Source: a bacterium SCSIO 12643
Lineage (GTDB): Bacteria > Bacteroidota > Bacteroidia > Flavobacteriales_G > Salibacteraceae
Assembly (NCBI GenBank): GCA_024398135.1
Contig: CP073750.1
Location: 806,001 to 870,000, forward strand
Direction: 5' to 3'
Length of the DNA: 64,000 bases
Below are positions 1 through 64,000 of the stretch, piece after piece. Under the pieces are notes generated by a model. That model made no database searches and was not told the origin of the DNA. It worked only from the letters and a program-made list of their open reading frames with translations. Position 1 is the stretch's first letter. Each line of letters opens with the position of its first letter. Made by a program: the position numbers and the translations under genes.

Positions 1-1
1 T

Positions 2-271
2 CATATTCATGGGACGCACAAGACTAAATGGATGGATCATAATACCTACTACAAACATTTAGGGCTTTATGGATATACACCTAAAGCCTTAGAGCAATTT
101 GCTCGACTTCCACAAACCAATTTAGAACTTACGGAAAGTTTGGAACAAAACAGATGGATCGAAAATGGTGGTAATATTAAATTGGCCATCACCCAATACG
201 ATAGTATTCCTGTGGATACTATTGATGACCTGGAAAGAGTTCGTAAAATTGTCAGAGAAAGGCAAAAGTAA
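2..271 (+). CDS. kdsB: 3-deoxy-manno-octulosonate cytidylyltransferase, 3' end (5' truncated by window edge)
   Basis: KdsB activates Kdo as CMP-Kdo in the cytoplasm for the inner core of lipopolysaccharide. Only the last 89 codons are present; the frame is open through the left edge of the window. What is visible matches the C-terminal part of the family: the HKTKW...YYKHLGLYGY segment, the LEQNRWIENG helix and the closing VDTIDDLERV, which is the usual VDTPEDLE region before the last helix. A Met at 32 is internal, not the start, because the conserved family sequence continues upstream of it. The gene is followed by an independent promoter and a riboswitch, so it is probably the last gene of its transcript. 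No terminator hairpin is evident between its stop and the next promoter. Confidence 0.88.
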   Translation, partial: HIHGTHKTKWMDHNTYYKHLGLYGYTPKALEQFARLPQTNLELTESLEQNRWIENGGNIKLAITQYDSIPVDTIDDLERVRKIVRERQK

Positions 272-305
272 GCTACAGCATAGTTAACCCTATCCAAAAA
301 CCATC

Positions 306-313
306 TACATTTG
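306..313 (+). promoter_or_regulatory. Bacteroidota -7 promoter element for the TPP-riboswitch transcript
   Basis: TACATTTG matches the Bacteroidota consensus TAnnTTTG. A start a few bases downstream would begin the transcript right at the 5' edge of the riboswitch. I see no convincing -33 TTTG partner. Confidence 0.6.
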
Positions 314-318
314 CCACA

Positions 319-403
319 TATTCGGGGTGCTTTTAAAGCTGAGATTATACCCGTTCCCGCATGGGGATATACCTGATCCGGATAATGCTGGCGTAGGTAA
401 ATA
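319..403 (+). promoter_or_regulatory. TPP (THI-box) riboswitch
   Basis: The conserved thi-box sequences occur in the right order and spacing: GGGGTGC at 324-330, GCTGAGA at 338-344, ACCTGATCCGGATAATGC at 371-388, then TGGCGTAGG at 389-397. Flanking TATT/AATA can form P1. This aptamer class binds thiamin pyrophosphate and lowers expression of thiamin genes. No terminator hairpin with a U-run follows before the start codon at 460, so control may be at translation. A 7-bp pairing of 319-325 with CCGAATA at 416-422 competes with P1 and could be the switching helix (inference). Confidence 0.93.
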
Positions 404-459
404 GTTATCTCGATTCCGAATACGTATATATTTTATTATTCATTCTAATACTTTTAGAA

Positions 460-2940
460 ATGCGTATTTTTTCATTCAAATTTATTCTCACATTTATAAT
501 TGTTGTTTTACAATTTTCACTTTCCGCACAACACTCTATTTCGGGAAAGGTCACAGATACACAACAAAAACCACTTATCGGAGCTACTGTTTATATTAAA
601 GGAACGTATACAGGAGCATCTACTAATATTCATGGACAGTACAATATTAAAAGTGTACCCGAAGGTAAACTAACCATTGTTGCATCCTATCTGGGGTATC
701 AACTCATTGAGAAAACAATTACGGTAAAGAAAGCAATCACCAATCTTAACTTTGAACTACCAGTATCAGCTGTTAGTATGGAAAAAGATGTGGTCGTAAC
801 AGCCAATAAAGCTACCATTCAGACACCTATTGCTTTTCAAGATTTGGATAGTACATATTTGTCCGAGAACAATATCGGTGTAGACTTACCTTACATTCTT
901 CAAAATGCTACTTCAGTTGTTGCTTCAAGTGATGCCGGGAATGGTATTGGTTATACATCCATGCGTATTCGAGGTAGCGATGCCACTCGTATTAACGTAA
1001 CCATTAATGGAATTCCTTTTAATGACCCTGAGAGTCAGGGTACCTTCTTTGTAAACCTTCCAGATATTGCCACTTCTGCGAATGATATTCAAATTCAGAG
1101 AGGCGTGGGGACATCTACCAATGGCGCAGGAGCTTTTGGTGCCAGTGTAAATATCAATACTACTGATTTAATCAAAGAGGCTTATGGAAAATATACTTTT
1201 GGAATTGGTTCTTTCAATACTTTAAGAAACTCGCTTTCTTTTGGTACCGGACTTACTGAAAATGGATTCGCTTTTGATGGTCGATTATCCTTGATTTCAT
1301 CTGATGGCTATATTGATCGTGCAACAGCAGATTTAAAATCGTACTATGCGAAAGCCGGTTATTATGGCAAAAAATTCTCCGCAAAATTCATCACATTTGG
1401 AGGAAATGAAAGAACGTATCAATCATGGAATGGAGTTCCTCAAGAATATTTAGATACCAACCGCACCTTCAATCCGTACAACTATAAAGATCAGGTGGAT
1501 AATTATTCACAAACGCATTATCAGTTGCATTTAAACTATGCGATCAATACGCATTGGAAAGCTTCTATTTCCGGATTTTATATTTTAGGTAAAGGCTATT
1601 ACGAAGAATATAAAGGAACCGATTACAATACTTTGTTGGAAGGAAGCCGTGAAGATTTTGCTGATTATGGTTTAAATCCTCTAATTATTGGTGGAGATAC
1701 AATCACAGAAACCAACCTGATTCGAAGAAGATGGTTAGATAACAATTTCGGGGGTATGGTATTTAATGTAACCTATTCGAAAAATAATATTAAAGGTGTT
1801 ATTGGTGGTGGATACAATCAATATTCCGGAGATCATTTTGGTGAGATCATCTGGGCAGAATATGCTTCAAATTCCCAAAAAGGCCATCGCTATTACGACA
1901 ATACCGGTGATAAAACAGATTGGAATATTTATGGCAAAGTAAATTGGCAAACTACTGAAAAAATCAACGTTTTTGCAGATCTTCAATTGCGTCAGGTAGG
2001 GTATAAAGTTTCTGGAATTGACAATGACCTTAGAACTTTAAATGTGGATACGACTTTAACGTTCTTCAATCCAAAAGCTGGTATTTCTTATACCTTCAAC
2101 AATGAGTCGCAATCTTACATTTCTGTCGCGGTAGCCAATCACGAGCCAAATCGTAATGACTATATCGATGCACCACCTGGCATTACCCCAAAACATGAAA
2201 CACTTATAGATTTTGAAGGTGGATATAGATATGCCAATAACAAATGGGCTTTTAACGGAAACCTTTACTATATGGCGTACGACAATCAACTTGTACTAAC
2301 CGGAGCTGTAAATGATGTGGGTGGAGCGATTAGACAAAATGTAGATCAAAGTTTTAGACGCGGGGTTGAATTGGAATTGGGATATCAAATTACCAAAAAG
2401 CTTTCACTGAGTTTAAACGGTACATTTAGCCAGAATAAAATTAACTCTTTCACCCGTTATACAGATGATTGGTATAATGGTGGTCAAGTACAAACTGAAC
2501 TGAAAGATACTGACATTGCATTTTCTCCAAATATCATTGCAGGTGGAATTCTATCATACAAAACACCTATGTTTAACAAAAATGATGAATTAGAGGTGGC
2601 GTTAATCTCAAGATACGTTGGATCACAATATATTGACAATACACAAAGTGATGAACGCAAGCTGGATGCCTATTTCACTTCAGATTTACGTCTACAATAT
2701 TCTTTAAGTGATTTTGGATTACGTAAAATGAATATCAATTTCACCGTTAGAAATATCACTAATTTACTATATGTAAGTAATGCATGGGCCTATACGTTTG
2801 TATATCCGGATAGCGGTTGGGATCCATCTGATGGAAACCCATATGTTCAGAAAAACAGTGAACCAAATGGATATCAAATGGTTGGATTATTCCCTCAGGC
2901 TGGCACCAACTTTATGCTTGGTCTTACTCTTGATTTCTAA
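460..2940 (+). CDS. TonB-dependent receptor under TPP riboswitch control, probable thiamin transporter
   Basis: An 826-residue outer-membrane receptor for active uptake powered by TonB-ExbBD. It has a signal peptide (about residues 1-24, ending LSAQ), a carboxypeptidase-regulatory-like domain (about 26-110, with ISGKVTDTQQKPLIGATVYI), a plug domain (about 120-235, including MRIRGSDATRINV and NGIPFNDPESQ) and a 22-strand-type barrel ending in the usual C-terminal Phe (LGLTLDF). The substrate is not readable from the protein itself. The TPP riboswitch in its leader makes thiamin or a phosphate ester the best guess, in line with the THI-box-regulated outer-membrane receptor (Omr1) predicted for Bacteroidota. 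It stands alone: no pnuT or thiamin kinase gene follows, and a terminator closes the unit. Confidence 0.88.
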   Translation: MRIFSFKFILTFIIVVLQFSLSAQHSISGKVTDTQQKPLIGATVYIKGTYTGASTNIHGQYNIKSVPEGKLTIVASYLGYQLIEKTITVKKAITNLNFELPVSAVSMEKDVVVTANKATIQTPIAFQDLDSTYLSENNIGVDLPYILQNATSVVASSDAGNGIGYTSMRIRGSDATRINVTINGIPFNDPESQGTFFVNLPDIATSANDIQIQRGVGTSTNGAGAFGASVNINTTDLIKEAYGKYTFGIGSFNTLRNSLSFGTGLTENGFAFDGRLSLISSDGYIDRATADLKSYYAKAGYYGKKFSAKFITFGGNERTYQSWNGVPQEYLDTNRTFNPYNYKDQVDNYSQTHYQLHLNYAINTHWKASISGFYILGKGYYEEYKGTDYNTLLEGSREDFADYGLNPLIIGGDTITETNLIRRRWLDNNFGGMVFNVTYSKNNIKGVIGGGYNQYSGDHFGEIIWAEYASNSQKGHRYYDNTGDKTDWNIYGKVNWQTTEKINVFADLQLRQVGYKVSGIDNDLRTLNVDTTLTFFNPKAGISYTFNNESQSYISVAVANHEPNRNDYIDAPPGITPKHETLIDFEGGYRYANNKWAFNGNLYYMAYDNQLVLTGAVNDVGGAIRQNVDQSFRRGVELELGYQITKKLSLSLNGTFSQNKINSFTRYTDDWYNGGQVQTELKDTDIAFSPNIIAGGILSYKTPMFNKNDELEVALISRYVGSQYIDNTQSDERKLDAYFTSDLRLQYSLSDFGLRKMNINFTVRNITNLLYVSNAWAYTFVYPDSGWDPSDGNPYVQKNSEPNGYQMVGLFPQAGTNFMLGLTLDF

Positions 2941-2960
2941 AAACTGATAACTATTTCCAT

Positions 2961-3003
2961 CCCTCAAATGCACTGGAAACACTGACATTTGAGGGATTTT
3001 TCA
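2961..3003 (+). terminator. Rho-independent terminator of the TonB receptor gene
   Basis: Perfect 10-bp inverted repeat CCCTCAAATG (2961-2970) / CATTTGAGGG (2986-2995) followed by a T-rich run, 21 bases after the stop codon. Confidence 0.88.
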
Positions 3004-3100
3004 TTCTTTTCCAACTACTTTTCCGCCCCTGTTCATTCATAATTCTCCGTCTGGGCATATGAATATTTAAAAATCACCCTCCAATAACAGCCAAAATATC

Positions 3101-3114
3101 GACCTAATTAGGTC
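3101..3114. repeat. Perfect 14-bp palindrome in the intergenic region
   Basis: GACCTAATTAGGTC is identical to its own reverse complement, the form expected of a binding site for a dimeric repressor. It lies about 150 bases upstream of the promoter of the unknown gene starting at 3300. The 359-base gap it sits in (2941-3299) also holds the terminator, a TTGTTAA/TTAACAA inverted repeat (3189-3195/3204-3210) and the promoter at 3250; I see no coding sequence there. Confidence 0.45.
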
Positions 3115-3249
3115 TGCATACTTCACCACATCACTCTTCAATAGATTGATTGACCGAATTTTATTGCGCAATTCACAAGATTACCAAATTGTTAATAACG
3201 ATGTTAACAAAGTTTTTAGAATGGTTAAAAACTCAGCTCATCTGACCAA

Positions 3250-3257
3250 TAAGTTTG
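3250..3257 (+). promoter_or_regulatory. Bacteroidota -7 promoter element for the gene at 3300
   Basis: TAAGTTTG matches TAnnTTTG, 42 bases before the ATG, giving a leader of about 35-40 nt. An AGGAG at 3288-3292, 7 bases before the ATG, looks like a Shine-Dalgarno, which is unusual in this lineage. Confidence 0.5.
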
Positions 3258-3299
3258 TAAGAGCAACACGGTTTTTATTCACCCAATAGGAGTAAATTA

Positions 3300-3842
3300 A
3301 TGTTTGGCGTTTTTTTTAAGAAAAAGATTACAGAGGAAAAATTAGTCGACTATTTCGTATTTTCTACAGTTAAAATGGTAGATGATGCATTCGAAGATGT
3401 TGCTGATATTATCTGTTCTGATCAGGAGTTTAAAACGCGTCCGGTTATCGATGCCAAGCATAGTGATCCGTTTCTTTGGATTGTCATTGCGGGTAACATG
3501 AAATTTATTCCACGCTATTTTAACGATTATCAGGATATTCGTCTTTTAGAGGAAGCGCATAGAAAGTTTGCCAGAATTCTGGATCTTCCTGTTGATGTCT
3601 TTAAATCAGAAATTAAAAAATACCAGAATCTTTTTTCTCGTTTAAATCATCCGTCAAAAAACACTTTGTATGCAATGTCCAAAGCTGTATTCCATAAATA
3701 TCATTTAAGTCAGTACCAGGATGAATATTTTAAGAAAATGGAGACTCCAAACCCGATTTTTCTTAAAAGATTAAATGAGCTTATGGAAGAGTTCCTTTTT
3801 AATTGGGAACAGTTTATCGAAGATTTTAAAATCGTTGAATAA
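3300..3842 (+). CDS. Conserved-looking cytoplasmic protein of unknown function
   Basis: A 180-residue protein that I do not recognise. It has no signal peptide or membrane segment and is rich in aromatic and charged residues, with helical character throughout. It begins MFGVFFKKKITEEKLVDYF and ends with a helical segment containing FLFNWEQFIEDF. Codon use looks like that of its neighbours, and the promoter and AGGAG before the ATG support a real gene. It is a single-gene unit, convergent with the glycosyltransferase gene that ends 4 bases away. A small regulatory or stress protein is possible, but nothing in the sequence shows it. Confidence 0.75.
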   Translation: MFGVFFKKKITEEKLVDYFVFSTVKMVDDAFEDVADIICSDQEFKTRPVIDAKHSDPFLWIVIAGNMKFIPRYFNDYQDIRLLEEAHRKFARILDLPVDVFKSEIKKYQNLFSRLNHPSKNTLYAMSKAVFHKYHLSQYQDEYFKKMETPNPIFLKRLNELMEEFLFNWEQFIEDFKIVE

Positions 3843-3845
3843 TTC

Positions 3846-4859
3846 TTAGCAAAAAAAGAAATAGTCTATCATTGACTTTTTCCCTTTTTCAGTAAAAAAC
3901 TTTTTGATCTCTCTCTGAGCCATTGGGTTCGCTACAGTCACAATGTTTTGAGCATTATTCATGTCTTCAAGTACATTTACATGCATCAAATGCTGTCCAT
4001 AAATTTGTTTCCCAATTTTCTTGGGGTTATCGCAAACCCATGTAAATGCAATATTCTTTTCAACCAGAGTATTGGCTATTCTTTTGCCCTTTTTACCTGC
4101 TCCCCATACCACCAATGATTTATTTAAGTCTAAATGAAGCTCAAGGAAATATTGTAGCTTGAGATCAATAAAAGTATGATCTGCATAGTTTACATGGGTT
4201 CGGGAAGTACGGCTAGAATAATCTCTCCATTGATGTAAAACCTGATCACAAGGGATACATCTCATATCATGTTTATAAAAGCGAAAAACCAGATCATAAT
4301 CTTCAGGATATAAATCCGCATTAAAACCGCCACATATATCGAAATCCGCAATATGCATCATCCAACAAGGGGATGGAATCACACATTCTTTGTATAGCTC
4401 CAGATAATTCTCTCCTTTTGCGGTTAAACGGTTGAGCCAATCTTCGTAGCTTTTGTACCCGGGCCCCACGCCTTGCTCTGAAAAATACTGTACCTGACCA
4501 ATGGCAATGTGTCCTCTTCCATTTCTGATTAACGAATTAAGCAACACTTCAAGCTTTTGAGACTCCATGATATCATCAGAATCCATTCTTGTTACATACG
4601 TACCCTTAGCATGAGAATATGCAGTACGCAAACCGGAAATAATTCCTTGCCCAGAATTCTTGAATAACTTTACTCTGGAATCCCTTTTACAGTATTCAGA
4701 AACGATCTGAAAGCTATTATCAGATGAATGATCGTCTACTAAAAGAATTTCCCAATTTGAATACGTTTGAGAAATTACTGAATCCAACATTTCGGGAAGA
4801 AATGCTGAAGTATTCTTAAATGGGGTTATTACGCTTATTAACGGTGTCTCTGTTTTCAC
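3846..4859 (-). CDS. Family 2 glycosyltransferase with an extra C-terminal nucleotide-binding-like domain
   Basis: A 337-residue GT-A fold enzyme expected to move a sugar from a nucleotide-sugar donor. Residues 1-110 show the family hallmarks: SVITPFKNTSAFLPEMLDSV, then LLVDDHSSDNS, then the metal-binding RMDSDD. A second region near 195-205 (YPEDYDLVFR) fits the catalytic-base ED motif. From about residue 245 a separate segment begins with LVVWGAGKKGKRIANTL, a glycine-rich Rossmann-type loop, and runs to the C-terminus; it is not part of the standard GT2 fold. The start is GTG, overlapping the lhgO stop as GTGA, so the two genes are translationally coupled. The acceptor is unknown. Confidence 0.85.
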   Translation of the reverse strand: MKTETPLISVITPFKNTSAFLPEMLDSVISQTYSNWEILLVDDHSSDNSFQIVSEYCKRDSRVKLFKNSGQGIISGLRTAYSHAKGTYVTRMDSDDIMESQKLEVLLNSLIRNGRGHIAIGQVQYFSEQGVGPGYKSYEDWLNRLTAKGENYLELYKECVIPSPCWMMHIADFDICGGFNADLYPEDYDLVFRFYKHDMRCIPCDQVLHQWRDYSSRTSRTHVNYADHTFIDLKLQYFLELHLDLNKSLVVWGAGKKGKRIANTLVEKNIAFTWVCDNPKKIGKQIYGQHLMHVNVLEDMNNAQNIVTVANPMAQREIKKFFTEKGKKSMIDYFFFC

Positions 4860-6088
4860 GACAGACTATGTGACTTCAAAAATTCAAAATGATTCTCAGC
4901 CATCTCTAAAATGTCATCACCAATAGCCAGAGAAGCCGTTGCTGCCGGTGATGGCGCATTTAATACGTGAATCGCATGATCATTTGTTACAATTCTAAAA
5001 TCATCTTTTGTATCCCCATCTTCTCTCAACAACAATGCTCTAACCCCAGAACCTCCAGGACGAATATCATCCATAGTCAGAGATGGAATAATTCTTTGTA
5101 ATGTCTTTAAGAATAATCTCTTTGAGAAAGCTCTACGTTGTTCATCGATACCAAACTTCATGTTCTTAAAGAACAATTTCCAGGTACCTGAATACCCTAA
5201 AGCTTCAGCTGTATCCTTCAAACTAAAATCAGTCTTTTTATATCCTTCTCTTTTAAATGTAAATACCGCTGATGGTCCACATTCAATATCACCATTGGTC
5301 ATCCTTGTAAAATGAACTCCCAAAAACGGGAATGCTGGATCTGGAACAGGATAAATCAGATTATTTACTTTGTGCTTTGCCTGATCAGTCAAAACATAAT
5401 AATCACCTCTAAAACCTACTACACGTTCTTTTAACTTGATTCCATCTTTTCGTGCCATTCTATCTGCCTGTAGCCCCGCACAGAAAATGAACTTTTTGGT
5501 CGTATATTCTCCTTTATCGGTAATCAATCTACTCCCCCTCTCTTCACGAATAAAATCTATTGCTTTTTCTCCCAAAAGAATTTTACTCTCTGGTTGAATC
5601 TGAAGCATTAACTCACCCATTTTAACAGTAGCCCCAACATAATCGATAATACCTGTTTGAGGAACCCAAATTCCACCAATAGACTCTACATGCGGTTCTA
5701 TTTCTTTTACCTCATCACCTGTCAAAAGTTTCAATCCATCTAAACCGTTGATCTTTCCTGTTTCCATGATTTTTTTCATGTATGGAATTTCTGATTCTTT
5801 AGTAGCAACAACCACCTTTCCACACACATCATGTTTAACACCATGTTCTTTCGCAAATGCAACGATTTCTTCTCTACCTTTCATGCAATTACGCGCCTTA
5901 TGGCTCCCCGGTGTATAATACAATCCTGAATGGATTACACCCGAATTATGTCCTGTTTGATGCGCTGACAAACTCTTTTCTTTTTCTACTAAAAGAATCT
6001 TTAAATCCGGATATTTCTTTTGAATTTTATATGCGGTAGCTGCACCTACAATTCCTCCTCCGATAATTGTAATATCAAACTGTGACAT
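4856..6088 (-). CDS. lhgO: L-2-hydroxyglutarate oxidase, FAD-dependent
   Basis: LhgO oxidises L-2-hydroxyglutarate to 2-oxoglutarate, either repairing a side product of malate dehydrogenase or serving lysine/glutarate breakdown, and passes electrons to the quinone pool. The 410-residue length is typical. It shows the FAD dinucleotide motif IIGGGIVGAATAYKI at residues 7-21, the HNSGVIHSGLYYTPGS segment of this family (about 48-63), and the C-terminal FAD-contact region RPGGSGVRALLL with VLNAPSPAATASLAIG. It is the first gene of a two-gene leftward unit with the glycosyltransferase; I cannot explain that pairing functionally. A -7 element lies 19 bases upstream of the ATG. Confidence 0.92.
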   Translation of the reverse strand: MSQFDITIIGGGIVGAATAYKIQKKYPDLKILLVEKEKSLSAHQTGHNSGVIHSGLYYTPGSHKARNCMKGREEIVAFAKEHGVKHDVCGKVVVATKESEIPYMKKIMETGKINGLDGLKLLTGDEVKEIEPHVESIGGIWVPQTGIIDYVGATVKMGELMLQIQPESKILLGEKAIDFIREERGSRLITDKGEYTTKKFIFCAGLQADRMARKDGIKLKERVVGFRGDYYVLTDQAKHKVNNLIYPVPDPAFPFLGVHFTRMTNGDIECGPSAVFTFKREGYKKTDFSLKDTAEALGYSGTWKLFFKNMKFGIDEQRRAFSKRLFLKTLQRIIPSLTMDDIRPGGSGVRALLLREDGDTKDDFRIVTNDHAIHVLNAPSPAATASLAIGDDILEMAENHFEFLKSHSLS

Positions 6089-6107
6089 AGACTTTATTTT
6101 TGCACAA

Positions 6108-6115
6108 CAAATTTA
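6108..6115 (-). promoter_or_regulatory. Bacteroidota -7 promoter element for lhgO
   Basis: Minus-strand TAAATTTG matches TAnnTTTG, 19 bases upstream of the lhgO ATG. Confidence 0.55.
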
Positions 6116-6152
6116 CGAATAGTCAATTAACCAACCTCTAACATAAGTCAGT

Positions 6153-7463
6153 TTAAACCGATTTGAAATTGTATTTCACGCGACTCATAACTACCACTGA
6201 AATAATAAAAAATATGGCTAAGAATAATGCTGAATTGTGCATATCGCCTGAAATCTCTTCAATAAATCCAAAGAAAAATGTTCCAATAACAATAGCTAAC
6301 TTTTCAGTTACATCATAGAAGCTAAAAAATGTAGTATGTTCTCCCTCTGATGGTAACATTTTAGAATAGGTGGACCTCGCTAAGGACTGGATTCCTCCCA
6401 TTACTAAACCAACCAAACCACCCATTGCATAGAACTTATATTCTACCAATGGATCATCTGCTTGCAGACTCCATGCGATTACTGTGATACTTGCCCATAC
6501 AATCAAAGCAATAATGATGGCCTTGATATTACCTAGCCTACCTGACAACCATGAAAACAGTTGTGATCCGGCAATCGCTAAAAACTGAATGATTAAGATT
6601 GTGGTAATCATTTGTGTGGTCCCCATTCCCAGAACTTTTGTTCCAAATGGAGTCGCCAATAATATAATAGTCTGCACTCCGGTACTCAACAAAAAGAACC
6701 CTAATAAAAAAGTCTTGATCCCTTTCATATCCTGAAACTTCTGCCAGGTCTGTAATAATTGCTTATATCCATCCCAAACATGGTACATTTTAATCTTCAC
6801 CTTACTACCCGATTTTGGCAATCCTCTAAATGTAATTTGAGCAAATCCTGCCCACCAAAGCGCTACTACTAAAAAACTAATCCTGGTAGCCATACCAGAA
6901 TCTGAAATACCAAAGACATCGTAAAACTGAATAAAGGCCATTACCAATATCATCAATAACGAACTTCCCAAATAGCCCATAGCAAACCCTTTTCCACTAA
7001 CTCTATCCTGATCTTTCTTAGGGACAATTTCTGGTAGATACGCATTGTAAAAAACCTGACTACCCCAAAAGCCAACACTTGCGATTACCGTTCCTAAAAT
7101 TCCAATCCATAACGTATCTACTCCGTCAAAAAAGAACAACATGGCTACAGCTCCTGCTCCCATGTAACAAAACTGTTTCAAAAACTCTTTCTTTCTTGAT
7201 GACAAATCCGCAATACCAGATAGAACCGGAGATAGCATCACTACAAGGAAAAAAGAAAATGACAAAGCGTAAGAATACAATACTGTATTGGTTATTTCTA
7301 TTCCGAAAAAATTGACCTGATCTGTTGTTTCAGAACTTGTAACTGCATTATAATAAATAGGGAAAATGGCTGTTGAAATCACCAGAGAATATACAGAGTT
7401 CGCCCAGTCGTAAAACATCCAGGCTTTGGCTGCTCTGGAATCTTTGGTTACTTTATCTTGCAT
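6153..7463 (-). CDS. MFS transporter, UMF1 (Atg22-like) family
   Basis: A 436-residue inner-membrane protein with about 12 hydrophobic segments. The N-terminal AWMFYDWANSVYS is the signature of the UMF1 branch of the major facilitator superfamily, related to fungal vacuolar Atg22. Loop motifs such as GIADLSSRKK between early helices fit the MFS loop 2-3 motif, and SLARSTYSKMLPSEGE between later helices is typical of UMF1. The substrate is unknown; fungal homologues export amino acids from the vacuole, but that does not carry over safely. It is separated from the OmpA gene upstream by a terminator, so it is probably transcribed alone. Confidence 0.88.
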   Translation of the reverse strand: MQDKVTKDSRAAKAWMFYDWANSVYSLVISTAIFPIYYNAVTSSETTDQVNFFGIEITNTVLYSYALSFSFFLVVMLSPVLSGIADLSSRKKEFLKQFCYMGAGAVAMLFFFDGVDTLWIGILGTVIASVGFWGSQVFYNAYLPEIVPKKDQDRVSGKGFAMGYLGSSLLMILVMAFIQFYDVFGISDSGMATRISFLVVALWWAGFAQITFRGLPKSGSKVKIKMYHVWDGYKQLLQTWQKFQDMKGIKTFLLGFFLLSTGVQTIILLATPFGTKVLGMGTTQMITTILIIQFLAIAGSQLFSWLSGRLGNIKAIIIALIVWASITVIAWSLQADDPLVEYKFYAMGGLVGLVMGGIQSLARSTYSKMLPSEGEHTTFFSFYDVTEKLAIVIGTFFFGFIEEISGDMHNSALFLAIFFIISVVVMSRVKYNFKSV

Positions 7464-7495
7464 TTCACGAAGCTATTTAAAAAACTTAGGTATAC

Positions 7496-7518
7496 AAAAA
7501 AGCGGCTATAAAGCCGCT
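7496..7518 (-). terminator. Rho-independent terminator of the OmpA-family gene
   Basis: AGCGGC (7501-7506) and GCCGCT (7513-7518) form a stem with a 6-base loop; read leftward it is followed by a U-run (plus-strand A-run 7496-7500). Confidence 0.82.
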
Positions 7519-7539
7519 TTTCTTAAGAATTTCATATTA

Positions 7540-8688
7540 CTAGAGTGCCTTAAAACTAACACGTCTATTCTTCGCTAATGACGCCTGAGTTCCACTATCA
7601 TCTAATGGTTCAGAACTCTTCATTCCCTTATATGATAAACGGCTGGCATCAATTCCATTTTTAACCAGATAGTCATAAATTGCTTTCGCTCTTTCTTCAG
7701 ACAGGTCTTTTAAATTGTCTTTATGTTCTACTTTATCCATATGACCGATGATCTCAATTTTCAAACCTGGATTCGCTTTCATCAAGTCAATCACTTCACG
7801 AACTACAGCTGCAGAACTTGGAGAAGTAGAGTTCTTATTAAAGAATACAGTTTTTAACTCTACTTGTGCACCTGCATCCATTTCCATACCATCACTGGTA
7901 CTTGAGCTGTATACAACTTTCATTTGATTACCTCCATCATCCGCATCATCACAAGCACAAACGTCAAGCTCTTCTAAATTAATTACACTTACATCATCAA
8001 TGTAATAGTATGCCTCTTCTTTCTGTAATTGAGGGAATTCTTTCAACTTACGCTTTTTCATGAAATCCTTCTTATCCACCATATCTCCTGTTGCCACAAA
8101 GTTACCAATCGTAATATATCTTTCATTTCCTTGTGCAATGAAAACACCACATACGGTTTGCCAAGAATGTTGATCTTCATATACCTTATTCGCTGCGTTC
8201 CTAATTTGCGGTTTAATACTATAAGTTTCAATATCCTTTTGCTTAGGCTTTTTCTCACTAATATACATTCCAATATTATTGGACGCATACTTTGAAGTCT
8301 TTGATAAAACGATATTGAACTTCACACAATACTTTTTACCTGCAATTAATGCTTTAGTCAGTTTAACCTGTAAATGTGTGCGAGGTAATTTATCTCTACT
8401 ACTAAACGCTCTGAATCCCGCATAATTCACTCCAGCATCCACATCCATATATCCTCTATCATTTGTTGGGATTCCGTAACCTTTTTTATTACCAGTGCCG
8501 TATAAATCTGCCTGGTTTTCCAAGCTTGGAGAAATCCATGGTGTTGCCAATGCAATTTCACCTTCTCCATTTTTTATTTTTTTCTCTGTTTGTTCAAAAC
8601 TTCCATTTGGCACCAGGTTATTCTGTGCATACCCAAATGAAACCATCATAACAGCAGCCACCACGCTACCAAATTTCAAAATTCTCAT
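7540..8688 (-). CDS. OmpA-family outer-membrane protein with N-terminal jelly-roll-like domain
   Basis: A 382-residue exported protein. Signal peptide: residues 1-21, ending VSFGYAQ. The next part (about 23-225) begins LVPNGSFEQTEKKIKNG and ends YYYIDDVSVINLEE, a layout typical of carbohydrate-binding-like beta-sandwich domains in Bacteroidota surface proteins. An acidic, cysteine-containing link (CACDD) follows. The C-terminal OmpA domain (about 270-382) has the peptidoglycan-binding elements LKIEIIGHMD, LSEERAKAIYDYL and NRRVSF. It most likely anchors the outer membrane to peptidoglycan while displaying the N-terminal domain in the periplasm or at the surface. It is transcribed alone, between a terminator downstream and a 169-base gap upstream. 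Confidence 0.86.
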   Translation of the reverse strand: MRILKFGSVVAAVMMVSFGYAQNNLVPNGSFEQTEKKIKNGEGEIALATPWISPSLENQADLYGTGNKKGYGIPTNDRGYMDVDAGVNYAGFRAFSSRDKLPRTHLQVKLTKALIAGKKYCVKFNIVLSKTSKYASNNIGMYISEKKPKQKDIETYSIKPQIRNAANKVYEDQHSWQTVCGVFIAQGNERYITIGNFVATGDMVDKKDFMKKRKLKEFPQLQKEEAYYYIDDVSVINLEELDVCACDDADDGGNQMKVVYSSSTSDGMEMDAGAQVELKTVFFNKNSTSPSSAAVVREVIDLMKANPGLKIEIIGHMDKVEHKDNLKDLSEERAKAIYDYLVKNGIDASRLSYKGMKSSEPLDDSGTQASLAKNRRVSFKAL

Positions 8689-8857
8689 AGTACTTATTTT
8701 TCTTAGAACATGTTATTTTTTACTGCATCTAACCACCTATAAATGCAAAGGATATACCACATTATATATCCTTAAAATTACAAGCTGCAAAATAGCAAAT
8801 GGATTAGATGTAGCAAATGATAATGCTAACTATTTCAAAATGATCTCAAAAAAGGAC

Positions 8858-9787
8858 TTAATTCTCGGGCAATACGGAGTTTAGCCATTTTCTTAAATGC
8901 TCAAATGCCACAACTAATACTTCATCTTTTGAGAGAAAAACATCATGCGTAGCTTTAGGTATTTCTATAATAGTAACATGCTTTCCTAACCTGGCAGCGT
9001 ATTTCTTAATATGCTTGACATTTAGCACCACATCGGATTCAAAAATTTCTGGATCTTTACTCTTTTTATAAGATGTTTTGTCACTATGAAAAACCAAAAT
9101 AGGGCAATCTATATTAGAGCTATTCTGAATAATCTTTTGAGCTTCATGAATCGCACGAAACCATCCAAAATACATCCTAAACCCAGACATTGGTTTAAAT
9201 TTTTTACTGAAATCCCATCTACCCCAATGATCTTTATGTAAACTACGAGCATATATTCCCTTACCTCCAATTGGAGCAATCCACTCCGGAAAAACGTGTC
9301 CGATTTTGGCAATCCTTGGAATTAATCTTAATTGCCATTCAGGGATGTTAAATTCTAAAAACGGACTATTTAAAAATAAAGCATCAATTTGATCTTTTTT
9401 ATTTCCAAAATTGGCATACATAGCTGCAACCAATCCTCCTGTTGAATGTCCATTAATGAGTAATTGATTATGATTATCCCGCTCTTTTATCAATTCTATC
9501 GCCTGATCAATTTCCTCATAATAATCCATTACCCTTCGGATATGATTGGGACGTTGATGGGCTAAAATGGATCTCCCATATTTCCTAAGTTCTAAGGCAT
9601 AAAAATCAAATCCATGTTGCGTATACCATTCTGCTAAATGTTCTTGAAAGAAATAATCTGTATATCCATGAATATACATAATGGCTTTTTTGGTGGCTGT
9701 CTTTGCTCTGAGCTTAATTAAGACCGCAATGTTAGCGCCTTTAGAATCGGGTTCTAATGTCAATATTTCTTCCTCAAATTGACCCAT
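8858..9787 (-). CDS. Alpha/beta hydrolase (serine aminopeptidase S33 / monoacylglycerol-lipase-like)
   Basis: A 309-residue cytoplasmic alpha/beta-hydrolase. The oxyanion region MYIHGYTDYFFQEHLAEW (about 38-55) and the nucleophile elbow GHSTGG (about 113-118, Ser in the centre) are clear. A catalytic Asp is probably in FHSDKTSYKKSKDPEIFESD, and the His in PKATHDVFLS near residue 280. The lid region between 150 and 200 fits the S33/Hydrolase_4 group, which includes monoacylglycerol lipases and lysophospholipases. Lipid esters are the likeliest substrates, but that is inference from the family. No partner genes: the neighbours are OmpA and aconitase, and a terminator lies just upstream. Confidence 0.87.
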   Translation of the reverse strand: MGQFEEEILTLEPDSKGANIAVLIKLRAKTATKKAIMYIHGYTDYFFQEHLAEWYTQHGFDFYALELRKYGRSILAHQRPNHIRRVMDYYEEIDQAIELIKERDNHNQLLINGHSTGGLVAAMYANFGNKKDQIDALFLNSPFLEFNIPEWQLRLIPRIAKIGHVFPEWIAPIGGKGIYARSLHKDHWGRWDFSKKFKPMSGFRMYFGWFRAIHEAQKIIQNSSNIDCPILVFHSDKTSYKKSKDPEIFESDVVLNVKHIKKYAARLGKHVTIIEIPKATHDVFLSKDEVLVVAFEHLRKWLNSVLPEN

Positions 9788-9840
9788 ATTACAATTTTAC
9801 AAAAACATCATTTGAGTAAAAAATTTATTTATTTAAAACA

Positions 9841-9870
9841 AAAAAGCCCGAGTAAAATACTCAGGCTTTT
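9841..9870 (-). terminator. Rho-independent terminator of acnB
   Basis: AAAGCCCGAGTA / TACTCAGGCTTT form a near-perfect stem with a 3-base loop; in the leftward direction it ends in a U-run. It lies 21 bases beyond the acnB stop. Confidence 0.86.
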
Positions 9871-9890
9871 CTATTGTCATCTCTCGATAA

Positions 9891-12665
9891 TTATTTTACT
9901 AATTGTCTTTGTGAAGGCTTGAACTTCGTTAAAACAATACCATCGACTGCTGCTTCATATTCTTCCATGGTTGGAGTTCTTCCCAAAATGGTAGATAAGA
10001 CTACAACCGGAGTTGATGATAATAAAGACTCTCCTTTCTTCTCATTCGAATCTTTTACAACTCTTCCCTGGAATAAACGAGTTGAAGTGGCCATTACCGT
10101 ATCTCCCGGTTCAGCCTTCTCCTGATTACCCATACAAAGGTTACACCCAGGTCGCTCTAAGTATAAAATGTTTTCATACTTGGTACGTGCTGAACTTTTT
10201 GGATCATCATCATTAAAAACAAATCCTGAGTATTTTTCTAAAACATCCCAATCACCTTCTGCTTTCAACTCATCCACAATATTGTATGTTGGAGGAGCAA
10301 CAACTAAAGGCGCTTTAAACTCAACTTTACCTTGTTGCGCCTCAATGTTCTTTAACATTTGTGCCAGGATTTTCATATCTCCCTTGTGCACCATACAAGA
10401 TCCAACGAAACCTAAATCAACTTTCTTTGTACCACCGTAATATGACAACGGTCTGATTGTATCGTGCGTATATCGCTTAGAAACATCCTCATTATTCACA
10501 TCCGGATCCGCAATCATTGGCTCAGCAATTTCATCTAAATCAACTACAACCTCGGCATAATATTTAGCGTTTGCATCAGGTTTTAATGCAGGCTTAACTC
10601 CTGTTTTTATTTCTTGAATTCGACTATTCGCCTTATCAACCAACCCTTTAAGAACCTGCTTTTCGTTATCCATACCTTTATCAATCATGATTTGGATACG
10701 GTCTCTTGCAATTTCTAAAGATTCAATTAATGTCTCATCTTCTGAAATACAGATAGAAGCTTTTGCTTTCATCTCAGCAGTCCAATCTGTAAATGTAAAC
10801 GCCTGATCTGAAGTTAAGGTTCCAATATGAACTTCAATAATTCTACCCTGGAATACATTCTCTCCTCCAAACTGCTTTAACATTTGCTGTTGAGTCGCAT
10901 GAACAACATCTCTGAAATCCATAAAGTTCCTCATATTCCCTTTAAATGTAACCTTAACAGACTCCGGAATTGGCATAGTCGCCTCTCCAGTGGCCAATGC
11001 TAATGCAACTGTTCCTGAATCCGCTCCAAAAGCTACACCTTTTGACATACGCGTGTGAGAATCTCCACCAATAATAACATCCCAATCATCCACCGCAATA
11101 TCATTTAATACCTTGTGGATTACATCTGTCATAGCATGGTAATCTCCTTCAGGATCGCGTGCAGTAATCAAGCCGAAGTCATTCATAAACTTCATTAACC
11201 TTGGGATATTGGCTTTAGACTTATCATCCCAAACAGAAGCTGTATGACATCCAGACTGGTAACCTGCATCTACTATTGGAGAAATCACAGTAGCCGCCAT
11301 CATTTCAAGCTCCTGAGAAGTCATTAAACCCGTAGTATCCTGAGAACCTACGATATTTACTTCTACACGCACATTTGATCCTGTATGTAAAGTTTTACCC
11401 GGAGTAGTTCCAACTGCATTCTTATTAAAAATCTTCTCTACCGCAGTTAACCCTTGTCCTTCAATTGAAATCTCTTTAGATGCTGCATAAACTTGTGGAA
11501 CATCAATTCCTAATGCCTTACAAGCAAAAGTCTGGAGTTTCTTTCCGAAAACAACTGCATAAGACCCTCCAGCTTTGATGAACTCCATTTTTTGTGGCGT
11601 TAATGCCGCTGAGATATCTTTTAATTCCTGATCTCCGTTATAAAGTTTCTTGGTTTTGGTATTGATTGTTAAAACAGTTCCTGTTTCAACAGAATATTCT
11701 TGCTTTAAAATTGGCTCTCCATCTTCATCAACAACTGTGTTTCCTTCCGCATCTTTTTGCTTTACCCAGTTTTTAAGGTCAATTCCTATACCTCCTGTTA
11801 CACCTACTGTTGTTAAGAAAATTGGAGCTATCCCATTTGTACCTGCGATAACAGGCGCAATATTTATAAATGGAACATATGGACTTGAAGGAATACCTGT
11901 CCACAATGCAACGTTGTTAACCCCCGACATCCTGGAAGATCCCACTCCCATGGTTCCTTTTTCAGCAATTAACATAATACGCTTATCAGGATGTTGTTCT
12001 TTGAGCGCTAATACTTCTTGTTGCATTTCCTTATTATGCTCAAAAATACACTGTCCATGTAACTCACGATCTGATCTCGAATGTGCATCTGCACCCGGAG
12101 ATAATAAATCAGTAGAAATATCCCCTACACCAGCAATATAAGTTACAACTTGTATTTCTTCATCTATCTCTGGAAGCTTCGTAAAAAATTCTGCCTGGGC
12201 ATAACTTTCAACGATTTCTTTCGCTACGGTATTTCCTGCATTCATTGCCTTTTCCAAACGTTCCGTATCAGCCTCATAAAGAAACACCTGCGTTTTAAGA
12301 ACATTAGCAGCTGCTTCAGCAATTGTACTATCCGTTCCCAACGCTATATCTAGAAGTACCTCGATAGAAGGTCCTCCCTTCATATGGGATAACTGTTCAA
12401 ATGCAAAATCCGGTGTAATTTCTTCTACAACTGACTCTCCAAGAATAATCTCTTTTAAAAACTTCGCTTTTACACCAGCTGCACTCGTTGTTCCCGGTAA
12501 AACATTATAAATGAAAAAATTAAGAGAATCCTTACGATATGGATTATCTAAATCTTTAATTTGGGAAATTATTTCTCTAACTAACTCTCCTCCGTCAATA
12601 GGTTTCGGATGAAGCCCCTGACCTTTTCTTTCTTCGATCTCTTTGATGTAATCTTCGTAATTCAT
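9891..12665 (-). CDS. acnB: Bifunctional aconitate hydratase 2 / 2-methylisocitrate dehydratase
   Basis: AcnB interconverts citrate and isocitrate in the TCA cycle through a [4Fe-4S] cluster. The 924-residue length and domain order fit the B type: an N-terminal HEAT-like domain (1-150), a swivelling domain (about 165-360, with SPGADAHSRSDRELHGQC and KGTMGVGSSRMSGVNN), and catalytic domains. Cluster ligands are visible as the Cys in SGCHTASVWDD (about 470) and the CxxC in RPGCNLCMGNQEKAEPGDT near residue 840. IIGGDSHTRMS and the C-terminal TSTRLFQGR are further family motifs. It is a single-gene unit with its own terminator and a leader of perhaps 160 nt that contains an inverted repeat. E. 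coli AcnB can bind mRNA when its cluster is lost; whether this one does is unknown. Confidence 0.96.
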   Translation of the reverse strand: MNYEDYIKEIEERKGQGLHPKPIDGGELVREIISQIKDLDNPYRKDSLNFFIYNVLPGTTSAAGVKAKFLKEIILGESVVEEITPDFAFEQLSHMKGGPSIEVLLDIALGTDSTIAEAAANVLKTQVFLYEADTERLEKAMNAGNTVAKEIVESYAQAEFFTKLPEIDEEIQVVTYIAGVGDISTDLLSPGADAHSRSDRELHGQCIFEHNKEMQQEVLALKEQHPDKRIMLIAEKGTMGVGSSRMSGVNNVALWTGIPSSPYVPFINIAPVIAGTNGIAPIFLTTVGVTGGIGIDLKNWVKQKDAEGNTVVDEDGEPILKQEYSVETGTVLTINTKTKKLYNGDQELKDISAALTPQKMEFIKAGGSYAVVFGKKLQTFACKALGIDVPQVYAASKEISIEGQGLTAVEKIFNKNAVGTTPGKTLHTGSNVRVEVNIVGSQDTTGLMTSQELEMMAATVISPIVDAGYQSGCHTASVWDDKSKANIPRLMKFMNDFGLITARDPEGDYHAMTDVIHKVLNDIAVDDWDVIIGGDSHTRMSKGVAFGADSGTVALALATGEATMPIPESVKVTFKGNMRNFMDFRDVVHATQQQMLKQFGGENVFQGRIIEVHIGTLTSDQAFTFTDWTAEMKAKASICISEDETLIESLEIARDRIQIMIDKGMDNEKQVLKGLVDKANSRIQEIKTGVKPALKPDANAKYYAEVVVDLDEIAEPMIADPDVNNEDVSKRYTHDTIRPLSYYGGTKKVDLGFVGSCMVHKGDMKILAQMLKNIEAQQGKVEFKAPLVVAPPTYNIVDELKAEGDWDVLEKYSGFVFNDDDPKSSARTKYENILYLERPGCNLCMGNQEKAEPGDTVMATSTRLFQGRVVKDSNEKKGESLLSSTPVVVLSTILGRTPTMEEYEAAVDGIVLTKFKPSQRQLVK

Positions 12666-12736
12666 AATAGAAGTCTTTTCAGTGTTATACGCAAGTTTAT
12701 TTTATCGGAAGGCGACCGCTTATGCCTTACCCGCTT

Positions 12737-12795
12737 GTATGAATCGATATCATTTTACTGAAGCAATGCTCATTTCATTAGATCAAGATTCATAC
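12737..12795 (-). repeat. 9-bp inverted repeat in the acnB leader region
   Basis: GTATGAATC at 12737-12745 and GATTCATAC at 12787-12795 are exact reverse complements, and each is followed by CGATAT or the same bases GATAT. The gap between acnB and the GNAT gene (12666-12936) holds no convincing gene. A one-mismatch promoter element (minus-strand TACTTTCG, 12834-12841) upstream would place this repeat inside the acnB 5' UTR. Confidence 0.45.
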
Positions 12796-12936
12796 GATAT
12801 AATTTGTTTTTATTTATCGTTTTCCAAGTGTCGCGAAAGTAAGAATTTTAAGGAGTGTTTTGGGTGTCAGTTGATACCAAAAATCAAATAGATTAATAAG
12901 TAAATTTTATTAAATATCTGAAACTTAAAAAATAAG

Positions 12937-13470
12937 TTATTTTAATTCGATTTTATACAAAACACATGCTTGAAGACGTGGAGAATTTTCTAAGAGAGGA
13001 TGATTAAATTCTTTTACTTTTTCCAAACCAATCTTTTGCATCACTGCAATTGAAGGTATATTGATTTGAGGTGCTACACTAATGATTTCCGAAAGATTTA
13101 GATCATGTGCATACTCCAAACATCTTAAAGCTCCTTCGGTGGCATATCCATTTCCCCAAAACCTGGGAAAAATTCTCCATCCTATATCTGTAGCAGGTGT
13201 AAAGTCAGATTCATAGTTTTGATCGGCCAATCCTATAAAACCAATTGGGCTTTTTGATTCTAGTTCTTCAACCAGGAAATAACAATAATTCTTTTCTAAA
13301 TAGAGATTTTGCATTCTTTGAATAAATGCTTCATTCTCCTGAGGTGATGGCATTTTAGGAAAATACCGCATCACTTCAATATTTGAATTCAATATATTTA
13401 AGAATTGGATATCCTTATCTTGCCACGCACGGAAGCCTAAACGTTTAGAAGTAAACCTATAAGCACTCAT
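12937..13470 (-). CDS. GNAT-family N-acetyltransferase (RimJ/RimL-like)
   Basis: A 177-residue GNAT fold. It begins FTSKRLGFRAWQDKDIQFL, the common start of the Acetyltransf_3 group that includes ribosomal-protein and small-molecule acetyltransferases. The acetyl-CoA loop is ATDIGWRIFPRFWGNGYATEGA (about 92-113; the RFWGNGYA part is the Q/RxxGxG/A motif), and NIPSIAVMQKIGLEK is the usual C-terminal motif B. The acceptor is unknown. Its ATG overlaps the stop of the upstream barrel-protein gene by one base (TAATG), so it is the third gene of a probable nadB-barrel-GNAT transcript. Confidence 0.85.
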   Translation of the reverse strand: MSAYRFTSKRLGFRAWQDKDIQFLNILNSNIEVMRYFPKMPSPQENEAFIQRMQNLYLEKNYCYFLVEELESKSPIGFIGLADQNYESDFTPATDIGWRIFPRFWGNGYATEGALRCLEYAHDLNLSEIISVAPQINIPSIAVMQKIGLEKVKEFNHPLLENSPRLQACVLYKIELK

Positions 13471-14222
13471 TAAAACTTATATCCAATTTGAACTCCATAA
13501 CGATATCCTATAAAATTCAACTTCGCTCTTCCTCCGGTACTAAAATCCATATCATCCAGAATAACTTCCGAACCTGGTAAAAGCGTTGATAAAATCTCTT
13601 TGAAGTCTTTATAGAAATCACTATCCGGATCAATTGCAACCTGAGAATCAAATTTCACATTAAAATTATAGTGCGTATATGATGGCCCTACCAGAAACAA
13701 GTCTATTGAAAATCGATCTTTTATTATGAATTGGTACCCCAGCTGAATTCCTAGGTTATACATATAAAAATCTGTTTTAATTGCCACAGAATTTACCTGC
13801 ACATTATCTTCAAACACCTGCGAGTTTCCTTCAAAATTTAAATGATATAGTGAAGTATAGGGGCCCCAGTATAATCCATCAGGTACTGGGTTAGCATTCC
13901 TATTCTTAAAGAAAAAACGGTAATCGGCATTAATATCAAAACCTCCTCTTTTTACCGCATCAAAAAACTGAATCGTTTCTCCATATTTATTCTTTCTTGG
14001 TGCTCTTTTTAGTAATCCACCTCCCACACTAAAAGTTTGTCCATTCTTGAGTACTCTTTCATAACTTAAAACAATACTCCCCGGACCTACCAATGCGATT
14101 GGAGTTAAGTTCCACTTAATAATATTGGGTCTTGCTACAATTTTTGTGGAGTCTTCCTGACTAAATGCAGGTAAACACATTATAGCAAGTAACCCGATTA
14201 ATAGTTTATTTTTTAATTTCAT
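13470..14222 (-). CDS. Predicted outer-membrane beta-barrel protein
   Basis: A protein of 250 residues with a signal peptide (MKLKNKLLIGLLAIMCLPAFSQ) and an all-beta remainder made of alternating hydrophobic and aromatic strands, ending in Phe (YRYGVQIGYKF) as outer-membrane barrels do. The layout resembles the DUF3575-like barrels of Bacteroidota, but I cannot name the family for certain. The frame is open for 11 more codons upstream; the start at 14222 is chosen because the signal peptide begins there. That leaves a 17-base overlap with the 3' end of nadB, which suggests coupled translation. There is no evident functional link to NAD synthesis. Confidence 0.8.
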   Translation of the reverse strand: MKLKNKLLIGLLAIMCLPAFSQEDSTKIVARPNIIKWNLTPIALVGPGSIVLSYERVLKNGQTFSVGGGLLKRAPRKNKYGETIQFFDAVKRGGFDINADYRFFFKNRNANPVPDGLYWGPYTSLYHLNFEGNSQVFEDNVQVNSVAIKTDFYMYNLGIQLGYQFIIKDRFSIDLFLVGPSYTHYNFNVKFDSQVAIDPDSDFYKDFKEILSTLLPGSEVILDDMDFSTGGRAKLNFIGYRYGVQIGYKF

Positions 14223-15780
14223 CTTCAAGGTCAATATTGAAATACCCACCGGCATTTTGTTTTCTATGTATAGATTGTTTTATGATCAAATAGGAGACAC
14301 CAACTAAATTTCTCAATTCACATAGCGGCACCGATAATTTTGATTTGTCGTATAGTTCTTCGGTTTCTTCCCAAATAAGCTTTAATCGTCTAAGTGCACG
14401 TTCCAATCGGATTTCGGATCTAACTATTGCTACATAATTACTCATCAATTGGCGTAACTCATGTCTGGTATGATTAATCAAAGCCAACTCTTTAGGATAC
14501 ACCATTCCATCATCGTTCCATTCCGGAATTTCACAAGATTCAAAAGTTTCATTTCGATCCACAATATCATTAAAGATATTATGGGAATAAACCAGTGCCT
14601 CCAACAATGAATTTGAAGCCAATCTATTGGCTCCATGAAGCCCTGTTCTTGAAACCTCTCCACTTGCATATAACCTATTGATTGTCGAACGCCCTCTCAT
14701 ATCTACTTTAATCCCTCCTGCGACATAGTGCGCAGCTGGTACAACAGGAATATATTGCTCAAACAAGTCTATTCCCACGCTCTTACATTTCTCATATATA
14801 TTCGGAAAATGTTTCAAAAAATCCTTCTGATCTAAATGTGTACAGTCTAAAAATACGTGCTCAACTCCTTTTCGTTTCATTTCTGAATCAATCGCTCGTG
14901 CAACCACATCTCTTGAAGCCAATTCCCCACGATCATCATAATTATATACAAAACGTTCTCCATCAGAATGCACCAAATGTGCTCCAAAACCTCTTACTGC
15001 CTCAGAAATCAAAAATGCAGGACTTTTTCGAGGCTCATACAATGCGGTTGGATGAAATTGAATAAACTCTAAATCTTCAACTTTGGCCTTAGCCCGGTAA
15101 GCCATTGCTATTCCATCACCAGTAGCCACCTTAGGATTTGTGGTATACTGATAAACTTGTCCAATTCCTCCAGTTGCTAATACCGTATAATCAGCTTCAA
15201 AAAGCTCTACCTTTCCGGTCTCTTTATTGAATACATATGCTCCATAACAATTGATATTGTTCTTATCGTATTCTTTAAAGGTTAAATGGTGTTCTGTAAC
15301 CAAATCTACCGCAAAATAGTGTTGATATACCGTAACGTTAGGCAATTCATCATTTCTCCGAATTAATGCCTGAGCCATTTCATAGCCGGTAATATCCTTA
15401 TGGTGTACCACTCGTTTTTCGCTATGCCCACCTTCTCGACCTAAATCTAAATCACCTGATTTATTTTTATCGAATTCCGCTCCCCAGGATATCATTTCTT
15501 TCAATCGATCGGGAGCCTCATGAACCACCATATTCACAACATCGCGATCATTTAACCCGGCACCTGCACGCATAGTATCAGAGATATGTTTGTCGAAAGA
15601 ATCTGTTACATTGTCTAAGACCACTGCAATACCGCCTTGCGCATAACGAGTATTAGACTCCTCCTCAGATGTTTTAGTAATCACCAAAACCTTCTTTTCA
15701 GGATATTTCTCTGCTAACTTAATAGATAAACTCAATCCCGCAATTCCGGAGCCAATAATGAGAAAGTCAGTGTGATTCAT
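14206..15780 (-). CDS. nadB: L-aspartate oxidase
   Basis: NadB oxidises L-aspartate to iminoaspartate, the first step of de novo NAD synthesis; NadA takes the product. The 524-residue length is normal. It has the N-terminal FAD motif LIIGSGIAGLSLSIKLAE (7-24), the substrate-site region EGGHSEKRVVHHKDITG (about 116-132), the succinate dehydrogenase-like HPTALYEPRK and AHYVAGGIKVDMRGR segments, and ASGEVSRTGLHGANRLASNS near residue 350. The C-terminal helical domain is complete. It lies 64 bases downstream of nadA on the same strand. nadC is not in the window. Confidence 0.96.
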   Translation of the reverse strand: MNHTDFLIIGSGIAGLSLSIKLAEKYPEKKVLVITKTSEEESNTRYAQGGIAVVLDNVTDSFDKHISDTMRAGAGLNDRDVVNMVVHEAPDRLKEMISWGAEFDKNKSGDLDLGREGGHSEKRVVHHKDITGYEMAQALIRRNDELPNVTVYQHYFAVDLVTEHHLTFKEYDKNNINCYGAYVFNKETGKVELFEADYTVLATGGIGQVYQYTTNPKVATGDGIAMAYRAKAKVEDLEFIQFHPTALYEPRKSPAFLISEAVRGFGAHLVHSDGERFVYNYDDRGELASRDVVARAIDSEMKRKGVEHVFLDCTHLDQKDFLKHFPNIYEKCKSVGIDLFEQYIPVVPAAHYVAGGIKVDMRGRSTINRLYASGEVSRTGLHGANRLASNSLLEALVYSHNIFNDIVDRNETFESCEIPEWNDDGMVYPKELALINHTRHELRQLMSNYVAIVRSEIRLERALRRLKLIWEETEELYDKSKLSVPLCELRNLVGVSYLIIKQSIHRKQNAGGYFNIDLEDEIKK

Positions 15781-15844
15781 GTATTTACTTTTGAAATGTA
15801 AATTTACAACTCAGAGTTAAAAAGTAAAATGTAAGGAAACATAT

Positions 15845-16810
15845 TTACGAAATCTCTAACATGCGCTTAATTGGCGTCAACGCTTTTTTACGCAACTCTT
15901 CATCCAATACAATCTCCGGACTTTCGTCTTTTAAGCAATCATATAATTTCTGCATGGTATTCAGTTTCATATATGGACACTCACTACAGTTACAACTTTC
16001 ATCATCACCTACCGGAGCTGTCATTAAAATTTTATCTGGATTTTCTCTTTGCATTTCATGCAAAATTCCAGGTTCGGTTGCTACGATAAATTTCTTCTCT
16101 GAAGATTCTTTTACATAATTCAATAACCCTGTAGTGGAGCCCACAAACTCAGCTGCTTCTAAAATATGAGGAGCCGATTCCGGATGCGCGATAATATGCG
16201 CATCAGGATGCTTTTCTACCAACTTTAAGAGTTTTTCTATATCAAATGATTCGTGCACAATACACACCCCATCCCATAAAACCATTTCACGATCTAATTC
16301 TTTGACCAAATATTGACCTAAGTTTTTATCCGGTGCAAAAATGATTTTTTGATCTTTTGGTAATGATTCTACGATCTTTCTCGCATTTGAAGAAGTACAA
16401 ATGATATCGGTCATCGCCTTAATATCAGCTGTACAATTGATATATGAAATCACCAGGTGGTCAGGATACTTTTCTTTGAATTTTCCAAAATCTTCAGGTG
16501 GACAGGAATCTGCCAGGGAACACCCTGCTTCCATATCAGGAATCACAACCTTTTTGGTCGGATTTAGGATTTTTGCCGTTTCACCCATAAAATGAACACC
16601 CGCAAAAACAATAATATCTGCATCGGTTTCTTCTGCTTTTCGAGATAACGCTAAACTATCTCCAACAAAGTCTGCTACATCCTGAATAGGTCCTACCTGA
16701 TAATAATGCGCCAAGATAACTGCATTTTTTTCCTTCTTTAATCTGGTAATTTTATCAGCTAGCTCTTGATCTTTCGGATCAACGATGTACTTTTTTGTCT
16801 TGATTTCCAT
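15845..16810 (-). CDS. nadA: Quinolinate synthase A
   Basis: NadA condenses iminoaspartate with dihydroxyacetone phosphate to quinolinate on a [4Fe-4S] cluster. The 321-residue protein shows three pseudo-repeated domains: [19 protein letters not shown] (about 36-54), IISYINC-type substrate loop ([12 protein letters not shown]) and IIAHPESAP. Candidate cluster cysteines are in AGCSLADSC (about 91-99), in the CTSSNA segment, and in the CNCSECPYM segment near residue 283. Only three of these are ligands in known NadA structures. It is the first gene of a nadA-nadB unit and has a good promoter with both elements upstream. Confidence 0.96.
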
Positions 16811-16859
16811 TTATCCAATCTTTAAACCACCCGTAATATTATTCACACCTACGGAAATG

Positions 16860-16887
16860 CAAATGTATAATTTTACACACGTTCAAA
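16860..16887 (-). promoter_or_regulatory. Promoter of nadA-nadB (-7 and -33 elements)
   Basis: Minus-strand TACATTTG (16867-16860) matches TAnnTTTG, with a TTTG (16887-16884) 16 bases upstream, close to the usual Bacteroidota spacing. Confidence 0.65.
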
Positions 16888-16901
16888 TGTGACATTTCTC
16901 C

Positions 16902-18137
16902 ATGAATAGAGCAAATATAGAAAACATCAGAATTGCTTTTGTATCTATAAAAAGTCAGGTTTTACGCAGTATTCTAACCGCATTAATCATTGCAATTGGA
17001 ATTACTGCTTTAGTTGGAATCCTTACTGCTATAGACGCTCTAAAATCATCTATAAATGATCAATTCTCGACCATGGGTGCAAATAGCTTTTCGATTACCA
17101 ATAAGAAGGAAAGCAATAAGAGACGTGGTGGAAAAAAAACAACCGCAACCGAAAACATTAATTACCAGCAAGCAGCTGAGTTTAAAAATAAATTTGACTT
17201 TCCCGGAACCGTTTCTATTTCGTGTCGTCCCAGAGGTGCTGCAGTGGTTAAATACAAGAAAAAAGAATCCAAACCCAATATCCCCATCTTCGGAACTGAC
17301 GAAAACTATATCTCCACCAATGGTTTTACTCTCGAAAAGGGACGAAATTTCACTCCAAACGAATATACATCCGGAGCACATATTGCCATTATCGGAAATG
17401 AGATCGCCAGTGAAATTTTTGATGGTGTAAATCCCGTAGGAAAGATCATGCTTATAGGAAATATCAAATTTAAAGTGATTGGTGTTCTGGAGAAAAAAGG
17501 TAGCTCAATGGGTTTTGGTGGAGATCGAAATGTACTTATTCCGGTTCCCACTGCACGACAGTTTTTTGGGTATAAAAATATGGGATATACAGTTGCAGTT
17601 ATGACTACCGGACCTGATAGACTGGAACTGGCCATAAACGAAGCAACCGGTTTATTTAGAATTATTCGTAAAGACCCATTAGGTAAATCTAATTCCTTTA
17701 CAATATCCAGAAGTGATAGCTTATCTCAAAACTTAATAGAAAACCTCAGTATGGTTTCAGGTATTGCTACCATTATTGCATTTATCACTTTATTAGGTGC
17801 TGCAATTGGATTGATGAACATCATGTTGGTTTCCGTTACTGAAAGGACTAAAGAAATAGGTGTTCGAAAAGCTTTGGGAGCCACTGCTAACACGATTAAA
17901 AAACAATTTCTCACTGAAGCAGTGATGGTTTGTCAACTAGGAGGTATCATCGGAATCATCCTGGGCATTATTATTGGAAATGTTGTGGCTATGGCTATCG
18001 AGGTGAATTTCATTATTCCATGGTTGTGGATTTTTACCGCAATAAGTCTAACATTTATTACCGGCATTATCGCAGGATACTATCCAGCAAGCAAAGCTGC
18101 TAATCTGGATCCTATTGAATCTTTAAGGTATGAATAG
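16902..18137 (+). CDS. ABC transporter permease, MacB/FtsX type
   Basis: A 411-residue inner-membrane protein of the MacB architecture. It has one N-terminal transmembrane helix (about 18-42), a large periplasmic domain (MacB_PCD, about 45-285) and three C-terminal helices of the FtsX domain (about 285-405) with the mechanotransmission-type motif [14 protein letters not shown]. The ATPase partner is not adjacent and would have to come from elsewhere in the genome. Such proteins typically move lipids, lipoproteins or peptides, or drive efflux through an outer-membrane channel. It diverges from nadA and ends at a strong bidirectional terminator. Confidence 0.9.
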
Positions 18138-18173
18138 ACAACCACCAAGATAAAATTCAAACTATTAGACATA

Positions 18174-18205
18174 AAAAAAGCCGTTAATTGAATTAACGGC
18201 TTTTT
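18174..18205. terminator. Bidirectional Rho-independent terminator (permease / rplI)
   Basis: AAGCCGTTAATT and AATTAACGGCTT form a perfect stem around one base, with A-runs on one side and T-runs on the other; it serves the rightward permease gene and the leftward rpsF operon. Confidence 0.9.
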
Positions 18206-18225
18206 CTTAGTTTAAACTCTTATTG

Positions 18226-18672
18226 TTATTCTCCAACTACTTCGAAAGTAATTGATTGCTCCACTTCTTTATGGAATTTGATTTTCGCTTCATAAGAACC
18301 TACATTCTTAATTGGCTCATTTACAATTGAGATATTTTTTCTATCCACAGCAACACCTAAGTTTGTAATTGCTTCAGCTAGTTGGATTGTATTCACAGAT
18401 CCAAAAATCTTTCCACTCTCACCAACTTTAGCACCAATCTTAATTGACATAGCTTCTAATTTCGCAGCGAAACCTTTAGCTTCTTCAACCAATTTAGCCT
18501 CTTTATGTGCTCTTTGACGTAAATTTTCTTCTCTAACTTTTTTAGCTGATTCAGTAGCCAAAATAGCTTTACCTGTAGGAATTAAGAAATTTCTTCCGTA
18601 ACCTGGTTTAACAGTTACCAAGTCATTAGTATATCCTAACCCTTCTATATTTTCTTTTAATATGATTTCCAT
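18226..18672 (-). CDS. rplI: 50S ribosomal protein bL9
   Basis: The 148-residue bL9 sits at the base of the L1 stalk and helps to hold reading frame. The N-terminal 23S-binding domain is clear (MEIILKENIEGLGYTNDLVTVKPGYGRNFLIP in outline), followed by the long connecting helix and the C-terminal domain (about 75-148). The spacing before it is unusual: only 11 bases separate it from the rpsR stop, and these bases with the stop codon form AAGGAGGT, a full Shine-Dalgarno, 6 bases before the ATG. Neither rpsR nor rpsF has one. It is the last gene of rpsF-rpsR-rplI and ends at a terminator. Confidence 0.97.
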   Translation of the reverse strand: MEIILKENIEGLGYTNDLVTVKPGYGRNFLIPTGKAILATESAKKVREENLRQRAHKEAKLVEEAKGFAAKLEAMSIKIGAKVGESGKIFGSVNTIQLAEAITNLGVAVDRKNISIVNEPIKNVGSYEAKIKFHKEVEQSITFEVVGE

Positions 18673-18685
18673 TTCTGACCTCCTT
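18673..18685 (-). promoter_or_regulatory. Canonical Shine-Dalgarno upstream of rplI
   Basis: Leftward sequence AAGGAGGTCAGAA precedes the rplI ATG. AGGAGG is a full match to the anti-Shine-Dalgarno and shares bases with the rpsR stop codon. Bacteroidota genes rarely have such sites, and I see none this good elsewhere in the window. Confidence 0.75.
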
Positions 18686-18953
18686 ATTTTAACATATCAG
18701 CTACATAAGGCATTAAAGCCAAATGACGTGCTCTTTTTACAGCAGTAGCCACTTTTCTTTGATATTTTACAGACGTCCCAGTAATTCTTCTTGGAAGTAA
18801 TTTACCTTGCTCGTTCACAAATTTTAAAAGAAACTTAGGATCTTTATAGTCAATATACTTAATCCCTGATTTCTTAAAACGACAATATTTGTCTTTCTTT
18901 ACTTCAATCGCAATTGGAGATAAATATCTGATTTCTGATGAATTTCCAGCCAT
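18684..18953 (-). CDS. rpsR: 30S ribosomal protein bS18
   Basis: An 89-residue bS18 of the 30S platform, which binds as a pair with bS6. The family core is intact: [23 protein letters not shown], then [11 protein letters not shown]. The N-terminus carries [17 protein letters not shown] with a single cysteine. In Flavobacterium ribosomes bS18, bS6 and bS21 form a pocket that holds the 3' tail of 16S rRNA and hides the anti-Shine-Dalgarno; bS18 here belongs to that lineage type. It lies 26 bases downstream of rpsF. Confidence 0.97.
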
Positions 18954-18979
18954 TTTTAATGTTTTAATAAATTAACGAA

Positions 18980-19321
18980 TTAAGCTTTTGCTTCTTTCTT
19001 TGTTCTGCGGCTTTCAGCAAATGCGATGTGATGCTTCTCCATTTTTACAGTCAAAAATCTTAAGATTCTCTCATCACGCTTAAATTCAACCTCTAATTTA
19101 CTGATCAATTCTCCTGGAGCTTCAAACTCGAATAAGTGATAAAAACCAGTTGATTTTTTCTGGATTTGATACGCCATTTTACGTAGTCCCCAGTTCTCTT
19201 GGTGGATCATTTTCGCACCATTTGCTTTCAAGTAACTCTCAAACTTGCCTACTGCTTCCTTTACCTGATCTTCAGATAAAACGGGAGTTAAAATGAAAAC
19301 AGTTTCATACCTTGTTTGCAT
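18980..19321 (-). CDS. rpsF: 30S ribosomal protein bS6
   Basis: bS6 forms a heterodimer with bS18 on the 30S platform. The start is set at 19321 ([15 protein letters not shown]), giving 113 residues, the normal family length. The frame is open for 23 more codons upstream, but those codons cross the promoter and do not resemble bS6. The RNA-binding region [24 protein letters not shown] is well kept, and the C-terminal tail is basic. It is the first gene of rpsF-rpsR-rplI, and its own promoter is 39 bases upstream. Confidence 0.97.
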
Positions 19322-19360
19322 TGTAATAAATTTAATTTTACTTCCCCAAAATTGGGTCGG

Positions 19361-19391
19361 CAAAAGTAGTTCTTTTTCGCATAAAACCAAA
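19361..19391 (-). promoter_or_regulatory. Promoter of the rpsF-rpsR-rplI operon
   Basis: Minus-strand TACTTTTG (19368-19361) matches TAnnTTTG; a TTTG (19391-19388) lies 19 bases further upstream, matching the usual -33/-7 spacing. Confidence 0.7.
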
Positions 19392-19469
19392 TCCTTTTAA
19401 TCTTTTAAAAACAAGGCGATTAAGCTTAAAAAAGCAATACGTAATTCAGACATTCTACATATGATTTAT

Positions 19470-19477
19470 TATATTTG
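19470..19477 (+). promoter_or_regulatory. Bacteroidota -7 promoter element for the OMP gene at 19499
   Basis: TATATTTG matches TAnnTTTG, 21 bases before the ATG. Confidence 0.55.
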
Positions 19478-19498
19478 GTTAAATCAAACTAAACAGAC

Positions 19499-20083
19499 AT
19501 GAAAAAAACACTACTATCGATGGCAGTATTTATGCTGGCCCTGTTGAATGTCTCTTTTGCCGGAGACGATGATGGAAACATGAAAAAAGGTATTCGTGCC
19601 GGTTGGCAAGCCTCGAATTTTTATGGAGATAATTACGACAATAATTCAGAAAACTTCAACTCTTTTTATGTTGGGATTTTTGGAGAAAAGAAACTTATTC
19701 CACTACTGCGTTTAGGAGTTGGGCTTGAGTATTCTCAAACCGGTTCGGTATCGACCGTTTTTGACAATACTAAATATGTTAGAAGTCAAATTTACCTTCC
19801 AATTTATGCTAAAGTTAAATTAGGCCCCGTTTATGCTCAGGGAGGATTGTCTCCAACTTTTGGTATTGGAAATAAATTCACCTTATTAGATGAAGAACAA
19901 TCTTTAGATGATGATGCCAAAACAAGTACTTTTGACGCACCAGTATTTCTAGGATTAGGGGTTAAAATATTAATGATATCCGTTGAAGCCAGATATAACT
20001 GGGGGACATCAAATTTATCAAAGTTGGATAACACCAATTATAAACAACAATATTTCCAATTAGGAGCTGCAATCTCTTTCTAA
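19499..20083 (+). CDS. Small outer-membrane beta-barrel protein (PorT/OMP_b-brl-like)
   Basis: A 194-residue protein with a signal peptide (residues 1-21, ending NVSFA) and a mature part of about eight beta strands, with alternating residues and glycine/tyrosine girdles. It contains IRAGWQASNFYGD near the start and ends in Phe (LGAAISF). This fits the small porin-like barrels common in Bacteroidota. No enzymatic or ligand-binding motif is visible. It stands alone between a promoter and a terminator, so it is a monocistronic unit. Confidence 0.82.
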   Translation: MKKTLLSMAVFMLALLNVSFAGDDDGNMKKGIRAGWQASNFYGDNYDNNSENFNSFYVGIFGEKKLIPLLRLGVGLEYSQTGSVSTVFDNTKYVRSQIYLPIYAKVKLGPVYAQGGLSPTFGIGNKFTLLDEEQSLDDDAKTSTFDAPVFLGLGVKILMISVEARYNWGTSNLSKLDNTNYKQQYFQLGAAISF

Positions 20084-20108
20084 GAGTTCACACCATATTA
20101 TTATAAGA

Positions 20109-20136
20109 AGCACTAGATTAACCTAGTGCTTTTTTT
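20109..20136 (+). terminator. Rho-independent terminator of the OMP gene
   Basis: AGCACTAG / CTAGTGCT, 8-bp stem with a 6-base loop, followed by seven T. Confidence 0.86.
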
Positions 20137-20190
20137 ATGCACAATTTATAAATAAGCTCTTTCCAAATTAGGACGATTTAATTTTCATTA

Positions 20191-20198
20191 TACTTTTG
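20191..20198 (+). promoter_or_regulatory. Bacteroidota -7 promoter element for dnaX
   Basis: TACTTTTG matches TAnnTTTG, 17 bases before the dnaX ATG, giving a leader of about 10 nt. Confidence 0.6.
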
Positions 20199-20215
20199 TT
20201 GCAGCACGTAATTGT

Positions 20216-21933
20216 ATGGAGAATTTTATTGTTTCAGCTAGAAAATATAGGCCAACTACCTGGGAAAGCGTAGTCGGGCAAAAAGCTATTACAGAAACAT
20301 TAAAAAGTGCCATTGAAAACAATCATTTGGCTCAGGCTTTCTTACTTACCGGACCACGAGGAGTTGGTAAAACAACTACGGCCAGAATTCTAGCAAAAAC
20401 CATTAATCGGAATGATTTAGATCAGGAAGTAAATGAAGATGAAGATTTCGCTTTTAACATCTTCGAGTTAGATGCCGCATCTAATAATACAGTGGAAGAT
20501 ATTAGACAACTAATCGATCAGGTTAGAATTCCACCTCAAATAGGAAGTCATAAAGTGTATATCATTGATGAGGTTCATATGTTATCCTCTGCAGCTTTTA
20601 ATGCTTTCCTTAAAACACTAGAAGAGCCACCTGAGCATGCGATATTCATTCTGGCTACTACCGAAAAACATAAGGTGATTCCTACCATTATTTCAAGATG
20701 TCAGGTATTCGATTTTCAGCGTATAAATAATAGTGATATTGTTGGCCATCTGCATTACATTGCAAAACAGGAAAGTATTTCTGCTGAAGACGATGCATTA
20801 CATACTATAGCTCAAAAAGCAGATGGAGGAATGCGCGATGCCTTATCAATCTTTGATCAAATCGTTAGTTTTTCAGGAAATACCATTACATATAAGAATG
20901 TAATTGAGAATTTAAATATTCTGGACTTTGAATTCTATTTCAAGGTGACTGATTTAATTCTCGAACAAAACGCATCCGGAGCGCTACTCCTATTTAATCA
21001 AGTGCTTGAAAAAGGTTTTGATGGCCATAATTTTATTGTAGGAATAGCAAGTCATTTTAGAGATTTGCTTGTAGCATCTAATCCGCAAACACTTTCTTTA
21101 TTAGAAACCAGCGAAAATCTTAAAGAGCGTTATTTGTCCCAAGCCGGTAAATGTAATCCTGAATTCTTATTAGATGCTCTACAATTACTTTCTGATGTTG
21201 ACTTCAGATATAAAACCAGTAAAAACCAGCGATTGCTGGTTGAAGTCTGTTTGATGCAGCTTTCCTCTATTGGCGTGGGAAGTGAAAAAAAAAATTAAAA
21301 ACGTTTCGTGATTACCCGATATTTGTTGCTCAATTAACCAATAAATCGGCTAGTACAACAGCTGCTGTCGGAAACACAAACACATCATCCACTCCACAGA
21401 AACCAACCTCTGACATCCCTCCGTCAACACCTCCTCCTTCAGTAAGTCAAGCACCACCTAAGGTATATGCGAATCAAACTACTGCAAGAAGAAGGAAGTC
21501 TATGATTCGAATCAAACCTCAGGAATCAGAAGAAAAAGAAAAAGTCGCCAAATATTACGGTGATGAACCTTTTACTCTTGATCATCTAAAGGCTAAATGG
21601 AACATTTATACTGATAGAGTCAAAGAAATATCCGGAGGTTTTTCGGCTAGTGTTTTATCGGGTTGTGAACCTCAGATATTAGAAGATCAAAAAACAATTC
21701 ACCTGGTTTTCAGAAACGAAACCAATGAACTGGAATTTACCAGACTGTCTCTTGACTTAATCGAATTTTTAAAGGAAGAACTGAAAAACAATCATATCAA
21801 CTTCCAAACAGAGGTGAATAAGCAAAAAGCCAAGAAGGTTTTATATACCAATAAAGATAAGTTTGACCATTTTACAGAAAAATACCCGCAACTAAACGAT
21901 TGGGCCGATAAGCTTAAACTAGAGTTAAAATAA
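20216..21933 (+). CDS. dnaX: DNA polymerase III subunits tau and gamma, in two frames joined at an A10 tract
   Basis: DnaX is the ATPase of the clamp loader. The zero frame (20216-21298) codes 360 residues: Walker A GPRGVGKTTTARILAK (about 45-60), Walker B IIDEVHML, sensor 1 ATTEKHK and the arginine finger SRC, plus the collar domain III. The cysteine knuckle normally found after Walker A is replaced by an acidic loop without Cys, as in other flavobacteria. The zero frame ends ...SEKKN-stop right after ten A residues (21285-21294). The -1 frame is open from the tract to 21933 and has no start of its own; it carries a Pro/Ser/Thr-rich linker and a tau-type C-terminal domain. A -1 shift would give a protein of about 572 residues. 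The short product is gamma-sized. A sequencing indel is the alternative explanation. Confidence 0.9.
21285..21294 (+). promoter_or_regulatory. A10 slippery tract in dnaX (candidate programmed -1 frameshift or transcriptional slippage site)
   Basis: Ten consecutive A residues read GAA AAA AAA AAT TAA in the zero frame. A_AAA_AAA fits the X_XXY_YYZ form for ribosomal -1 slippage. A run of this length also allows polymerase slippage, as in Thermus dnaX; one added A gives the same result. The zero-frame stop follows one codon later. Confidence 0.65.
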
Positions 21934-21944
21934 AAATATTTGAT

Positions 21945-23915
21945 TTATTTCTTGATAAATGGCTGAACCGCCATTAAAGACTCATCACTTACTATTCTGA
22001 TATAATAAGTTCCTGCTGCGAAGCTCGAAACATCAATAGTATACAGATACTCATCGCCATAATAGTTATCTGTTTCCCTAACCAGAATTTTACCCGTTAC
22101 ATCATAAATGGCATAATCTAACTCATTTTTATTTGCTCCTGAAAACGAGAAATTGATCACATTTGTTGCTACGGTAGGGAACAGTTTTAAATTCTCGTTT
22201 ACATAAATACGGTGTGCATCCTGAGGGAAGATACTCACACTCGTAATAAACTGTGTTGTATCACATGCATTTGCAGCAGTTAAAGTCACATCGTAATTCC
22301 CAACACTAGCATAAGTATGTAGAGGATTAACAGACGTTGAAGTATTCCCGTCACCAAAATCCCATGTTAAACCAACACTCACATTAGACAAATTTGTAAA
22401 CTGTACATTTGGACTGGTTACTAAATGTGAGAAATCCGCATTTGGATATAATAACTCTGTAACCACTTTTTCGTCCGAAGCAGCACAAGCTCCATTGGTT
22501 ACCGTTACGCTGTATGTTCCTGCACTACCAATCCAATGATTGGCTGAAGTATCGCCATCATTCCAAAGATAGCTATCATAATTGTTTCCTAACAAGATAT
22601 AGTTTCCATCACCACTACAAATTGAAGTATCCGGACCAAGATTTACATTTACATTATAATTGTTTACGTAAACGGATTTCACAGATTCGCAACCATTCAA
22701 ATCCGTTACCGTAACAGAATAAATCCCTGGAGAAGTTATTAATGGGTTTTGACTTGTACTTCCATTAGACCACTGATATGCTGAGAACCATCCCACATCC
22801 ATTACGAATGGAGTAAAATTACACATCACACTATCATTAAAAGTAATCTCCGGTAAAGGGTTTACAATTACCTGTACAGTATCAATACCAATACATCCAT
22901 GTGGCCCGGTAACCGTCACTACATAATTCCCTGAATTAGTAATCGTAATACTACTTGAAGTATCTCCCGTATTCCATATATAAGAATTGAAATTGTTCGC
23001 AGCATTTAACACTGTTGAATCTCCGTTACAAATATTTACTTGCGTTGGAGTTCCTGAGCTTGGTAACGCTGCATACTGTACGTCCATAGTATCCGCATAA
23101 GTACATCCATGTGTATCCACAACCTGAACAGAATACACCCCAGCCTGATCGATAGTGATGCCATCTCCAGTGCTTCCATTTGCCCATTGATATGTGACAA
23201 AATTCGCAGATAATGTTGTAGATAAAATCACACCATCACATAATACCGTGTCTCCAGGCAATAATGGTCCTGGTGCTTCATGAACATCCAAAAACATAGA
23301 ATCTACCGTTGAACATCCATTTTCATCCTCCACCGTTACTCTATAATTTCCTTGTTGCTGTACTGATCTTGAAGGTCCCGAATGACCATTATCCCAAGAA
23401 TATGAATGAAAGTTTGTTGAAAGATTCAATGGTAACACTTCATTGGTACAAATTGCAGTATCTCTAAGTTCATTTACTATAAACGGGTTGAAAACATGCA
23501 CTGTTACATTGATCGTATCATTTGAAGAATTAATATCTCCAGGACCGTTAATCGCCCAAATAGATAAAGAGAAATGTCCTTCAGAAGGAAAAGCTAATGC
23601 AGGAAGATTAACCATTTCGCTGGAATTTGGGTAGATATTACCCGACCAACTCATAGTTCCACTTTGATCTGAAGAGAAAAACCATCCAATTTGAACATTT
23701 CGAATTGTATCTAATCCTGAATTAGATAAATTCAAAACAACTTGCGCGTTATTCTTTTCAGAGTAACAAACACTTATATCTGTTGTATTGGAAACATCGA
23801 GATCAGAGACACACGCTCCAGGACCAGCAGGACCTAACCCATGACCATCAGCGTACGTTATCGTTGAATATAACATCAACACTAACCATACTAAAATATG
23901 CGGCTTTAAATTCAA
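21945..23915 (-). CDS. Secreted adhesin-like protein with repeated Ig-like units, PKD domain and T9SS sorting domain
   Basis: A 656-residue exported protein. It appears to start at TTG, as no in-frame ATG precedes the signal peptide (LVWLVLMLYSTITYA). After a CARDB-like region (about 45-140) there are five related units of about 70-75 residues, each with YxW(S/D/N)xG, then G-x-Y-x-V-x-V and often GC, near residues 172, 242, 316, 385 and 450. A PKD domain follows (about 495-570, with LTWDFGDGNTS). The C-terminal 75 residues (LKLFPTVATNVINFSF to the end) are a type A T9SS sorting domain, so the protein is probably exported by the type IX system and fixed on the surface. Its role may be adhesion; the target is unknown. 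Confidence 0.87.
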   Translation of the reverse strand: MNLKPHILVWLVLMLYSTITYADGHGLGPAGPGACVSDLDVSNTTDISVCYSEKNNAQVVLNLSNSGLDTIRNVQIGWFFSSDQSGTMSWSGNIYPNSSEMVNLPALAFPSEGHFSLSIWAINGPGDINSSNDTINVTVHVFNPFIVNELRDTAICTNEVLPLNLSTNFHSYSWDNGHSGPSRSVQQQGNYRVTVEDENGCSTVDSMFLDVHEAPGPLLPGDTVLCDGVILSTTLSANFVTYQWANGSTGDGITIDQAGVYSVQVVDTHGCTYADTMDVQYAALPSSGTPTQVNICNGDSTVLNAANNFNSYIWNTGDTSSSITITNSGNYVVTVTGPHGCIGIDTVQVIVNPLPEITFNDSVMCNFTPFVMDVGWFSAYQWSNGSTSQNPLITSPGIYSVTVTDLNGCESVKSVYVNNYNVNVNLGPDTSICSGDGNYILLGNNYDSYLWNDGDTSANHWIGSAGTYSVTVTNGACAASDEKVVTELLYPNADFSHLVTSPNVQFTNLSNVSVGLTWDFGDGNTSTSVNPLHTYASVGNYDVTLTAANACDTTQFITSVSIFPQDAHRIYVNENLKLFPTVATNVINFSFSGANKNELDYAIYDVTGKILVRETDNYYGDEYLYTIDVSSFAAGTYYIRIVSDESLMAVQPFIKK

Positions 23916-24072
23916 AAAATGTATTATCTAATCATCAAGTCAATTGAAGCCATAAAATTAACAAAAGTTTTCAATTTCCAATAGATTGTTAACTATTTGG
24001 TAATAAAATTCTTACTTTCAGACCAAACCTTTTTTAAATAAAGGGTTAAAACATGATTTATTTTATTCACAA

Positions 24073-24645
24073 TTAGGCTCCTTTGCGAATAAAAATCTGT
24101 GGATTATAATCCTGAGGATACTTGGCAGGAATATTTTTATAGAAGTTCTCCATATAAAGGAAATCTTTTTCAAAATCACCACTTGGATGAAAAACATGTC
24201 CTATAAAAACTTCTTTTTTCTCATAGTCCGCATATGCCAATACGATTGGCACATTTACTGCCATTGCAACTCTATAAAATCCGGTTTTCCATTTTTCAAC
24301 TCTCTTTCGAGTTCCTTCCGGAGTAAACAACATTGCTAATTCATCATGTTCCGCAACAATGCGTTTTAATTGATTAACAAAATCTATTGAAGTCTTTTTC
24401 CGGTCTACACCTATCCCTCCCATCCATTTAATCAAAAAACCATACGGTGTTTCCACATGCTCCTTTTTAATAAGGTATTTCCCTTTTACACCTAGCGACC
24501 ACATAGAAGGCATTGCCAAAAAGAAGTCCATATTGGATGTATGTGGAGCAGCAATTAAAACATATTTTTTTAATGTTTTTGGAATCTCTCCAACTAGTTT
24601 CCAACCATATAACTTAAACAATAAACCTGCGAACCACTTTTTCAT
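24073..24645 (-). CDS. Lysophospholipid acyltransferase (PlsC-like)
   Basis: A 190-residue member of the PlsC family, which acylates lysophospholipids or related acceptors at the inner membrane. The catalytic HX4D box is HTSNMD (about 35-40), the second block reads MGGIGVDRKK, and the third block is FTPEGTRKRVEKWKTGF (about 107-123; the EGTR motif). The length is on the short side for PlsC but all acyltransferase blocks are present. The specific acceptor cannot be told. Its promoter element ends 5 bases before the ATG, so the message should be almost leaderless. It lies downstream of the helicase gene on the same strand with 38 bases between. Confidence 0.86.
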   Translation of the reverse strand: MKKWFAGLLFKLYGWKLVGEIPKTLKKYVLIAAPHTSNMDFFLAMPSMWSLGVKGKYLIKKEHVETPYGFLIKWMGGIGVDRKKTSIDFVNQLKRIVAEHDELAMLFTPEGTRKRVEKWKTGFYRVAMAVNVPIVLAYADYEKKEVFIGHVFHPSGDFEKDFLYMENFYKNIPAKYPQDYNPQIFIRKGA

Positions 24646-24650
24646 ATTGA

Positions 24651-24658
24651 CAAATGTA
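24651..24658 (-). promoter_or_regulatory. Promoter element 5 nt before the acyltransferase ATG (near-leaderless)
   Basis: Minus-strand TACATTTG (24658-24651) matches TAnnTTTG; only 5 bases separate it from the ATG at 24645. Confidence 0.5.
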
Positions 24659-24683
24659 TATTCGACACCTTATCTATAAGGTA

Positions 24684-26063
24684 TTATTCTAAAAACATTT
24701 TATTGAAATTCACCAAATATACTCGATCAGTAGCCCTGGTTATTGCTGTATAAAACCACCTTAGTAGATTTTCATCAACCATATCCTCAGTCAAGAATCC
24801 ATGATCAATAAAAACTGCAGCCCATTGCCCTCCCTGTGCTTTATGACAGGTTACTGCATATGAAAATTTACACTCCATAGCATTAAAGTATGGATCGCTC
24901 ATCGCTTTTTGTTTCGCATTCTTGGATTCTCCTTGCGCCAAATAATCCTCATAAACGTCATAAAACAACTGCTTCCTATCAGCTATTGTCATTGAAGGCC
25001 CCTCAATAGATAAACAATTCAGCCAAACCTTTAAATCCACATCAGGAATTCTATCGTCTACAAATCGCACATTCAAATCCGCAAATTTCTGCCCATACAT
25101 TTCATAAACACCTAATACTTTCCTTACTTCCATAGATTCTCCATTGGCAATGAAATCCGTTTTATCTTCTTCATCTTTCAACCAGTGATAATTATTGCGA
25201 ACTCCCATTAGAAAATCACCCGCCTCAATTTGTTCTTCTCTAAATAACAATCTATTTCTTACCTCCTGATTAAATTGATTGGCGCGTTTGTTAGACCTGG
25301 TGACAACCAAAACTTCTTCCATTCCATAATTCCCAATTGCTTCTTCCAGGCTTTCCTGAAGCTCCAAACCATTAATTGCTGATACATCGGGAAATTCGGT
25401 TTCAAATTTGATCTGATCTCTTCCACTTTGGAGTGATTTTCTTAGCAGAGTCGCATTATACAATATTCCTGATTGTTTGGTTTGACGAACCACATCATTC
25501 AACTCAAAAAGAGTTACGGGCATGTTAAAACAACTTTCTAAATACTGTTGATCCAATGCCGGAGAATAAGCCATATCTACTGGGGGTAATTGCGCATTAT
25601 CTCCAGATAAAATCAACTTGCACCCCTTACCTCTATAAACATATCGCATCAAGTCTTCTAATACATTCCTTTCTCCTCCAAAGCCGGTAGAAATCATTGA
25701 TGCCTCATCTACTATGAACAAAGTGTTAACAAAATTATTTTTTTGTAAAATAAAGTTGAAATCAGAACCATCATCCGCAAGTCGATAAATTCGCTTATGT
25801 ATTGTAAATGCAGGCATTTTACAATAAGAAGACAAGACTCGTGCTGCTCTTCCTGTGGGGGCTAAAAGAACCACTTTTTGATTTTTTGACACTGTTTTTG
25901 CCAAATGTGCCAAAATAGTAGTCTTACCTGTACCCGCATATCCACGTAATATAAATAGCCAGAGTAATTTTCTTTGGGTAATGAATTCTTCCAAATAATG
26001 AAAGGCTTCCAGCTGATCATTAGTCGGTTCAAATTGGAATGATTTATGCAGAAATGTACCCAA
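24684..26063 (-). CDS. RecD/Dda-like SF1B DNA helicase
   Basis: A 459-residue ATP-driven helicase. Walker A is RGYAGTGKTTILAHLAK (about 40-56). Motif Ia reads LLAPTGRAARVL, motif II IVDEASMIS, motif III LILSGDNAQLPPV, and the C-terminal UvrD_C_2 module has YAVTCHKAQGGQW and RWFYTAITRATDRVYL. This order fits the compact RecD2/Dda-type helicases common in Bacteroidota, often annotated as ATP-dependent endonuclease, though no nuclease domain is visible. It probably acts in DNA repair or in restarting forks. The start is TTG at 26063: no ATG is available before Walker A, and the reading frame upstream is open. Confidence 0.88.
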   Translation of the reverse strand: MGTFLHKSFQFEPTNDQLEAFHYLEEFITQRKLLWLFILRGYAGTGKTTILAHLAKTVSKNQKVVLLAPTGRAARVLSSYCKMPAFTIHKRIYRLADDGSDFNFILQKNNFVNTLFIVDEASMISTGFGGERNVLEDLMRYVYRGKGCKLILSGDNAQLPPVDMAYSPALDQQYLESCFNMPVTLFELNDVVRQTKQSGILYNATLLRKSLQSGRDQIKFETEFPDVSAINGLELQESLEEAIGNYGMEEVLVVTRSNKRANQFNQEVRNRLLFREEQIEAGDFLMGVRNNYHWLKDEEDKTDFIANGESMEVRKVLGVYEMYGQKFADLNVRFVDDRIPDVDLKVWLNCLSIEGPSMTIADRKQLFYDVYEDYLAQGESKNAKQKAMSDPYFNAMECKFSYAVTCHKAQGGQWAAVFIDHGFLTEDMVDENLLRWFYTAITRATDRVYLVNFNKMFLE

Positions 26064-26143
26064 ATTTAATGTATTATTACGGCTGCAAAATAAATTGAAT
26101 TTATGAGCCGTTACAAGCTATGCATTTCAAATAAAAAAAATTG

Positions 26144-26151
26144 TAGTTTTG
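26144..26151 (+). promoter_or_regulatory. Bacteroidota -7 promoter element for the gene at 26195
   Basis: TAGTTTTG matches TAnnTTTG, 43 bases before the ATG, between divergent genes. Confidence 0.5.
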
Positions 26152-26194
26152 TGCGCGTTCGATAAAAAATACGGATATATATTATAAATAAAAC

Positions 26195-26962
26195 ATGAAA
26201 GATTCGATATCAAAATTTGCCCCTGGAGTATTTATTATTCTTTTAGGAATAGGATTAGTAGGGTTTGGAAGCTCAAGTGGTCAAAATCAAGTATTCCTTA
26301 TAGCAGGAGTATCCATTCTATTTGCTGGTATAATTACTATCCTAAATGCTTTGGGAAAAATCAGCAATAAAATTGCTACTGGAATAGCTGCTGTTCTACT
26401 TCTTCTTTCAGGTTATTTGGCTTATGCAAATTATCATTCAATTGATGAGCCAATTCAATTCATGAGAAAGAAACAAGCGATTTATGCTGAGGTTATTCAA
26501 AATTTGAAAGATTTACGTCAAATCGAATTAACTTATAAAAAAGAAAACAGAGTATTCTGTGGTAGCATGGATACTTTAATGCACTTCCTACAACATGATT
26601 CTGTTAATATGGTAAAAATGTTTGGTGATGTGCCTGACACTTTAACAGAAGCAGAAGCATTAGAACAAGGAATCATTAGACGTGATACAACTTTATACCC
26701 TGCTATGGAGATTGTATTTAATGACGATTATATGAAAACAAGAGATGCTAAGTTTCCTTTAAATGTAGAAACTTTAAGATATGTACCTCACTCAAATAAT
26801 GTAGAATTCTCTATTGAAGCTGGAGAAATCACACGTTCAAGTGGTGCTAAAGTTCAGGTTTTCGAAATTGTTGATGCCGCACCTTTTGATAAAAATGATG
26901 TTATGCGTGTAGGTTCTATGGTAGACCCAACTACTGCGGGTAACTGGAAAGAAGAAAAATAA
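26195..26962 (+). CDS. Membrane-anchored protein of unknown function
   Basis: A 255-residue protein with three hydrophobic segments in the first 80 residues (about 9-27, 32-50 and 57-76), followed by a soluble domain. The soluble part starts with a helical region (MRKKQAIYAEVIQNLKDLRQIELTYKKENR), contains SMDTLMHFL and then beta-rich sequence, and ends with KNDVMRVGSMVDPTTAGNWK. It is of a kind often seen in Bacteroidota, but I cannot assign a function. Five bases separate it from the DUF3822-rsmD-coaD run, so it is probably the first gene of that transcript. Confidence 0.8.
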   Translation: MKDSISKFAPGVFIILLGIGLVGFGSSSGQNQVFLIAGVSILFAGIITILNALGKISNKIATGIAAVLLLLSGYLAYANYHSIDEPIQFMRKKQAIYAEVIQNLKDLRQIELTYKKENRVFCGSMDTLMHFLQHDSVNMVKMFGDVPDTLTEAEALEQGIIRRDTTLYPAMEIVFNDDYMKTRDAKFPLNVETLRYVPHSNNVEFSIEAGEITRSSGAKVQVFEIVDAAPFDKNDVMRVGSMVDPTTAGNWKEEK

Positions 26963-26967
26963 ACTGG

Positions 26968-27813
26968 TTGGTTATAAAACCTTTATTTAAATATTACAAA
27001 AACGGAAGCAGCTTTGATATCAAAGCTGCTTCTTTGTATTCGGTAGCTTTACATGCTGATCAAAATAGCTATACTATAGGTATTTCTAATCCCAAAACAG
27101 GTCTACTTGTCGGACTTGAGAAATATGAGGTCCATACGATTCAAGGATTAGAATCCGATTCTTTTTTTGATTCTGAGTACATCAAAAATATATTATCTCA
27201 TGCCTCTCAAACCACCTTATATTCAACCATATCTAAATTTACTTTAATTCCAAGCTTATTCTTTGATCAAAATAAAATTGACGAGCTACATCTCAATGTT
27301 TTTGAGTTAAATATAGATGAATCTATTCAATCCAGATTTATTCCAGAAATAGATAGCTATATCCTATTTCCGATTAAATCAGCTTTAAAGAGCAAACTTC
27401 AAACTAAAATTGGACATATAGATTTCCATCATCATTTCGCTTCACTTATTTCTACGTACCATTTGTATTACGCTACCGAAAATGATAACTCAGCATTTAT
27501 TCAAATGCATTCAAACTCGTTTTCATTATGTCTGTTTGAAGGAAAAAAAATGATATTGTTCAATTCATTTGACTTTAAAACACCTGAAGACATTATATAT
27601 TACACTTACTATTCTATCGAACAATTTAACTTTTCTCCTGCGGAAACTTTAATTCATATTGGAGGATCATACGATCGAAAACCAGAAGTTATCTCAACAT
27701 TACAAAGATTTTCCTCTAAAATTTTCAATCTCAAACCAGATGAATTAAAACAGACAAATGATCAAACATCAGACGCTTTAATTAATACTATTTTTGATTT
27801 ACAATGCGGATAA
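26968..27813 (+). CDS. DUF3822 family protein
   Basis: A 281-residue protein of the kind found next to rsmD and coaD in many Bacteroidota (DUF3822). It has a duplicated actin/ASKHA-like look, with two halves of beta-alpha segments: IDFHHHFASLISTYHLYYA in the middle and LIHIGGSYDRKPEVIS late. No catalytic motif is evident, and its function is unknown. The start appears to be TTG at 26968, just after the upstream stop. It overlaps rsmD by 10 bases, so the two are translated together. Confidence 0.8.
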   Translation: MVIKPLFKYYKNGSSFDIKAASLYSVALHADQNSYTIGISNPKTGLLVGLEKYEVHTIQGLESDSFFDSEYIKNILSHASQTTLYSTISKFTLIPSLFFDQNKIDELHLNVFELNIDESIQSRFIPEIDSYILFPIKSALKSKLQTKIGHIDFHHHFASLISTYHLYYATENDNSAFIQMHSNSFSLCLFEGKKMILFNSFDFKTPEDIIYYTYYSIEQFNFSPAETLIHIGGSYDRKPEVISTLQRFSSKIFNLKPDELKQTNDQTSDALINTIFDLQCG

Positions 27814-28340
27814 TACAGGGGAAATACAAATCAAAAAGAATCATAGCTCCTAAAAACCTTCCTGTTCGACCAACTACGGACATGGCGAAGGAGGGGATTT
27901 TCAATGTCATTAATAATGAATTTTATTTTGATCAATTAACCGTCCTGGATTTATTCTCTGGAACAGGGAACATTTCTTATGAATTCGCTTCAAGAGGTGC
28001 AAAATCTATTACTTCTGTAGATATCAATTACAATTGCACAAGATACATCCACTCTATGATCAAAGAATTGGGCTTCGATCAGGTTTCGGTGATTAAGTCA
28101 GATGTGATTAAGTATATAGAAACCTCCAAAAGTGTTTTTAAGCTAATATATGCAGACCCTCCTTACCAAATGGAAAATCAAGATCAAATGATTGAAGCCA
28201 TTATGGCAAGTAATTTGCTTCAAGCGGGAGGTTGGTTTATTATCGAACATGATCCCCATCATCATTTTGATCATATCAATGGCTTTATTCAACAAAGACG
28301 CTATGGTTCGGTTCATTTTAGCATCTTTGAAAAAAATTGA
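27804..28340 (+). CDS. rsmD: 16S rRNA (guanine(966)-N(2))-methyltransferase
   Basis: RsmD methylates G966 of 16S rRNA near the P site, using S-adenosylmethionine. The 178-residue length is normal. It shows the N-terminal RIIQGKYKSKRI, then LPVRPTTDMAKEGIFN, the SAM-binding motif VLDLFSGTGNISYEFASRGA (about 48-67) and the catalytic motif YADPPYQ (about 115-121, of the DPPY type). It overlaps the DUF3822 gene upstream and is followed by coaD, the usual rsmD-coaD pairing. Confidence 0.95.
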   Translation: MRIIQGKYKSKRIIAPKNLPVRPTTDMAKEGIFNVINNEFYFDQLTVLDLFSGTGNISYEFASRGAKSITSVDINYNCTRYIHSMIKELGFDQVSVIKSDVIKYIETSKSVFKLIYADPPYQMENQDQMIEAIMASNLLQAGGWFIIEHDPHHHFDHINGFIQQRRYGSVHFSIFEKN

Positions 28341-28345
28341 TTGTT

Positions 28346-28801
28346 ATGCGTAGGATTGCAGTTTTCCCAGGTTCATTTGATCCCATCACAGTTGGTCATG
28401 AAGACATTATTAAAAGAGCTTTGCCTTTATTTGATAACTTGATTATCGCTATCGGGAATAATTCAAATAAAAAGTATTTATATAGTCCTGAAGAACGTAA
28501 AACTCAGATTGAACGCGTATTTGAAAATGAACCCAAAATTGAAGTTAAAATCTACAACGGATTAACTGTTGATTTTTGTAAAGATCAAAATGCGCAGTTT
28601 ATCCTTAGAGGTATTCGAACCTCCGCAGATTTTGAGTTTGAAAGAAATATTGGCTTAATGAATTTGGATATGGCTCCTAATGTAGAGTCTGTATTTATTA
28701 TAAGTCGTCCGGAATATTCGGCTTTATCTTCAAGTGTGGTACGAGACATTCAAAGGCATGGTGGCGATATTTCTAAATATGTACCAAAACAGATTTTATA
28801 A
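28346..28801 (+). CDS. coaD: Pantetheine-phosphate adenylyltransferase
   Basis: CoaD makes dephospho-CoA from 4'-phosphopantetheine and ATP, the fourth step in CoA synthesis. The protein has 151 residues from the ATG at 28346, chosen over an in-frame TTG three codons upstream because MRRIAVFPGSFDP is the family start. Motifs: the nucleotidyltransferase GSFDPITVGHEDII (T/HxGH), KDQNAQFILRGIRTSADFEFE (about 80-100) and the C-terminal SSSVVRDI. Its stop codon touches the start of the thioredoxin-fold gene downstream. Confidence 0.96.
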   Translation: MRRIAVFPGSFDPITVGHEDIIKRALPLFDNLIIAIGNNSNKKYLYSPEERKTQIERVFENEPKIEVKIYNGLTVDFCKDQNAQFILRGIRTSADFEFERNIGLMNLDMAPNVESVFIISRPEYSALSSSVVRDIQRHGGDISKYVPKQIL

Positions 28802-30196
28802 ATGCAGAAAGCACTTGGTTTTCTTCTTTTATTTTTAGTTCAAATTGCTTTAGGTCAAAATGTTGACCTATCGGGTGAGGCCCTATTTTTTAAAAATGAG
28901 CCTATTCAAATTTTTAAAATCGAAAATGCGCTTACCAAACAAAAAACACTTATTGCTGAAGAATATATTTTAGCAGATGGCAGCTATCAATTCAAATTTA
29001 ATCTAGACCACGCAGAAGAGCTTATCATAAAAATTGAGATGCGTGAAATCAGGATTAAAATACATCCCAACTCGTCTCTTAAGATTAATTTCTTCCCTAT
29101 CAAATATGCCGATAATCAACGAAACCCTCTCAAATATGAGGTTTTGTACCATTCGGTTCCTCCAAACACCGCTGTAGACTCTATTTACCAACGAATAGAA
29201 ATTGACTTTGCTAATTTGCAGTTAAACAATACTCCCAAAGGAAATCTTAATTCTAAATATGATTCCTTTTTCTCTAAATCTGATTCAACGTATAATGATT
29301 ATATCATAAACGATTCTTTGTTTAATAATTATTATACCTACCTCAAAGCAGAAGCTTATCTTCAAACGGATGTTTCCAAACAAAAATTGATCAAACATTA
29401 CATTTTAGCAAAACCTATTTTATACGGAGATCCCTCCTACTTAAGATTCTTTAAGTTTTTAATGAATACCCGACTGAATAATCTTATTGCTAAAAATGGA
29501 CAAGCATTTCAAAAAGTAAAAGATGATTATCAGATTTATAATTCATTCATGGACTTTGCTAAAACAGATGTGTTACTTCAAAATGAGGAAATCAGAAGTT
29601 TGGCTATATTACTATACATAAATGGGGCATCATCCAATCATAATTTAACAAAAGAGCAAAAAGCATCTATTCTTAATCAAATTTCAAATTTCTGTGCATA
29701 TCCACTTCAAAAAGAAGCTGCGCTATTTTTACAGTCACACAAAAAATATCTTAAACCAAATGCAGAGGCACCTCATTTCAAACTATTGGACAAAAATGGA
29801 AATGAGTTTTCTCTAGAGTCATTCAAAGGTCATCCGGTATATCTGGGGTTTATACATTCTCAAAGTGGAGTTTGTCAACGTGATTTAAAAGTAATAGAAA
29901 CTCTAAAAAAGAAATATAAAAAGGTTAAGTTTTTAATGGTCATTACCGATCGTGATTCTATTCATCTCGTAAATCTTCCTCCTGAATCACAAAATCTAAA
30001 GTACTTATTCCTAAATAACGAATACGAGGTATTAGAGAAATACCAAATCTGGAGTTATCCGGTTTATTTCTTATTAAACTCTCAAGGGTATTTTATTCAA
30101 GCTCCCGCCAAATCTCCCTCAGAAATGTTTGAGTTTTTTGCGCATGAATTTGTAAAAAAATCAAAGCGTAAGAGTTATGAAATAATTAGCGATTGA
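28802..30196 (+). CDS. Exported thioredoxin-fold (AhpC/TSA-like) protein without a CxxC pair
   Basis: A 464-residue protein with a signal peptide (about 1-18, ending QIALG), a long helical and beta middle part (about 20-325), and a C-terminal TlpA/AhpC-like thioredoxin fold (about 328-455) that begins APHFKLLDKNGNEFSL. Where redox-active relatives have CxxC, this one reads HSQSGVCQRDL, with only one of the two cysteines. It may use a single thiol or have lost redox function. The architecture resembles the large periplasmic TlpA-family proteins of Bacteroidota. It starts right at the coaD stop and overlaps the 3' end of the convergent nudix gene by 22 bases. Confidence 0.8.
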   Translation: MQKALGFLLLFLVQIALGQNVDLSGEALFFKNEPIQIFKIENALTKQKTLIAEEYILADGSYQFKFNLDHAEELIIKIEMREIRIKIHPNSSLKINFFPIKYADNQRNPLKYEVLYHSVPPNTAVDSIYQRIEIDFANLQLNNTPKGNLNSKYDSFFSKSDSTYNDYIINDSLFNNYYTYLKAEAYLQTDVSKQKLIKHYILAKPILYGDPSYLRFFKFLMNTRLNNLIAKNGQAFQKVKDDYQIYNSFMDFAKTDVLLQNEEIRSLAILLYINGASSNHNLTKEQKASILNQISNFCAYPLQKEAALFLQSHKKYLKPNAEAPHFKLLDKNGNEFSLESFKGHPVYLGFIHSQSGVCQRDLKVIETLKKKYKKVKFLMVITDRDSIHLVNLPPESQNLKYLFLNNEYEVLEKYQIWSYPVYFLLNSQGYFIQAPAKSPSEMFEFFAHEFVKKSKRKSYEIISD

Positions 30197-30810
30197 TTTT
30201 TGTACAGCTTCACTCCTTTTTTCAGTAATTCGCCTATAATCGGATAAGACTTTTTCAATAAGTCTTTAATATCTCCCTTCTCCTTCCATTCCACCTTATC
30301 AATCCCCTCTTCTAATTGCGGCACCAATTCTCCATCGAAATCAGATTTCATCAAATACCAAAAGGTCTTTTTCAACACCAATCCTTTACGATCATACATG
30401 TGAAATGTATTGGCCAAATGTTTCGTAATGGATAAATCGGAAATACCACATTCTTCTTCTACTTCACGCATTCCTCCAAACTCCGGACGCTCTCCTTTTT
30501 TAAGATGTCCTTTGGGTAAATCCCACTTTCCATTCCTGTGAATGACCAAAAACTCACCTTTCGAATTAAAAACCATTCCTCCTGCTGCCTGAACATAATG
30601 GAATTGTTGAACAAATGTCATCCACAATTCATCAATGTCATAATGGGTTATTGCCGTAGGTTTCTTCACTTTTCCGGTCTCCATTCCCCACACTAAATCA
30701 ACCAGTTGCTTTCCATTCTCAAATGGAAATACCTGGTATTTTTTTTCCTTTAAAATATCACCATTATCTGTTAAAATAATAGGAGTTTTGTTTACAAAAA
30801 CTTTATACAT
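30175..30810 (-). CDS. NUDIX hydrolase
   Basis: A 211-residue protein. The Nudix box GHLKKGERPEFGGMREVEEECG (about 108-129) is complete, with the REVEEE metal-binding helix. It is preceded by AGGMVFNSKGEFLVIHRNGKWDLPKG. An N-terminal domain of about 70 residues precedes the Nudix fold. These enzymes cleave nucleoside diphosphates linked to another group; the substrate is not identifiable here. Its start codon lies only 8 bases from the divergent pyrE start, and its 3' end overlaps the convergent gene. Confidence 0.9.
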   Translation of the reverse strand: MYKVFVNKTPIILTDNGDILKEKKYQVFPFENGKQLVDLVWGMETGKVKKPTAITHYDIDELWMTFVQQFHYVQAAGGMVFNSKGEFLVIHRNGKWDLPKGHLKKGERPEFGGMREVEEECGISDLSITKHLANTFHMYDRKGLVLKKTFWYLMKSDFDGELVPQLEEGIDKVEWKEKGDIKDLLKKSYPIIGELLKKGVKLYKNQSLIIS

Positions 30811-30813
30811 TTG
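30806..30813 (+). promoter_or_regulatory. pyrE promoter element, 5 nt before the start codon
   Basis: TACATTTG matches TAnnTTTG. It overlaps the first codons of the divergent nudix gene and ends 5 bases before the pyrE ATG at 30819. A TTTG at 30787-30790, 15 bases upstream, may be the -33 element. Confidence 0.6.
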
Positions 30814-30818
30814 TGTCC

Positions 30819-31463
30819 ATGCTTAAAGATCATTCATCGCTCAAAGTAGCAGAATTTTTATTACAAATCAAAGCGGTTGTCATACAACCTAAAACCCCTT
30901 TTACATGGGCTTCGGGCTGGTTGTCTCCAATGTATTGTGATAACAGAAAAATTCTCTCCTATCCGTTAATACGAACATTCATTCGCCACGAATTTGTAAA
31001 GAAAATTGAAGAAGCTTATGGCAAGCCTGATGTGATTGCTGGAGTAGCTACAGGAGGTATTCCAATTGGAGCTTTAGTGGCTCAGGAAATGAATCTTCCT
31101 TTTATCTATGTCCGTCCAAAACCAAAAGGACACGGTTTAGGTAATCAAATTGAAGGTGTCTTTGAAAAAAATCAAAATGTGGTTGTTATCGAAGATCTTA
31201 TTTCTACCGGTAGTAGTAGTTTAAAGGCGGTGGAAGCACTTCGTGCAGCCGAATTAAAAATCAAAGGTTTAGTTGCTATTTTTAGCTATGGATTTGATGT
31301 GGCTAGTGATAATTTCAAAGAAGCTAAATGTGACTATCAGGTACTTACGGATTATGACACTTTGATTGATCAGGCCATCAAAAGTAATTTGGTAGAGCTA
31401 TCTCAAGTTGAGTCTTTAAAAGATTGGCGTAAATCTCCTTCTACCTGGAGTCCTAAAAAATAA
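30819..31463 (+). CDS. pyrE: Orotate phosphoribosyltransferase
   Basis: PyrE joins orotate to PRPP to give orotidine 5'-monophosphate in pyrimidine synthesis. It has 214 residues from ATG 30819; a GTG two codons upstream is less likely because it lies inside the promoter element. Motifs: FTWASGWLSPMYCDNRKILSYP near residues 27-48, VIAGVATGGIPIGALVA, the flexible-loop YVRPKPKGHGLGNQIEG and the PRPP-binding VVVIEDLISTGSSSLKA (about 120-136). It is followed 4 bases later by an SRPBCC gene in the same orientation. Confidence 0.95.
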   Translation: MLKDHSSLKVAEFLLQIKAVVIQPKTPFTWASGWLSPMYCDNRKILSYPLIRTFIRHEFVKKIEEAYGKPDVIAGVATGGIPIGALVAQEMNLPFIYVRPKPKGHGLGNQIEGVFEKNQNVVVIEDLISTGSSSLKAVEALRAAELKIKGLVAIFSYGFDVASDNFKEAKCDYQVLTDYDTLIDQAIKSNLVELSQVESLKDWRKSPSTWSPKK

Positions 31464-31467
31464 TACC

Positions 31468-31869
31468 ATGCTCACCATTGAAAGTAATACTGTTCAGGTA
31501 AATCATTCCGCACAAGAAGTATTTGATTTTTTGTCTGATTTAAATAATCTACAAAAATTAATGCCTGAAGATAAAATTGAACACTGGACATCTACATCTG
31601 AAAACTGTCGATTTGGAATTAAAAATCTGGCAACCATCGGAATGAAGCACAAAGAATTGAATTCACCTGCTTCTATTACATTAGAGTCTGAAGGAAAAAA
31701 TCCATTTGATTTTACACTTACCATTTTTATCAGGGAAAATAACGAAGATGTTGATTCCTACTTTGTTTTTGATGGCGATGTCAACATGTTTATGAAAGCA
31801 ATGGTTTCGGGGCCCTTAAAGAAATTCTTTGATACGTTGGCAGGCAACCTACCTAAAGCAATGGATTAA
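31468..31869 (+). CDS. SRPBCC-fold (START-like) small protein
   Basis: A 133-residue protein of the SRPBCC superfamily. The N-terminal HSAQEVFDFLSDLNNLQKLMP is the typical first helix pair, followed by a curved beta sheet and the long C-terminal helix MKAMVSGPLKKFFDTLAGNL that covers the ligand cavity. Such proteins bind hydrophobic ligands; which one is unknown. It follows pyrE closely and overlaps the 3' end of the convergent birA gene by 4 bases. Confidence 0.82.
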   Translation: MLTIESNTVQVNHSAQEVFDFLSDLNNLQKLMPEDKIEHWTSTSENCRFGIKNLATIGMKHKELNSPASITLESEGKNPFDFTLTIFIRENNEDVDSYFVFDGDVNMFMKAMVSGPLKKFFDTLAGNLPKAMD

Positions 31870-32621
31870 TATTTAGGAACTTCCATCTTAATTTGGTGCA
31901 TTCCGTAATGTGCTATTTCTCCCAGATGATTTCTTACTTTGAGTTGCCCTAACTCGTCTACTCCAAGAACCGTAAGTTCGGTTTGTTTACCATTTAGTGT
32001 GAAATTTGTTTTTTCATTTAAACGGTACAAAGCATTCTGATACTCGGAATCTAATCCTTTGGGTGATCTCTTTAGCATCAAATATCTTTGTTCTAAATGA
32101 TAGGATAGCTCCGAAAACAGCATCTCTAAATTACAACCTATTCCGGTTTCCAATACTATTGAAGTTGCATTAACATCTTCTGCAAACTGGTTCTGATTTA
32201 CATTAATCCCAATTCCAATAATTGAACTTCCCATGTAATCTCCTTTTGTTGAAGATTCAATCAAAATACCTGTAATCTTTAAATCATTGATATAAATATC
32301 ATTGGGCCATTTGATTCTCGCCTTATCAATCAAATATTTATCCAGCAAATCTTTTATGGCTAATGAAACCGCCTTTATCAAATAAAACTGCTGATCGGTT
32401 TTCAAAAAAGAAGGATAATATACATAACTGGCCAGAATGTTTTGATTTGGACGACTCAACCAAACATTCCCCCGTTGCCCTTTTCCTTGCGTTTGATACT
32501 TGGCTACAAAAGCAGTTCCTTCAATTACTTTTGCATTTTTTAACGCTTCAGCAGCCAATTCATTTGTAGATGTAGTCTCATCAAATCTACGAACTATTTT
32601 CCCGGTAAAAAGTGTATCCAA
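31866..32621 (-). CDS. birA: Biotin-[acetyl-CoA-carboxylase] ligase
   Basis: BirA attaches biotin to the biotin carboxyl carrier protein via biotinyl-AMP. The 251-residue protein has no N-terminal DNA-binding domain, so it is an enzyme only, not a repressor (class I type). Motifs: the start of the catalytic domain ETTSTNELAAE (about 15-25), the ATP/biotin loop YQTQGKGQRGNVWLSRP (about 42-58), KWPNDIYINDLKITGILIE (about 107-125) and IGIGINVNQN. The C-terminal domain is short but present. The start appears to be TTG at 32621, since no ATG lies before the first catalytic motif. Confidence 0.9.
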   Translation of the reverse strand: MDTLFTGKIVRRFDETTSTNELAAEALKNAKVIEGTAFVAKYQTQGKGQRGNVWLSRPNQNILASYVYYPSFLKTDQQFYLIKAVSLAIKDLLDKYLIDKARIKWPNDIYINDLKITGILIESSTKGDYMGSSIIGIGINVNQNQFAEDVNATSIVLETGIGCNLEMLFSELSYHLEQRYLMLKRSPKGLDSEYQNALYRLNEKTNFTLNGKQTELTVLGVDELGQLKVRNHLGEIAHYGMHQIKMEVPKY

Positions 32622-32773
32622 ATCCCCTCTATTTTCGTTACAAATTAACTTTATTTAACCAAAACAATAAGCTGAAATTCACATAAAATTATAGTAAATC
32701 ACAAATAGTAAGTAAACACTCAATTTTCTCTCTCTGAAAGCATTTTGATGAAGATATTTTCTAAGCATTTAGT

Positions 32774-32781
32774 TATCTTTG
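32774..32781 (+). promoter_or_regulatory. Bacteroidota -7 promoter element for rsfS-ftsH
   Basis: TATCTTTG matches TAnnTTTG, 20 bases before the rsfS ATG. Confidence 0.6.
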
Positions 32782-32801
32782 CAGCCAATTTTAGATAATT
32801 A

Positions 32802-33194
32802 ATGGCCAAAGATTCCGAAAACAAATCGAATTTGACTTTAGTAGACATTGTCATTAAAGGCATACAAGAGAAAAAAGGTAACGATATTTGTGTAGTTGAC
32901 TTAACAAAAGTTCTGAATGCTTATTCCGATTACTTTATTATTTGCTCAGGAACATCAGACACCCACGTTCAAGCCATTTCGGATAGTATTGAAGAAATGA
33001 CGCGTACAGTTCTACAAGAAAAACCTAGTAGAGTTGAAGGCTATCGTGAGGCAAACTGGATTCTAATGGATTACTTTGACACCATGGTTCATGTTTTTAA
33101 AGCTGAAGAAAGAGCACATTACGACCTGGAAGGGCTTTGGGCAGATGCCGAATTAAATTACATTACAGACAACGAAGAAATTACAAATGAGTAA
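32802..33194 (+). CDS. rsfS: Ribosomal silencing factor
   Basis: RsfS binds uL14 of the large subunit and blocks joining with 30S when nutrients are short. The 130-residue length is normal. The core is intact: KGNDICVVDLTKV, then SDYFIICSGTSDTHVQAISDSIEE (about 46-69), then REANWILMDYFDTMVHVF and the final ERAHYDLEGLWADA. Its last 8 bases overlap the start of ftsH, so the two are cotranscribed and probably coupled. Confidence 0.95.
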   Translation: MAKDSENKSNLTLVDIVIKGIQEKKGNDICVVDLTKVLNAYSDYFIICSGTSDTHVQAISDSIEEMTRTVLQEKPSRVEGYREANWILMDYFDTMVHVFKAEERAHYDLEGLWADAELNYITDNEEITNE

Positions 33195-35280
33195 TAAAGA
33201 AAATAAACCTTCAAGCAATAATCCATTCTCAAGTGGTAGCAAAAAGAATTCTCCAAAGGGTGGCGGATTCAATTATTACTGGTTATACGCCATTTTTGCG
33301 ATTGGATTAATTGGATTAAACTTATTCAATTGGTCTCCTCAACCTGATAACATCAATTATGGGGAGTTTAAAGAAATGGTTCAGCGTGGTGACGTAAAAC
33401 GTGTTGAAATCATTAATAAAGAAATTGGTAAGGTTTACTTGAAAGACGAAGCCATAACCAAAGAGGAATATAAAGATCAGCCTTTTTCTAAAAAAGGCTC
33501 TGAAAACAGTTTTATCCCAAGAGGGCCTCAATTTACTTTTAATATTCCGCAAGCAGATTTCTTTGGAGAAAATCTGAATAAATGGCAAGAAGAATATGGA
33601 CTCGAGTATGATTATATTAAACAGGAAAACTGGTTTGGAGATATCATTGGAATCCTACTCCCAATTGTACTTTTAATTGGTTTCTGGTTTCTAATTATGC
33701 GTAGAATGGGTGGCGGAGCCGGTGGCGGTGGCCAGATCTTCAACATCGGTAAATCCAAAGCTACTTTATTCGATAAAAACGATACGGTAAAAACTTCATT
33801 TAAGGATGTTGCTGGTCTGGAAGAAGCCAAAGAAGAGGTTACGGAAATCGTTGACTTCCTAAAAAACCCAAATAAGTACACTTCTCTAGGCGCGAAAATT
33901 CCTCAGGGCGCTTTATTAGTCGGCCCTCCCGGAACAGGTAAAACTCTTTTGGCAAAGGCAGTTGCAGGTGAAGCGCATGTGCCGTTTTTCTCTTTATCCG
34001 GATCTGATTTCGTTGAGATGTTTGTCGGTGTGGGAGCTTCCAGAGTTCGTGACCTTTTCAAACAAGCTAAGGAAAAATCTCCATCAATCATTTTCATTGA
34101 TGAGATTGATGCAATTGGTCGCGCGAGAGGAAAGAACGCTATGCAAGGGTCAAATGATGAAAGAGAAAACACTCTGAATCAGCTTCTAACAGAAATGGAT
34201 GGATTCGGATCAAATTCAGGGGTTATCATTTTAGCAGCAACCAACCGTGCTGATATCTTAGATTCTGCATTACTACGTCCTGGACGTTTTGACAGACAAA
34301 TCCATGTAGATTTACCTGAAATTACTGAACGTAAAGCAATTTTCGAAGTACATTTAAAACCGCTAAAACTGGTTGAAGATATTGATATCGATTTTCTGGC
34401 AAATCAAACTCCTGGGTTCTCCGGTGCTGACATTGCCAATCTTTGTAATGAAGCAGCTTTAATCGCTGCAAGGAAAAAGAAAAATCAGGTAGAAAAACAA
34501 GACTTCTTAGATGCCGTTGACCGTATTATCGGTGGATTGGAAAAAAGAAGTAAAATTATTGCTCCGGAAGAAAAGAAAACCATTGCTTTCCACGAAGCAG
34601 GACATGCTACTACTTCATGGCTATTGGAACATGCATTTCCATTGGTAAAAGTCACAATCGTTCCAAGAGGACGTTCATTAGGTGCGGCATGGTATCTTCC
34701 TGAAGAAAGACAAATTACCACGACAGAACAACTATTAGATGAAATGTGTTCTGCTCTTGGAGGTCGTGCGGCCGAACAAATTATTTTCGGTAAAATCTCT
34801 ACGGGAGCTTTAAGTGACCTGGAAAAAGTAACCAAACAGGCCTATGCGATGGTGACATACTACGGCTTAGATGAGAGTGTAGGGAATATCAGTTTCTATG
34901 ATTCTTCTGGTCAACAAGATTATTCTTTCCAAAGACCATATAGTGAGAAAACTGCTGAAAAAATTGATTTAGCCGTAAGTAACCTGGTAGAACGAATGTA
35001 CCAGAAAACGCTTAAGTTGTTGGAAGAAAATAAGGATAAGTTGACTCAACTTGCAGAGACTCTTTTAGAAAAAGAGGTCATCTTTAAAGATGATCTGGAA
35101 GCTATTTTTGGTAAGCGTACATTTGAATCGGATGTGATTAAAGAAAAATTAGTTAAAGAGCAAGCCGAAGCTAAACTTGCCGCAGCTAATAATGAAACTG
35201 AAGAAACTAAACCTGAAGAACCAGTTCATAAAAATGGAACTGCGGATTCGGCTGTAGCTGAACAAAAAGAAGAATCGTAA
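33187..35280 (+). CDS. ftsH: ATP-dependent zinc metalloprotease FtsH
   Basis: A 697-residue membrane AAA+ protease that degrades misassembled membrane proteins and regulatory proteins. It has two transmembrane helices (about 30-47 and 152-172) around a periplasmic domain, then a Gly-rich linker. The AAA domain has Walker A GPPGTGKT (about 246-253), Walker [12 protein letters not shown], and the second region of homology [21 protein letters not shown]. The zinc site is HEAGH (about 469-473), with the third ligand in [11 protein letters not shown]. The C-terminal tail is low-complexity, rich in Glu/Lys/Ala, and may regulate turnover. Confidence 0.97.
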
Positions 35281-35357
35281 ATCGATATTATTCTTTCAGA
35301 TTTGATGGTGAATCTCCTTAAATTGGAGTAACTTTACTAGGATTAAAAAGTAAACAT

Positions 35358-35576
35358 ATGAATGCATTAAATAAAGACGGTTGGGTAAGTATTTTAACTT
35401 CAAATCACGAGTTAGATATCAACCTAAAAAAATCCAAATTAGAGTCTCAGGGAATAGAAGCGATCGTATTTAATCATCAGGACTCCATGCTTAAATCGTT
35501 AAATGATACTGATTTTATGGTTTCATTATACGTGCATGAAAATGATATTGAAAAAGCCAAACAGATTATTGAATAA
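35358..35576 (+). CDS. DUF2007-type small protein
   Basis: A 72-residue protein of the DUF2007 family (putative signal-transducing proteins, related to PII in fold), which usually have about 65-80 residues. It shows WVSILTSNHELDINLKKSKLESQGIEAIVFN, then a short beta hairpin, then ENDIEKAKQIIE at the C-terminus. Its function is unknown. It is in the same direction as ftsH (77 bases downstream) and cdsA (19 bases upstream of it). Confidence 0.82.
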   Translation: MNALNKDGWVSILTSNHELDINLKKSKLESQGIEAIVFNHQDSMLKSLNDTDFMVSLYVHENDIEKAKQIIE

Positions 35577-35595
35577 TCAATAATTTCCTCTCCAA

Positions 35596-36411
35596 TTGAT
35601 TACTAGAGCCATTTCAGGATTAGTCTTTATCTCAATCATTATTGGGACATTGATTTGGGGATTTTATCCTTCGCTAGTACTCTTTGCTATTATTGGTTTT
35701 ATAGGAACACTTGAATTTTATAAGCTTTCGAATAAGTTTAGCTCGCCTTATAAATACAGTGGCGCTATATTTAATAGCTTATTCATTCTATCTGCGGGAT
35801 ATTTCATTACGACTGGAACAGCCTTCTGGGCGTTTTCTGTATGGATGCTATTTATCCTCATATTTATCTTTCAGCTACTCAGTAAAAAATCTGAAACGTC
35901 CATTGTAGATATCTCTGTAACTATTTCCGGGGCTCTGTACTTAGCCGTACCGCTATTAAGTCTACTTGTATTAGCGATAATATCTGCAACTTATACAATT
36001 GACTTTAATTGGAAAATACCATTGTCCATATTTATTCTTACGTGGGTCAATGATACCGGAGCATATTTATCTGGAAGATCCTTTGGAAAGCACAAACTAT
36101 TTGAACGTATTTCACCTAATAAAACCTGGGAAGGGTCTATTGGAGGTTTGTTACTAAGTATTGTTGCCGGAATCGTTCTGCATACCTTCTGGAATACTTT
36201 TGAACTTCCGATTTGGATCGGGATCTCTGTATTGGTTAGCGTATTTGCTAATATCGGTGATCTAATGGAATCAGCATTTAAACGCAATGCTGATGTAAAA
36301 GATTCAGGATCAATTATGCCGGGCCATGGTGGTGTACTAGATCGCTTTGATGCGGTGTTATTAACAGCTCCTGTGGTTTTAGCCTACTTATTAACCTTTC
36401 TAGATTTATAG
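35596..36411 (+). CDS. cdsA: Phosphatidate cytidylyltransferase
   Basis: CdsA makes CDP-diacylglycerol from phosphatidate and CTP at the inner membrane, the branch point for phosphatidylethanolamine and phosphatidylglycerol. The 271-residue protein has about seven hydrophobic helices. The signature near the C-terminus is complete (SVFANIGDLMESAFKRNADVKDSGSIMPGHGGVLDRFD in outline, about 215-252), preceded by NDTGAYLSGRSFGKHKL and ISPNKTWEG. The start is TTG at 35596. It is followed 34 bases later by psd, its pathway partner, though psd also has its own promoter element. Confidence 0.95.
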   Translation: MITRAISGLVFISIIIGTLIWGFYPSLVLFAIIGFIGTLEFYKLSNKFSSPYKYSGAIFNSLFILSAGYFITTGTAFWAFSVWMLFILIFIFQLLSKKSETSIVDISVTISGALYLAVPLLSLLVLAIISATYTIDFNWKIPLSIFILTWVNDTGAYLSGRSFGKHKLFERISPNKTWEGSIGGLLLSIVAGIVLHTFWNTFELPIWIGISVLVSVFANIGDLMESAFKRNADVKDSGSIMPGHGGVLDRFDAVLLTAPVVLAYLLTFLDL

Positions 36412-36423
36412 CGACAATTAATT

Positions 36424-36431
36424 TACATTTG
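36424..36431 (+). promoter_or_regulatory. Bacteroidota -7 promoter element for psd
   Basis: TACATTTG matches TAnnTTTG, 14 bases before the psd ATG and just after the cdsA stop. Confidence 0.5.
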
Positions 36432-36445
36432 CCGAAATTCGAACT

Positions 36446-37099
36446 ATGCGATTACATAAAGAAGGAACTGTTAGCATTATTCTTGCGCTCATTTTTGGGT
36501 CTTTCCTTGTCTATCTAAGCACGATTTTTTCTGAATATTTTATTATTCGATTGATTCTACAACTTGGCGCTGTATATGTTGTTTGGATGGTCATTTATTT
36601 CTTCAGAAAACCGCATAGAACCTGTTCTCCTGTTGAAGGTAATATCTACTCTCCTGTAGATGGTAAAGTTGTGGCTATCGAACGTGTATTTGAAGATGAA
36701 TACCTCAAAACCGAATGTCTTCAGATTTCTGTTTTTATGTCTCCATTCAATGTACATATCAACTGGTCTCCGGTATCAGGAATCGTAAAGTACTTTAAAT
36801 ATCATCCAGGAAAGTTCTTAGTAGCCTGGCATCCGAAATCTTCGACTTTAAACGAAAGAACTACCTATGTAGTAGAAAATGAAAACGGAAAACCGGTGTT
36901 ATTTAGACAAATTGCCGGAGCGTTAGCACGTAGAATTGTTCACTATAAAGAAGAAGGTGATCAATTGGATGCTTGTGAAGAATTCGGCTTCATCAAATTT
37001 GGTTCTAGAGTAGATGTCTTCATACCTGTAGATGCAAAAGTTCAGGTTGAATTAGACCAAAAAGTTCAGGGAAGACGAAGTGTTCTGGCGGAATTTTAA
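36446..37099 (+). CDS. psd: Phosphatidylserine decarboxylase proenzyme
   Basis: Psd decarboxylates phosphatidylserine to phosphatidylethanolamine, with a pyruvoyl group made by self-cleavage. This is the short form, 217 residues, with two N-terminal hydrophobic segments (about 10-50). Core motifs are YSPVDGKVVAIE, MSPFNVHINWSPVSG, RQIAGALARRIV and, near the C-terminus, FIKFGSRVDVFIP. The Ser in FGSR is the cleavage and pyruvoyl residue. Together with cdsA it covers two steps of phosphatidylethanolamine synthesis; pssA is not in the window. Confidence 0.94.
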   Translation: MRLHKEGTVSIILALIFGSFLVYLSTIFSEYFIIRLILQLGAVYVVWMVIYFFRKPHRTCSPVEGNIYSPVDGKVVAIERVFEDEYLKTECLQISVFMSPFNVHINWSPVSGIVKYFKYHPGKFLVAWHPKSSTLNERTTYVVENENGKPVLFRQIAGALARRIVHYKEEGDQLDACEEFGFIKFGSRVDVFIPVDAKVQVELDQKVQGRRSVLAEF

Positions 37100-37102
37100 T
37101 TC

Positions 37103-37798
37103 CTATAAAATCGATAAAATTTCATTGAGGTGATTCACCTCGTAAGTAGGGTCAATAATCAAGTCCTCTTTTTCAGGATTAAATAAAATGCCATCCATCC
37201 CCACTTTCTTAGCGCCTTCAATATCCACGAGTTGATTATCACCAATCATCAGACTTTCTTTAGCCTGTGCATTCGTTTTATTTAAAGAATATCTAAAAAT
37301 AGCCGGATCGGGCTTTTTATAACCTGCTTGCTCTGAAGTAATAATTTCCTCAAAGAAACTACTCAAACCACTATTTTCAATCTTAATCGCTTGAATTTCT
37401 TCAAAGCCATTGGTAATAATATGCAAAGTATAATTCGAAGACAACTCCTTCAATACATCAATCGCATTTGGAAATAAAGCAGTTTTATACGGGCTATGTT
37501 CCACGTAATAATCTGCAACATCTTTGCTCAAATTCTTATCTTTTACGCCCAGATGAGATAAGGATTGTCTAAAACGCTCTGTACGTAGAGTCTCCTTACT
37601 CATTTTTCCATTACGATAATCCGCCCACATTTTGTGATTATACTTTTCGTATATATCGATAAAATCAGTTTCCTGACTCACTCCTTTATCGTTCAAATCA
37701 AAGTTTACGTAGATTTCTTTTAAAGCCAATCTGGAATTGGTTTTAAAATCCCATAAAGTGTGATCTAGATCAAAGAAAATGTGCTTATACTTTCTCAA
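37103..37798 (-). CDS. HAD-family pyrimidine 5'-nucleotidase (YjjG-like)
   Basis: A 231-residue haloacid dehalogenase-type phosphatase. Motif I is FFDLDHTLWDF (about 8-18, with the two catalytic Asp), motif II is HIITNGFEE (Thr), motif III carries KKPDPAIF (Lys), and motif IV is MIGDNQLVDIEGAKKVGM. The HTLWDF version of motif I is typical of YjjG-type nucleotidases, which remove phosphate from non-canonical pyrimidine nucleotides. It starts at TTG, overlapping the stop of the upstream membrane-protein gene (TTGA), and ends 3 bases from the psd stop in convergent orientation. Confidence 0.88.
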   Translation of the reverse strand: MRKYKHIFFDLDHTLWDFKTNSRLALKEIYVNFDLNDKGVSQETDFIDIYEKYNHKMWADYRNGKMSKETLRTERFRQSLSHLGVKDKNLSKDVADYYVEHSPYKTALFPNAIDVLKELSSNYTLHIITNGFEEIQAIKIENSGLSSFFEEIITSEQAGYKKPDPAIFRYSLNKTNAQAKESLMIGDNQLVDIEGAKKVGMDGILFNPEKEDLIIDPTYEVNHLNEILSIL

Positions 37799-38268
37799 TG
37801 CGCCTGAAATATAGATTTAATTAAATGTATAATTGGTTGAATTACCGGTTCAGAAAGTAAAGGCAATAAGATCGAAATCGGAATGAGTACTACCGCGTAA
37901 ACGCCTACTACCTTATGTTTTCCAGGGAAAAATTTTGCGACAATTAAAGCCGATACCGGAATTGAAATAATTGGAGCCAAAGCTGCAATTCCCATAATTC
38001 CATACCTGATTTTTACATGCACCATGGTTCTCGCCTTTTTTGTAAATACCGTTTTCTTTTTATCCGCGGTCCCCATCAATTCATCAAACCACCCGAATAT
38101 TGCCACCCCAAAATAATAGAAAACGATTGCTCCCAGGAGTGCTCCGATATAGGTAATGATCATGGTTTTAATCATTCCATAACCTGCAGCCAGCATCAGC
38201 CCCGGAGCTAGAAGCAATTTAGTTCCTGCAAAAAAGACAAAGAACAGAATACCTAATACATCCGACAT
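37795..38268 (-). CDS. Small integral membrane protein of unknown function
   Basis: A 157-residue protein with about four hydrophobic segments (about 2-27, 30-52, 88-110 and 120-142). A charged central loop (GTADKKKTVFTKKARTMVHVKIRYG) lies between the second and third. It resembles the small-multidrug-export/DedA-like membrane proteins in length and helix layout, but I cannot place it in either. It lies between upp (3 bases upstream) and the HAD phosphatase (4-base overlap), so it belongs to the same transcript as these pyrimidine-salvage genes. A nucleobase permease role is conceivable but not supported by any motif. Confidence 0.78.
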   Translation of the reverse strand: MSDVLGILFFVFFAGTKLLLAPGLMLAAGYGMIKTMIITYIGALLGAIVFYYFGVAIFGWFDELMGTADKKKTVFTKKARTMVHVKIRYGIMGIAALAPIISIPVSALIVAKFFPGKHKVVGVYAVVLIPISILLPLLSEPVIQPIIHLIKSIFQAH

Positions 38269-38271
38269 AAA

Positions 38272-38928
38272 CTATTCCTTTTTACCAAAAGCCAAATCTC
38301 CTGCATCACCCAATCCAGGAACGATATACGATTGAGCCGTCATCTCCGAATCAATAGCACCCGTCCAAATTGTAACATTTGATTTGACATTCTTCTTTAC
38401 GTATTGAATTCCTTCCGAACTGGAAATCACAGATACAATATGTACATGTTTTGGATTACCATAAGCCTCTAACAGAGCTTCGTAACTCAATAACATCGAC
38501 TGTCCGGATGCGAGCATAGGATCACATAAGATTAATGTTCTTTCCTCCAAATCCGGACTTGAGATATACTCTACTTTCACTTCAAAATCATCAGGAGCCA
38601 CATGCATTCTATATGCCGAAACAAAGGCATTATCTGCCCGATCAAAGTAATTTAATAATCCATAATGTAATGGTAGTCCCGCACGCAAAACTGTCGCAAT
38701 CACAGGTTGTTTCTCCATCAGATTAATATCACATTGACCTAATGGAGTTGTGATTAATTCCGAAGAGTAATCTAATCGCTTACTAACCTCATAAGCAAAG
38801 ATTTCCCCCATTCGTTCAATATTCCTCCTAAAACGCATGGAGTCTTTCTGGATGTCGACATTTCGAATCTCCATAATGTATTGGTTAAAAATTGAATTCT
38901 GTTCCCCTAAATTTATAACCTCTACCAT
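38272..38928 (-). CDS. upp: Uracil phosphoribosyltransferase
   Basis: Upp salvages uracil with PRPP to UMP. It has 218 residues, a normal length. Motifs: the central ATVLRAGLPLHYGLLNYFDRA, the PRPP loop TLILCDPMLASGQSM (about 131-145) and, at the C-terminus, the uracil-binding YIVPGLGDAGDLAFG. It is the first gene of a leftward unit with the membrane protein and the YjjG-like phosphatase. It follows rny with 29 bases between, so read-through from rny is possible. Confidence 0.95.
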   Translation of the reverse strand: MVEVINLGEQNSIFNQYIMEIRNVDIQKDSMRFRRNIERMGEIFAYEVSKRLDYSSELITTPLGQCDINLMEKQPVIATVLRAGLPLHYGLLNYFDRADNAFVSAYRMHVAPDDFEVKVEYISSPDLEERTLILCDPMLASGQSMLLSYEALLEAYGNPKHVHIVSVISSSEGIQYVKKNVKSNVTIWTGAIDSEMTAQSYIVPGLGDAGDLAFGKKE

Positions 38929-38957
38929 CTTAGTACTTTTTAAATATTAAACGTATT

Positions 38958-40499
38958 CTATTTCGCGATATGAACTGCTCTGGTTTCCCGGATTACTGTC
39001 ACACGTACCTGTCCAGGATATGTCATTTCTGATTGAATCTTTTGAGAAATTCCAAATGAAATCTCCGAAGCCATTTTATCATCTACTTTTTCAGACTCTA
39101 CCAATACACGAAGCTCTCTACCCGCTTGAATCGCATAAGCTTTCGTTACGCCTTCATGATTTAAAGCTAACTCTTCCAAATCTTTCAATCTTTGGATATA
39201 GCTTTCAACCACTTCTCTTCTTGCACCTGGTCTTGCTCCAGAAATCGCATCACATACCTGAACAATCGGAGATAATAAACTCGTCATCTCAATTTCATCA
39301 TGGTGTGCTCCAATCGCATTGATCACTTCAGGATGCTCATTATATTTTTGAGCCATTTTCATCCCCAGAATTGCGTGAGGAATTTCTGGTTCATCTTCTG
39401 GAACTTTTCCTATATCGTGTAATAATCCTGCACGCTTAGCCAACTTCGCATTTAATCCTAACTCTGATGCCATAGTCGCACATAAATTCGCTACTTCTCT
39501 CGAGTGTTGTAACAGATTTTGTCCATAAGAAGACCTGTACTTCATACGTCCTACCATTTTGATTAATTGCGGATGTAGATTATGGATACCTAAATCAATG
39601 GCAGTACGTTTTCCAACCTCCACAATTTCTTCCTCGATATGCTTGGTCGTTTTTCTTACAACATCTTCAATTCTTGCCGGGTGAATTCTACCATCCGTCA
39701 CTAATTGATGTAAAGACAATCTGGCAATTTCACGTCTTACCGGATCAAAACAAGAAAGAATAATAGCTTCCGGAGTATCATCTACTACGATCTCCACACC
39801 AGTTGCAGCTTCAATCGCTCGAATATTTCTACCCTCACGACCTATAATACGTCCTTTGATATCATCACTATCAATATTAAATACTGATACCGAATTCTCA
39901 ATAGCTTGCTCTGTTGCTACTCTTTGAATAGATTGAATTACAATTCTTTGTGCTTCTTTATTCGCACTAATCTTTGCGTCTTCAATGATATCCTGCATCA
40001 ACTTTGCTGCATTGTTCTTAGTCTCACCAGTTAGCGCATCTAATAATTCCTTTTTCGCATCTTCTGCTGAAATACCAGCAATGTTCTCCAACTGAGATAC
40101 CGCTTTCTTTAGTGATTTATCTAATTCAGCTTTTTTACTTTGATTATATGAAATCTGCTTATCTAGCTTACTTCTTAAATCTACATTCGTTTTCTCAGCC
40201 TTATTAACCTCTTGAAGCTTCTGATTCAACTTCGTTTCTTTATGCTTCACTCTTTGTTCGGCCTGTTGAATCTTTTGATTTTTACTATTAATCAATTTTT
40301 CATGATCAGACTTTAGTTGTAAAAACTTCTCTTTAGCCTCAATAATTTTTCGCTCCTTAATTACTTTCCCTTCTGCCTTAGCCTCCTCAATCAGCGCTTT
40401 ATTCCCCTTCTCTAATGTTTTTTTAATTAAGAAAAACACAATTCCTCCTCCAATGACTAATCCAATCGCTAGTCCTGATCCGATACTTATTATATCCAT
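38958..40499 (-). CDS. rny: Ribonuclease Y
   Basis: RNase Y is a membrane-anchored endoribonuclease that begins mRNA decay. The 513-residue protein has one N-terminal transmembrane helix (about 4-26), a long coiled coil (about 30-150), a KH RNA-binding domain (about 205-270, with [19 protein letters not shown]) and the HD catalytic domain (about 330-430, with HSREVA and [18 protein letters not shown]). The C-terminal part has the [16 protein letters not shown] ending typical of the family. It follows the 6S-like RNA. Confidence 0.96.
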
Positions 40500-40540
40500 A
40501 TATAAAATTTCTTTTCGGATTTATTTCAAACCCTTTTAAA

Positions 40541-40747
40541 TAAAAAAACCCACATTAACCTAGTCGTTTGTAAAACCTTGAAAAGTACAAGATCGGAGAT
40601 GCCTTCCTCTCGCAACCTTCCTCCGTCTTTTGCAAAGCAAAAAATCTCCTTAATCAAGGATCACCTAGGCCCGGTTTTGATCAGACAAACAACATTCTCC
40701 TAACGATAAAAATGTTGATTTTACTAAACCTACTAAATCAATGCGGG
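40541..40747 (-). ncRNA. ssrS: Structured RNA between zapA and rny, probable 6S RNA (6S-Flavo type)
   Basis: Read leftward, 40747-40733 pairs with 40563-40549 over 15 consecutive base pairs (G-U pairs allowed), followed by a seven-U tract (40541-40548): a closing stem that doubles as a terminator. Inside, GUUUGU/ACAAAC, AAAACC/GGUUUU and GGAGAU/AUCUCC continue the arm around large internal loops, with small apical hairpins. The shape is one long irregular arm with an open middle, as in 6S RNA, the RNA polymerase decoy. Length (about 200 nt) and the place after zapA (E. coli ssrS also follows zapA) support this. No open reading frame fits. I have not been able to run a covariance model, so the family name is tentative. 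Confidence 0.68.
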
Positions 40748-40758
40748 AATTGATTTTA

Positions 40759-40778
40759 CTGTTATATTTCTATAACAG
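40759..40778. repeat. 8-bp inverted repeat between zapA and the 6S-like RNA
   Basis: CTGTTATA / TATAACAG with a 4-base loop and no U-run after it; it may separate the zapA message from the RNA, for example as a processing hairpin. Confidence 0.45.
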
Positions 40779-40803
40779 AATTAATATGTAAAGAACGTTC
40801 TAG

Positions 40804-41100
40804 TTATTTAACATTGCTCAAGTAACTGTCCAAATCGCTTCCTATCTCTTCCAGCTTTCCTTCCACATTACTTGAAATATTATCCATCTTATCATCCACT
40901 TCAAGAGCTTTATTGGCAAAAAACAAAGCAGTCATTGCTAACAAATCCTGCTTATCACTTACATCGTAAGTGTTTTCCAATTCTTTCATATTATCATTGA
41001 CTCTCTTCGCAGCTTTTCGTATTAACTCTTCTTCTTCTCTATCAATAGTTAACGGATAAACTCTATTTCCAATATTTACGTTTATTGACAACTTCTCCAT
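40804..41100 (-). CDS. zapA: Cell division protein ZapA
   Basis: ZapA binds and bundles FtsZ filaments at the division ring. The 98-residue length fits. The N-terminal FtsZ-binding head reads SINVNIGNRVYPLTIDREEEELIRKAAKRVND (in outline), and a C-terminal coiled coil follows with QDLLAMTALFFANKALE. It lies 3 bases downstream of a ZapB-like coiled-coil gene and upstream of the 6S-like RNA and rny. Confidence 0.9.
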   Translation of the reverse strand: MEKLSINVNIGNRVYPLTIDREEEELIRKAAKRVNDNMKELENTYDVSDKQDLLAMTALFFANKALEVDDKMDNISSNVEGKLEEIGSDLDSYLSNVK

Positions 41101-41103
41101 TTC

Positions 41104-41385
41104 CTATTGATTTAATAACGCAATGCATTTATCAACCTCCCGCACCAGCTCATTAATTTTCAATTTCATTTGCTTTTTCTCCACCTCATTTTCTACAGCA
41201 CTTTCTGTAATTTTCGCAACCAGGTGTTGTTTACTTACTGAAACCGATTTCTCTTCACATTCGATTAACCTTTTTTGAAGCACCTCATTTTCCTTCTTCA
41301 ATCTATCCACCTCTAAAACCGCATCCTGGTGCAACTTTTGTAAGTTCTTGATACCAAGATGAATTTTTTCTAATTGCTGTTCCAA
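41104..41385 (-). CDS. ZapB-like coiled-coil protein
   Basis: A 93-residue protein that is almost entirely coiled coil: heptad-like Leu/Ile spacing in LQKLHQDAVLEVDRLKKENE and again in KLKINELVREVDKCIALLN. It starts at TTG. It lies directly upstream of zapA, as similar small coiled-coil genes do in other Bacteroidota, and the pair probably acts together at the division ring in the manner of ZapA-ZapB. That role is inferred from context and coiled-coil form, not from sequence identity I can verify. Confidence 0.72.
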   Translation of the reverse strand: MEQQLEKIHLGIKNLQKLHQDAVLEVDRLKKENEVLQKRLIECEEKSVSVSKQHLVAKITESAVENEVEKKQMKLKINELVREVDKCIALLNQ

Positions 41386-41512
41386 AAAAATTTAATTTAA
41401 ATACAAGCTATGAGCAGGCACAAATTTATACGCCCCCACGTAATAAAACAAGTTTTAACCTCTTGTTGTGAAAAGCATTTTTAAAATAAATTCCACCAAT
41501 TCTTTTAATAGA

Positions 41513-41520
41513 TATTTTTG
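41513..41520 (+). promoter_or_regulatory. Promoter element 5 nt before the M23 peptidase ATG (near-leaderless)
   Basis: TATTTTTG matches TAnnTTTG; 5 bases separate it from the ATG at 41526. Confidence 0.5.
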
Positions 41521-41525
41521 TTCTT

Positions 41526-43250
41526 ATGACTAAAAAAATCCAAATTCTTCTAGTTTTATTTTCTTGTATAGCAACTTTAAAGGCACAAAATGCAGTGGAT
41601 TCTATCCCGCTTTTTTCAGCGCCTTTGAATATTCCCATGTATCTGGCAGGGAACTTTGGTGAAATCAGACCTGGTCATTTTCATGCAGGGATTGATATCA
41701 AAACCAATCAGGTTGAAGGTTTACCGGTTTTGGCTGCTGCAGACGGATATGTTTCTAGAGTTAAAATATCTCTTGGTGGATATGGGAATGCGATTTACAT
41801 CACACACCCCAATGGTTATACCACTGCATATGGTCATTTACAAAAGTTTAATGAGGAAATCAATCATTACGTTTTAGAAAAACAATACGCTCAGAAAAAA
41901 TTTACTGTCGAACTTTTCTTTACCGCAGATCAAATTCAGGTAAAACGTGGAGATACTATTGCGTTATCCGGAAACTCAGGAGGTTCAGGAGGTCCACATT
42001 TACATTTTGAGATCAGAAAAACCAAAGGTTCTATTCCTCAAAACCCATTGAAATTTGGATTTGACATTAAAGATAATATTGCTCCAATTATTAAAAATGT
42101 TGCATTATACCCATTGAACGATACCTCTATCATTAATGGGAAAAATGAAAAAGTTATTATTCCTCTAAGGAAATCAGGAAGTAAGTATGTTTTCCAGAAA
42201 AGTACTCCTCTTGCAGCCAGAGGGATTATTGGATTAGGTGTTGAAGCCATTGATAAACTGAATGGTTCCAACAACAGATGTGGTGTATACAATGTTTCTT
42301 TATTAGCCGATTCGCATTTGATTTATAGCCATCAAATGGATGAAATCAAATTCGAAAACACCCGATTTATTAATACACATGTTGACTTTTATGAAACCAA
42401 AAAGTATAAACGTAGAATTCAGAAGAATTTCCTAAACTCCTATAACAATCTTCGAATCTATAGAGGAGTTCAAAACAAAGGCATGTTATTTTTCTCCAGA
42501 TACGGACATGACATTCACTATGACATTACAGATGTCTATGGGAACCACTCGGAATTAAGTTTTGCGATTCAACTGGATACTGTAAATCCAATACCTGAAA
42601 TAACTACGGATACACTCCCCCTTATTCAGTACAATGAAGACTTTGATTATGAAACTGAGAACATCAAAGTGCATTTTAACAAAATGAGTTTTTACGAAAA
42701 CACACATTTTTCTTACAAAACTGGTGATACCGTAAAATATGCCGTAGCTCCAATTCACTTTATCCAAAATCTTTATACTCCAATTCATAAATACATGACC
42801 GTATCTATTAAAACCCCTTCGGTTTCTCAAGAAGAAGGAAATAAATACATTGGGGTATCGCTTACATCTAAAAACAGACTTCTTGCCCCGGAAGGAGGAT
42901 CTTATCAAAACGGCTGGGTTACTTTCAAAACCAGAAGTTTGGGACCATATACTGTGATGGTGGACACAATAGCGCCTACCATTAAACCGATTAACTTCAC
43001 CAAAAACTCTAAGACCATTTCTAATTTGGATCGACTTGTTTTAAGAACCGATGATAATTTGAGTGGTGTTTCTTCATACAATGCTTATATAGATGGAGAG
43101 TGGAAACTTCTTCATTTTGATCGTAAAACAGGATTAGTTTGGGTTGATTTAACACATCATATACCTGGTAGAGGAGCACATACTTTAAAAATCATGATTG
43201 GTGACGCTGTTAACAATTTTAAATCTTTTACTTTCGATTTTATTTGGTAA
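41526..43250 (+). CDS. M23 (LytM-type) peptidase, exported
   Basis: A 574-residue protein with a signal peptide (about 1-20, ending ATLKAQ). The LytM zinc peptidase domain lies at about 40-175. Its motifs are GHFHAGIDIKT (H and D ligands) near residues 56-66, a GYGNAIYITHPNGYTTAYGHL stretch, and GGPHLHFEIR (HxH ligand) near 157-166, so the metal site is complete. The C-terminal 400 residues are beta-rich with Ig-like units (PITFTKN, LDRLVLRTDDNLSGVSS) and no catalytic motifs. It probably cuts peptidoglycan cross-bridges in the periplasm, in growth or division. It heads a rightward run with two more envelope genes. Confidence 0.9.
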   Translation: MTKKIQILLVLFSCIATLKAQNAVDSIPLFSAPLNIPMYLAGNFGEIRPGHFHAGIDIKTNQVEGLPVLAAADGYVSRVKISLGGYGNAIYITHPNGYTTAYGHLQKFNEEINHYVLEKQYAQKKFTVELFFTADQIQVKRGDTIALSGNSGGSGGPHLHFEIRKTKGSIPQNPLKFGFDIKDNIAPIIKNVALYPLNDTSIINGKNEKVIIPLRKSGSKYVFQKSTPLAARGIIGLGVEAIDKLNGSNNRCGVYNVSLLADSHLIYSHQMDEIKFENTRFINTHVDFYETKKYKRRIQKNFLNSYNNLRIYRGVQNKGMLFFSRYGHDIHYDITDVYGNHSELSFAIQLDTVNPIPEITTDTLPLIQYNEDFDYETENIKVHFNKMSFYENTHFSYKTGDTVKYAVAPIHFIQNLYTPIHKYMTVSIKTPSVSQEEGNKYIGVSLTSKNRLLAPEGGSYQNGWVTFKTRSLGPYTVMVDTIAPTIKPINFTKNSKTISNLDRLVLRTDDNLSGVSSYNAYIDGEWKLLHFDRKTGLVWVDLTHHIPGRGAHTLKIMIGDAVNNFKSFTFDFIW

Positions 43251-43310
43251 TTTCACCACCTCTAAGGTTTCGGACAAAAAACTGCGCTGCACCTGGAACA
43301 AAAAACTATT

Positions 43311-43949
43311 ATGATCAGATATATACTTGTATTTTCATCGTTTTTAATGTGGGCCTCATTTGGGTTTTCGCAAAATGACTCTACTGCAAAAGAAATCATC
43401 CAATTCTCTGGAGTAATTCTGGATGGCGATAGCTTACAACCTGTTCCTTTTACAACTATTATCGTTCAGCAAACCAATAAAGGGACAACAGCTGATGCCA
43501 ACGGTATCTTCTCTTTTGTTGCCCAGGAAGGTGATTCTATCAGGTTCTCCAGTATTGGTTTTAAGGATGCATTTTTTGTTATTCCAGATACTCTTAAAAC
43601 AAAAAAGTATTCTTTGATTCAACTGATGTCTGCAGATACACTTTTACTTAGAACGCATATGGTATACCCATGGCCAAGTAAAGAACAGTTTAAAGAAGAA
43701 TTCTTAAATACCAGAATCCCTACGGATGATTTGGATCGTGCCAATGCCAATTTAGCTCAGGCTGAAATGCGTGAAAGAATGCAAAACATGCCGGGATCAG
43801 GTAGCGAAACATTTAAGTATGAAAATCAATATCGCGCTCAACAAACTTATTATGCAGGACAATATCCTTCCTGGAGTATTCTTAATCCAATTGCCTGGGC
43901 TCAGTTTATGAAAGCGTGGAATAATGGCGATTTCAAAAAGAAAAAATAA
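43311..43949 (+). CDS. Exported protein with carboxypeptidase-regulatory-like domain
   Basis: A 212-residue protein with a signal peptide (about 1-21, ending FGFSQ). A carboxypeptidase-regulatory-like beta-sandwich follows (about 30-115: FSGVILDGDSLQPVPFTTII, GTTADANGIFSFVAQEGDSI, FSSIGFKD). The C-terminal 90 residues are Gln/Asn/Tyr-rich and helical, ending NNGDFKKKK. This domain is also found at the N-terminus of TonB receptors such as the one downstream. Here it stands alone, without a plug or barrel. The gene is 60 bases after the M23 gene and about 60 bases before the TonB receptor. Confidence 0.82.
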   Translation: MIRYILVFSSFLMWASFGFSQNDSTAKEIIQFSGVILDGDSLQPVPFTTIIVQQTNKGTTADANGIFSFVAQEGDSIRFSSIGFKDAFFVIPDTLKTKKYSLIQLMSADTLLLRTHMVYPWPSKEQFKEEFLNTRIPTDDLDRANANLAQAEMRERMQNMPGSGSETFKYENQYRAQQTYYAGQYPSWSILNPIAWAQFMKAWNNGDFKKKK

Positions 43950-44012
43950 TTCTGATCGTCAACAATATTTATCCAGATCAAAAGTTTAACGGATAACTTT
44001 TATATCAGTTTC

Positions 44013-46544
44013 TTGGAAAGAAAAATACATTATCTATTTATAGTTTTATTTACACTGATCAACACCTTTAGCTTCGCTCAGGATTCTACTCGTGTAAATC
44101 AAACTCTAATTTCCGGACGTGTCATCACTGATCAGGGAAATCCGCTACCAGGAGCTTATATTTTTATTAACGATTTTCAACATGGAACAATCTCTGATAG
44201 TTCAGGTTACTACCAGAAAAGCGTAACCCCAAATAAAGAATTTAAATTAATCATCGTCTACATTGGCTATGATACGGCTTATGCTACTCAAAAGCTAAAA
44301 CCTGGAGAAAAAGTTACTTTAAACTTTCAGCTGAATTTTAATACGCGTAAAATGAAAGCCCATATCGTTAAGGGCAATCGAATGAAAGAAACAGGATTAA
44401 ATCCTATATCTACTGATGCGACTTTACAAATTGCTGGACCGAATGCCAATATTGAAAAAACTTTAATTTTTCAAGGACAAGGGGTTTCCAGTCGAAACGA
44501 ATTGAGTTCGCAATACAGTGTGCGTGGAGGTAACTTTGATGAGAACCTAATTTATGTGAATGGGGTGCAAATCTACCGGCCATTCCTGGTTCGATCCGGA
44601 CGTCAGGAGGGGTTGAGCTTTGTAAACCCAAGTTTGGTGGATAATGTAAATTTTTCTTCTGGGGGATTCGAGTCCCGTTATGGTGATAAAATGTCGAGTG
44701 TTCTGGATGTTACTTATAAAGAACCAGAAAAATTCAGTGGCTTCGTAGAAGGTAGTTTCTTAGGGGCTCAAATCGCTTTAGAACAAGCATCAGACGACAG
44801 AAAATTTACCCAAATTCATGGTTTTAGATATCGTACCAATCAATACTTACTGAAAGGATTAGATACTCAAGGTGCTTACCAACCCAATTTTATAGATTAT
44901 CAAGGATATTTCACTTACGATATCACTGATCGTGTAGAAATTGGATTTTTAGGATCCTTCTCTAGAAATAAATATTTGTTTGTACCGGAGACCCGAAAAA
45001 CAGAGTTCGGAACTTTTCAAGAGGCACTTCAACTAACTGTCTTTTATGATGGCCAAGAAATTGACCAATACCAAACGGCATTAGGTGCTTTTACAGTGAC
45101 CGCGCTTCCTACAGATAGCTTATTGTTAAAATTTTCTGCTTCCGTAAATAACAGTAATGAAACCGAAACTTTTGATATTGAAGGGGCATACAGATTAGAT
45201 GAGTTGGATAAAGATTTGGGCTCATCCAATTTCGGTCAGGTGGCTTTCAATAGAGGTATTGGTGGTTTTATCAATCATGCTAGAAACTATTACAAAGGGA
45301 CCATTGCATCTCTCACTCACGATGGCAAATTTTATGGTCATAAACATGAAATTTCGTGGGGCATCAGAGGAAGTATGGAATGGGTAGACGATCAATACCA
45401 GGAATGGGAATATTTGGATTCTTCGGGGTATTCTACACCACAAGTTCCTTCAGACCAAATCATACTTAATCAATCTTACGCCAGTAAAAACAACTTGAAC
45501 TGGTATAGATTAAATGGCTATGCGCAATGGGAAAGAACCTTTGAAATGGATTCAAACCTTATTCACATTAATGTTGGAGGTCGACTAAATTATTGGAGTT
45601 ATAATAATCAACTTGTTGGCGGGCCAAGAGTTTTAGCTTCTTATAAACCAAATTGGAAAAAGCACTATCGCTTTAAAGTGGCCTGGGGAATGTACCATCA
45701 ACCTCCTTCTTATAGAGAAATGAGAAATATTGAAGGTTTTATTAACCCTAATATTAAAGCACAAACATCAATCCATTACGTATTAGGAGCTGAACATGAA
45801 TTTGAAATGTGGGAACGTCCATTTAAGATTTCCGCAGAAATGTATTACAAAGACCTTAGAAACATTATTCCATATGAATTGAACAATGTTCGAATCCGCT
45901 ATTACGCTACCAATAACTCCAATGGATATGCTGCCGGAATTGACTTTAAAATCAACGGAGAATTTGTTAAGGGTGTAGAATCCTGGGCCAGTTTAAGCTT
46001 CATGAAAACAGAAGAAAATCTGACGGATGATTTCTACTATAAATATTACAATGCAAATGGGGAACAAGTTAACCCTGGAGACCCTTTTAATCCGGTTGCA
46101 AGAACTGAACGAATTGAACCTGGGTTCATTCCAAGACCTACAGACCAACGTATCAACTTCGCTATATTCTTCCAGGATTATTTACCGAACAATCCTACAT
46201 TCAAGACGAATATCACTATCTATCTGGCAACTGGTTTACCGTTTGGTCCTCCTTCATTTGAAAGATATAATGATGTATTCCGTATGCCTCCATACCGAAG
46301 AGTTGATTTAGGTTTTTCCAAGGAACTATTACAGAACAAACAACTTAAGCGTAACAAATTGGGTAACAGTAAAGGGTTTAAGTCTCTAAAAAGTATGTGG
46401 TTGGCTTTAGAAATCTTCAACCTACTCGGTGTTCAAAACACTATTTCTTATAGCTGGGTTCATGATATCAGTAACCGTTATTACGCAGTACCAAATTACC
46501 TTACACCACGCCAGGTCAACTTAAAACTACAATTCAAGTTTTAA
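44013..46544 (+). CDS. TonB-dependent receptor with N-terminal carboxypeptidase-regulatory-like domain
   Basis: An 843-residue outer-membrane receptor. The start is TTG at 44013, right at the signal peptide (MERKIHYLFIVLFTLINTF..., cleavage after FAQ). Domains: carboxypeptidase-regulatory-like (about 32-112, SGRVITDQGNPLPGAYIF), plug (about 118-230, with SSQYSVRGGNFDENLIYVNG), barrel (about 240-843), ending in Phe (LKLQFKF). The substrate is unknown, since there is no riboswitch or metabolic neighbour. No SusD partner gene follows, so it is not a classical polysaccharide-utilisation pair. Confidence 0.9.
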   Translation: MERKIHYLFIVLFTLINTFSFAQDSTRVNQTLISGRVITDQGNPLPGAYIFINDFQHGTISDSSGYYQKSVTPNKEFKLIIVYIGYDTAYATQKLKPGEKVTLNFQLNFNTRKMKAHIVKGNRMKETGLNPISTDATLQIAGPNANIEKTLIFQGQGVSSRNELSSQYSVRGGNFDENLIYVNGVQIYRPFLVRSGRQEGLSFVNPSLVDNVNFSSGGFESRYGDKMSSVLDVTYKEPEKFSGFVEGSFLGAQIALEQASDDRKFTQIHGFRYRTNQYLLKGLDTQGAYQPNFIDYQGYFTYDITDRVEIGFLGSFSRNKYLFVPETRKTEFGTFQEALQLTVFYDGQEIDQYQTALGAFTVTALPTDSLLLKFSASVNNSNETETFDIEGAYRLDELDKDLGSSNFGQVAFNRGIGGFINHARNYYKGTIASLTHDGKFYGHKHEISWGIRGSMEWVDDQYQEWEYLDSSGYSTPQVPSDQIILNQSYASKNNLNWYRLNGYAQWERTFEMDSNLIHINVGGRLNYWSYNNQLVGGPRVLASYKPNWKKHYRFKVAWGMYHQPPSYREMRNIEGFINPNIKAQTSIHYVLGAEHEFEMWERPFKISAEMYYKDLRNIIPYELNNVRIRYYATNNSNGYAAGIDFKINGEFVKGVESWASLSFMKTEENLTDDFYYKYYNANGEQVNPGDPFNPVARTERIEPGFIPRPTDQRINFAIFFQDYLPNNPTFKTNITIYLATGLPFGPPSFERYNDVFRMPPYRRVDLGFSKELLQNKQLKRNKLGNSKGFKSLKSMWLALEIFNLLGVQNTISYSWVHDISNRYYAVPNYLTPRQVNLKLQFKF

Positions 46545-46570
46545 TTAGTCTATTCTAAAAAACTCGATAC

Positions 46571-46602
46571 AAAAAAAGCAACGACATAAAGTCATTGCTT
46601 TT
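46571..46602. terminator. Bidirectional terminator between the TonB receptor gene and clpX
   Basis: AGCAACGAC / GTCATTGCT stem with a 5-base loop. Read leftward, its only mismatch becomes a G-U pair and seven U follow, so it best serves clpX. Confidence 0.8.
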
Positions 46603-46629
46603 AAAGTAATTTATGGAATAGTGCTTTTC

Positions 46630-47865
46630 TTAAGCTACTCTTAATTTACTCATTCCTGATTTTGCAAAATGCTCGGTGGCATATGCTAAATCAATCACCA
46701 GCTCATTTACCTGATCAGATGATGTGGGTACTTCGTACATCGCATCTAACATGATTGCTTCACAAATTGATCTTAATCCACGCGCACCCAATTTAAACTC
46801 ATCCGCTTTATCCACGATAAAATTCAATACTTCATCCGTAATGGTCAGCTTAATACCTTCCATTTCAAACAATTTCGTGTACTGCTTCACCAAACTATTC
46901 TTTGGCTCAGTCAGAATACTTATCAAAGCAGACTTGTCTAATGGGTTTAGATGCGTCAATACCGGGAATCGGCCAATAAGCTCTGGAATTAATCCAAACG
47001 ATCTCAAATCAGATGGAGCAATATATTGCAATAGATTATCCTCATCTATTTTCTCATCCTTCTTGGTCATATAACCAATCGGCTGCTTGTTGATTCTTCT
47101 ACTGATTTGCGTTTCGATACCATCGAATGCTCCGCCACAGATAAAAAGAATATTTTTCGTATTGATTTCAACCAGTTTTTGTTCAGGGTGCTTTCTTCCC
47201 CCATAAGGTGGAACACCAATCACAGTTCCTTCCAATAACTTTAAAAGTCCTTGCTGTACCCCTTCTCCGGAAACATCTCTGGTAATTGAAGCATTATCTC
47301 CTTTACGTGCAATCTTATCGATCTCATCAATAAAAATGATACCTCTTTCAGCCAATTGCGGATTGTAATCCGCAGCTTGTAAAAGTCTGGCTAAAATAGA
47401 CTCCACATCTTCTCCAACATACCCTGCCTCAGTTAGTACAGTTGCATCCGCAATAGCAAATGGCACATTTAAAATCTTTGCAATCGTTTTAGCCAAAAGC
47501 GTCTTTCCTGTACCTGTTCTTCCTACCATGATCACGTTTGATTTTTCAATCTCCACGTCATCTTCAGAAACCACCTGAGTCAATCTCTTAAAGTGATTGT
47601 ATACAGCAACAGCTAAAACCTTTTTTGCTTCGCTCTGACCAATCACATATTCATTTAACATTGCATTCAACTCCATTGGCTTCACCAATGTCAATGCTGA
47701 TTGTAATGTTTCTCTCAATTTGTGTTGTGCATCGTCCTCAACAATTTTCATGGCTTGTTCTACACAGCTGTCACAAATATGACCTGTAGTTCCACCAATC
47801 AACATCCCTACTTCTGTTTTACTCTTCCCACAAAACGAGCATTGCACCTGTTTTTCTTCTTTCAT
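46630..47865 (-). CDS. clpX: ATP-dependent Clp protease ATP-binding subunit ClpX
   Basis: ClpX unfolds tagged or damaged proteins and feeds them to ClpP. The 411-residue length is usual. The N-terminal zinc domain has CSFCGKS and [10 protein letters not shown] (four Cys, about 9-40). The AAA+ domain has Walker [18 protein letters not shown] (about 113-129), Walker [12 protein letters not shown], the pore loop in [10 protein letters not shown], and sensor 2 [10 protein letters not shown]. The ClpP-binding loop reads IGY instead of the usual IGF. It lies downstream of clpP with a strong terminator hairpin between them, so it is probably expressed at a different level from tig-clpP. Confidence 0.96.
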
Positions 47866-47884
47866 AGGTATTTGTTTTTATCCC

Positions 47885-47932
47885 AAAACAAAAAAGAGAT
47901 TAAGAAACAAAATTTTTCGTCTCCTAATCTCT
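47885..47932 (-). terminator. Rho-independent terminator or attenuator between clpP and clpX
   Basis: Leftward, AGAGATTAGGAGAC (47932-47919) pairs with GTTTCTTAATCTCT (47908-47895) over 14 pairs with G-U pairs, then a U-rich run. It lies 18 bases after the clpP stop and before clpX. Confidence 0.82.
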
Positions 47933-47950
47933 AAAATATTCAATCAATGA

Positions 47951-48613
47951 TTAGGCTTTTTTCAAAACCTCATCAATCATTCCGTAATCTTTAGCTTCTT
48001 GAGAAGTCATCCAATAATCTCTATCAGAATCTTCCCATACTTTATCATAGCTCTGACCTGAATGATCAGCAATAATGGTATAAAGTTCCTTCTTCAATTT
48101 CGCAATCTCTCTTGCAGTGATTTCGATATCAGAAGCCTGCCCTTGCGCACCACCCATTGGTTGGTGAATCATTACTCTGGAATGTTTTAACGCAGACCTT
48201 TTTCCTTTTGCACCTGCAGTTAATAATACCGCAGCCATTGACGCAGCCATTCCAGTACAAATTGTTGAAACCTCAGGTTGGATATATTGCATCGTATCAT
48301 AGATACCTAATCCAGCATAAACAGATCCACCAGGACTATTGATATAAATATAAATATCTCTGTTGGCATCCGCACTTTGAAGAAACAACAATTGCGCTTG
48401 AATAATATTCGCTACGTAATCATCCACTCCGGTACCCAGGAAAATAATTCTATCCATCATCAAACGTGAAAACACATCTAACGCCTGAACATTCATGGTA
48501 CGCTCCTCCAAAATGTAAGGAGTCATAGATGATTCTATATAATGCTCCATCGCAATAGAGCTAATCCCTTTATCAAGGGTGGCAAATTTTTTAAAGTCTT
48601 TGTAATCAGTCAT
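47951..48613 (-). CDS. clpP: ATP-dependent Clp protease proteolytic subunit ClpP
   Basis: ClpP is the serine protease core that works with ClpX. The 220-residue protein has the catalytic triad in place: Ser125 in GMAASMAAVL, His150 in RVMIHQPMGG and Asp199 in DRDYWMTSQEA. Handle-region and N-terminal motifs (IIFLGTGVDDYVANIIQAQLLFL; YINSPGGSVYAGL) are intact. The N-terminus is about 25 residues longer than the mature E. coli subunit, so a propeptide is likely. It is 2 bases from the tig stop on the same strand. Confidence 0.97.
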   Translation of the reverse strand: MTDYKDFKKFATLDKGISSIAMEHYIESSMTPYILEERTMNVQALDVFSRLMMDRIIFLGTGVDDYVANIIQAQLLFLQSADANRDIYIYINSPGGSVYAGLGIYDTMQYIQPEVSTICTGMAASMAAVLLTAGAKGKRSALKHSRVMIHQPMGGAQGQASDIEITAREIAKLKKELYTIIADHSGQSYDKVWEDSDRDYWMTSQEAKDYGMIDEVLKKA

Positions 48614-48615
48614 TT

Positions 48616-50013
48616 TTATCCGAATAAGTTAGTTAGGCTGCCCATCAAACCTTTTTTAGGGGCTTCACCGGTGGCTAATTTAACAAATTCATCATAAGAA
48701 ACCGACTTATCTTTAAGCTTTAAAGTTTTTTTATAAAAACCCATCATTTTTGCGAAATATAGATCTTCATAAATTTTGCGATACTCTTGCTCGTTTTTCA
48801 TCACGTTCATTGCCGTATCATTTAAAAGCTTTTCATCCGGATCAGCCATTCCATACTGTGCAAATTGAGTTTTTAAACTTTCTTTAGTAAAGTTCATCAA
48901 TTCTTCCTGATCGATCGCTAATTCATATTTTTTAGTGATTTCGCTTTCGATCAAGTTCCATTTCAAACCTTCCACATATCCTTCGTATGCAGTTTCAATA
49001 TCATCTGCATCACCATATTCTTCTGTTTGAGATAAGAACTCTTTTAAGAATGTATCTGGTAATTTATGGTCAAATTTCTTTCCGAAAGTTGCTTTAATGT
49101 CTTTATATAAAGCGATGTCTTCATAACGAACAAAAATACGCTCTAACTCTTCAGTGATTTTAGCGTGAAATTCTTCAACAGTTTTCACATTTCCTTTACC
49201 ATAAAGCTTATCGAATAGCTCTTCATTCAATTCAGCAGGCTCTACATGGAATACATCTTCTACAGCGAATGTAAATGCCTCAGAAATTTCATTTACCTGC
49301 GCCATACCAATGTTTAACATTTTAGCTAAATCCTCATCACCCTTGCTTACATCTCTTGGGTTTAAAGTTAAAGTTTCACCTTTTTTCAAACCTTGTAATG
49401 CTTTTTTCAATTTTGCGTTTTCTACAAACTCAATTGAAATGGTAGATTTATGAGAAACTCCACCGTCTTTAGTTTCTCCAGCTTCATTTAACTCAGTAAA
49501 TACACCATTTAACATATCCGTATCACCTGCAGTTTCTACTGAAGAAAATTTACCGTACTGTCTTCTCACATCGTCAGAATACTTTTCAATTAAAGTTTCA
49601 TCGATCTTAATCTTGTTTACGGTAAACTTATCTTTATCACTTACTTCAACTTTGATTTCAGGAGCTACACCAATTTTATAGCTAAACTCAATATCATTCA
49701 TGTTGTTTACATCTAACACAATTGAATCATCCGCAATTGGAAGTGGCTGACCTAAAACAGGAAGTTCGTTTTCTTTAATGTATTTATCGATTTCTGTACC
49801 TAAAATTCTATTAATTTCTTCACCAAGTACTGAATTTCCATACATTTTTTTAATCATTCCCATAGGAACATGACCTTTTCTAAAACCAGGCATATCCGCT
49901 TTCTTTCTGTAGCTTTTTAAAGTGCTTGTGATTTTATCCGCGTAATCTGCAGCTTCAATATTCACTTTTAAAACTCCACTTAAATCTTCACTAACTTCGT
50001 GTGATACTTTCAT
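48616..50013 (-). CDS. tig: Trigger factor (ribosome-associated chaperone)
   Basis: Trigger factor meets new chains at the exit tunnel. The 465-residue protein has the N-terminal ribosome-binding domain with the signature MPGFRKGHVPMGMIKKMYG (about 41-59, the GFRxGxxP motif), a divergent central part where the PPIase domain sits (about 155-250), and a helical C-terminal chaperone domain. The sequence diverges from E. coli in the PPIase region, as usual for Bacteroidota. It is the first gene of tig-clpP-clpX, the standard order, with a promoter about 130 bases upstream. Confidence 0.93.
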   Translation of the reverse strand: MKVSHEVSEDLSGVLKVNIEAADYADKITSTLKSYRKKADMPGFRKGHVPMGMIKKMYGNSVLGEEINRILGTEIDKYIKENELPVLGQPLPIADDSIVLDVNNMNDIEFSYKIGVAPEIKVEVSDKDKFTVNKIKIDETLIEKYSDDVRRQYGKFSSVETAGDTDMLNGVFTELNEAGETKDGGVSHKSTISIEFVENAKLKKALQGLKKGETLTLNPRDVSKGDEDLAKMLNIGMAQVNEISEAFTFAVEDVFHVEPAELNEELFDKLYGKGNVKTVEEFHAKITEELERIFVRYEDIALYKDIKATFGKKFDHKLPDTFLKEFLSQTEEYGDADDIETAYEGYVEGLKWNLIESEITKKYELAIDQEELMNFTKESLKTQFAQYGMADPDEKLLNDTAMNVMKNEQEYRKIYEDLYFAKMMGFYKKTLKLKDKSVSYDEFVKLATGEAPKKGLMGSLTNLFG

Positions 50014-50143
50014 CTTTATTAACTGTTTTTCTTTAATCTTAAATTCAAATAGTCGAATTTCAAATGAAAATTCAACTCTGTTTGAAACATCATTCCTAAT
50101 AACATTTGATTACTAGGCCTTTCCGTTCATTTTTTTGAGGCTG

Positions 50144-50151
50144 CAAAAGTA
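50144..50151 (-). promoter_or_regulatory. Bacteroidota -7 promoter element for tig-clpP
   Basis: Minus-strand TACTTTTG matches TAnnTTTG, 130 bases upstream of the tig ATG; the leader would be about 120 nt. Confidence 0.55.
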
Positions 50152-50207
50152 AGATTTTATCTTCTATTGACTTTTATATTATACAGGGAATTATTTCCAT
50201 TTTAAAA

Positions 50208-50921
50208 ATGGAGAACACAAATCAATCATTTCAAATGAATACTTTTGTTCGTAATATATATCACACAAGCAGCTATATCCTTATGGAAGATATTAGAAAA
50301 ATTCTTGACTATAAATTCCCTCAATTTTATGATTCTGATCTTAAAGATGAAATCAGCAAAGTTGGTTTCGTAAAAAACATCAAGGAAGGTGCCCACTTAA
50401 TGGATGTAGGCCAATACATTAAAAACATCCCTTTAATTGTTAGTGGCCGTCTCAAAATCTTTAGAGAAGATGAGGAAGGAAATGAATTATTTCTTTATTA
50501 CCTCCACCATGGTGAAGCTTGTGCGATTTCGATGGTCTGCACTATCAATGATAAAATCAGCCAGGTTAGAGCAGTAGCAATGGAAGATACACAAGTCATT
50601 TCCATTCCAATTGAATATATGGATCGTTTTATGACTACTTATCGCTCGTGGTACCAATTTGTTGTCCGCACTTACGGAATGCGTCTAAATGAGATGCTCC
50701 ACACTATCGATAGTATCGCATTTCTCAAGATGGATGAACGTCTTTTAAGTTATCTGGAAAAAATGGCTGAAGTGAGCGGTTCAAACTCTATTAACGTAAC
50801 TCACCAAAATATTGCCACTGAGTTAAATACTTCCAGAGAAGTAATCTCCAGATTACTCAAACAAATGGAACGTAAAGGTCTCGTAAAACTATCTCGAAAT
50901 CATATTCAATTACTACCTTAA
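50208..50921 (+). CDS. Crp/Fnr-family transcriptional regulator
   Basis: A 237-residue protein. The cyclic-nucleotide-binding-like beta roll (about 55-150: LMDVGQYIKNIPLIVSGRLKIF, FLYYLHHGEACAISMVC) is followed by the long dimer helix and a C-terminal winged helix (about 165-230) with the recognition element NIATELNTSREVISRLLKQME. No FNR-type cysteine cluster is visible at the N-terminus, and the cAMP-binding residues are not evidently kept, so the effector is unknown. The first 25 residues are not typical, and a start at Met26 (position 50283) is possible. It diverges from tig and abuts the convergent M28 peptidase gene with no gap. Confidence 0.88.
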   Translation: MENTNQSFQMNTFVRNIYHTSSYILMEDIRKILDYKFPQFYDSDLKDEISKVGFVKNIKEGAHLMDVGQYIKNIPLIVSGRLKIFREDEEGNELFLYYLHHGEACAISMVCTINDKISQVRAVAMEDTQVISIPIEYMDRFMTTYRSWYQFVVRTYGMRLNEMLHTIDSIAFLKMDERLLSYLEKMAEVSGSNSINVTHQNIATELNTSREVISRLLKQMERKGLVKLSRNHIQLLP

Positions 50922-52322
50922 TTACAGGCCGTATTGACTTAACATCCACACCAGTGCTGCCATATTCGCTGCGCCAAGTTCTAGTTCCCTTTGGTTAATG
51001 GCTTCAAACTTATCTGTAGCCGCATGATGGTAATCAAAATATCTTTGGGAATCCGGGCGGTATCCGATTAATAGTGTCTTTTCAGCATCTAAAGGACTAA
51101 TATCTGCTCCACCATGACCATACTCAATCGAATAAATATTGTATGGCTTAAACAATGGTAACCACGATGCTACTTTTTGCAGTCTCTGATCACGTGTTTG
51201 ACATACAAAATACCTGGGAGTAAATCCTCCTGCATCACTTTCTATTGCGGCAATTACATTTTCATTTTTTGACTTCACGGAATCTGCGAAGGCTTTCCCT
51301 CCTTTTAAACCATTTTCCTCGTTCATAAACAAAACGGCTCTCACGGTTCTTTTCGGCTTTAAGTCCAACCTTTTAAAAAGTCTTAACACCTCAACAGATT
51401 GCACACAACCTGCGCCATCATCGTGCGCACCGTCTCCATTGTCCCACGCATCTAAATGTCCTCCTATTACAATAATCTCTTCCGGTTTTTCTGTCCCGTA
51501 TATTTCTCCAATCACATTGTAGGATAAAGTATCTGGTAAAGTTTCGCAATTCATCTGATAAGAAAACTCCACATTAGGATTTACTTTTAAAGTTCTATGT
51601 AATTGGTTTGCATGATATGTACTAATCGCAGCAGAAGGAATACCTTCATTATCTTCTCTGCTCCCCATACTTCCAGTATGGGGATTCTTATCTACTATCG
51701 TTGTCAATGACCTTACAATAACACCAACAGCACCTTTCTCCTGTGCTACCCACGGCCCCGTCCATCTTTGTGCTCCACTTTTGCTATATGCATGAAAAGT
51801 TCGAATATATGCCGGATTCATCGCTCCGTTAAAAAAGACAATTTTACCTTTTACATCAGAATCATCCAGAGCTTCTAATTCTTCTACCGAATTCACCTCC
51901 ACTACTTTTGCAGAAAGTTCCTTCCCCCCGGTTCCAATAGAGCCTCCCAACGCACAAATATTTACAGGAATTTGATCAGTTCCACTTGTAAAATACGCTG
52001 TTTCTTTATCACCCCGTACCCAATGTGGTACCATAACAGGTTGAAGATATACCGTGTCAAACTTGTAAGACTCCATGACTCTTTTCATATATCTCACCGC
52101 TTTAGCCGCCTCAGGAGAACCGCTTAATCTACCTCCTATATCATTACATAACTTCTCCAGTACTTCATAACATTTACCGGATGTCAACTCCTTATCAAAA
52201 ATCTGTTTAAAAGTGCTTTTTTCTACTTTAAGAATACTATCTATTTCAGATGTATTCGCGGATTGCGCATAAGACGAAACCGACCAAACAGTTAGTACGA
52301 TCAGGGTATAAACTATTCTCAT
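50922..52322 (-). CDS. M28 family zinc aminopeptidase/carboxypeptidase, exported
   Basis: A 466-residue secreted metallopeptidase. Signal peptide: about 1-19 (ending SSYAQ). A protease-associated (PA) domain lies at about 130-250 within the fold. Zinc ligands follow the M28 order: IGGHLDAWDNGDGAHDDGAG (His and bridging Asp), FMNEENGLKGG (catalytic Glu and ligand Glu), IESDAGG (Asp) and DYHHAATDKFE (final His). All metal-site residues are present, so it is probably active in the periplasm or outside the cell. It is convergent with the Crp/Fnr gene and follows the bifunctional nuclease gene with 65 bases between. Confidence 0.91.
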   Translation of the reverse strand: MRIVYTLIVLTVWSVSSYAQSANTSEIDSILKVEKSTFKQIFDKELTSGKCYEVLEKLCNDIGGRLSGSPEAAKAVRYMKRVMESYKFDTVYLQPVMVPHWVRGDKETAYFTSGTDQIPVNICALGGSIGTGGKELSAKVVEVNSVEELEALDDSDVKGKIVFFNGAMNPAYIRTFHAYSKSGAQRWTGPWVAQEKGAVGVIVRSLTTIVDKNPHTGSMGSREDNEGIPSAAISTYHANQLHRTLKVNPNVEFSYQMNCETLPDTLSYNVIGEIYGTEKPEEIIVIGGHLDAWDNGDGAHDDGAGCVQSVEVLRLFKRLDLKPKRTVRAVLFMNEENGLKGGKAFADSVKSKNENVIAAIESDAGGFTPRYFVCQTRDQRLQKVASWLPLFKPYNIYSIEYGHGGADISPLDAEKTLLIGYRPDSQRYFDYHHAATDKFEAINQRELELGAANMAALVWMLSQYGL

Positions 52323-52387
52323 AAGTTCAATTATTTGGATGTCAAAGTAAGGGAAAAACTAATGATGCACAAGAAAAGGATTTAAAT

Positions 52388-52966
52388 CTACCCTCTTCTG
52401 TTTATTTCATCTCTATATCGGGAGGCCGATTCATAGTCTTCTGTTTCTAGAGACTCATTTAATTTATCGTTGAGTTCTTTTAGACTCATACTGGACAGAT
52501 CATCTGAAGAGGTCATTTCATTAATTTCATTCTCTACCAAATCATCATCTACGGGTTCAATTGGCATACTCGCTTTATCCAGGATAAAGTTATATACAAA
52601 TATTGGGGCATTATATCTTACTGCCATTGCGATGGCATCAGAGCTACGAGAATCAATCTCGTGCTCTGTTATTCCATCTGTTATAATCAATTTCGCATAA
52701 AAAATACCATCTACCAGATTATACACCAACACCTCTTTTAAACGTAAATGGAAGTTGTCCATTACATTTTTAAAGGTATCATGTGTAAATGGTCTTTGTG
52801 GCTTCATGTTTTCCAGAACAACCGCAATAGCCTGCGCCTCTGGTCCACCAATTACAATTGGCATTCTTCTTCGCCCTTCCTTTTCTTTTAATAATAAAAG
52901 GTAAGCACCAGCTGAAGTCTTTCCGTACTCCAATCCCTGAAGAATGATTTCAATTTTTATAGCCAC
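52388..52966 (-). CDS. Bifunctional nuclease family protein with C-terminal UVR motif
   Basis: A 192-residue protein. The bifunctional-nuclease (DUF151) domain covers about 1-130: LLLKEKEGRRRMPIVIGGPEAQAIAV, then THDTFKNVMDNFHLRLKEVLV, then IDSRSSDAIAMAVRYNAPIFV. A short acidic linker leads to a UvrB/UvrC-type motif at the C-terminus (SLKELNDKLNESLETEDYESASRYRDEI). The two together occur in many Bacteroidota and other phyla. Plant and archaeal members cut DNA and RNA, but the bacterial role is not settled. It follows etfBA, as in other flavobacteria, and has its own promoter element. Confidence 0.9.
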   Translation of the reverse strand: MAIKIEIILQGLEYGKTSAGAYLLLLKEKEGRRRMPIVIGGPEAQAIAVVLENMKPQRPFTHDTFKNVMDNFHLRLKEVLVYNLVDGIFYAKLIITDGITEHEIDSRSSDAIAMAVRYNAPIFVYNFILDKASMPIEPVDDDLVENEINEMTSSDDLSSMSLKELNDKLNESLETEDYESASRYRDEINRRG

Positions 52967-53001
52967 AGTAGTATAGTCTTATTTTTTACAACGTCAATAA
53001 A

Positions 53002-53009
53002 CAAATTTA
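53002..53009 (-). promoter_or_regulatory. Bacteroidota -7 promoter element for the bifunctional nuclease gene
   Basis: Minus-strand TAAATTTG matches TAnnTTTG, 35 bases upstream of the ATG, between etfA and the nuclease gene. Confidence 0.5.
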
Positions 53010-53055
53010 ATTGATCTCTTAAAATGGATCAATAAAACCTGTCTGGTTTATCTTT

Positions 53056-54024
53056 TTAGTTACTGGCTTTAAATGCTTTAACAGCTTCCACTAACTTAGG
53101 AACCACTTCAAAAGCATCTCCTACAATACCGTAATCAGCTGCCTTAAAGAATGGTGCTTCAGGATCTGTATTAATTACAACAATCACCTTACTACCATTT
53201 ACACCTGCCAAGTGTTGAATTGCTCCGGAAATACCAATCGCAATGTATAAGTTAGGACGAATAGCTAAACCAGTTTGTCCAACGTGCTCATGGTGAGGTC
53301 TCCAATCTAAATCAGAAACCGGTCGAGAACAAGCTGTAGTCGCTCCTAAAGCACTTGCTAAATCTTCAACCATTCCCCAGTTCTCAGGTCCTTTTAATCC
53401 ACGACCGGCAGATACAACCAATTCAGCTTCTGGAAGAGGTACTTGTCCACCTAAATCTTCTTTACGTGTTTCTTTTAAAGTAACCTTCGCACCTATAACA
53501 TTTCCGTTAAAATCTTCAATTGCTGGACTACCAGTCATTTCAACCGCACCTACAGAATTTGGCATGATACCAACAATTCTTACCGCACTAGAAATTTTCA
53601 CTCTTGCAAACGCTTTTCCTGAGAATACAGCACGTTTAACTACAAAACCATCCGATAATTCAGGATAATCTAATACACCTGCAACCAAACCAGCTTTCAT
53701 TTTAGCGGATACAATCGGTGCCACAGATTTTCCTGTTACATCATATGAAAAAATGATCGTATCTGCTCCAACTCTTGTTGCTGCTTCTTCTACAATTGAT
53801 GCCATTTGAAAAGGTTGAACTTCATTGATGTTTCTTTCAACCATAATCTTACCCGCACCGTAATTTCCTAATTTGTTGAATTCCTCATCGGAAGCACCAC
53901 CAAAAGAAATAACGTTTAATTCAGTTCCGGCATCTGATGCCAATTTCGCTCCATAAGAAACTGCCTCAAAAGAAGCTTTTACGAGTTTACCTTCTGAACT
54001 TTCTGCAAAAACTAATACTGACAT
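53056..54024 (-). CDS. etfA: Electron transfer flavoprotein, alpha subunit
   Basis: EtfA binds FAD and, with EtfB, carries electrons from acyl-CoA dehydrogenases to the quinone pool. The 322-residue length is normal. The N-terminal domain ends near 190; the FAD-binding C-terminal domain has VVSAGRGLKGPENWGMVEDLA, then the SRPVSDLDWRPHHEHVGQTG segment and the signature LYIAIGISGAIQHLAGVNGSKVIVVINTDPEAPFF (in outline, about 257-291). It is 2 bases from the etfB stop. Confidence 0.96.
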   Translation of the reverse strand: MSVLVFAESSEGKLVKASFEAVSYGAKLASDAGTELNVISFGGASDEEFNKLGNYGAGKIMVERNINEVQPFQMASIVEEAATRVGADTIIFSYDVTGKSVAPIVSAKMKAGLVAGVLDYPELSDGFVVKRAVFSGKAFARVKISSAVRIVGIMPNSVGAVEMTGSPAIEDFNGNVIGAKVTLKETRKEDLGGQVPLPEAELVVSAGRGLKGPENWGMVEDLASALGATTACSRPVSDLDWRPHHEHVGQTGLAIRPNLYIAIGISGAIQHLAGVNGSKVIVVINTDPEAPFFKAADYGIVGDAFEVVPKLVEAVKAFKASN

Positions 54025-54026
54025 AA

Positions 54027-54767
54027 TTATATAACTTTAGCTTCGGTGTGTAATAATTCAACTAATTGCTCAACATTCTCTGCGTCAATCAACCTCACGG
54101 CAGATTTAGCTTCGGGCAATGAATATTCTATGATTTCTGTAAGTGCGTCTGCTTCAACCGCTGGAACTACTTCTAACTTTTTAGTTCTTGCAGCCATAAT
54201 TCCTCTCATATTTGGAATTCTTTGCTCAGCCATTCCCTTTGCAGCACTTAATACAAATGGCAATTCAGCTTCCAGCACTTCTTCACCACCTTGAACTTCA
54301 CGCTCAAAAGTCGCCACATTTCCATTCACATCTAATTTAGATGCACTTGGCAAATAAGGCATATCCATCATTCCGGCAATTAATCCGCCTACCTGACTTC
54401 CATTATAGTCTACAGTTTCTTTACCCACAAGGATCATATCATATCCTTTATCCTTTGCATACTCAGAAATTTGAGTTGCAACAAAATATGCATCTTTAGG
54501 TTCTGCATCAATTCTTACCGCATCATCAGCACCAATTGCCAATGCTTTACGAATAATTGGATCTGCGTCAGCTCCGCCTACAGTAATTGTAGTTACTGAA
54601 CCACCGTTAGCTTCTTTTAATTCCAATCCTCTTACCAATGCATACCATTCATCGTATGGGTTGATAATAAATTGAACACCTGCTTCATTAAACTTCGAAT
54701 TACCTTCTGTGAAGCTAATTTTTGAAGTTGTATCAGGCGCTTTACTTATTGCAACTAATATCTTCAT
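54027..54767 (-). CDS. etfB: Electron transfer flavoprotein, beta subunit
   Basis: EtfB is the partner of EtfA and normally binds AMP. It has 246 residues from the ATG at 54767; the frame is open for 15 codons more, but MKILVAISKAPDTTSKI is the family start. Motifs: FIINPYDEWYALVRGLELKE, then GADDAVRIDA, then VGKETVDYNGSQVGGLIAGMMDMPY (in outline, about 118-142). It is the first gene of etfBA, with a promoter element 24 bases upstream. Confidence 0.96.
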   Translation of the reverse strand: MKILVAISKAPDTTSKISFTEGNSKFNEAGVQFIINPYDEWYALVRGLELKEANGGSVTTITVGGADADPIIRKALAIGADDAVRIDAEPKDAYFVATQISEYAKDKGYDMILVGKETVDYNGSQVGGLIAGMMDMPYLPSASKLDVNGNVATFEREVQGGEEVLEAELPFVLSAAKGMAEQRIPNMRGIMAARTKKLEVVPAVEADALTEIIEYSLPEAKSAVRLIDAENVEQLVELLHTEAKVI

Positions 54768-54791
54768 GTGTTTGTATTTTAAGTCGGTCAG

Positions 54792-54799
54792 CAAAAATA
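54792..54799 (-). promoter_or_regulatory. Bacteroidota -7 promoter element for etfBA
   Basis: Minus-strand TATTTTTG matches TAnnTTTG, 24 bases upstream of the chosen etfB ATG; it supports that start over the longer frame. Confidence 0.6.
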
Positions 54800-54933
54800 A
54801 CCAACAAATCATTAAATAGTTATGCCTGCATAATAAAAATCAGGCTATTTATAATAGGCGCGCGAAGATATATTATAAAGGGTTCTATACCGAATATTTT
54901 CAGTCGATTCTGAACAAATTAGTTCAAATTTAC

Positions 54934-54958
54934 CTAATAATGACTAGCTGATTATTAG
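54934..54958. repeat. 8-bp inverted repeat between divergent etfB and pdhB
   Basis: CTAATAAT (54934-54941) and ATTATTAG (54951-54958) are exact reverse complements with a 9-base spacer. The half-sites are about one and a half helical turns apart, the form of an operator. The 293-base gap holds no gene; a smaller GAAC/GTTC repeat lies at 54912-54925. Confidence 0.4.
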
Positions 54959-55030
54959 CGTAAAAGTGTCTGCGACAAAATAGTTGTAAAAATCTTCAAT
55001 CTCTATGAATCCAAAATATGACAAACTATG

Positions 55031-55038
55031 TATTTTTG
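55031..55038 (+). promoter_or_regulatory. Bacteroidota -7 promoter element for pdhB
   Basis: TATTTTTG matches TAnnTTTG, 22 bases before the ATG at 55061. Confidence 0.58.
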
Positions 55039-55060
55039 CCGCCTAGAAAAATAATTGCAT

Positions 55061-56041
55061 ATGCGAGTAATACAATTTAGAGAGGCGATTCAAGAAGCAA
55101 TGACGGAAGAAATGAGAAGAAACGAAGACGTTTTTCTTCTTGGAGAAGAAGTTGCTGAATACAACGGAGCATATAAAGCTAGTAAAGGAATGCTAGACGA
55201 ATTTGGTGCAAAACGTGTGATTGACACGCCAATTGCTGAATTAGGTTTTGCAGGTATTGCGGTGGGTGCTGCAATGAATGGCTTGAGACCGATTGTTGAG
55301 TTTATGACCTGGAATTTTGCCATCTTAGCAGCTGATCAAATTATAAACAGTGCTGCTAAAATGATGCAAATGTCAGGTGGTCAATTTGGAAACCCTATTG
55401 TTTTTAGAGGACCAAATGGTCAGGCAGGACAGCTTGCTGCTACACACTCTCAAAGTTTCGAAGCATTGTATGCGATGGTTCCGGGGCTTAAAGTAATTAC
55501 ACCGTCCACACCATATGATGCGAAAGGATTATTAAAAGCTGCGATTCGTGATGACAACCCGGTTGTTTTTATGGAAAGTGAAGCCATGTATGGTGATAAA
55601 GGTGAAGTACCTGAAGGAGAATATGTATTACCAATCGGTAAAGCGGATATTAAAAGAGAAGGTACGGATTGTACCATTGTTTCTTTCGGTAAAATCATCA
55701 AAAGAGCGCACGAAGCCGCTGAAGTTCTTTCCAAAGAAGGAATTGAAGTTGAAATCATAGATTTAAGAACTATTCGTCCATTGGATGTGGATACAATCAT
55801 TCAATCTGTAAAGAAAACCAACCGTGTGGTTCTTTTAGAAGAATCATGGCCGTTTGCTTCTGTCTCTTCTGAAATCACATACCAAATTCAGAATAATGCA
55901 TTCGATTATTTAGATGCACCAATCAGAAGGTTGACTCAATCTGACACGCCTTTTGCGTTTGCAAAATCGTTGATTGAAGAAGCTCTTCCTGGAGTTGAAG
56001 ACATTGTAAAAGCTGTAAAAGCTTCAATGTATAAACTTTAG
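55061..56041 (+). CDS. pdhB: Pyruvate dehydrogenase E1 component, beta subunit
   Basis: The beta subunit of the heterotetrameric E1, which decarboxylates pyruvate with thiamin diphosphate. The 326-residue protein starts at ATG 55061 (MRVIQFREAIQEAMTEEM); an in-frame TTG two codons earlier is less likely. Motifs: VFLLGEEVAEYNGAYKASKGM, DTPIAELGFAGIAVGAAMNGL, VFRGPNGQAGQLAATHSQSFE, and the transketolase C-terminal domain with IIDLRTIRPLDVDTI (about 230-245). The alpha subunit and E2/E3 genes are not in the window. Branched-chain 2-oxoacid E1 beta is the main alternative; the pyruvate assignment rests on overall resemblance. Confidence 0.9.
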   Translation: MRVIQFREAIQEAMTEEMRRNEDVFLLGEEVAEYNGAYKASKGMLDEFGAKRVIDTPIAELGFAGIAVGAAMNGLRPIVEFMTWNFAILAADQIINSAAKMMQMSGGQFGNPIVFRGPNGQAGQLAATHSQSFEALYAMVPGLKVITPSTPYDAKGLLKAAIRDDNPVVFMESEAMYGDKGEVPEGEYVLPIGKADIKREGTDCTIVSFGKIIKRAHEAAEVLSKEGIEVEIIDLRTIRPLDVDTIIQSVKKTNRVVLLEESWPFASVSSEITYQIQNNAFDYLDAPIRRLTQSDTPFAFAKSLIEEALPGVEDIVKAVKASMYKL

Positions 56042-56099
56042 ACCTCATTTGATTTATAAGGTTCTATTTGTTTAAAATTCTTAATAAAATATAAATAAA

Positions 56100-56107
56100 T
56101 ATATTTG
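56100..56107 (+). promoter_or_regulatory. Bacteroidota -7 promoter element for hppA, abutting a terminator hairpin
   Basis: TATATTTG matches TAnnTTTG and ends where the terminator stem begins, so a start a few bases downstream would lie inside the stem. Confidence 0.5.
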
Positions 56108-56136
56108 CGCCCCCTTTTATAAGGGGGCGTTTTATT
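56108..56136 (+). terminator. Rho-independent terminator after pdhB (in the hppA leader)
   Basis: CGCCCCCTT (56108-56116) and AAGGGGGCG (56121-56129) form a perfect 9-bp GC-rich stem with a 4-base loop, followed by TTTTATTT. Confidence 0.85.
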
Positions 56137-56158
56137 TAACTTAATTTAAAACTATAGA

Positions 56159-58969
56159 ATGGAATCAATGATGATTTACATGCCAATCGTATTGGCAGTA
56201 GTAGGTTTGGCCTACATGATGATGAAAAAGTCTTGGGTAATGAAACAAGACGCAGGTGATGGAAAAATGAAAGAAATTTCTGACCACATCTATGAAGGTG
56301 CTTTGGCATTCTTAAATGCAGAGTATAAACTATTAGCCATGTTTGTGGTTATTGTAAGTATTGCTCTTGCTGGAATTTCATTTATCGTTCCTACCACTCA
56401 TATAATGATTGTAATTGCTTTCATTTTTGGAGCTTTCTTTTCAGCATTAGCTGGAAATATGGGAATGAAAATCGCTACTAAAACAAACGTTAGAACAACT
56501 CAAGCTGCACGTACAAGCTTACCAAACGCCCTGGGTATTTCTTTTGGTGGTGGTGCTGTAATGGGACTTGGAGTTGCTGGACTAGCAGTTTTAGGTTTAA
56601 CAGCTTTCTTCATTGTATTCTATAATATGTTTATGGGTGGATCATGGACTTCTGTTGGAGACATGACCATCGTATTAGAAACTTTAGCTGGTTTCTCTTT
56701 AGGTGCAGAGTCTATTGCATTGTTTGCACGTGTTGGTGGTGGTATTTATACCAAAGCTGCCGATGTAGGTGCTGACCTTGTTGGTAAAGTTGAAGCCGGT
56801 ATTCCAGAAGATGATCCACGTAACCCAGCAACTATTGCAGATAACGTGGGGGATAACGTGGGTGACGTAGCAGGTATGGGTGCCGATTTATTTGGTTCTT
56901 ATGTGGCAACCGTATTAGCAGCAATGGTATTGGGTAACTATATCATTAGAGATATGGGTGGTGACATCACTACCGAAGGTTACGGTGGTATTGGACCGAT
57001 TCTTTTACCAATGGCAATTGCCGGTGCAGGTATTATCATTTCTATGATTGGTACTATGTTGGTAAAAATCAAAAGCAATGATGCTAAAGAATCTGAAGTG
57101 ATGGGTGCACTAAACATCGGTAACTGGGTTTCTATTGCATTGGTAGCAATTTCAAGTTACGTTTTCACTGTAGAATTATTACCAGAAACAATCAGCATGG
57201 AATTCTTTGGGAAAGGATTAGTAGATGTTCCTGCGATTAACGTATTCTACGCAACATTAGTAGGTCTATTTGTAGGGGGTGTTATTTCATCTATTACCGA
57301 GTACTATACCGGACTAGGTAAAAAACCAATTTTAGAAATCGTAGAAAAATCAAGTACGGGTGCAGCAACCAACATTATTGCTGGTTTGGCAACAGGTATG
57401 ATTTCTACTTTCTCTTCTGTTATCTTATTTGCTTTAGCTATTTGGGGTTCATATGCATTGGCAGGATTCTACGGGGTAGCATTAGCGGCATCTGCAATGA
57501 TGGCCACTACAGCTATGCAATTAGCGATTGATGCTTTCGGCCCAATCGCGGATAATGCTGGTGGTATTGCGGAAATGAGTGAGCAAGATCCTATCGTTCG
57601 TGAACGTACAGATATCCTGGATTCAGTTGGTAATACTACTGCTGCTACAGGTAAAGGTTTCGCGATTGCCTCTGCTGCGTTAACTTCTTTAGCGTTGTTT
57701 GCGGCATACGTTACATTTACAGGAATTGACGGAATTAACATTTTCAAAGCACCGGTATTGGCAATGCTTTTCATTGGCGGTATGGTACCAGTTGTATTCT
57801 CTGCATTAGCAATGAATGCTGTAGGTAAAGCTGCAATGGAAATGGTATATGAGGTAAGACGTCAGTTCAAAGAAATTCCTGGTATCCTTGAAGGAAAAGG
57901 GAAGCCAGAATATGATAAATGTGTGGCTATTTCAACCCAGGCTTCTTTGAAGCAAATGATGTTACCAGGATTATTGACTATTGGCTTCCCAATTGTTATT
58001 GTAGTTGTTCCTATGGTAATGGGAATTGACAACAACCTTATCGCTGAAATGTTAGGTGGATATATGGCTGGTGTAACTGTAAGTGGTGTTCTTTGGGCGA
58101 TCTTCCAAAACAACGCTGGTGGTGCATGGGATAACGCTAAAAAATCATTCGAAGCAGGTGTTGAAATTAATGGTGTAATGACTTACAAAGGGTCTGACGC
58201 GCATAAAGCAGCTGTTACTGGTGATACTGTAGGTGATCCATTTAAAGATACTTCTGGTCCTTCAATGAATATCTTGATTAAGTTAACCTGTTTGATTGGT
58301 TTGGTAATTGCTCCAATCTTAGGTGGTCACTTAGACAGTGAAGATCACGGTGATGGATTAACTAAAGAAGCTGCAGCTCATATTGATGCTGAAATCGAAG
58401 CTATGGAAACGGAAGAAGCGCAATTAACTCCGGCTAAAGATTTAGCTGAGCTTAATGGTGCGTGGAACATTGACGAATCTCATACTTATGTGGATTTCGG
58501 AATTCGTCACTTATTAGCTACTTCTAAAGGTAACATTAATAAAGTATCTGGTTCAATCGACTTTGGTACAGATTATACTGCTACTAAAATGAATATCTCA
58601 ATTGATGTAAATGCGATCAACACTTCTAACAAAGACAGAGATGATCACTTGAAAAACGAGGATTTCTTTGATGTAGCAAAATACCCAACTATCGATTTCG
58701 TTTCTAATAGTATTTCTGTTGAAGGAGATCGTTATGTAGCACATGGACAATTAACTATGCACGGTGTCACTAAAGATGTTTCAATTCCATTTGAATATTT
58801 AGGTAATCAAGAATCTCCATTCAAAAAAGGATTGTACGTTGCTTCTTTAGTAGGTAACTTAAAAATCTTAAGAAGTGATTACGGAATGACTTATACTGCT
58901 GTAGGAGCTCTTGGAGATGAAGTTTCAATTGAAATTTCTGCTGAAATTGATCAAATGAGAGGTGAATAA
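56159..58969 (+). CDS. hppA: Membrane-bound proton/sodium-pumping pyrophosphatase fused to a C-terminal YceI domain
   Basis: Residues 1-725 are a complete membrane pyrophosphatase with about 16 hydrophobic helices, which couples pyrophosphate hydrolysis to cation pumping. The catalytic signature is intact at about 197-245 ([20 protein letters not shown], with [12 protein letters not shown]), as is the C-terminal [25 protein letters not shown], with Ala where K+-independent enzymes have Lys, suggests the K+-dependent class; H+ versus Na+ is not decidable here. After an acidic linker (about 726-765) a YceI lipocalin-like domain follows (about 766-934: [58 protein letters not shown]). There is no stop or frameshift between them. 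Pyrophosphatases of this class end in the periplasm, where YceI proteins act. Confidence 0.93.
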
Positions 58970-58993
58970 TCCACTCTTTATATAGATAAAACT

Positions 58994-59026
58994 AAAAAGG
59001 CTGAATCAATTGATTCAGCCTTTTTT
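58994..59026. terminator. Bidirectional Rho-independent terminator (hppA / lipoprotein gene)
   Basis: AAAAAGGCTGAATCAATTGATTCAGCCTTTTTT is a perfect palindrome: a GC-containing stem flanked by A and T runs, between converging genes. Confidence 0.9.
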
Positions 59027-59044
59027 ATGTCTCATAATTTAATC

Positions 59045-59824
59045 CTAATTCTCTAAATATTTGTATTCATAAAAATCGATTGTTTGATTATTCGTATCCA
59101 ACGCAACTTTGGTTAATATATATCCTTCTTTATTGTATGAATACTTGTAACGTTTTAATTCCGTTTCATACACAATTTGCCCTCCGCCCATTGGAGTCGT
59201 TTGAATATTAACGATTTGCTCCACCGGATTATTCACTGAAATAGAAACTTCGTCCAAAGAAACCATCCAAAATCGATGTATTGGATTATTGAATTGCTCA
59301 AAAGAATAAGTGATCGATTCATTGATCTCTTCATTGGGGTTCACAGCATTGTATTTACATTTATCTACATTACCATACGCATTAATGGAAAACTCCCCGG
59401 TAAATGACAAATCCTTCTTACTCCAACCAATCTTTCTCATTCTGTCTTTATTATCGTAGGTAATATTATACACCTTTTCATCAGGTGTTCCTTTTCCCTC
59501 TTCAATAATTGTAAGTAACCCTTTTGAGTCATACACATAATGTGTATTCAAACGTGAATCATCTTTAGCTGAAACCCTGGTCGCCAGGGTTAATTTTCCG
59601 TTGTCGTAATGAAATTCCGAGTAATCTGTAAGCTCCCCTTTGTTATTATAATGATTTAGGTTCAATAACTTCGAAGAAGTGTATATATATTCATTTTGCA
59701 GTGCACCATTCCGCAATACTTTTACCGTATATCTCTTATCAGAATCTGGTTCTATATTATCTTTCTTACACGCACCAAATAAAACCAAGGATGTAAGTAC
59801 AATAAAGGTTATTGTTTTTTTCAT
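59045..59824 (-). CDS. Lipoprotein with YD-repeat-like beta units, function unknown
   Basis: A 259-residue protein with a lipoprotein signal peptide (MKKTITFIVLTSLVLFGACKK; lipobox LFGAC, Cys19, then KKD). The body is made of short beta-hairpin units such as YNNKGELTDYSEFHYDNGKL, HYVYDSKGLLTIIEE, NITYDNKDRMRKIGW and YKYSYNKEGYILTKV, resembling RHS/YD repeats or the DUF4595 group of Bacteroidota lipoproteins. It is probably held in the outer or inner membrane and faces the periplasm or the surface. No enzyme motif is visible. It is a single-gene unit between converging and diverging neighbours. Confidence 0.82.
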   Translation of the reverse strand: MKKTITFIVLTSLVLFGACKKDNIEPDSDKRYTVKVLRNGALQNEYIYTSSKLLNLNHYNNKGELTDYSEFHYDNGKLTLATRVSAKDDSRLNTHYVYDSKGLLTIIEEGKGTPDEKVYNITYDNKDRMRKIGWSKKDLSFTGEFSINAYGNVDKCKYNAVNPNEEINESITYSFEQFNNPIHRFWMVSLDEVSISVNNPVEQIVNIQTTPMGGGQIVYETELKRYKYSYNKEGYILTKVALDTNNQTIDFYEYKYLEN

Positions 59825-59885
59825 AAGATTAAATTTATTAGCTCAAAGCTAAAAAATAATCTTATAAAATTCTATCTCTTAGTTT

Positions 59886-60527
59886 TTAACCTCTCACAAA
59901 CGGATTAGAAAATTTCTCTGCACCGATGGTCGTCTCTGGCCCATGTCCGCAATACACCACCATATCATCCGGCAAAGCATACATTTTTTCAGAAATAGAT
60001 TTAGCCAACGTATCAAAATCACCACCCGGTAAGTCTGTTCTTCCAATGCTATTTTGAAACAAAACATCTCCAGCAACTACCCAGCCTGATGATTCACATA
60101 CCAAAGCAACATGCCCGGTTGAATGACCAGGAACGTGAATCACTTTTATTTGCACTCCATCCAATTCTAAAACATCTCCATCTTCTAAAAAATGTGTAAT
60201 TGGTGGAGATGGAATGTGTGGTAATCCATACATCTGACATGCACGTTCATTTCCGGATAGGGTAACTTCACCATCTTTATGACCGGTTGGAAGTAACCCC
60301 CATTGATCATACACAAATTGATTCCCAAAAACATGATCCAGGTGGAAATGCGTTAAAATCAACTTTTGCGGCTGAAGCCCACGCGCTTCAATAAATTCTC
60401 TCAACTGATTATTCTCTGTCGAATTAAAACATCCTGGATCAACAATAAAACATTCTGAATTATTCCCTTCAATTATAAAAGTATTCTCTTGAAATGGATT
60501 AAAAACCAACTTATGTACCTTCAACAT
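59886..60527 (-). CDS. MBL-fold metal-dependent hydrolase (glyoxalase II-like)
   Basis: A 213-residue metallo-beta-lactamase-fold hydrolase. The start is the ATG at 60527 (MLKVHKLVFNPFQENTFII); the frame continues 7 codons to a TTG. The metal motif THFHLDH is at about 62-68, followed by HVPGHSTGHVALV (His ligand), GDVLFQNSIGRTDLPGGD (Asp bridging) and VVYCGHGPETTIGAEK (last His). The QENTF and FQNSIGRTDLPGGD blocks fit the glyoxalase II-like or YcbL-type branch. The natural substrate is probably a thioester, but that is family inference. Confidence 0.91.
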   Translation of the reverse strand: MLKVHKLVFNPFQENTFIIEGNNSECFIVDPGCFNSTENNQLREFIEARGLQPQKLILTHFHLDHVFGNQFVYDQWGLLPTGHKDGEVTLSGNERACQMYGLPHIPSPPITHFLEDGDVLELDGVQIKVIHVPGHSTGHVALVCESSGWVVAGDVLFQNSIGRTDLPGGDFDTLAKSISEKMYALPDDMVVYCGHGPETTIGAEKFSNPFVRG

Positions 60528-60595
60528 GCGTATAATATTTGATCGCAAAAATTAAATTTAATGCGCAACACAATAAATCTTATTTTTACGTCTTT

Positions 60596-60603
60596 TATCT
60601 TTG
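60596..60603 (+). promoter_or_regulatory. Bacteroidota -7 promoter element for the gene at 60639
   Basis: TATCTTTG matches TAnnTTTG, 35 bases before the ATG. Confidence 0.55.
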
Positions 60604-60638
60604 ATAATTATTAAACCACAAATTTAGGTTGATCCTGA

Positions 60639-63600
60639 ATGAATACAACTTTAAGATACCATCTTTTATTCATAGTTATTTTATTCCTCGGAATATCTCA
60701 ATCTGCATATGCCCAGTTTTATAGAGGTTCTTATCAGGAATTTGGAAAAAACAGATTACAGTTTTTCACCCCCAATTGGCAGCACATGGACTATGAAGAC
60801 TTCAACGTGTATTTCTATGGTACCGGAAGGCCTTTAGCAGACTATACTGCAAAAGAAGGGATCCAAACTTTAAAATATCTTCAGGATATTCTGGATTACC
60901 GAATGCGTGGTAAAGTGTTTATTCTAGTGTTCAACACTCAAGCTGAGTTTGAACAAAGTAATATTGGTTTAGAAATTCCGGATGCCAACAACATTGGAGG
61001 GACAACGCATTTACAAGGAAATAAACTCTTCATTTACTTTAACGGAAGTCATAAAGATTTACAAAGACAAATTCGTGGTGGTCTAACAGAAGTTATCGTC
61101 CGTCAATTAATGTTTGGTAAAGACTGGAAAGAAATGGTTAAAAATTCTGCTTTGATGACCGTACCCAACTGGTATATCAATGGTCTGGTTTCTTATGCCA
61201 CGCAAAATTGGAGTGTAGATATTGATGATAAATTGAGAGATCTGGTACTGAACGGTCAAATGGGAAAAATCAACCGTTTGACTGGTGAGGATGCCAAATT
61301 TGCCGGACATGCTTTATGGTATTACATCTCTGAAGTCTATGGACCTGAGGTTATTCCTAACATCCTCTATATGTCCAAAATCAGTAGAAATATTGAAAGT
61401 GGATTTCTATTTGTTTTGGGACAATCTATGCCCAGTCTGGTCGAAGCTGCACAGAAATACTATCTGGCCAAATACGTAGCAGACGATGCCCAACGAACAT
61501 TGCCGATAAGTGATGAATTAAAAATCAAAACTAAAAAAACACGTACCTACCAAAGAGTTTCTTTAAGTCCTGATGCCGAATATGTAGCATTTACATCTAA
61601 TGAATTGGGACAATATAAAGTTTGGTTACATCATGTGGGAAAAGAGAAAACCAAACGAATCATGAAGGGGAATCATAAACTGGATAAAATTCCGGATGTC
61701 AGTTATCCATTATTGGGTTGGAGTCCTTCTTCCGATATTCTTGCTGTGGTTTATGAGAAAAAAGGTATGGTTTTACTTGACCTTTATGATGTCAACACCA
61801 AGAAATGGGATCAAAGAGAACTCGTGAGAGTAGACAAAGTATTAGGCTTCAACTTTTCCAGTGATGGAAAAAAACTGGTTATCTCTGCGATTAAGAGTAG
61901 TCAATCGGACTTGTTTATATTCAACCTGTCTCAAAACTCTATGCGACAAATCACAAATGATATTTATGATGATTTGACTCCGAGTTTTGTCCCGGGAACC
62001 AATGAAATCATATTTGCATCCAACCGGGGCACAGACTCCATCGCTATCAAAGATGATGTAACTCAAATGATGGAAAATACCGATTTATTCCTCTTTGACT
62101 ACAAAGAGAAACCTAAACCAAAAACCTATAAACGTTTGGTCAACTCTCAGGACTTTAACGAACAACTCCCGTATGCTGTTAATGAAAAGTACTTTACTTT
62201 CTTAAGTGGGGAGAATGGAATTCGCAATCGTTACATTGGACAAGTGGATAGCTCTATTACCCATATTGATACGGCAATTCATTACAGATACTTTACCAAA
62301 ACAGTTCCGGTATCTAACTATAAACGAAATATTCTATATCAGTCCATTAGTTTGGAAAGCAAACAATATGCTGAAATGATAAAGTATCAAGGTAGATATC
62401 ATTTCTATATTGAAGATTTTGCAAACGTTGAAGAAAAAGAGGTTGCTGAAACCAAATACAAAGAAACGATTGATAAAAAAGAAGCTGCACAGAAGAGATT
62501 AAAATATGAAGAAGGCACACAGTTTGACGTGGTCGATCCCCCAGTTAGAGATCAACAGGTATTTTCAGATAGTTCAGATATTGATATTAGTAATTATACA
62601 TTTAATGGGGAGACTCCTATTCGTGTAACTGAGCCTACGGGACCAATTAAAAACTCCAAACTGATCACACTGAAAACAGTTCAAACTGAAAAGGTAGAAT
62701 CAAAACCTGAGGTCTTTAAATTTCCGAAACAAGAAAACTATCGTTTGGCATTCTTAGCAACCGATGTAACCACCGCAGTTGATTTTGATTTTGCGAATCA
62801 ACTCTACCAACCTTTCAATGGAGGCCCCTATAATAACCCGGGAATGGGTGCAGTGATCAAAATCAGTTTATTTGATATTATGGAAGATCATAATATCACG
62901 GGAGGCATGCGTTACGGACTGAACGGAAGAAGTACGGAGTACTTTTTAAGTTATACCAATCGTAAAAAACGAATGGATAAAAAATATAGTTTCCAACGTC
63001 AAAAACTATCTCAAACTACAACGGACAACTATAACGTTGAGTCAATTATTCACCAAGCGAAAGTCACGTTCTCATGGCCATTTAGCAATGTACTGGCATT
63101 AAAAACAACTTTCAATGTTCGAAATGATCGTAACATTTTAAAAGCCATTGATGACCAATCTCTACAAGCTGATGATTTCAGTTCTAGCTGGGGAGGAGTC
63201 AAACTCGAATTGATTTTTGACGATACCCGTGATATTGCGATGAATATCAAAAATGGCACACGCTTCAAAATTTTTGCAGAATCTTATGCTGAGATTGACC
63301 AAAGTGTAAAAGACATCAACATTGTTGGTTTAGACTTTAGAACGTATACTAAAATCCACAGAACAATTATTTGGGCGAATAGAATAGCAGCAAGTACTTC
63401 GTTTGGGCAAAGAAAACTGGTGTACTATTTAGGATCCGTAGATGAATGGATCAACTTTGGCGACCGATTCAATACGCAACAAAACATTGCCAGAGATCAA
63501 AACTTCTTCTGGCAAGCTCTGGCTACAAACATGAGAGGTTTTAATCAAAACATTCGTAACGGGAATACCTTTGCTGTACTCAATTCTGAATTAAGAATTC

Positions 63601-63929
63601 CTATTTTCCAGTATCTCATTGCAAAACCAATTAAATCAGAATTTGTTAAGAACTTCCAGATTATTGGATTTGGAGATGTGGGTACCGCCTGGACTGGACC
63701 AGACCCGTATAGTGATGAAAACGCTTTCAATACCAGAGTTATTAATCAGGGTGGTAGTGATGTGACTGTAAGGCTTAATAACAAAAAAGACCCATTAGTT
63801 GGAGCGGTAGGATTTGGTTTTAGAACAAAACTATTAGGCTACTTTGTGAGATGGGATTACGGGTATGGAATTGAAGATGGTGAGTTCTTAAAGCCTATGG
63901 CACATTTAAGTCTGGGATTAGATTTCTAA
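60639..63929 (+). CDS. Large outer-membrane protein: peptidase-like N-terminus, WD40-type propeller, C-terminal beta-barrel
   Basis: A 1096-residue exported protein. Signal peptide: about 1-25 (ending SAYAQ). Residues 30-290 resemble an MA-clan metallopeptidase domain, but where HExxH is expected the sequence reads RGGLTEVIVRQLMFG, so the zinc site is lost. Residues 300-560 carry TolB/PD40 propeller blades (VSLSPDAEYVAFTSNE, LGWSPSSDILAVVYE, FNFSSDGKKLVISAIK, PSFVPGTNEIIFASNRG). A charged helical linker follows (about 600-640). The last 350 residues are a beta-barrel that resembles the Omp85/surface-antigen type (LNSELRIPIFQYL, VGFGFRTKLLGYFVRWDYGYG), with Phe at the end. Its role is unknown; a scaffold in the outer membrane is a reasonable guess. 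Confidence 0.85.
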   Translation: MNTTLRYHLLFIVILFLGISQSAYAQFYRGSYQEFGKNRLQFFTPNWQHMDYEDFNVYFYGTGRPLADYTAKEGIQTLKYLQDILDYRMRGKVFILVFNTQAEFEQSNIGLEIPDANNIGGTTHLQGNKLFIYFNGSHKDLQRQIRGGLTEVIVRQLMFGKDWKEMVKNSALMTVPNWYINGLVSYATQNWSVDIDDKLRDLVLNGQMGKINRLTGEDAKFAGHALWYYISEVYGPEVIPNILYMSKISRNIESGFLFVLGQSMPSLVEAAQKYYLAKYVADDAQRTLPISDELKIKTKKTRTYQRVSLSPDAEYVAFTSNELGQYKVWLHHVGKEKTKRIMKGNHKLDKIPDVSYPLLGWSPSSDILAVVYEKKGMVLLDLYDVNTKKWDQRELVRVDKVLGFNFSSDGKKLVISAIKSSQSDLFIFNLSQNSMRQITNDIYDDLTPSFVPGTNEIIFASNRGTDSIAIKDDVTQMMENTDLFLFDYKEKPKPKTYKRLVNSQDFNEQLPYAVNEKYFTFLSGENGIRNRYIGQVDSSITHIDTAIHYRYFTKTVPVSNYKRNILYQSISLESKQYAEMIKYQGRYHFYIEDFANVEEKEVAETKYKETIDKKEAAQKRLKYEEGTQFDVVDPPVRDQQVFSDSSDIDISNYTFNGETPIRVTEPTGPIKNSKLITLKTVQTEKVESKPEVFKFPKQENYRLAFLATDVTTAVDFDFANQLYQPFNGGPYNNPGMGAVIKISLFDIMEDHNITGGMRYGLNGRSTEYFLSYTNRKKRMDKKYSFQRQKLSQTTTDNYNVESIIHQAKVTFSWPFSNVLALKTTFNVRNDRNILKAIDDQSLQADDFSSSWGGVKLELIFDDTRDIAMNIKNGTRFKIFAESYAEIDQSVKDINIVGLDFRTYTKIHRTIIWANRIAASTSFGQRKLVYYLGSVDEWINFGDRFNTQQNIARDQNFFWQALATNMRGFNQNIRNGNTFAVLNSELRIPIFQYLIAKPIKSEFVKNFQIIGFGDVGTAWTGPDPYSDENAFNTRVINQGGSDVTVRLNNKKDPLVGAVGFGFRTKLLGYFVRWDYGYGIEDGEFLKPMAHLSLGLDF

Positions 63930-64000
63930 AAAAAGAGGCATTCACTTTTTTGCGAACACCTCTTATCTAAGTTCTATTTTGATTAACTAATTATAAATAG

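Follow-up and report, generated by a model that had tools for sequence, protein, structure and literature searches.

The window, a 64,000-nt stretch of bacterial DNA, contains a single dnaX gene, which extends from 20216 to 21933 on the forward strand. Its zero frame encodes 360 amino acids (20216-21298) and ends with GAA AAA AAA AAT TAA, in which the run of A is exactly ten nucleotides long (21285-21294). The features of the locus are as follows.

20216-21298, + strand: zero frame of dnaX, 360 aa, a gamma-length product with AAA+ ATPase, lid and collar (domain III) that ends in E-K-K-N
21283-21285, + strand: TGA of the -1 frame, its upstream limit; overlaps the first A of the tract
21285-21294, + strand: A10, putative slippage tract; at least nine A's at the same site in 212 of 258 dnaX loci
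21286-21933, + strand: -1 frame, linker plus tau C-terminal domain, with 212 codons past the tract; PRK14971 match; alignment of 53
21296-21298, + strand: zero-frame stop (TAA), one nucleotide past the tract
21481-21930, + strand: tau C-terminal region as modelled with AlphaFold2; well-predicted KH-like alpha/beta domain at about model residues 30-115

The N-terminal part of the gene encodes a DnaX clamp-loader subunit in which AAA+ ATPase, lid and collar are all present. The 360-aa product matched the Pfam families DNA_pol3_delta2, DNAX_ATPase_lid (score 59.1, cut-off 27) and DNA_pol3_gamma3 (domain III, residues 236-351; score 27.5, cut-off 24.4), as well as the NCBIfam model dnaX_nterm (TIGR02397; 388 bits, cut-off 250). 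The domain III match ends at residue 351, six residues short of Glu357, whose codon contains the first two A's of the tract. Gamma/tau chains of DNA polymerase III, presumably those of E. coli, were matched in a PDB sequence search at E 6e-54 (aligned over 4-293). NCBIfam PRK14971, which we take to be the Bacteroidota type of DnaX, was also matched, over model positions 1-364; the score of 633.8 is under the cut-off of 685 of this whole-protein model, which is what a partial product should give. The same product matched both PRK14955 (397 positions) and PRK14954 (620 positions) of NCBIfam; the former, a gamma/tau model of 397 aa, may perhaps have been built from split genes with an unannotated tau half, which is a guess. 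The genome is a single contig of 4.118 Mb with one full-length dnaX match to the 360-aa product, apart from which there are two partial matches, at 34% and 27% identity. The minus strand immediately before dnaX (18226-19390) carries small genes resembling ribosomal protein genes; from a reading of their translations we take them to be rplI, rpsR and rpsF.

From 21286 onwards the -1 frame has no stop before its own TAA at 21931-21933. Because its TGA overlaps the first A of the tract, a change of frame must fall inside the tract, and eleven A's would give a product of 572 aa (360 + 212). This frame matched positions 415-613 of the 614 positions of PRK14971 (E 7.6e-21); a tau C-terminal extension of the ordinary kind is thus encoded downstream. 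The list of open reading frames includes a 143-aa ORF that starts at an ATG in the -1 frame at 21502, a position occupied by Ile in both same-genus relatives (L084 and L085). A sequence-only reading of the locus had described a zero frame that ends after 360 residues, just past ten A's and just past the collar, followed in the -1 frame by a linker and a tau-type C-terminal domain, with a full-length product of about 572 residues, and all of this agrees with the coordinates and matches given here. It had also taken the -1 frame to be open across the tract to 21933, which is correct at the downstream end, the upstream limit being tighter than it supposed, and to have no start of its own, which has to be amended: the ATG exists, although neither same-genus relative has it.

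For the tau C-terminal region, the AlphaFold2 model (mean pLDDT 88.3) suggests a KH-like fold. DnaA domain I headed the VIA-align comparison (Z 8.8; 80 residues aligned at 2.5 A). Next came a mitoribosome-assembly chain (8csp, Z 8.5) and then the helicase loader DciA (Z 7.8), Z scores near what common folds also reach. Foldseek gave no match to the model at E<=0.001, and E. coli tau domain V was absent among the Foldseek and VIA-align rows listed. Pfam assigned the C-terminal part of the window's gene to no family and that of its relatives only to scattered weak ones, a PDB sequence search with this part gave no match, and a profile search placed DnaA domain I at E 0.07 only. The suggested link to DnaA domain I therefore rests on the fold comparison, in which Z 8.8 is near the range of common arrangements and 8csp lies within 1 Z.

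The A tract is more than a chance feature of its surroundings. Neither strand of the window has another run of nine or more A's, and overlapping A 9-mer matches numbered 2 against 13.1 expected from shuffles. Across the 4.1 Mb genome there are 67 distinct runs of at least nine A's, nine of them of at least ten, and only at the dnaX tract does a long ORF meet a second long frame, with one of the 67, 139 nt from a contig end, being only partly testable. The next best run, an A9 at position 1353 of L230 (G000), has an open frame of 84-88 codons before it and a +1 frame that stays open for 44 codons downstream, and is a weak case.

We compared 258 non-duplicate dnaX loci across the phylum, comprising 75 split genes, 173 uninterrupted genes and 10 loci cut by contig ends; the sample is not unbiased, and closely related genomes remain in it. 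It consists of the best 80 matches of one collection, 94 of the 95 matching relatives outside the window's own genome (the omitted one ends at a contig end) and, as the remaining 84, loci taken from a draw across the phylum that had 146 matches. The draw contributed 24 new loci out of 30 returned, together with 60 that were hand-picked from its 109 matches outside the class so as to cover families, with open-frame lengths in view. Six class members of the draw are not in the set. L004 (identical to L085 over the compared stretch), five repeats, the own-genome locus L001 and the partial matches L002 and L003 were dropped.

A run of at least nine A's is found at the end of the collar in 74 of the 75 split genes, 130 of the 173 uninterrupted genes and 8 of the 10 cut loci. 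In these 212 loci the tract is A9 in 35, A10 in 157 and A11 in 20, and never longer. It starts at a median of 24 codons past query residue 335 (range 18-63), and 215 such runs occur at the site, against 6 in the 355 kb of remaining dnaX coding sequence. The tract is thus not peculiar to split genes, since about three in four of the uninterrupted ones sampled have A9-A11 there as well. What is kept is poly-A and not just poly-Lys, as 35 of 68 Lys-Lys-Lys triplets at the site in uninterrupted genes are all AAA, compared with 2 of 34 elsewhere. Outside the class, the 60 loci divide into 12 split with tract, 26 uninterrupted with tract and 22 uninterrupted without. GC-rich genes keep the tract less often (26 of 46 with N-terminal GC of at least 50%, against 186 of 212 below 50%).

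Loss of the tract is mostly complete: among the 43 uninterrupted loci without A9 or longer (e.g., L113, L034, L289), 35 have no run of even seven in the zone and 8 have A7 or A8. Given these 43 of 173 tract-less genes, gamma made by way of the tract is dispensable in part of the phylum. L113 has an A7 at this place, and its two other frames meet stops at distances of 3 and 1 codons, a pattern that suggests recent decay. In L177 (G065, a one-contig genome of 0.49 Mb), dnaX ends at 353 codons without an A tract, and no long open frame follows, the other frames having 18 and 31 codons; this is apparently a gamma-only dnaX in a strongly reduced genome.

Closer to the window, the two same-genus relatives keep A10 with TTAA directly after it, so that the zero-frame TAA is retained in genes whose synonymous sites are saturated with respect to the window (pS 0.62-0.79). 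Over the C-terminal 135 codons of the -1 frame, pN is 0.30 against pS 0.62-0.73, and the coding there is, judged from these values, under purifying selection. The alignment of close relatives had been proposed in advance as a check on the sequence-only reading, and these relatives do not have one uninterrupted frame. The same conservation disposes of the view that the true tract is A11 and the gene a single frame, broken by an assembly or sequencing error. Homopolymers are error-prone and the genome assembly is a single contig, but an error would have to recur, with the stop, in both relatives, and split genes make up 75 of the 258 loci, all except one of them split at an A9-A11 tract. We rejected this explanation and consider it extremely improbable. 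In the window's own family, 34 loci comprise 17 split, 15 uninterrupted and 2 cut ones, and A9 or A10 is present in all 34. The earlier suggestion that the flavobacterial lineage does as the window does is supported by the 17 split genes of the family, with the amendment that this is not peculiar to the lineage: the tract extends through most of the phylum sample.

Split and uninterrupted genes are alike around the tract. In all 74 split genes with tract, the zero frame stops within 8 codons of it, and in 72 of these the third (non-tau) frame stops within 9 codons. Of the 130 uninterrupted genes with tract, 114 have stops no more than 8 codons away in both alternative frames; after lysine codons elsewhere in those genes the rate is 21%. 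The tau extension has the same length in both classes (median 215 codons). The shift needed to reach it in split genes is -1 in 69 of 74 and +1 in 5, at least two of these five (L025 and L048) being metagenome assemblies.

On a tree of 248 genes, a quick one built from the N-terminal region with a simple mixture-free model, the split or uninterrupted state changes 32 times by parsimony; the number is 30 if branches with support below 80 are collapsed and 17 if those below 95 are, compared with a mean of 65 and a minimum of 58 for shuffled labels. One genus code holds both states at an unchanged A10, L335 being split and L332 uninterrupted, and their registers differ by the phase of the upstream sequence. 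These data suggest that tract and register are uncoupled: the former is retained, and the frame written in the genome moves back and forth between gamma and tau. A genome would be switched from one to the other by small indels near the tract (17 to 32 switches among the 248 genes), and slippage would yield gamma and tau from any register, so that a genome could alternate between spelling either at little cost. We lean towards extending this to Bacteroidota and its sister classes: on balance it seems fairly likely that a tract in dnaX on which RNA polymerase slips is selected there, conserved in length at 9-11 A's, with a register free to drift at little cost.

For the window itself, the A10 run very probably lets one gene make both a short and a long clamp-loader protein by slippage, and it is likely that RNA polymerase is what slips, so that both subunits would come from one dnaX gene. 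RNA polymerase slipping on A10 would produce transcripts with A runs of mixed length. On those with ten A's (also 9, 12 or 13), translation would reach a stop a few codons further on, and the product would be gamma of about 360 aa, which ends just past the collar domain; on those with eleven (also 8 or 14), the linker and C-terminal domain would be in frame and tau, 572 aa, would result. This reading is built on the anatomy of the locus, the conserved tract, stops and C-terminal coding, the lack of a second full dnaX in the genome and the repeated switching of register; from these we infer slippage in the cell, RNA polymerase rather than the ribosome as the slipping partner, and a ratio between the products. 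As the sequence-only reading had it, the locus is best explained as one programmed to give both gamma and tau, the latter being the product that depends on a shift in this genome.

The site shows what is expected of a slippage site, namely an uninterrupted run of at least nine A's and shifts in both directions among orthologues, and by a published rule such mixed directions are the sign of slippage (PMC3711429). An E. coli-type frameshift cassette is not seen, there being no 3' stem-loop stronger than control and the run being A10 followed by T rather than A_AAA_AAG. It could nevertheless be ribosomes that shift by -1, at A_AAA_AAA within the tract, all transcripts having A10; tau would then be made in an E. 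coli-like manner with the product roles exchanged. This heptamer is always contained in A10 and could contribute -1 shifting, and -1 is the direction needed by nearly all split genes. SD-like words are also mildly enriched within 18 nt upstream of the tract, in 11 of 74 split and 7 of 130 uninterrupted genes (18 of 204 together) against 2.9% in the control. Fifteen of the 18 sit 0-4 nt from the tract start, however, and an SD stimulator of -1 shifting has a larger spacing; the window has no SD-like word of the scanned set in those 18 nt. Folding of the 60 nt downstream was no stronger than the control at the 74 split loci (mean z -0.46 vs -0.36, p 0.42), nor does the window have a stem-loop beyond control (z +1.1 for the 101 nt of 21270-21370, z -1.2 for the 60 nt downstream of the tract). 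In uninterrupted genes, 13.1% of the downstream windows fold at z < -2, against 6.4% in the control, although the distributions are alike (p 0.44). The SD-like enrichment, these strongly folded windows, the small number of +1 cases and the heptamer inside every A10 count against slippage by RNA polymerase. We favour the latter because five split genes need the opposite shift (+1), downstream folding in the window and the split set does not exceed the control, runs of 9-11 are longer than the seven that ribosomes need for A_AAA_AAA, and stops guard both alternative frames in most uninterrupted tract genes, which is the Thermus slippage pattern. Ribosomal shifting as the source of tau is accordingly an unlikely explanation.

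Two further explanations were considered. A gene fission would leave gamma and a separate C-terminal protein, started at ATG 21502, which would give 143 aa, or by re-initiation after the stop. Internal initiation was rejected in the absence of a conserved start codon: the two same-genus relatives have Ile in place of this ATG, the scanned linker region holds no ATG in 32 of the 74 split genes, and ATG makes up 0.97% of linker codons there, near the 0.71% of uninterrupted genes. The equal length of the extension in both classes and the meeting of the window's two frames only inside the A run also speak against fission, which we regard as very improbable. Phase variation, with replication slippage toggling A10 and A11 between cells, could draw on the mutability of A10 tracts in DNA, but the three same-genus loci share one register, the tract is 9-11 long in every one of the 212 loci having it, and dnaX is expected to be essential; there is scarcely any likelihood of it.

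The purpose of the truncated gamma has been a matter of considerable controversy (PMC5009743, in its remarks on gamma). A tract present in 212 of 258 genes, in both registers, with stops so placed that both lengths would result from slippage, is evolutionary evidence that both products are wanted, and the 43 uninterrupted tract-less genes offer natural comparisons. Annotation may mislead here. A gene caller is expected to report only the short product in split genomes, so that such bacteria could look as if they had no tau; if the register does drift, the annotated reading frame of dnaX carries almost no functional information.

Making two products from one dnaX is known from several systems, although a 2012 review states, in its discussion of dnaX, that most bacteria keep no frameshift signature in this gene (PMC3290774). 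In E. coli the same two products are made and gamma consists of the N-terminal three domains, as in the window (PMC3290774 and PMC3711429, in the parts dealing with E. coli). The E. coli genome, as described there, spells tau and shifts to gamma at A_AAA_AAG by -1 ribosomal frameshifting, with a 3' stem-loop and an SD stimulator, whereas the window has an uninterrupted A run and a stem-loop no stronger than control, and the roles of the products are reversed. Thermus thermophilus shares with the window an A run, stops close by in the other frames and one gene giving gamma and tau (PMC1088944 and PMC5009743, in their accounts of Thermus dnaX); it differs in that its genome spells tau with a tract of A9, while that of the window spells gamma with A10. 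Shigella mxiE resembles the window in having two overlapping ORFs whose longer product depends on slippage (PMC1088944, in its summary of mxiE), but it is an unrelated regulator gene.

The closest counterpart is the two-ORF dnaX of Antonov et al. (2013; PMC3711429), a type that depends on recoding for its tau. Their GeneTack dnaX cluster, as that paper presents it, holds 17 genes from 12 genera; 12 of the 17 have a poly-A stretch, nine of these being of ten A's, slippage is predicted, and none of the 17 was annotated in RefSeq. With a short zero-frame product, a stop directly after poly-A and the tau extension in the -1 frame, the window's gene is of this type. Since tau by recoding has been in print since 2013, the gene belongs to a known class, and the reversal of the E. 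coli arrangement, which the sequence-only reading had put forward, stands as anatomy but is not new. The Antonov cluster consists entirely of split genes, and we saw no mention there of such a tract in uninterrupted genes of organisms other than Thermus. In the open-licence literature searched, we found no phylum-wide tract common to split and uninterrupted dnaX, and the uncoupling of tract and register is the part that was not found in print there. If that uncoupling is real, the gamma/tau duality would be general in this phylum and no peculiarity of E. coli and Thermus.
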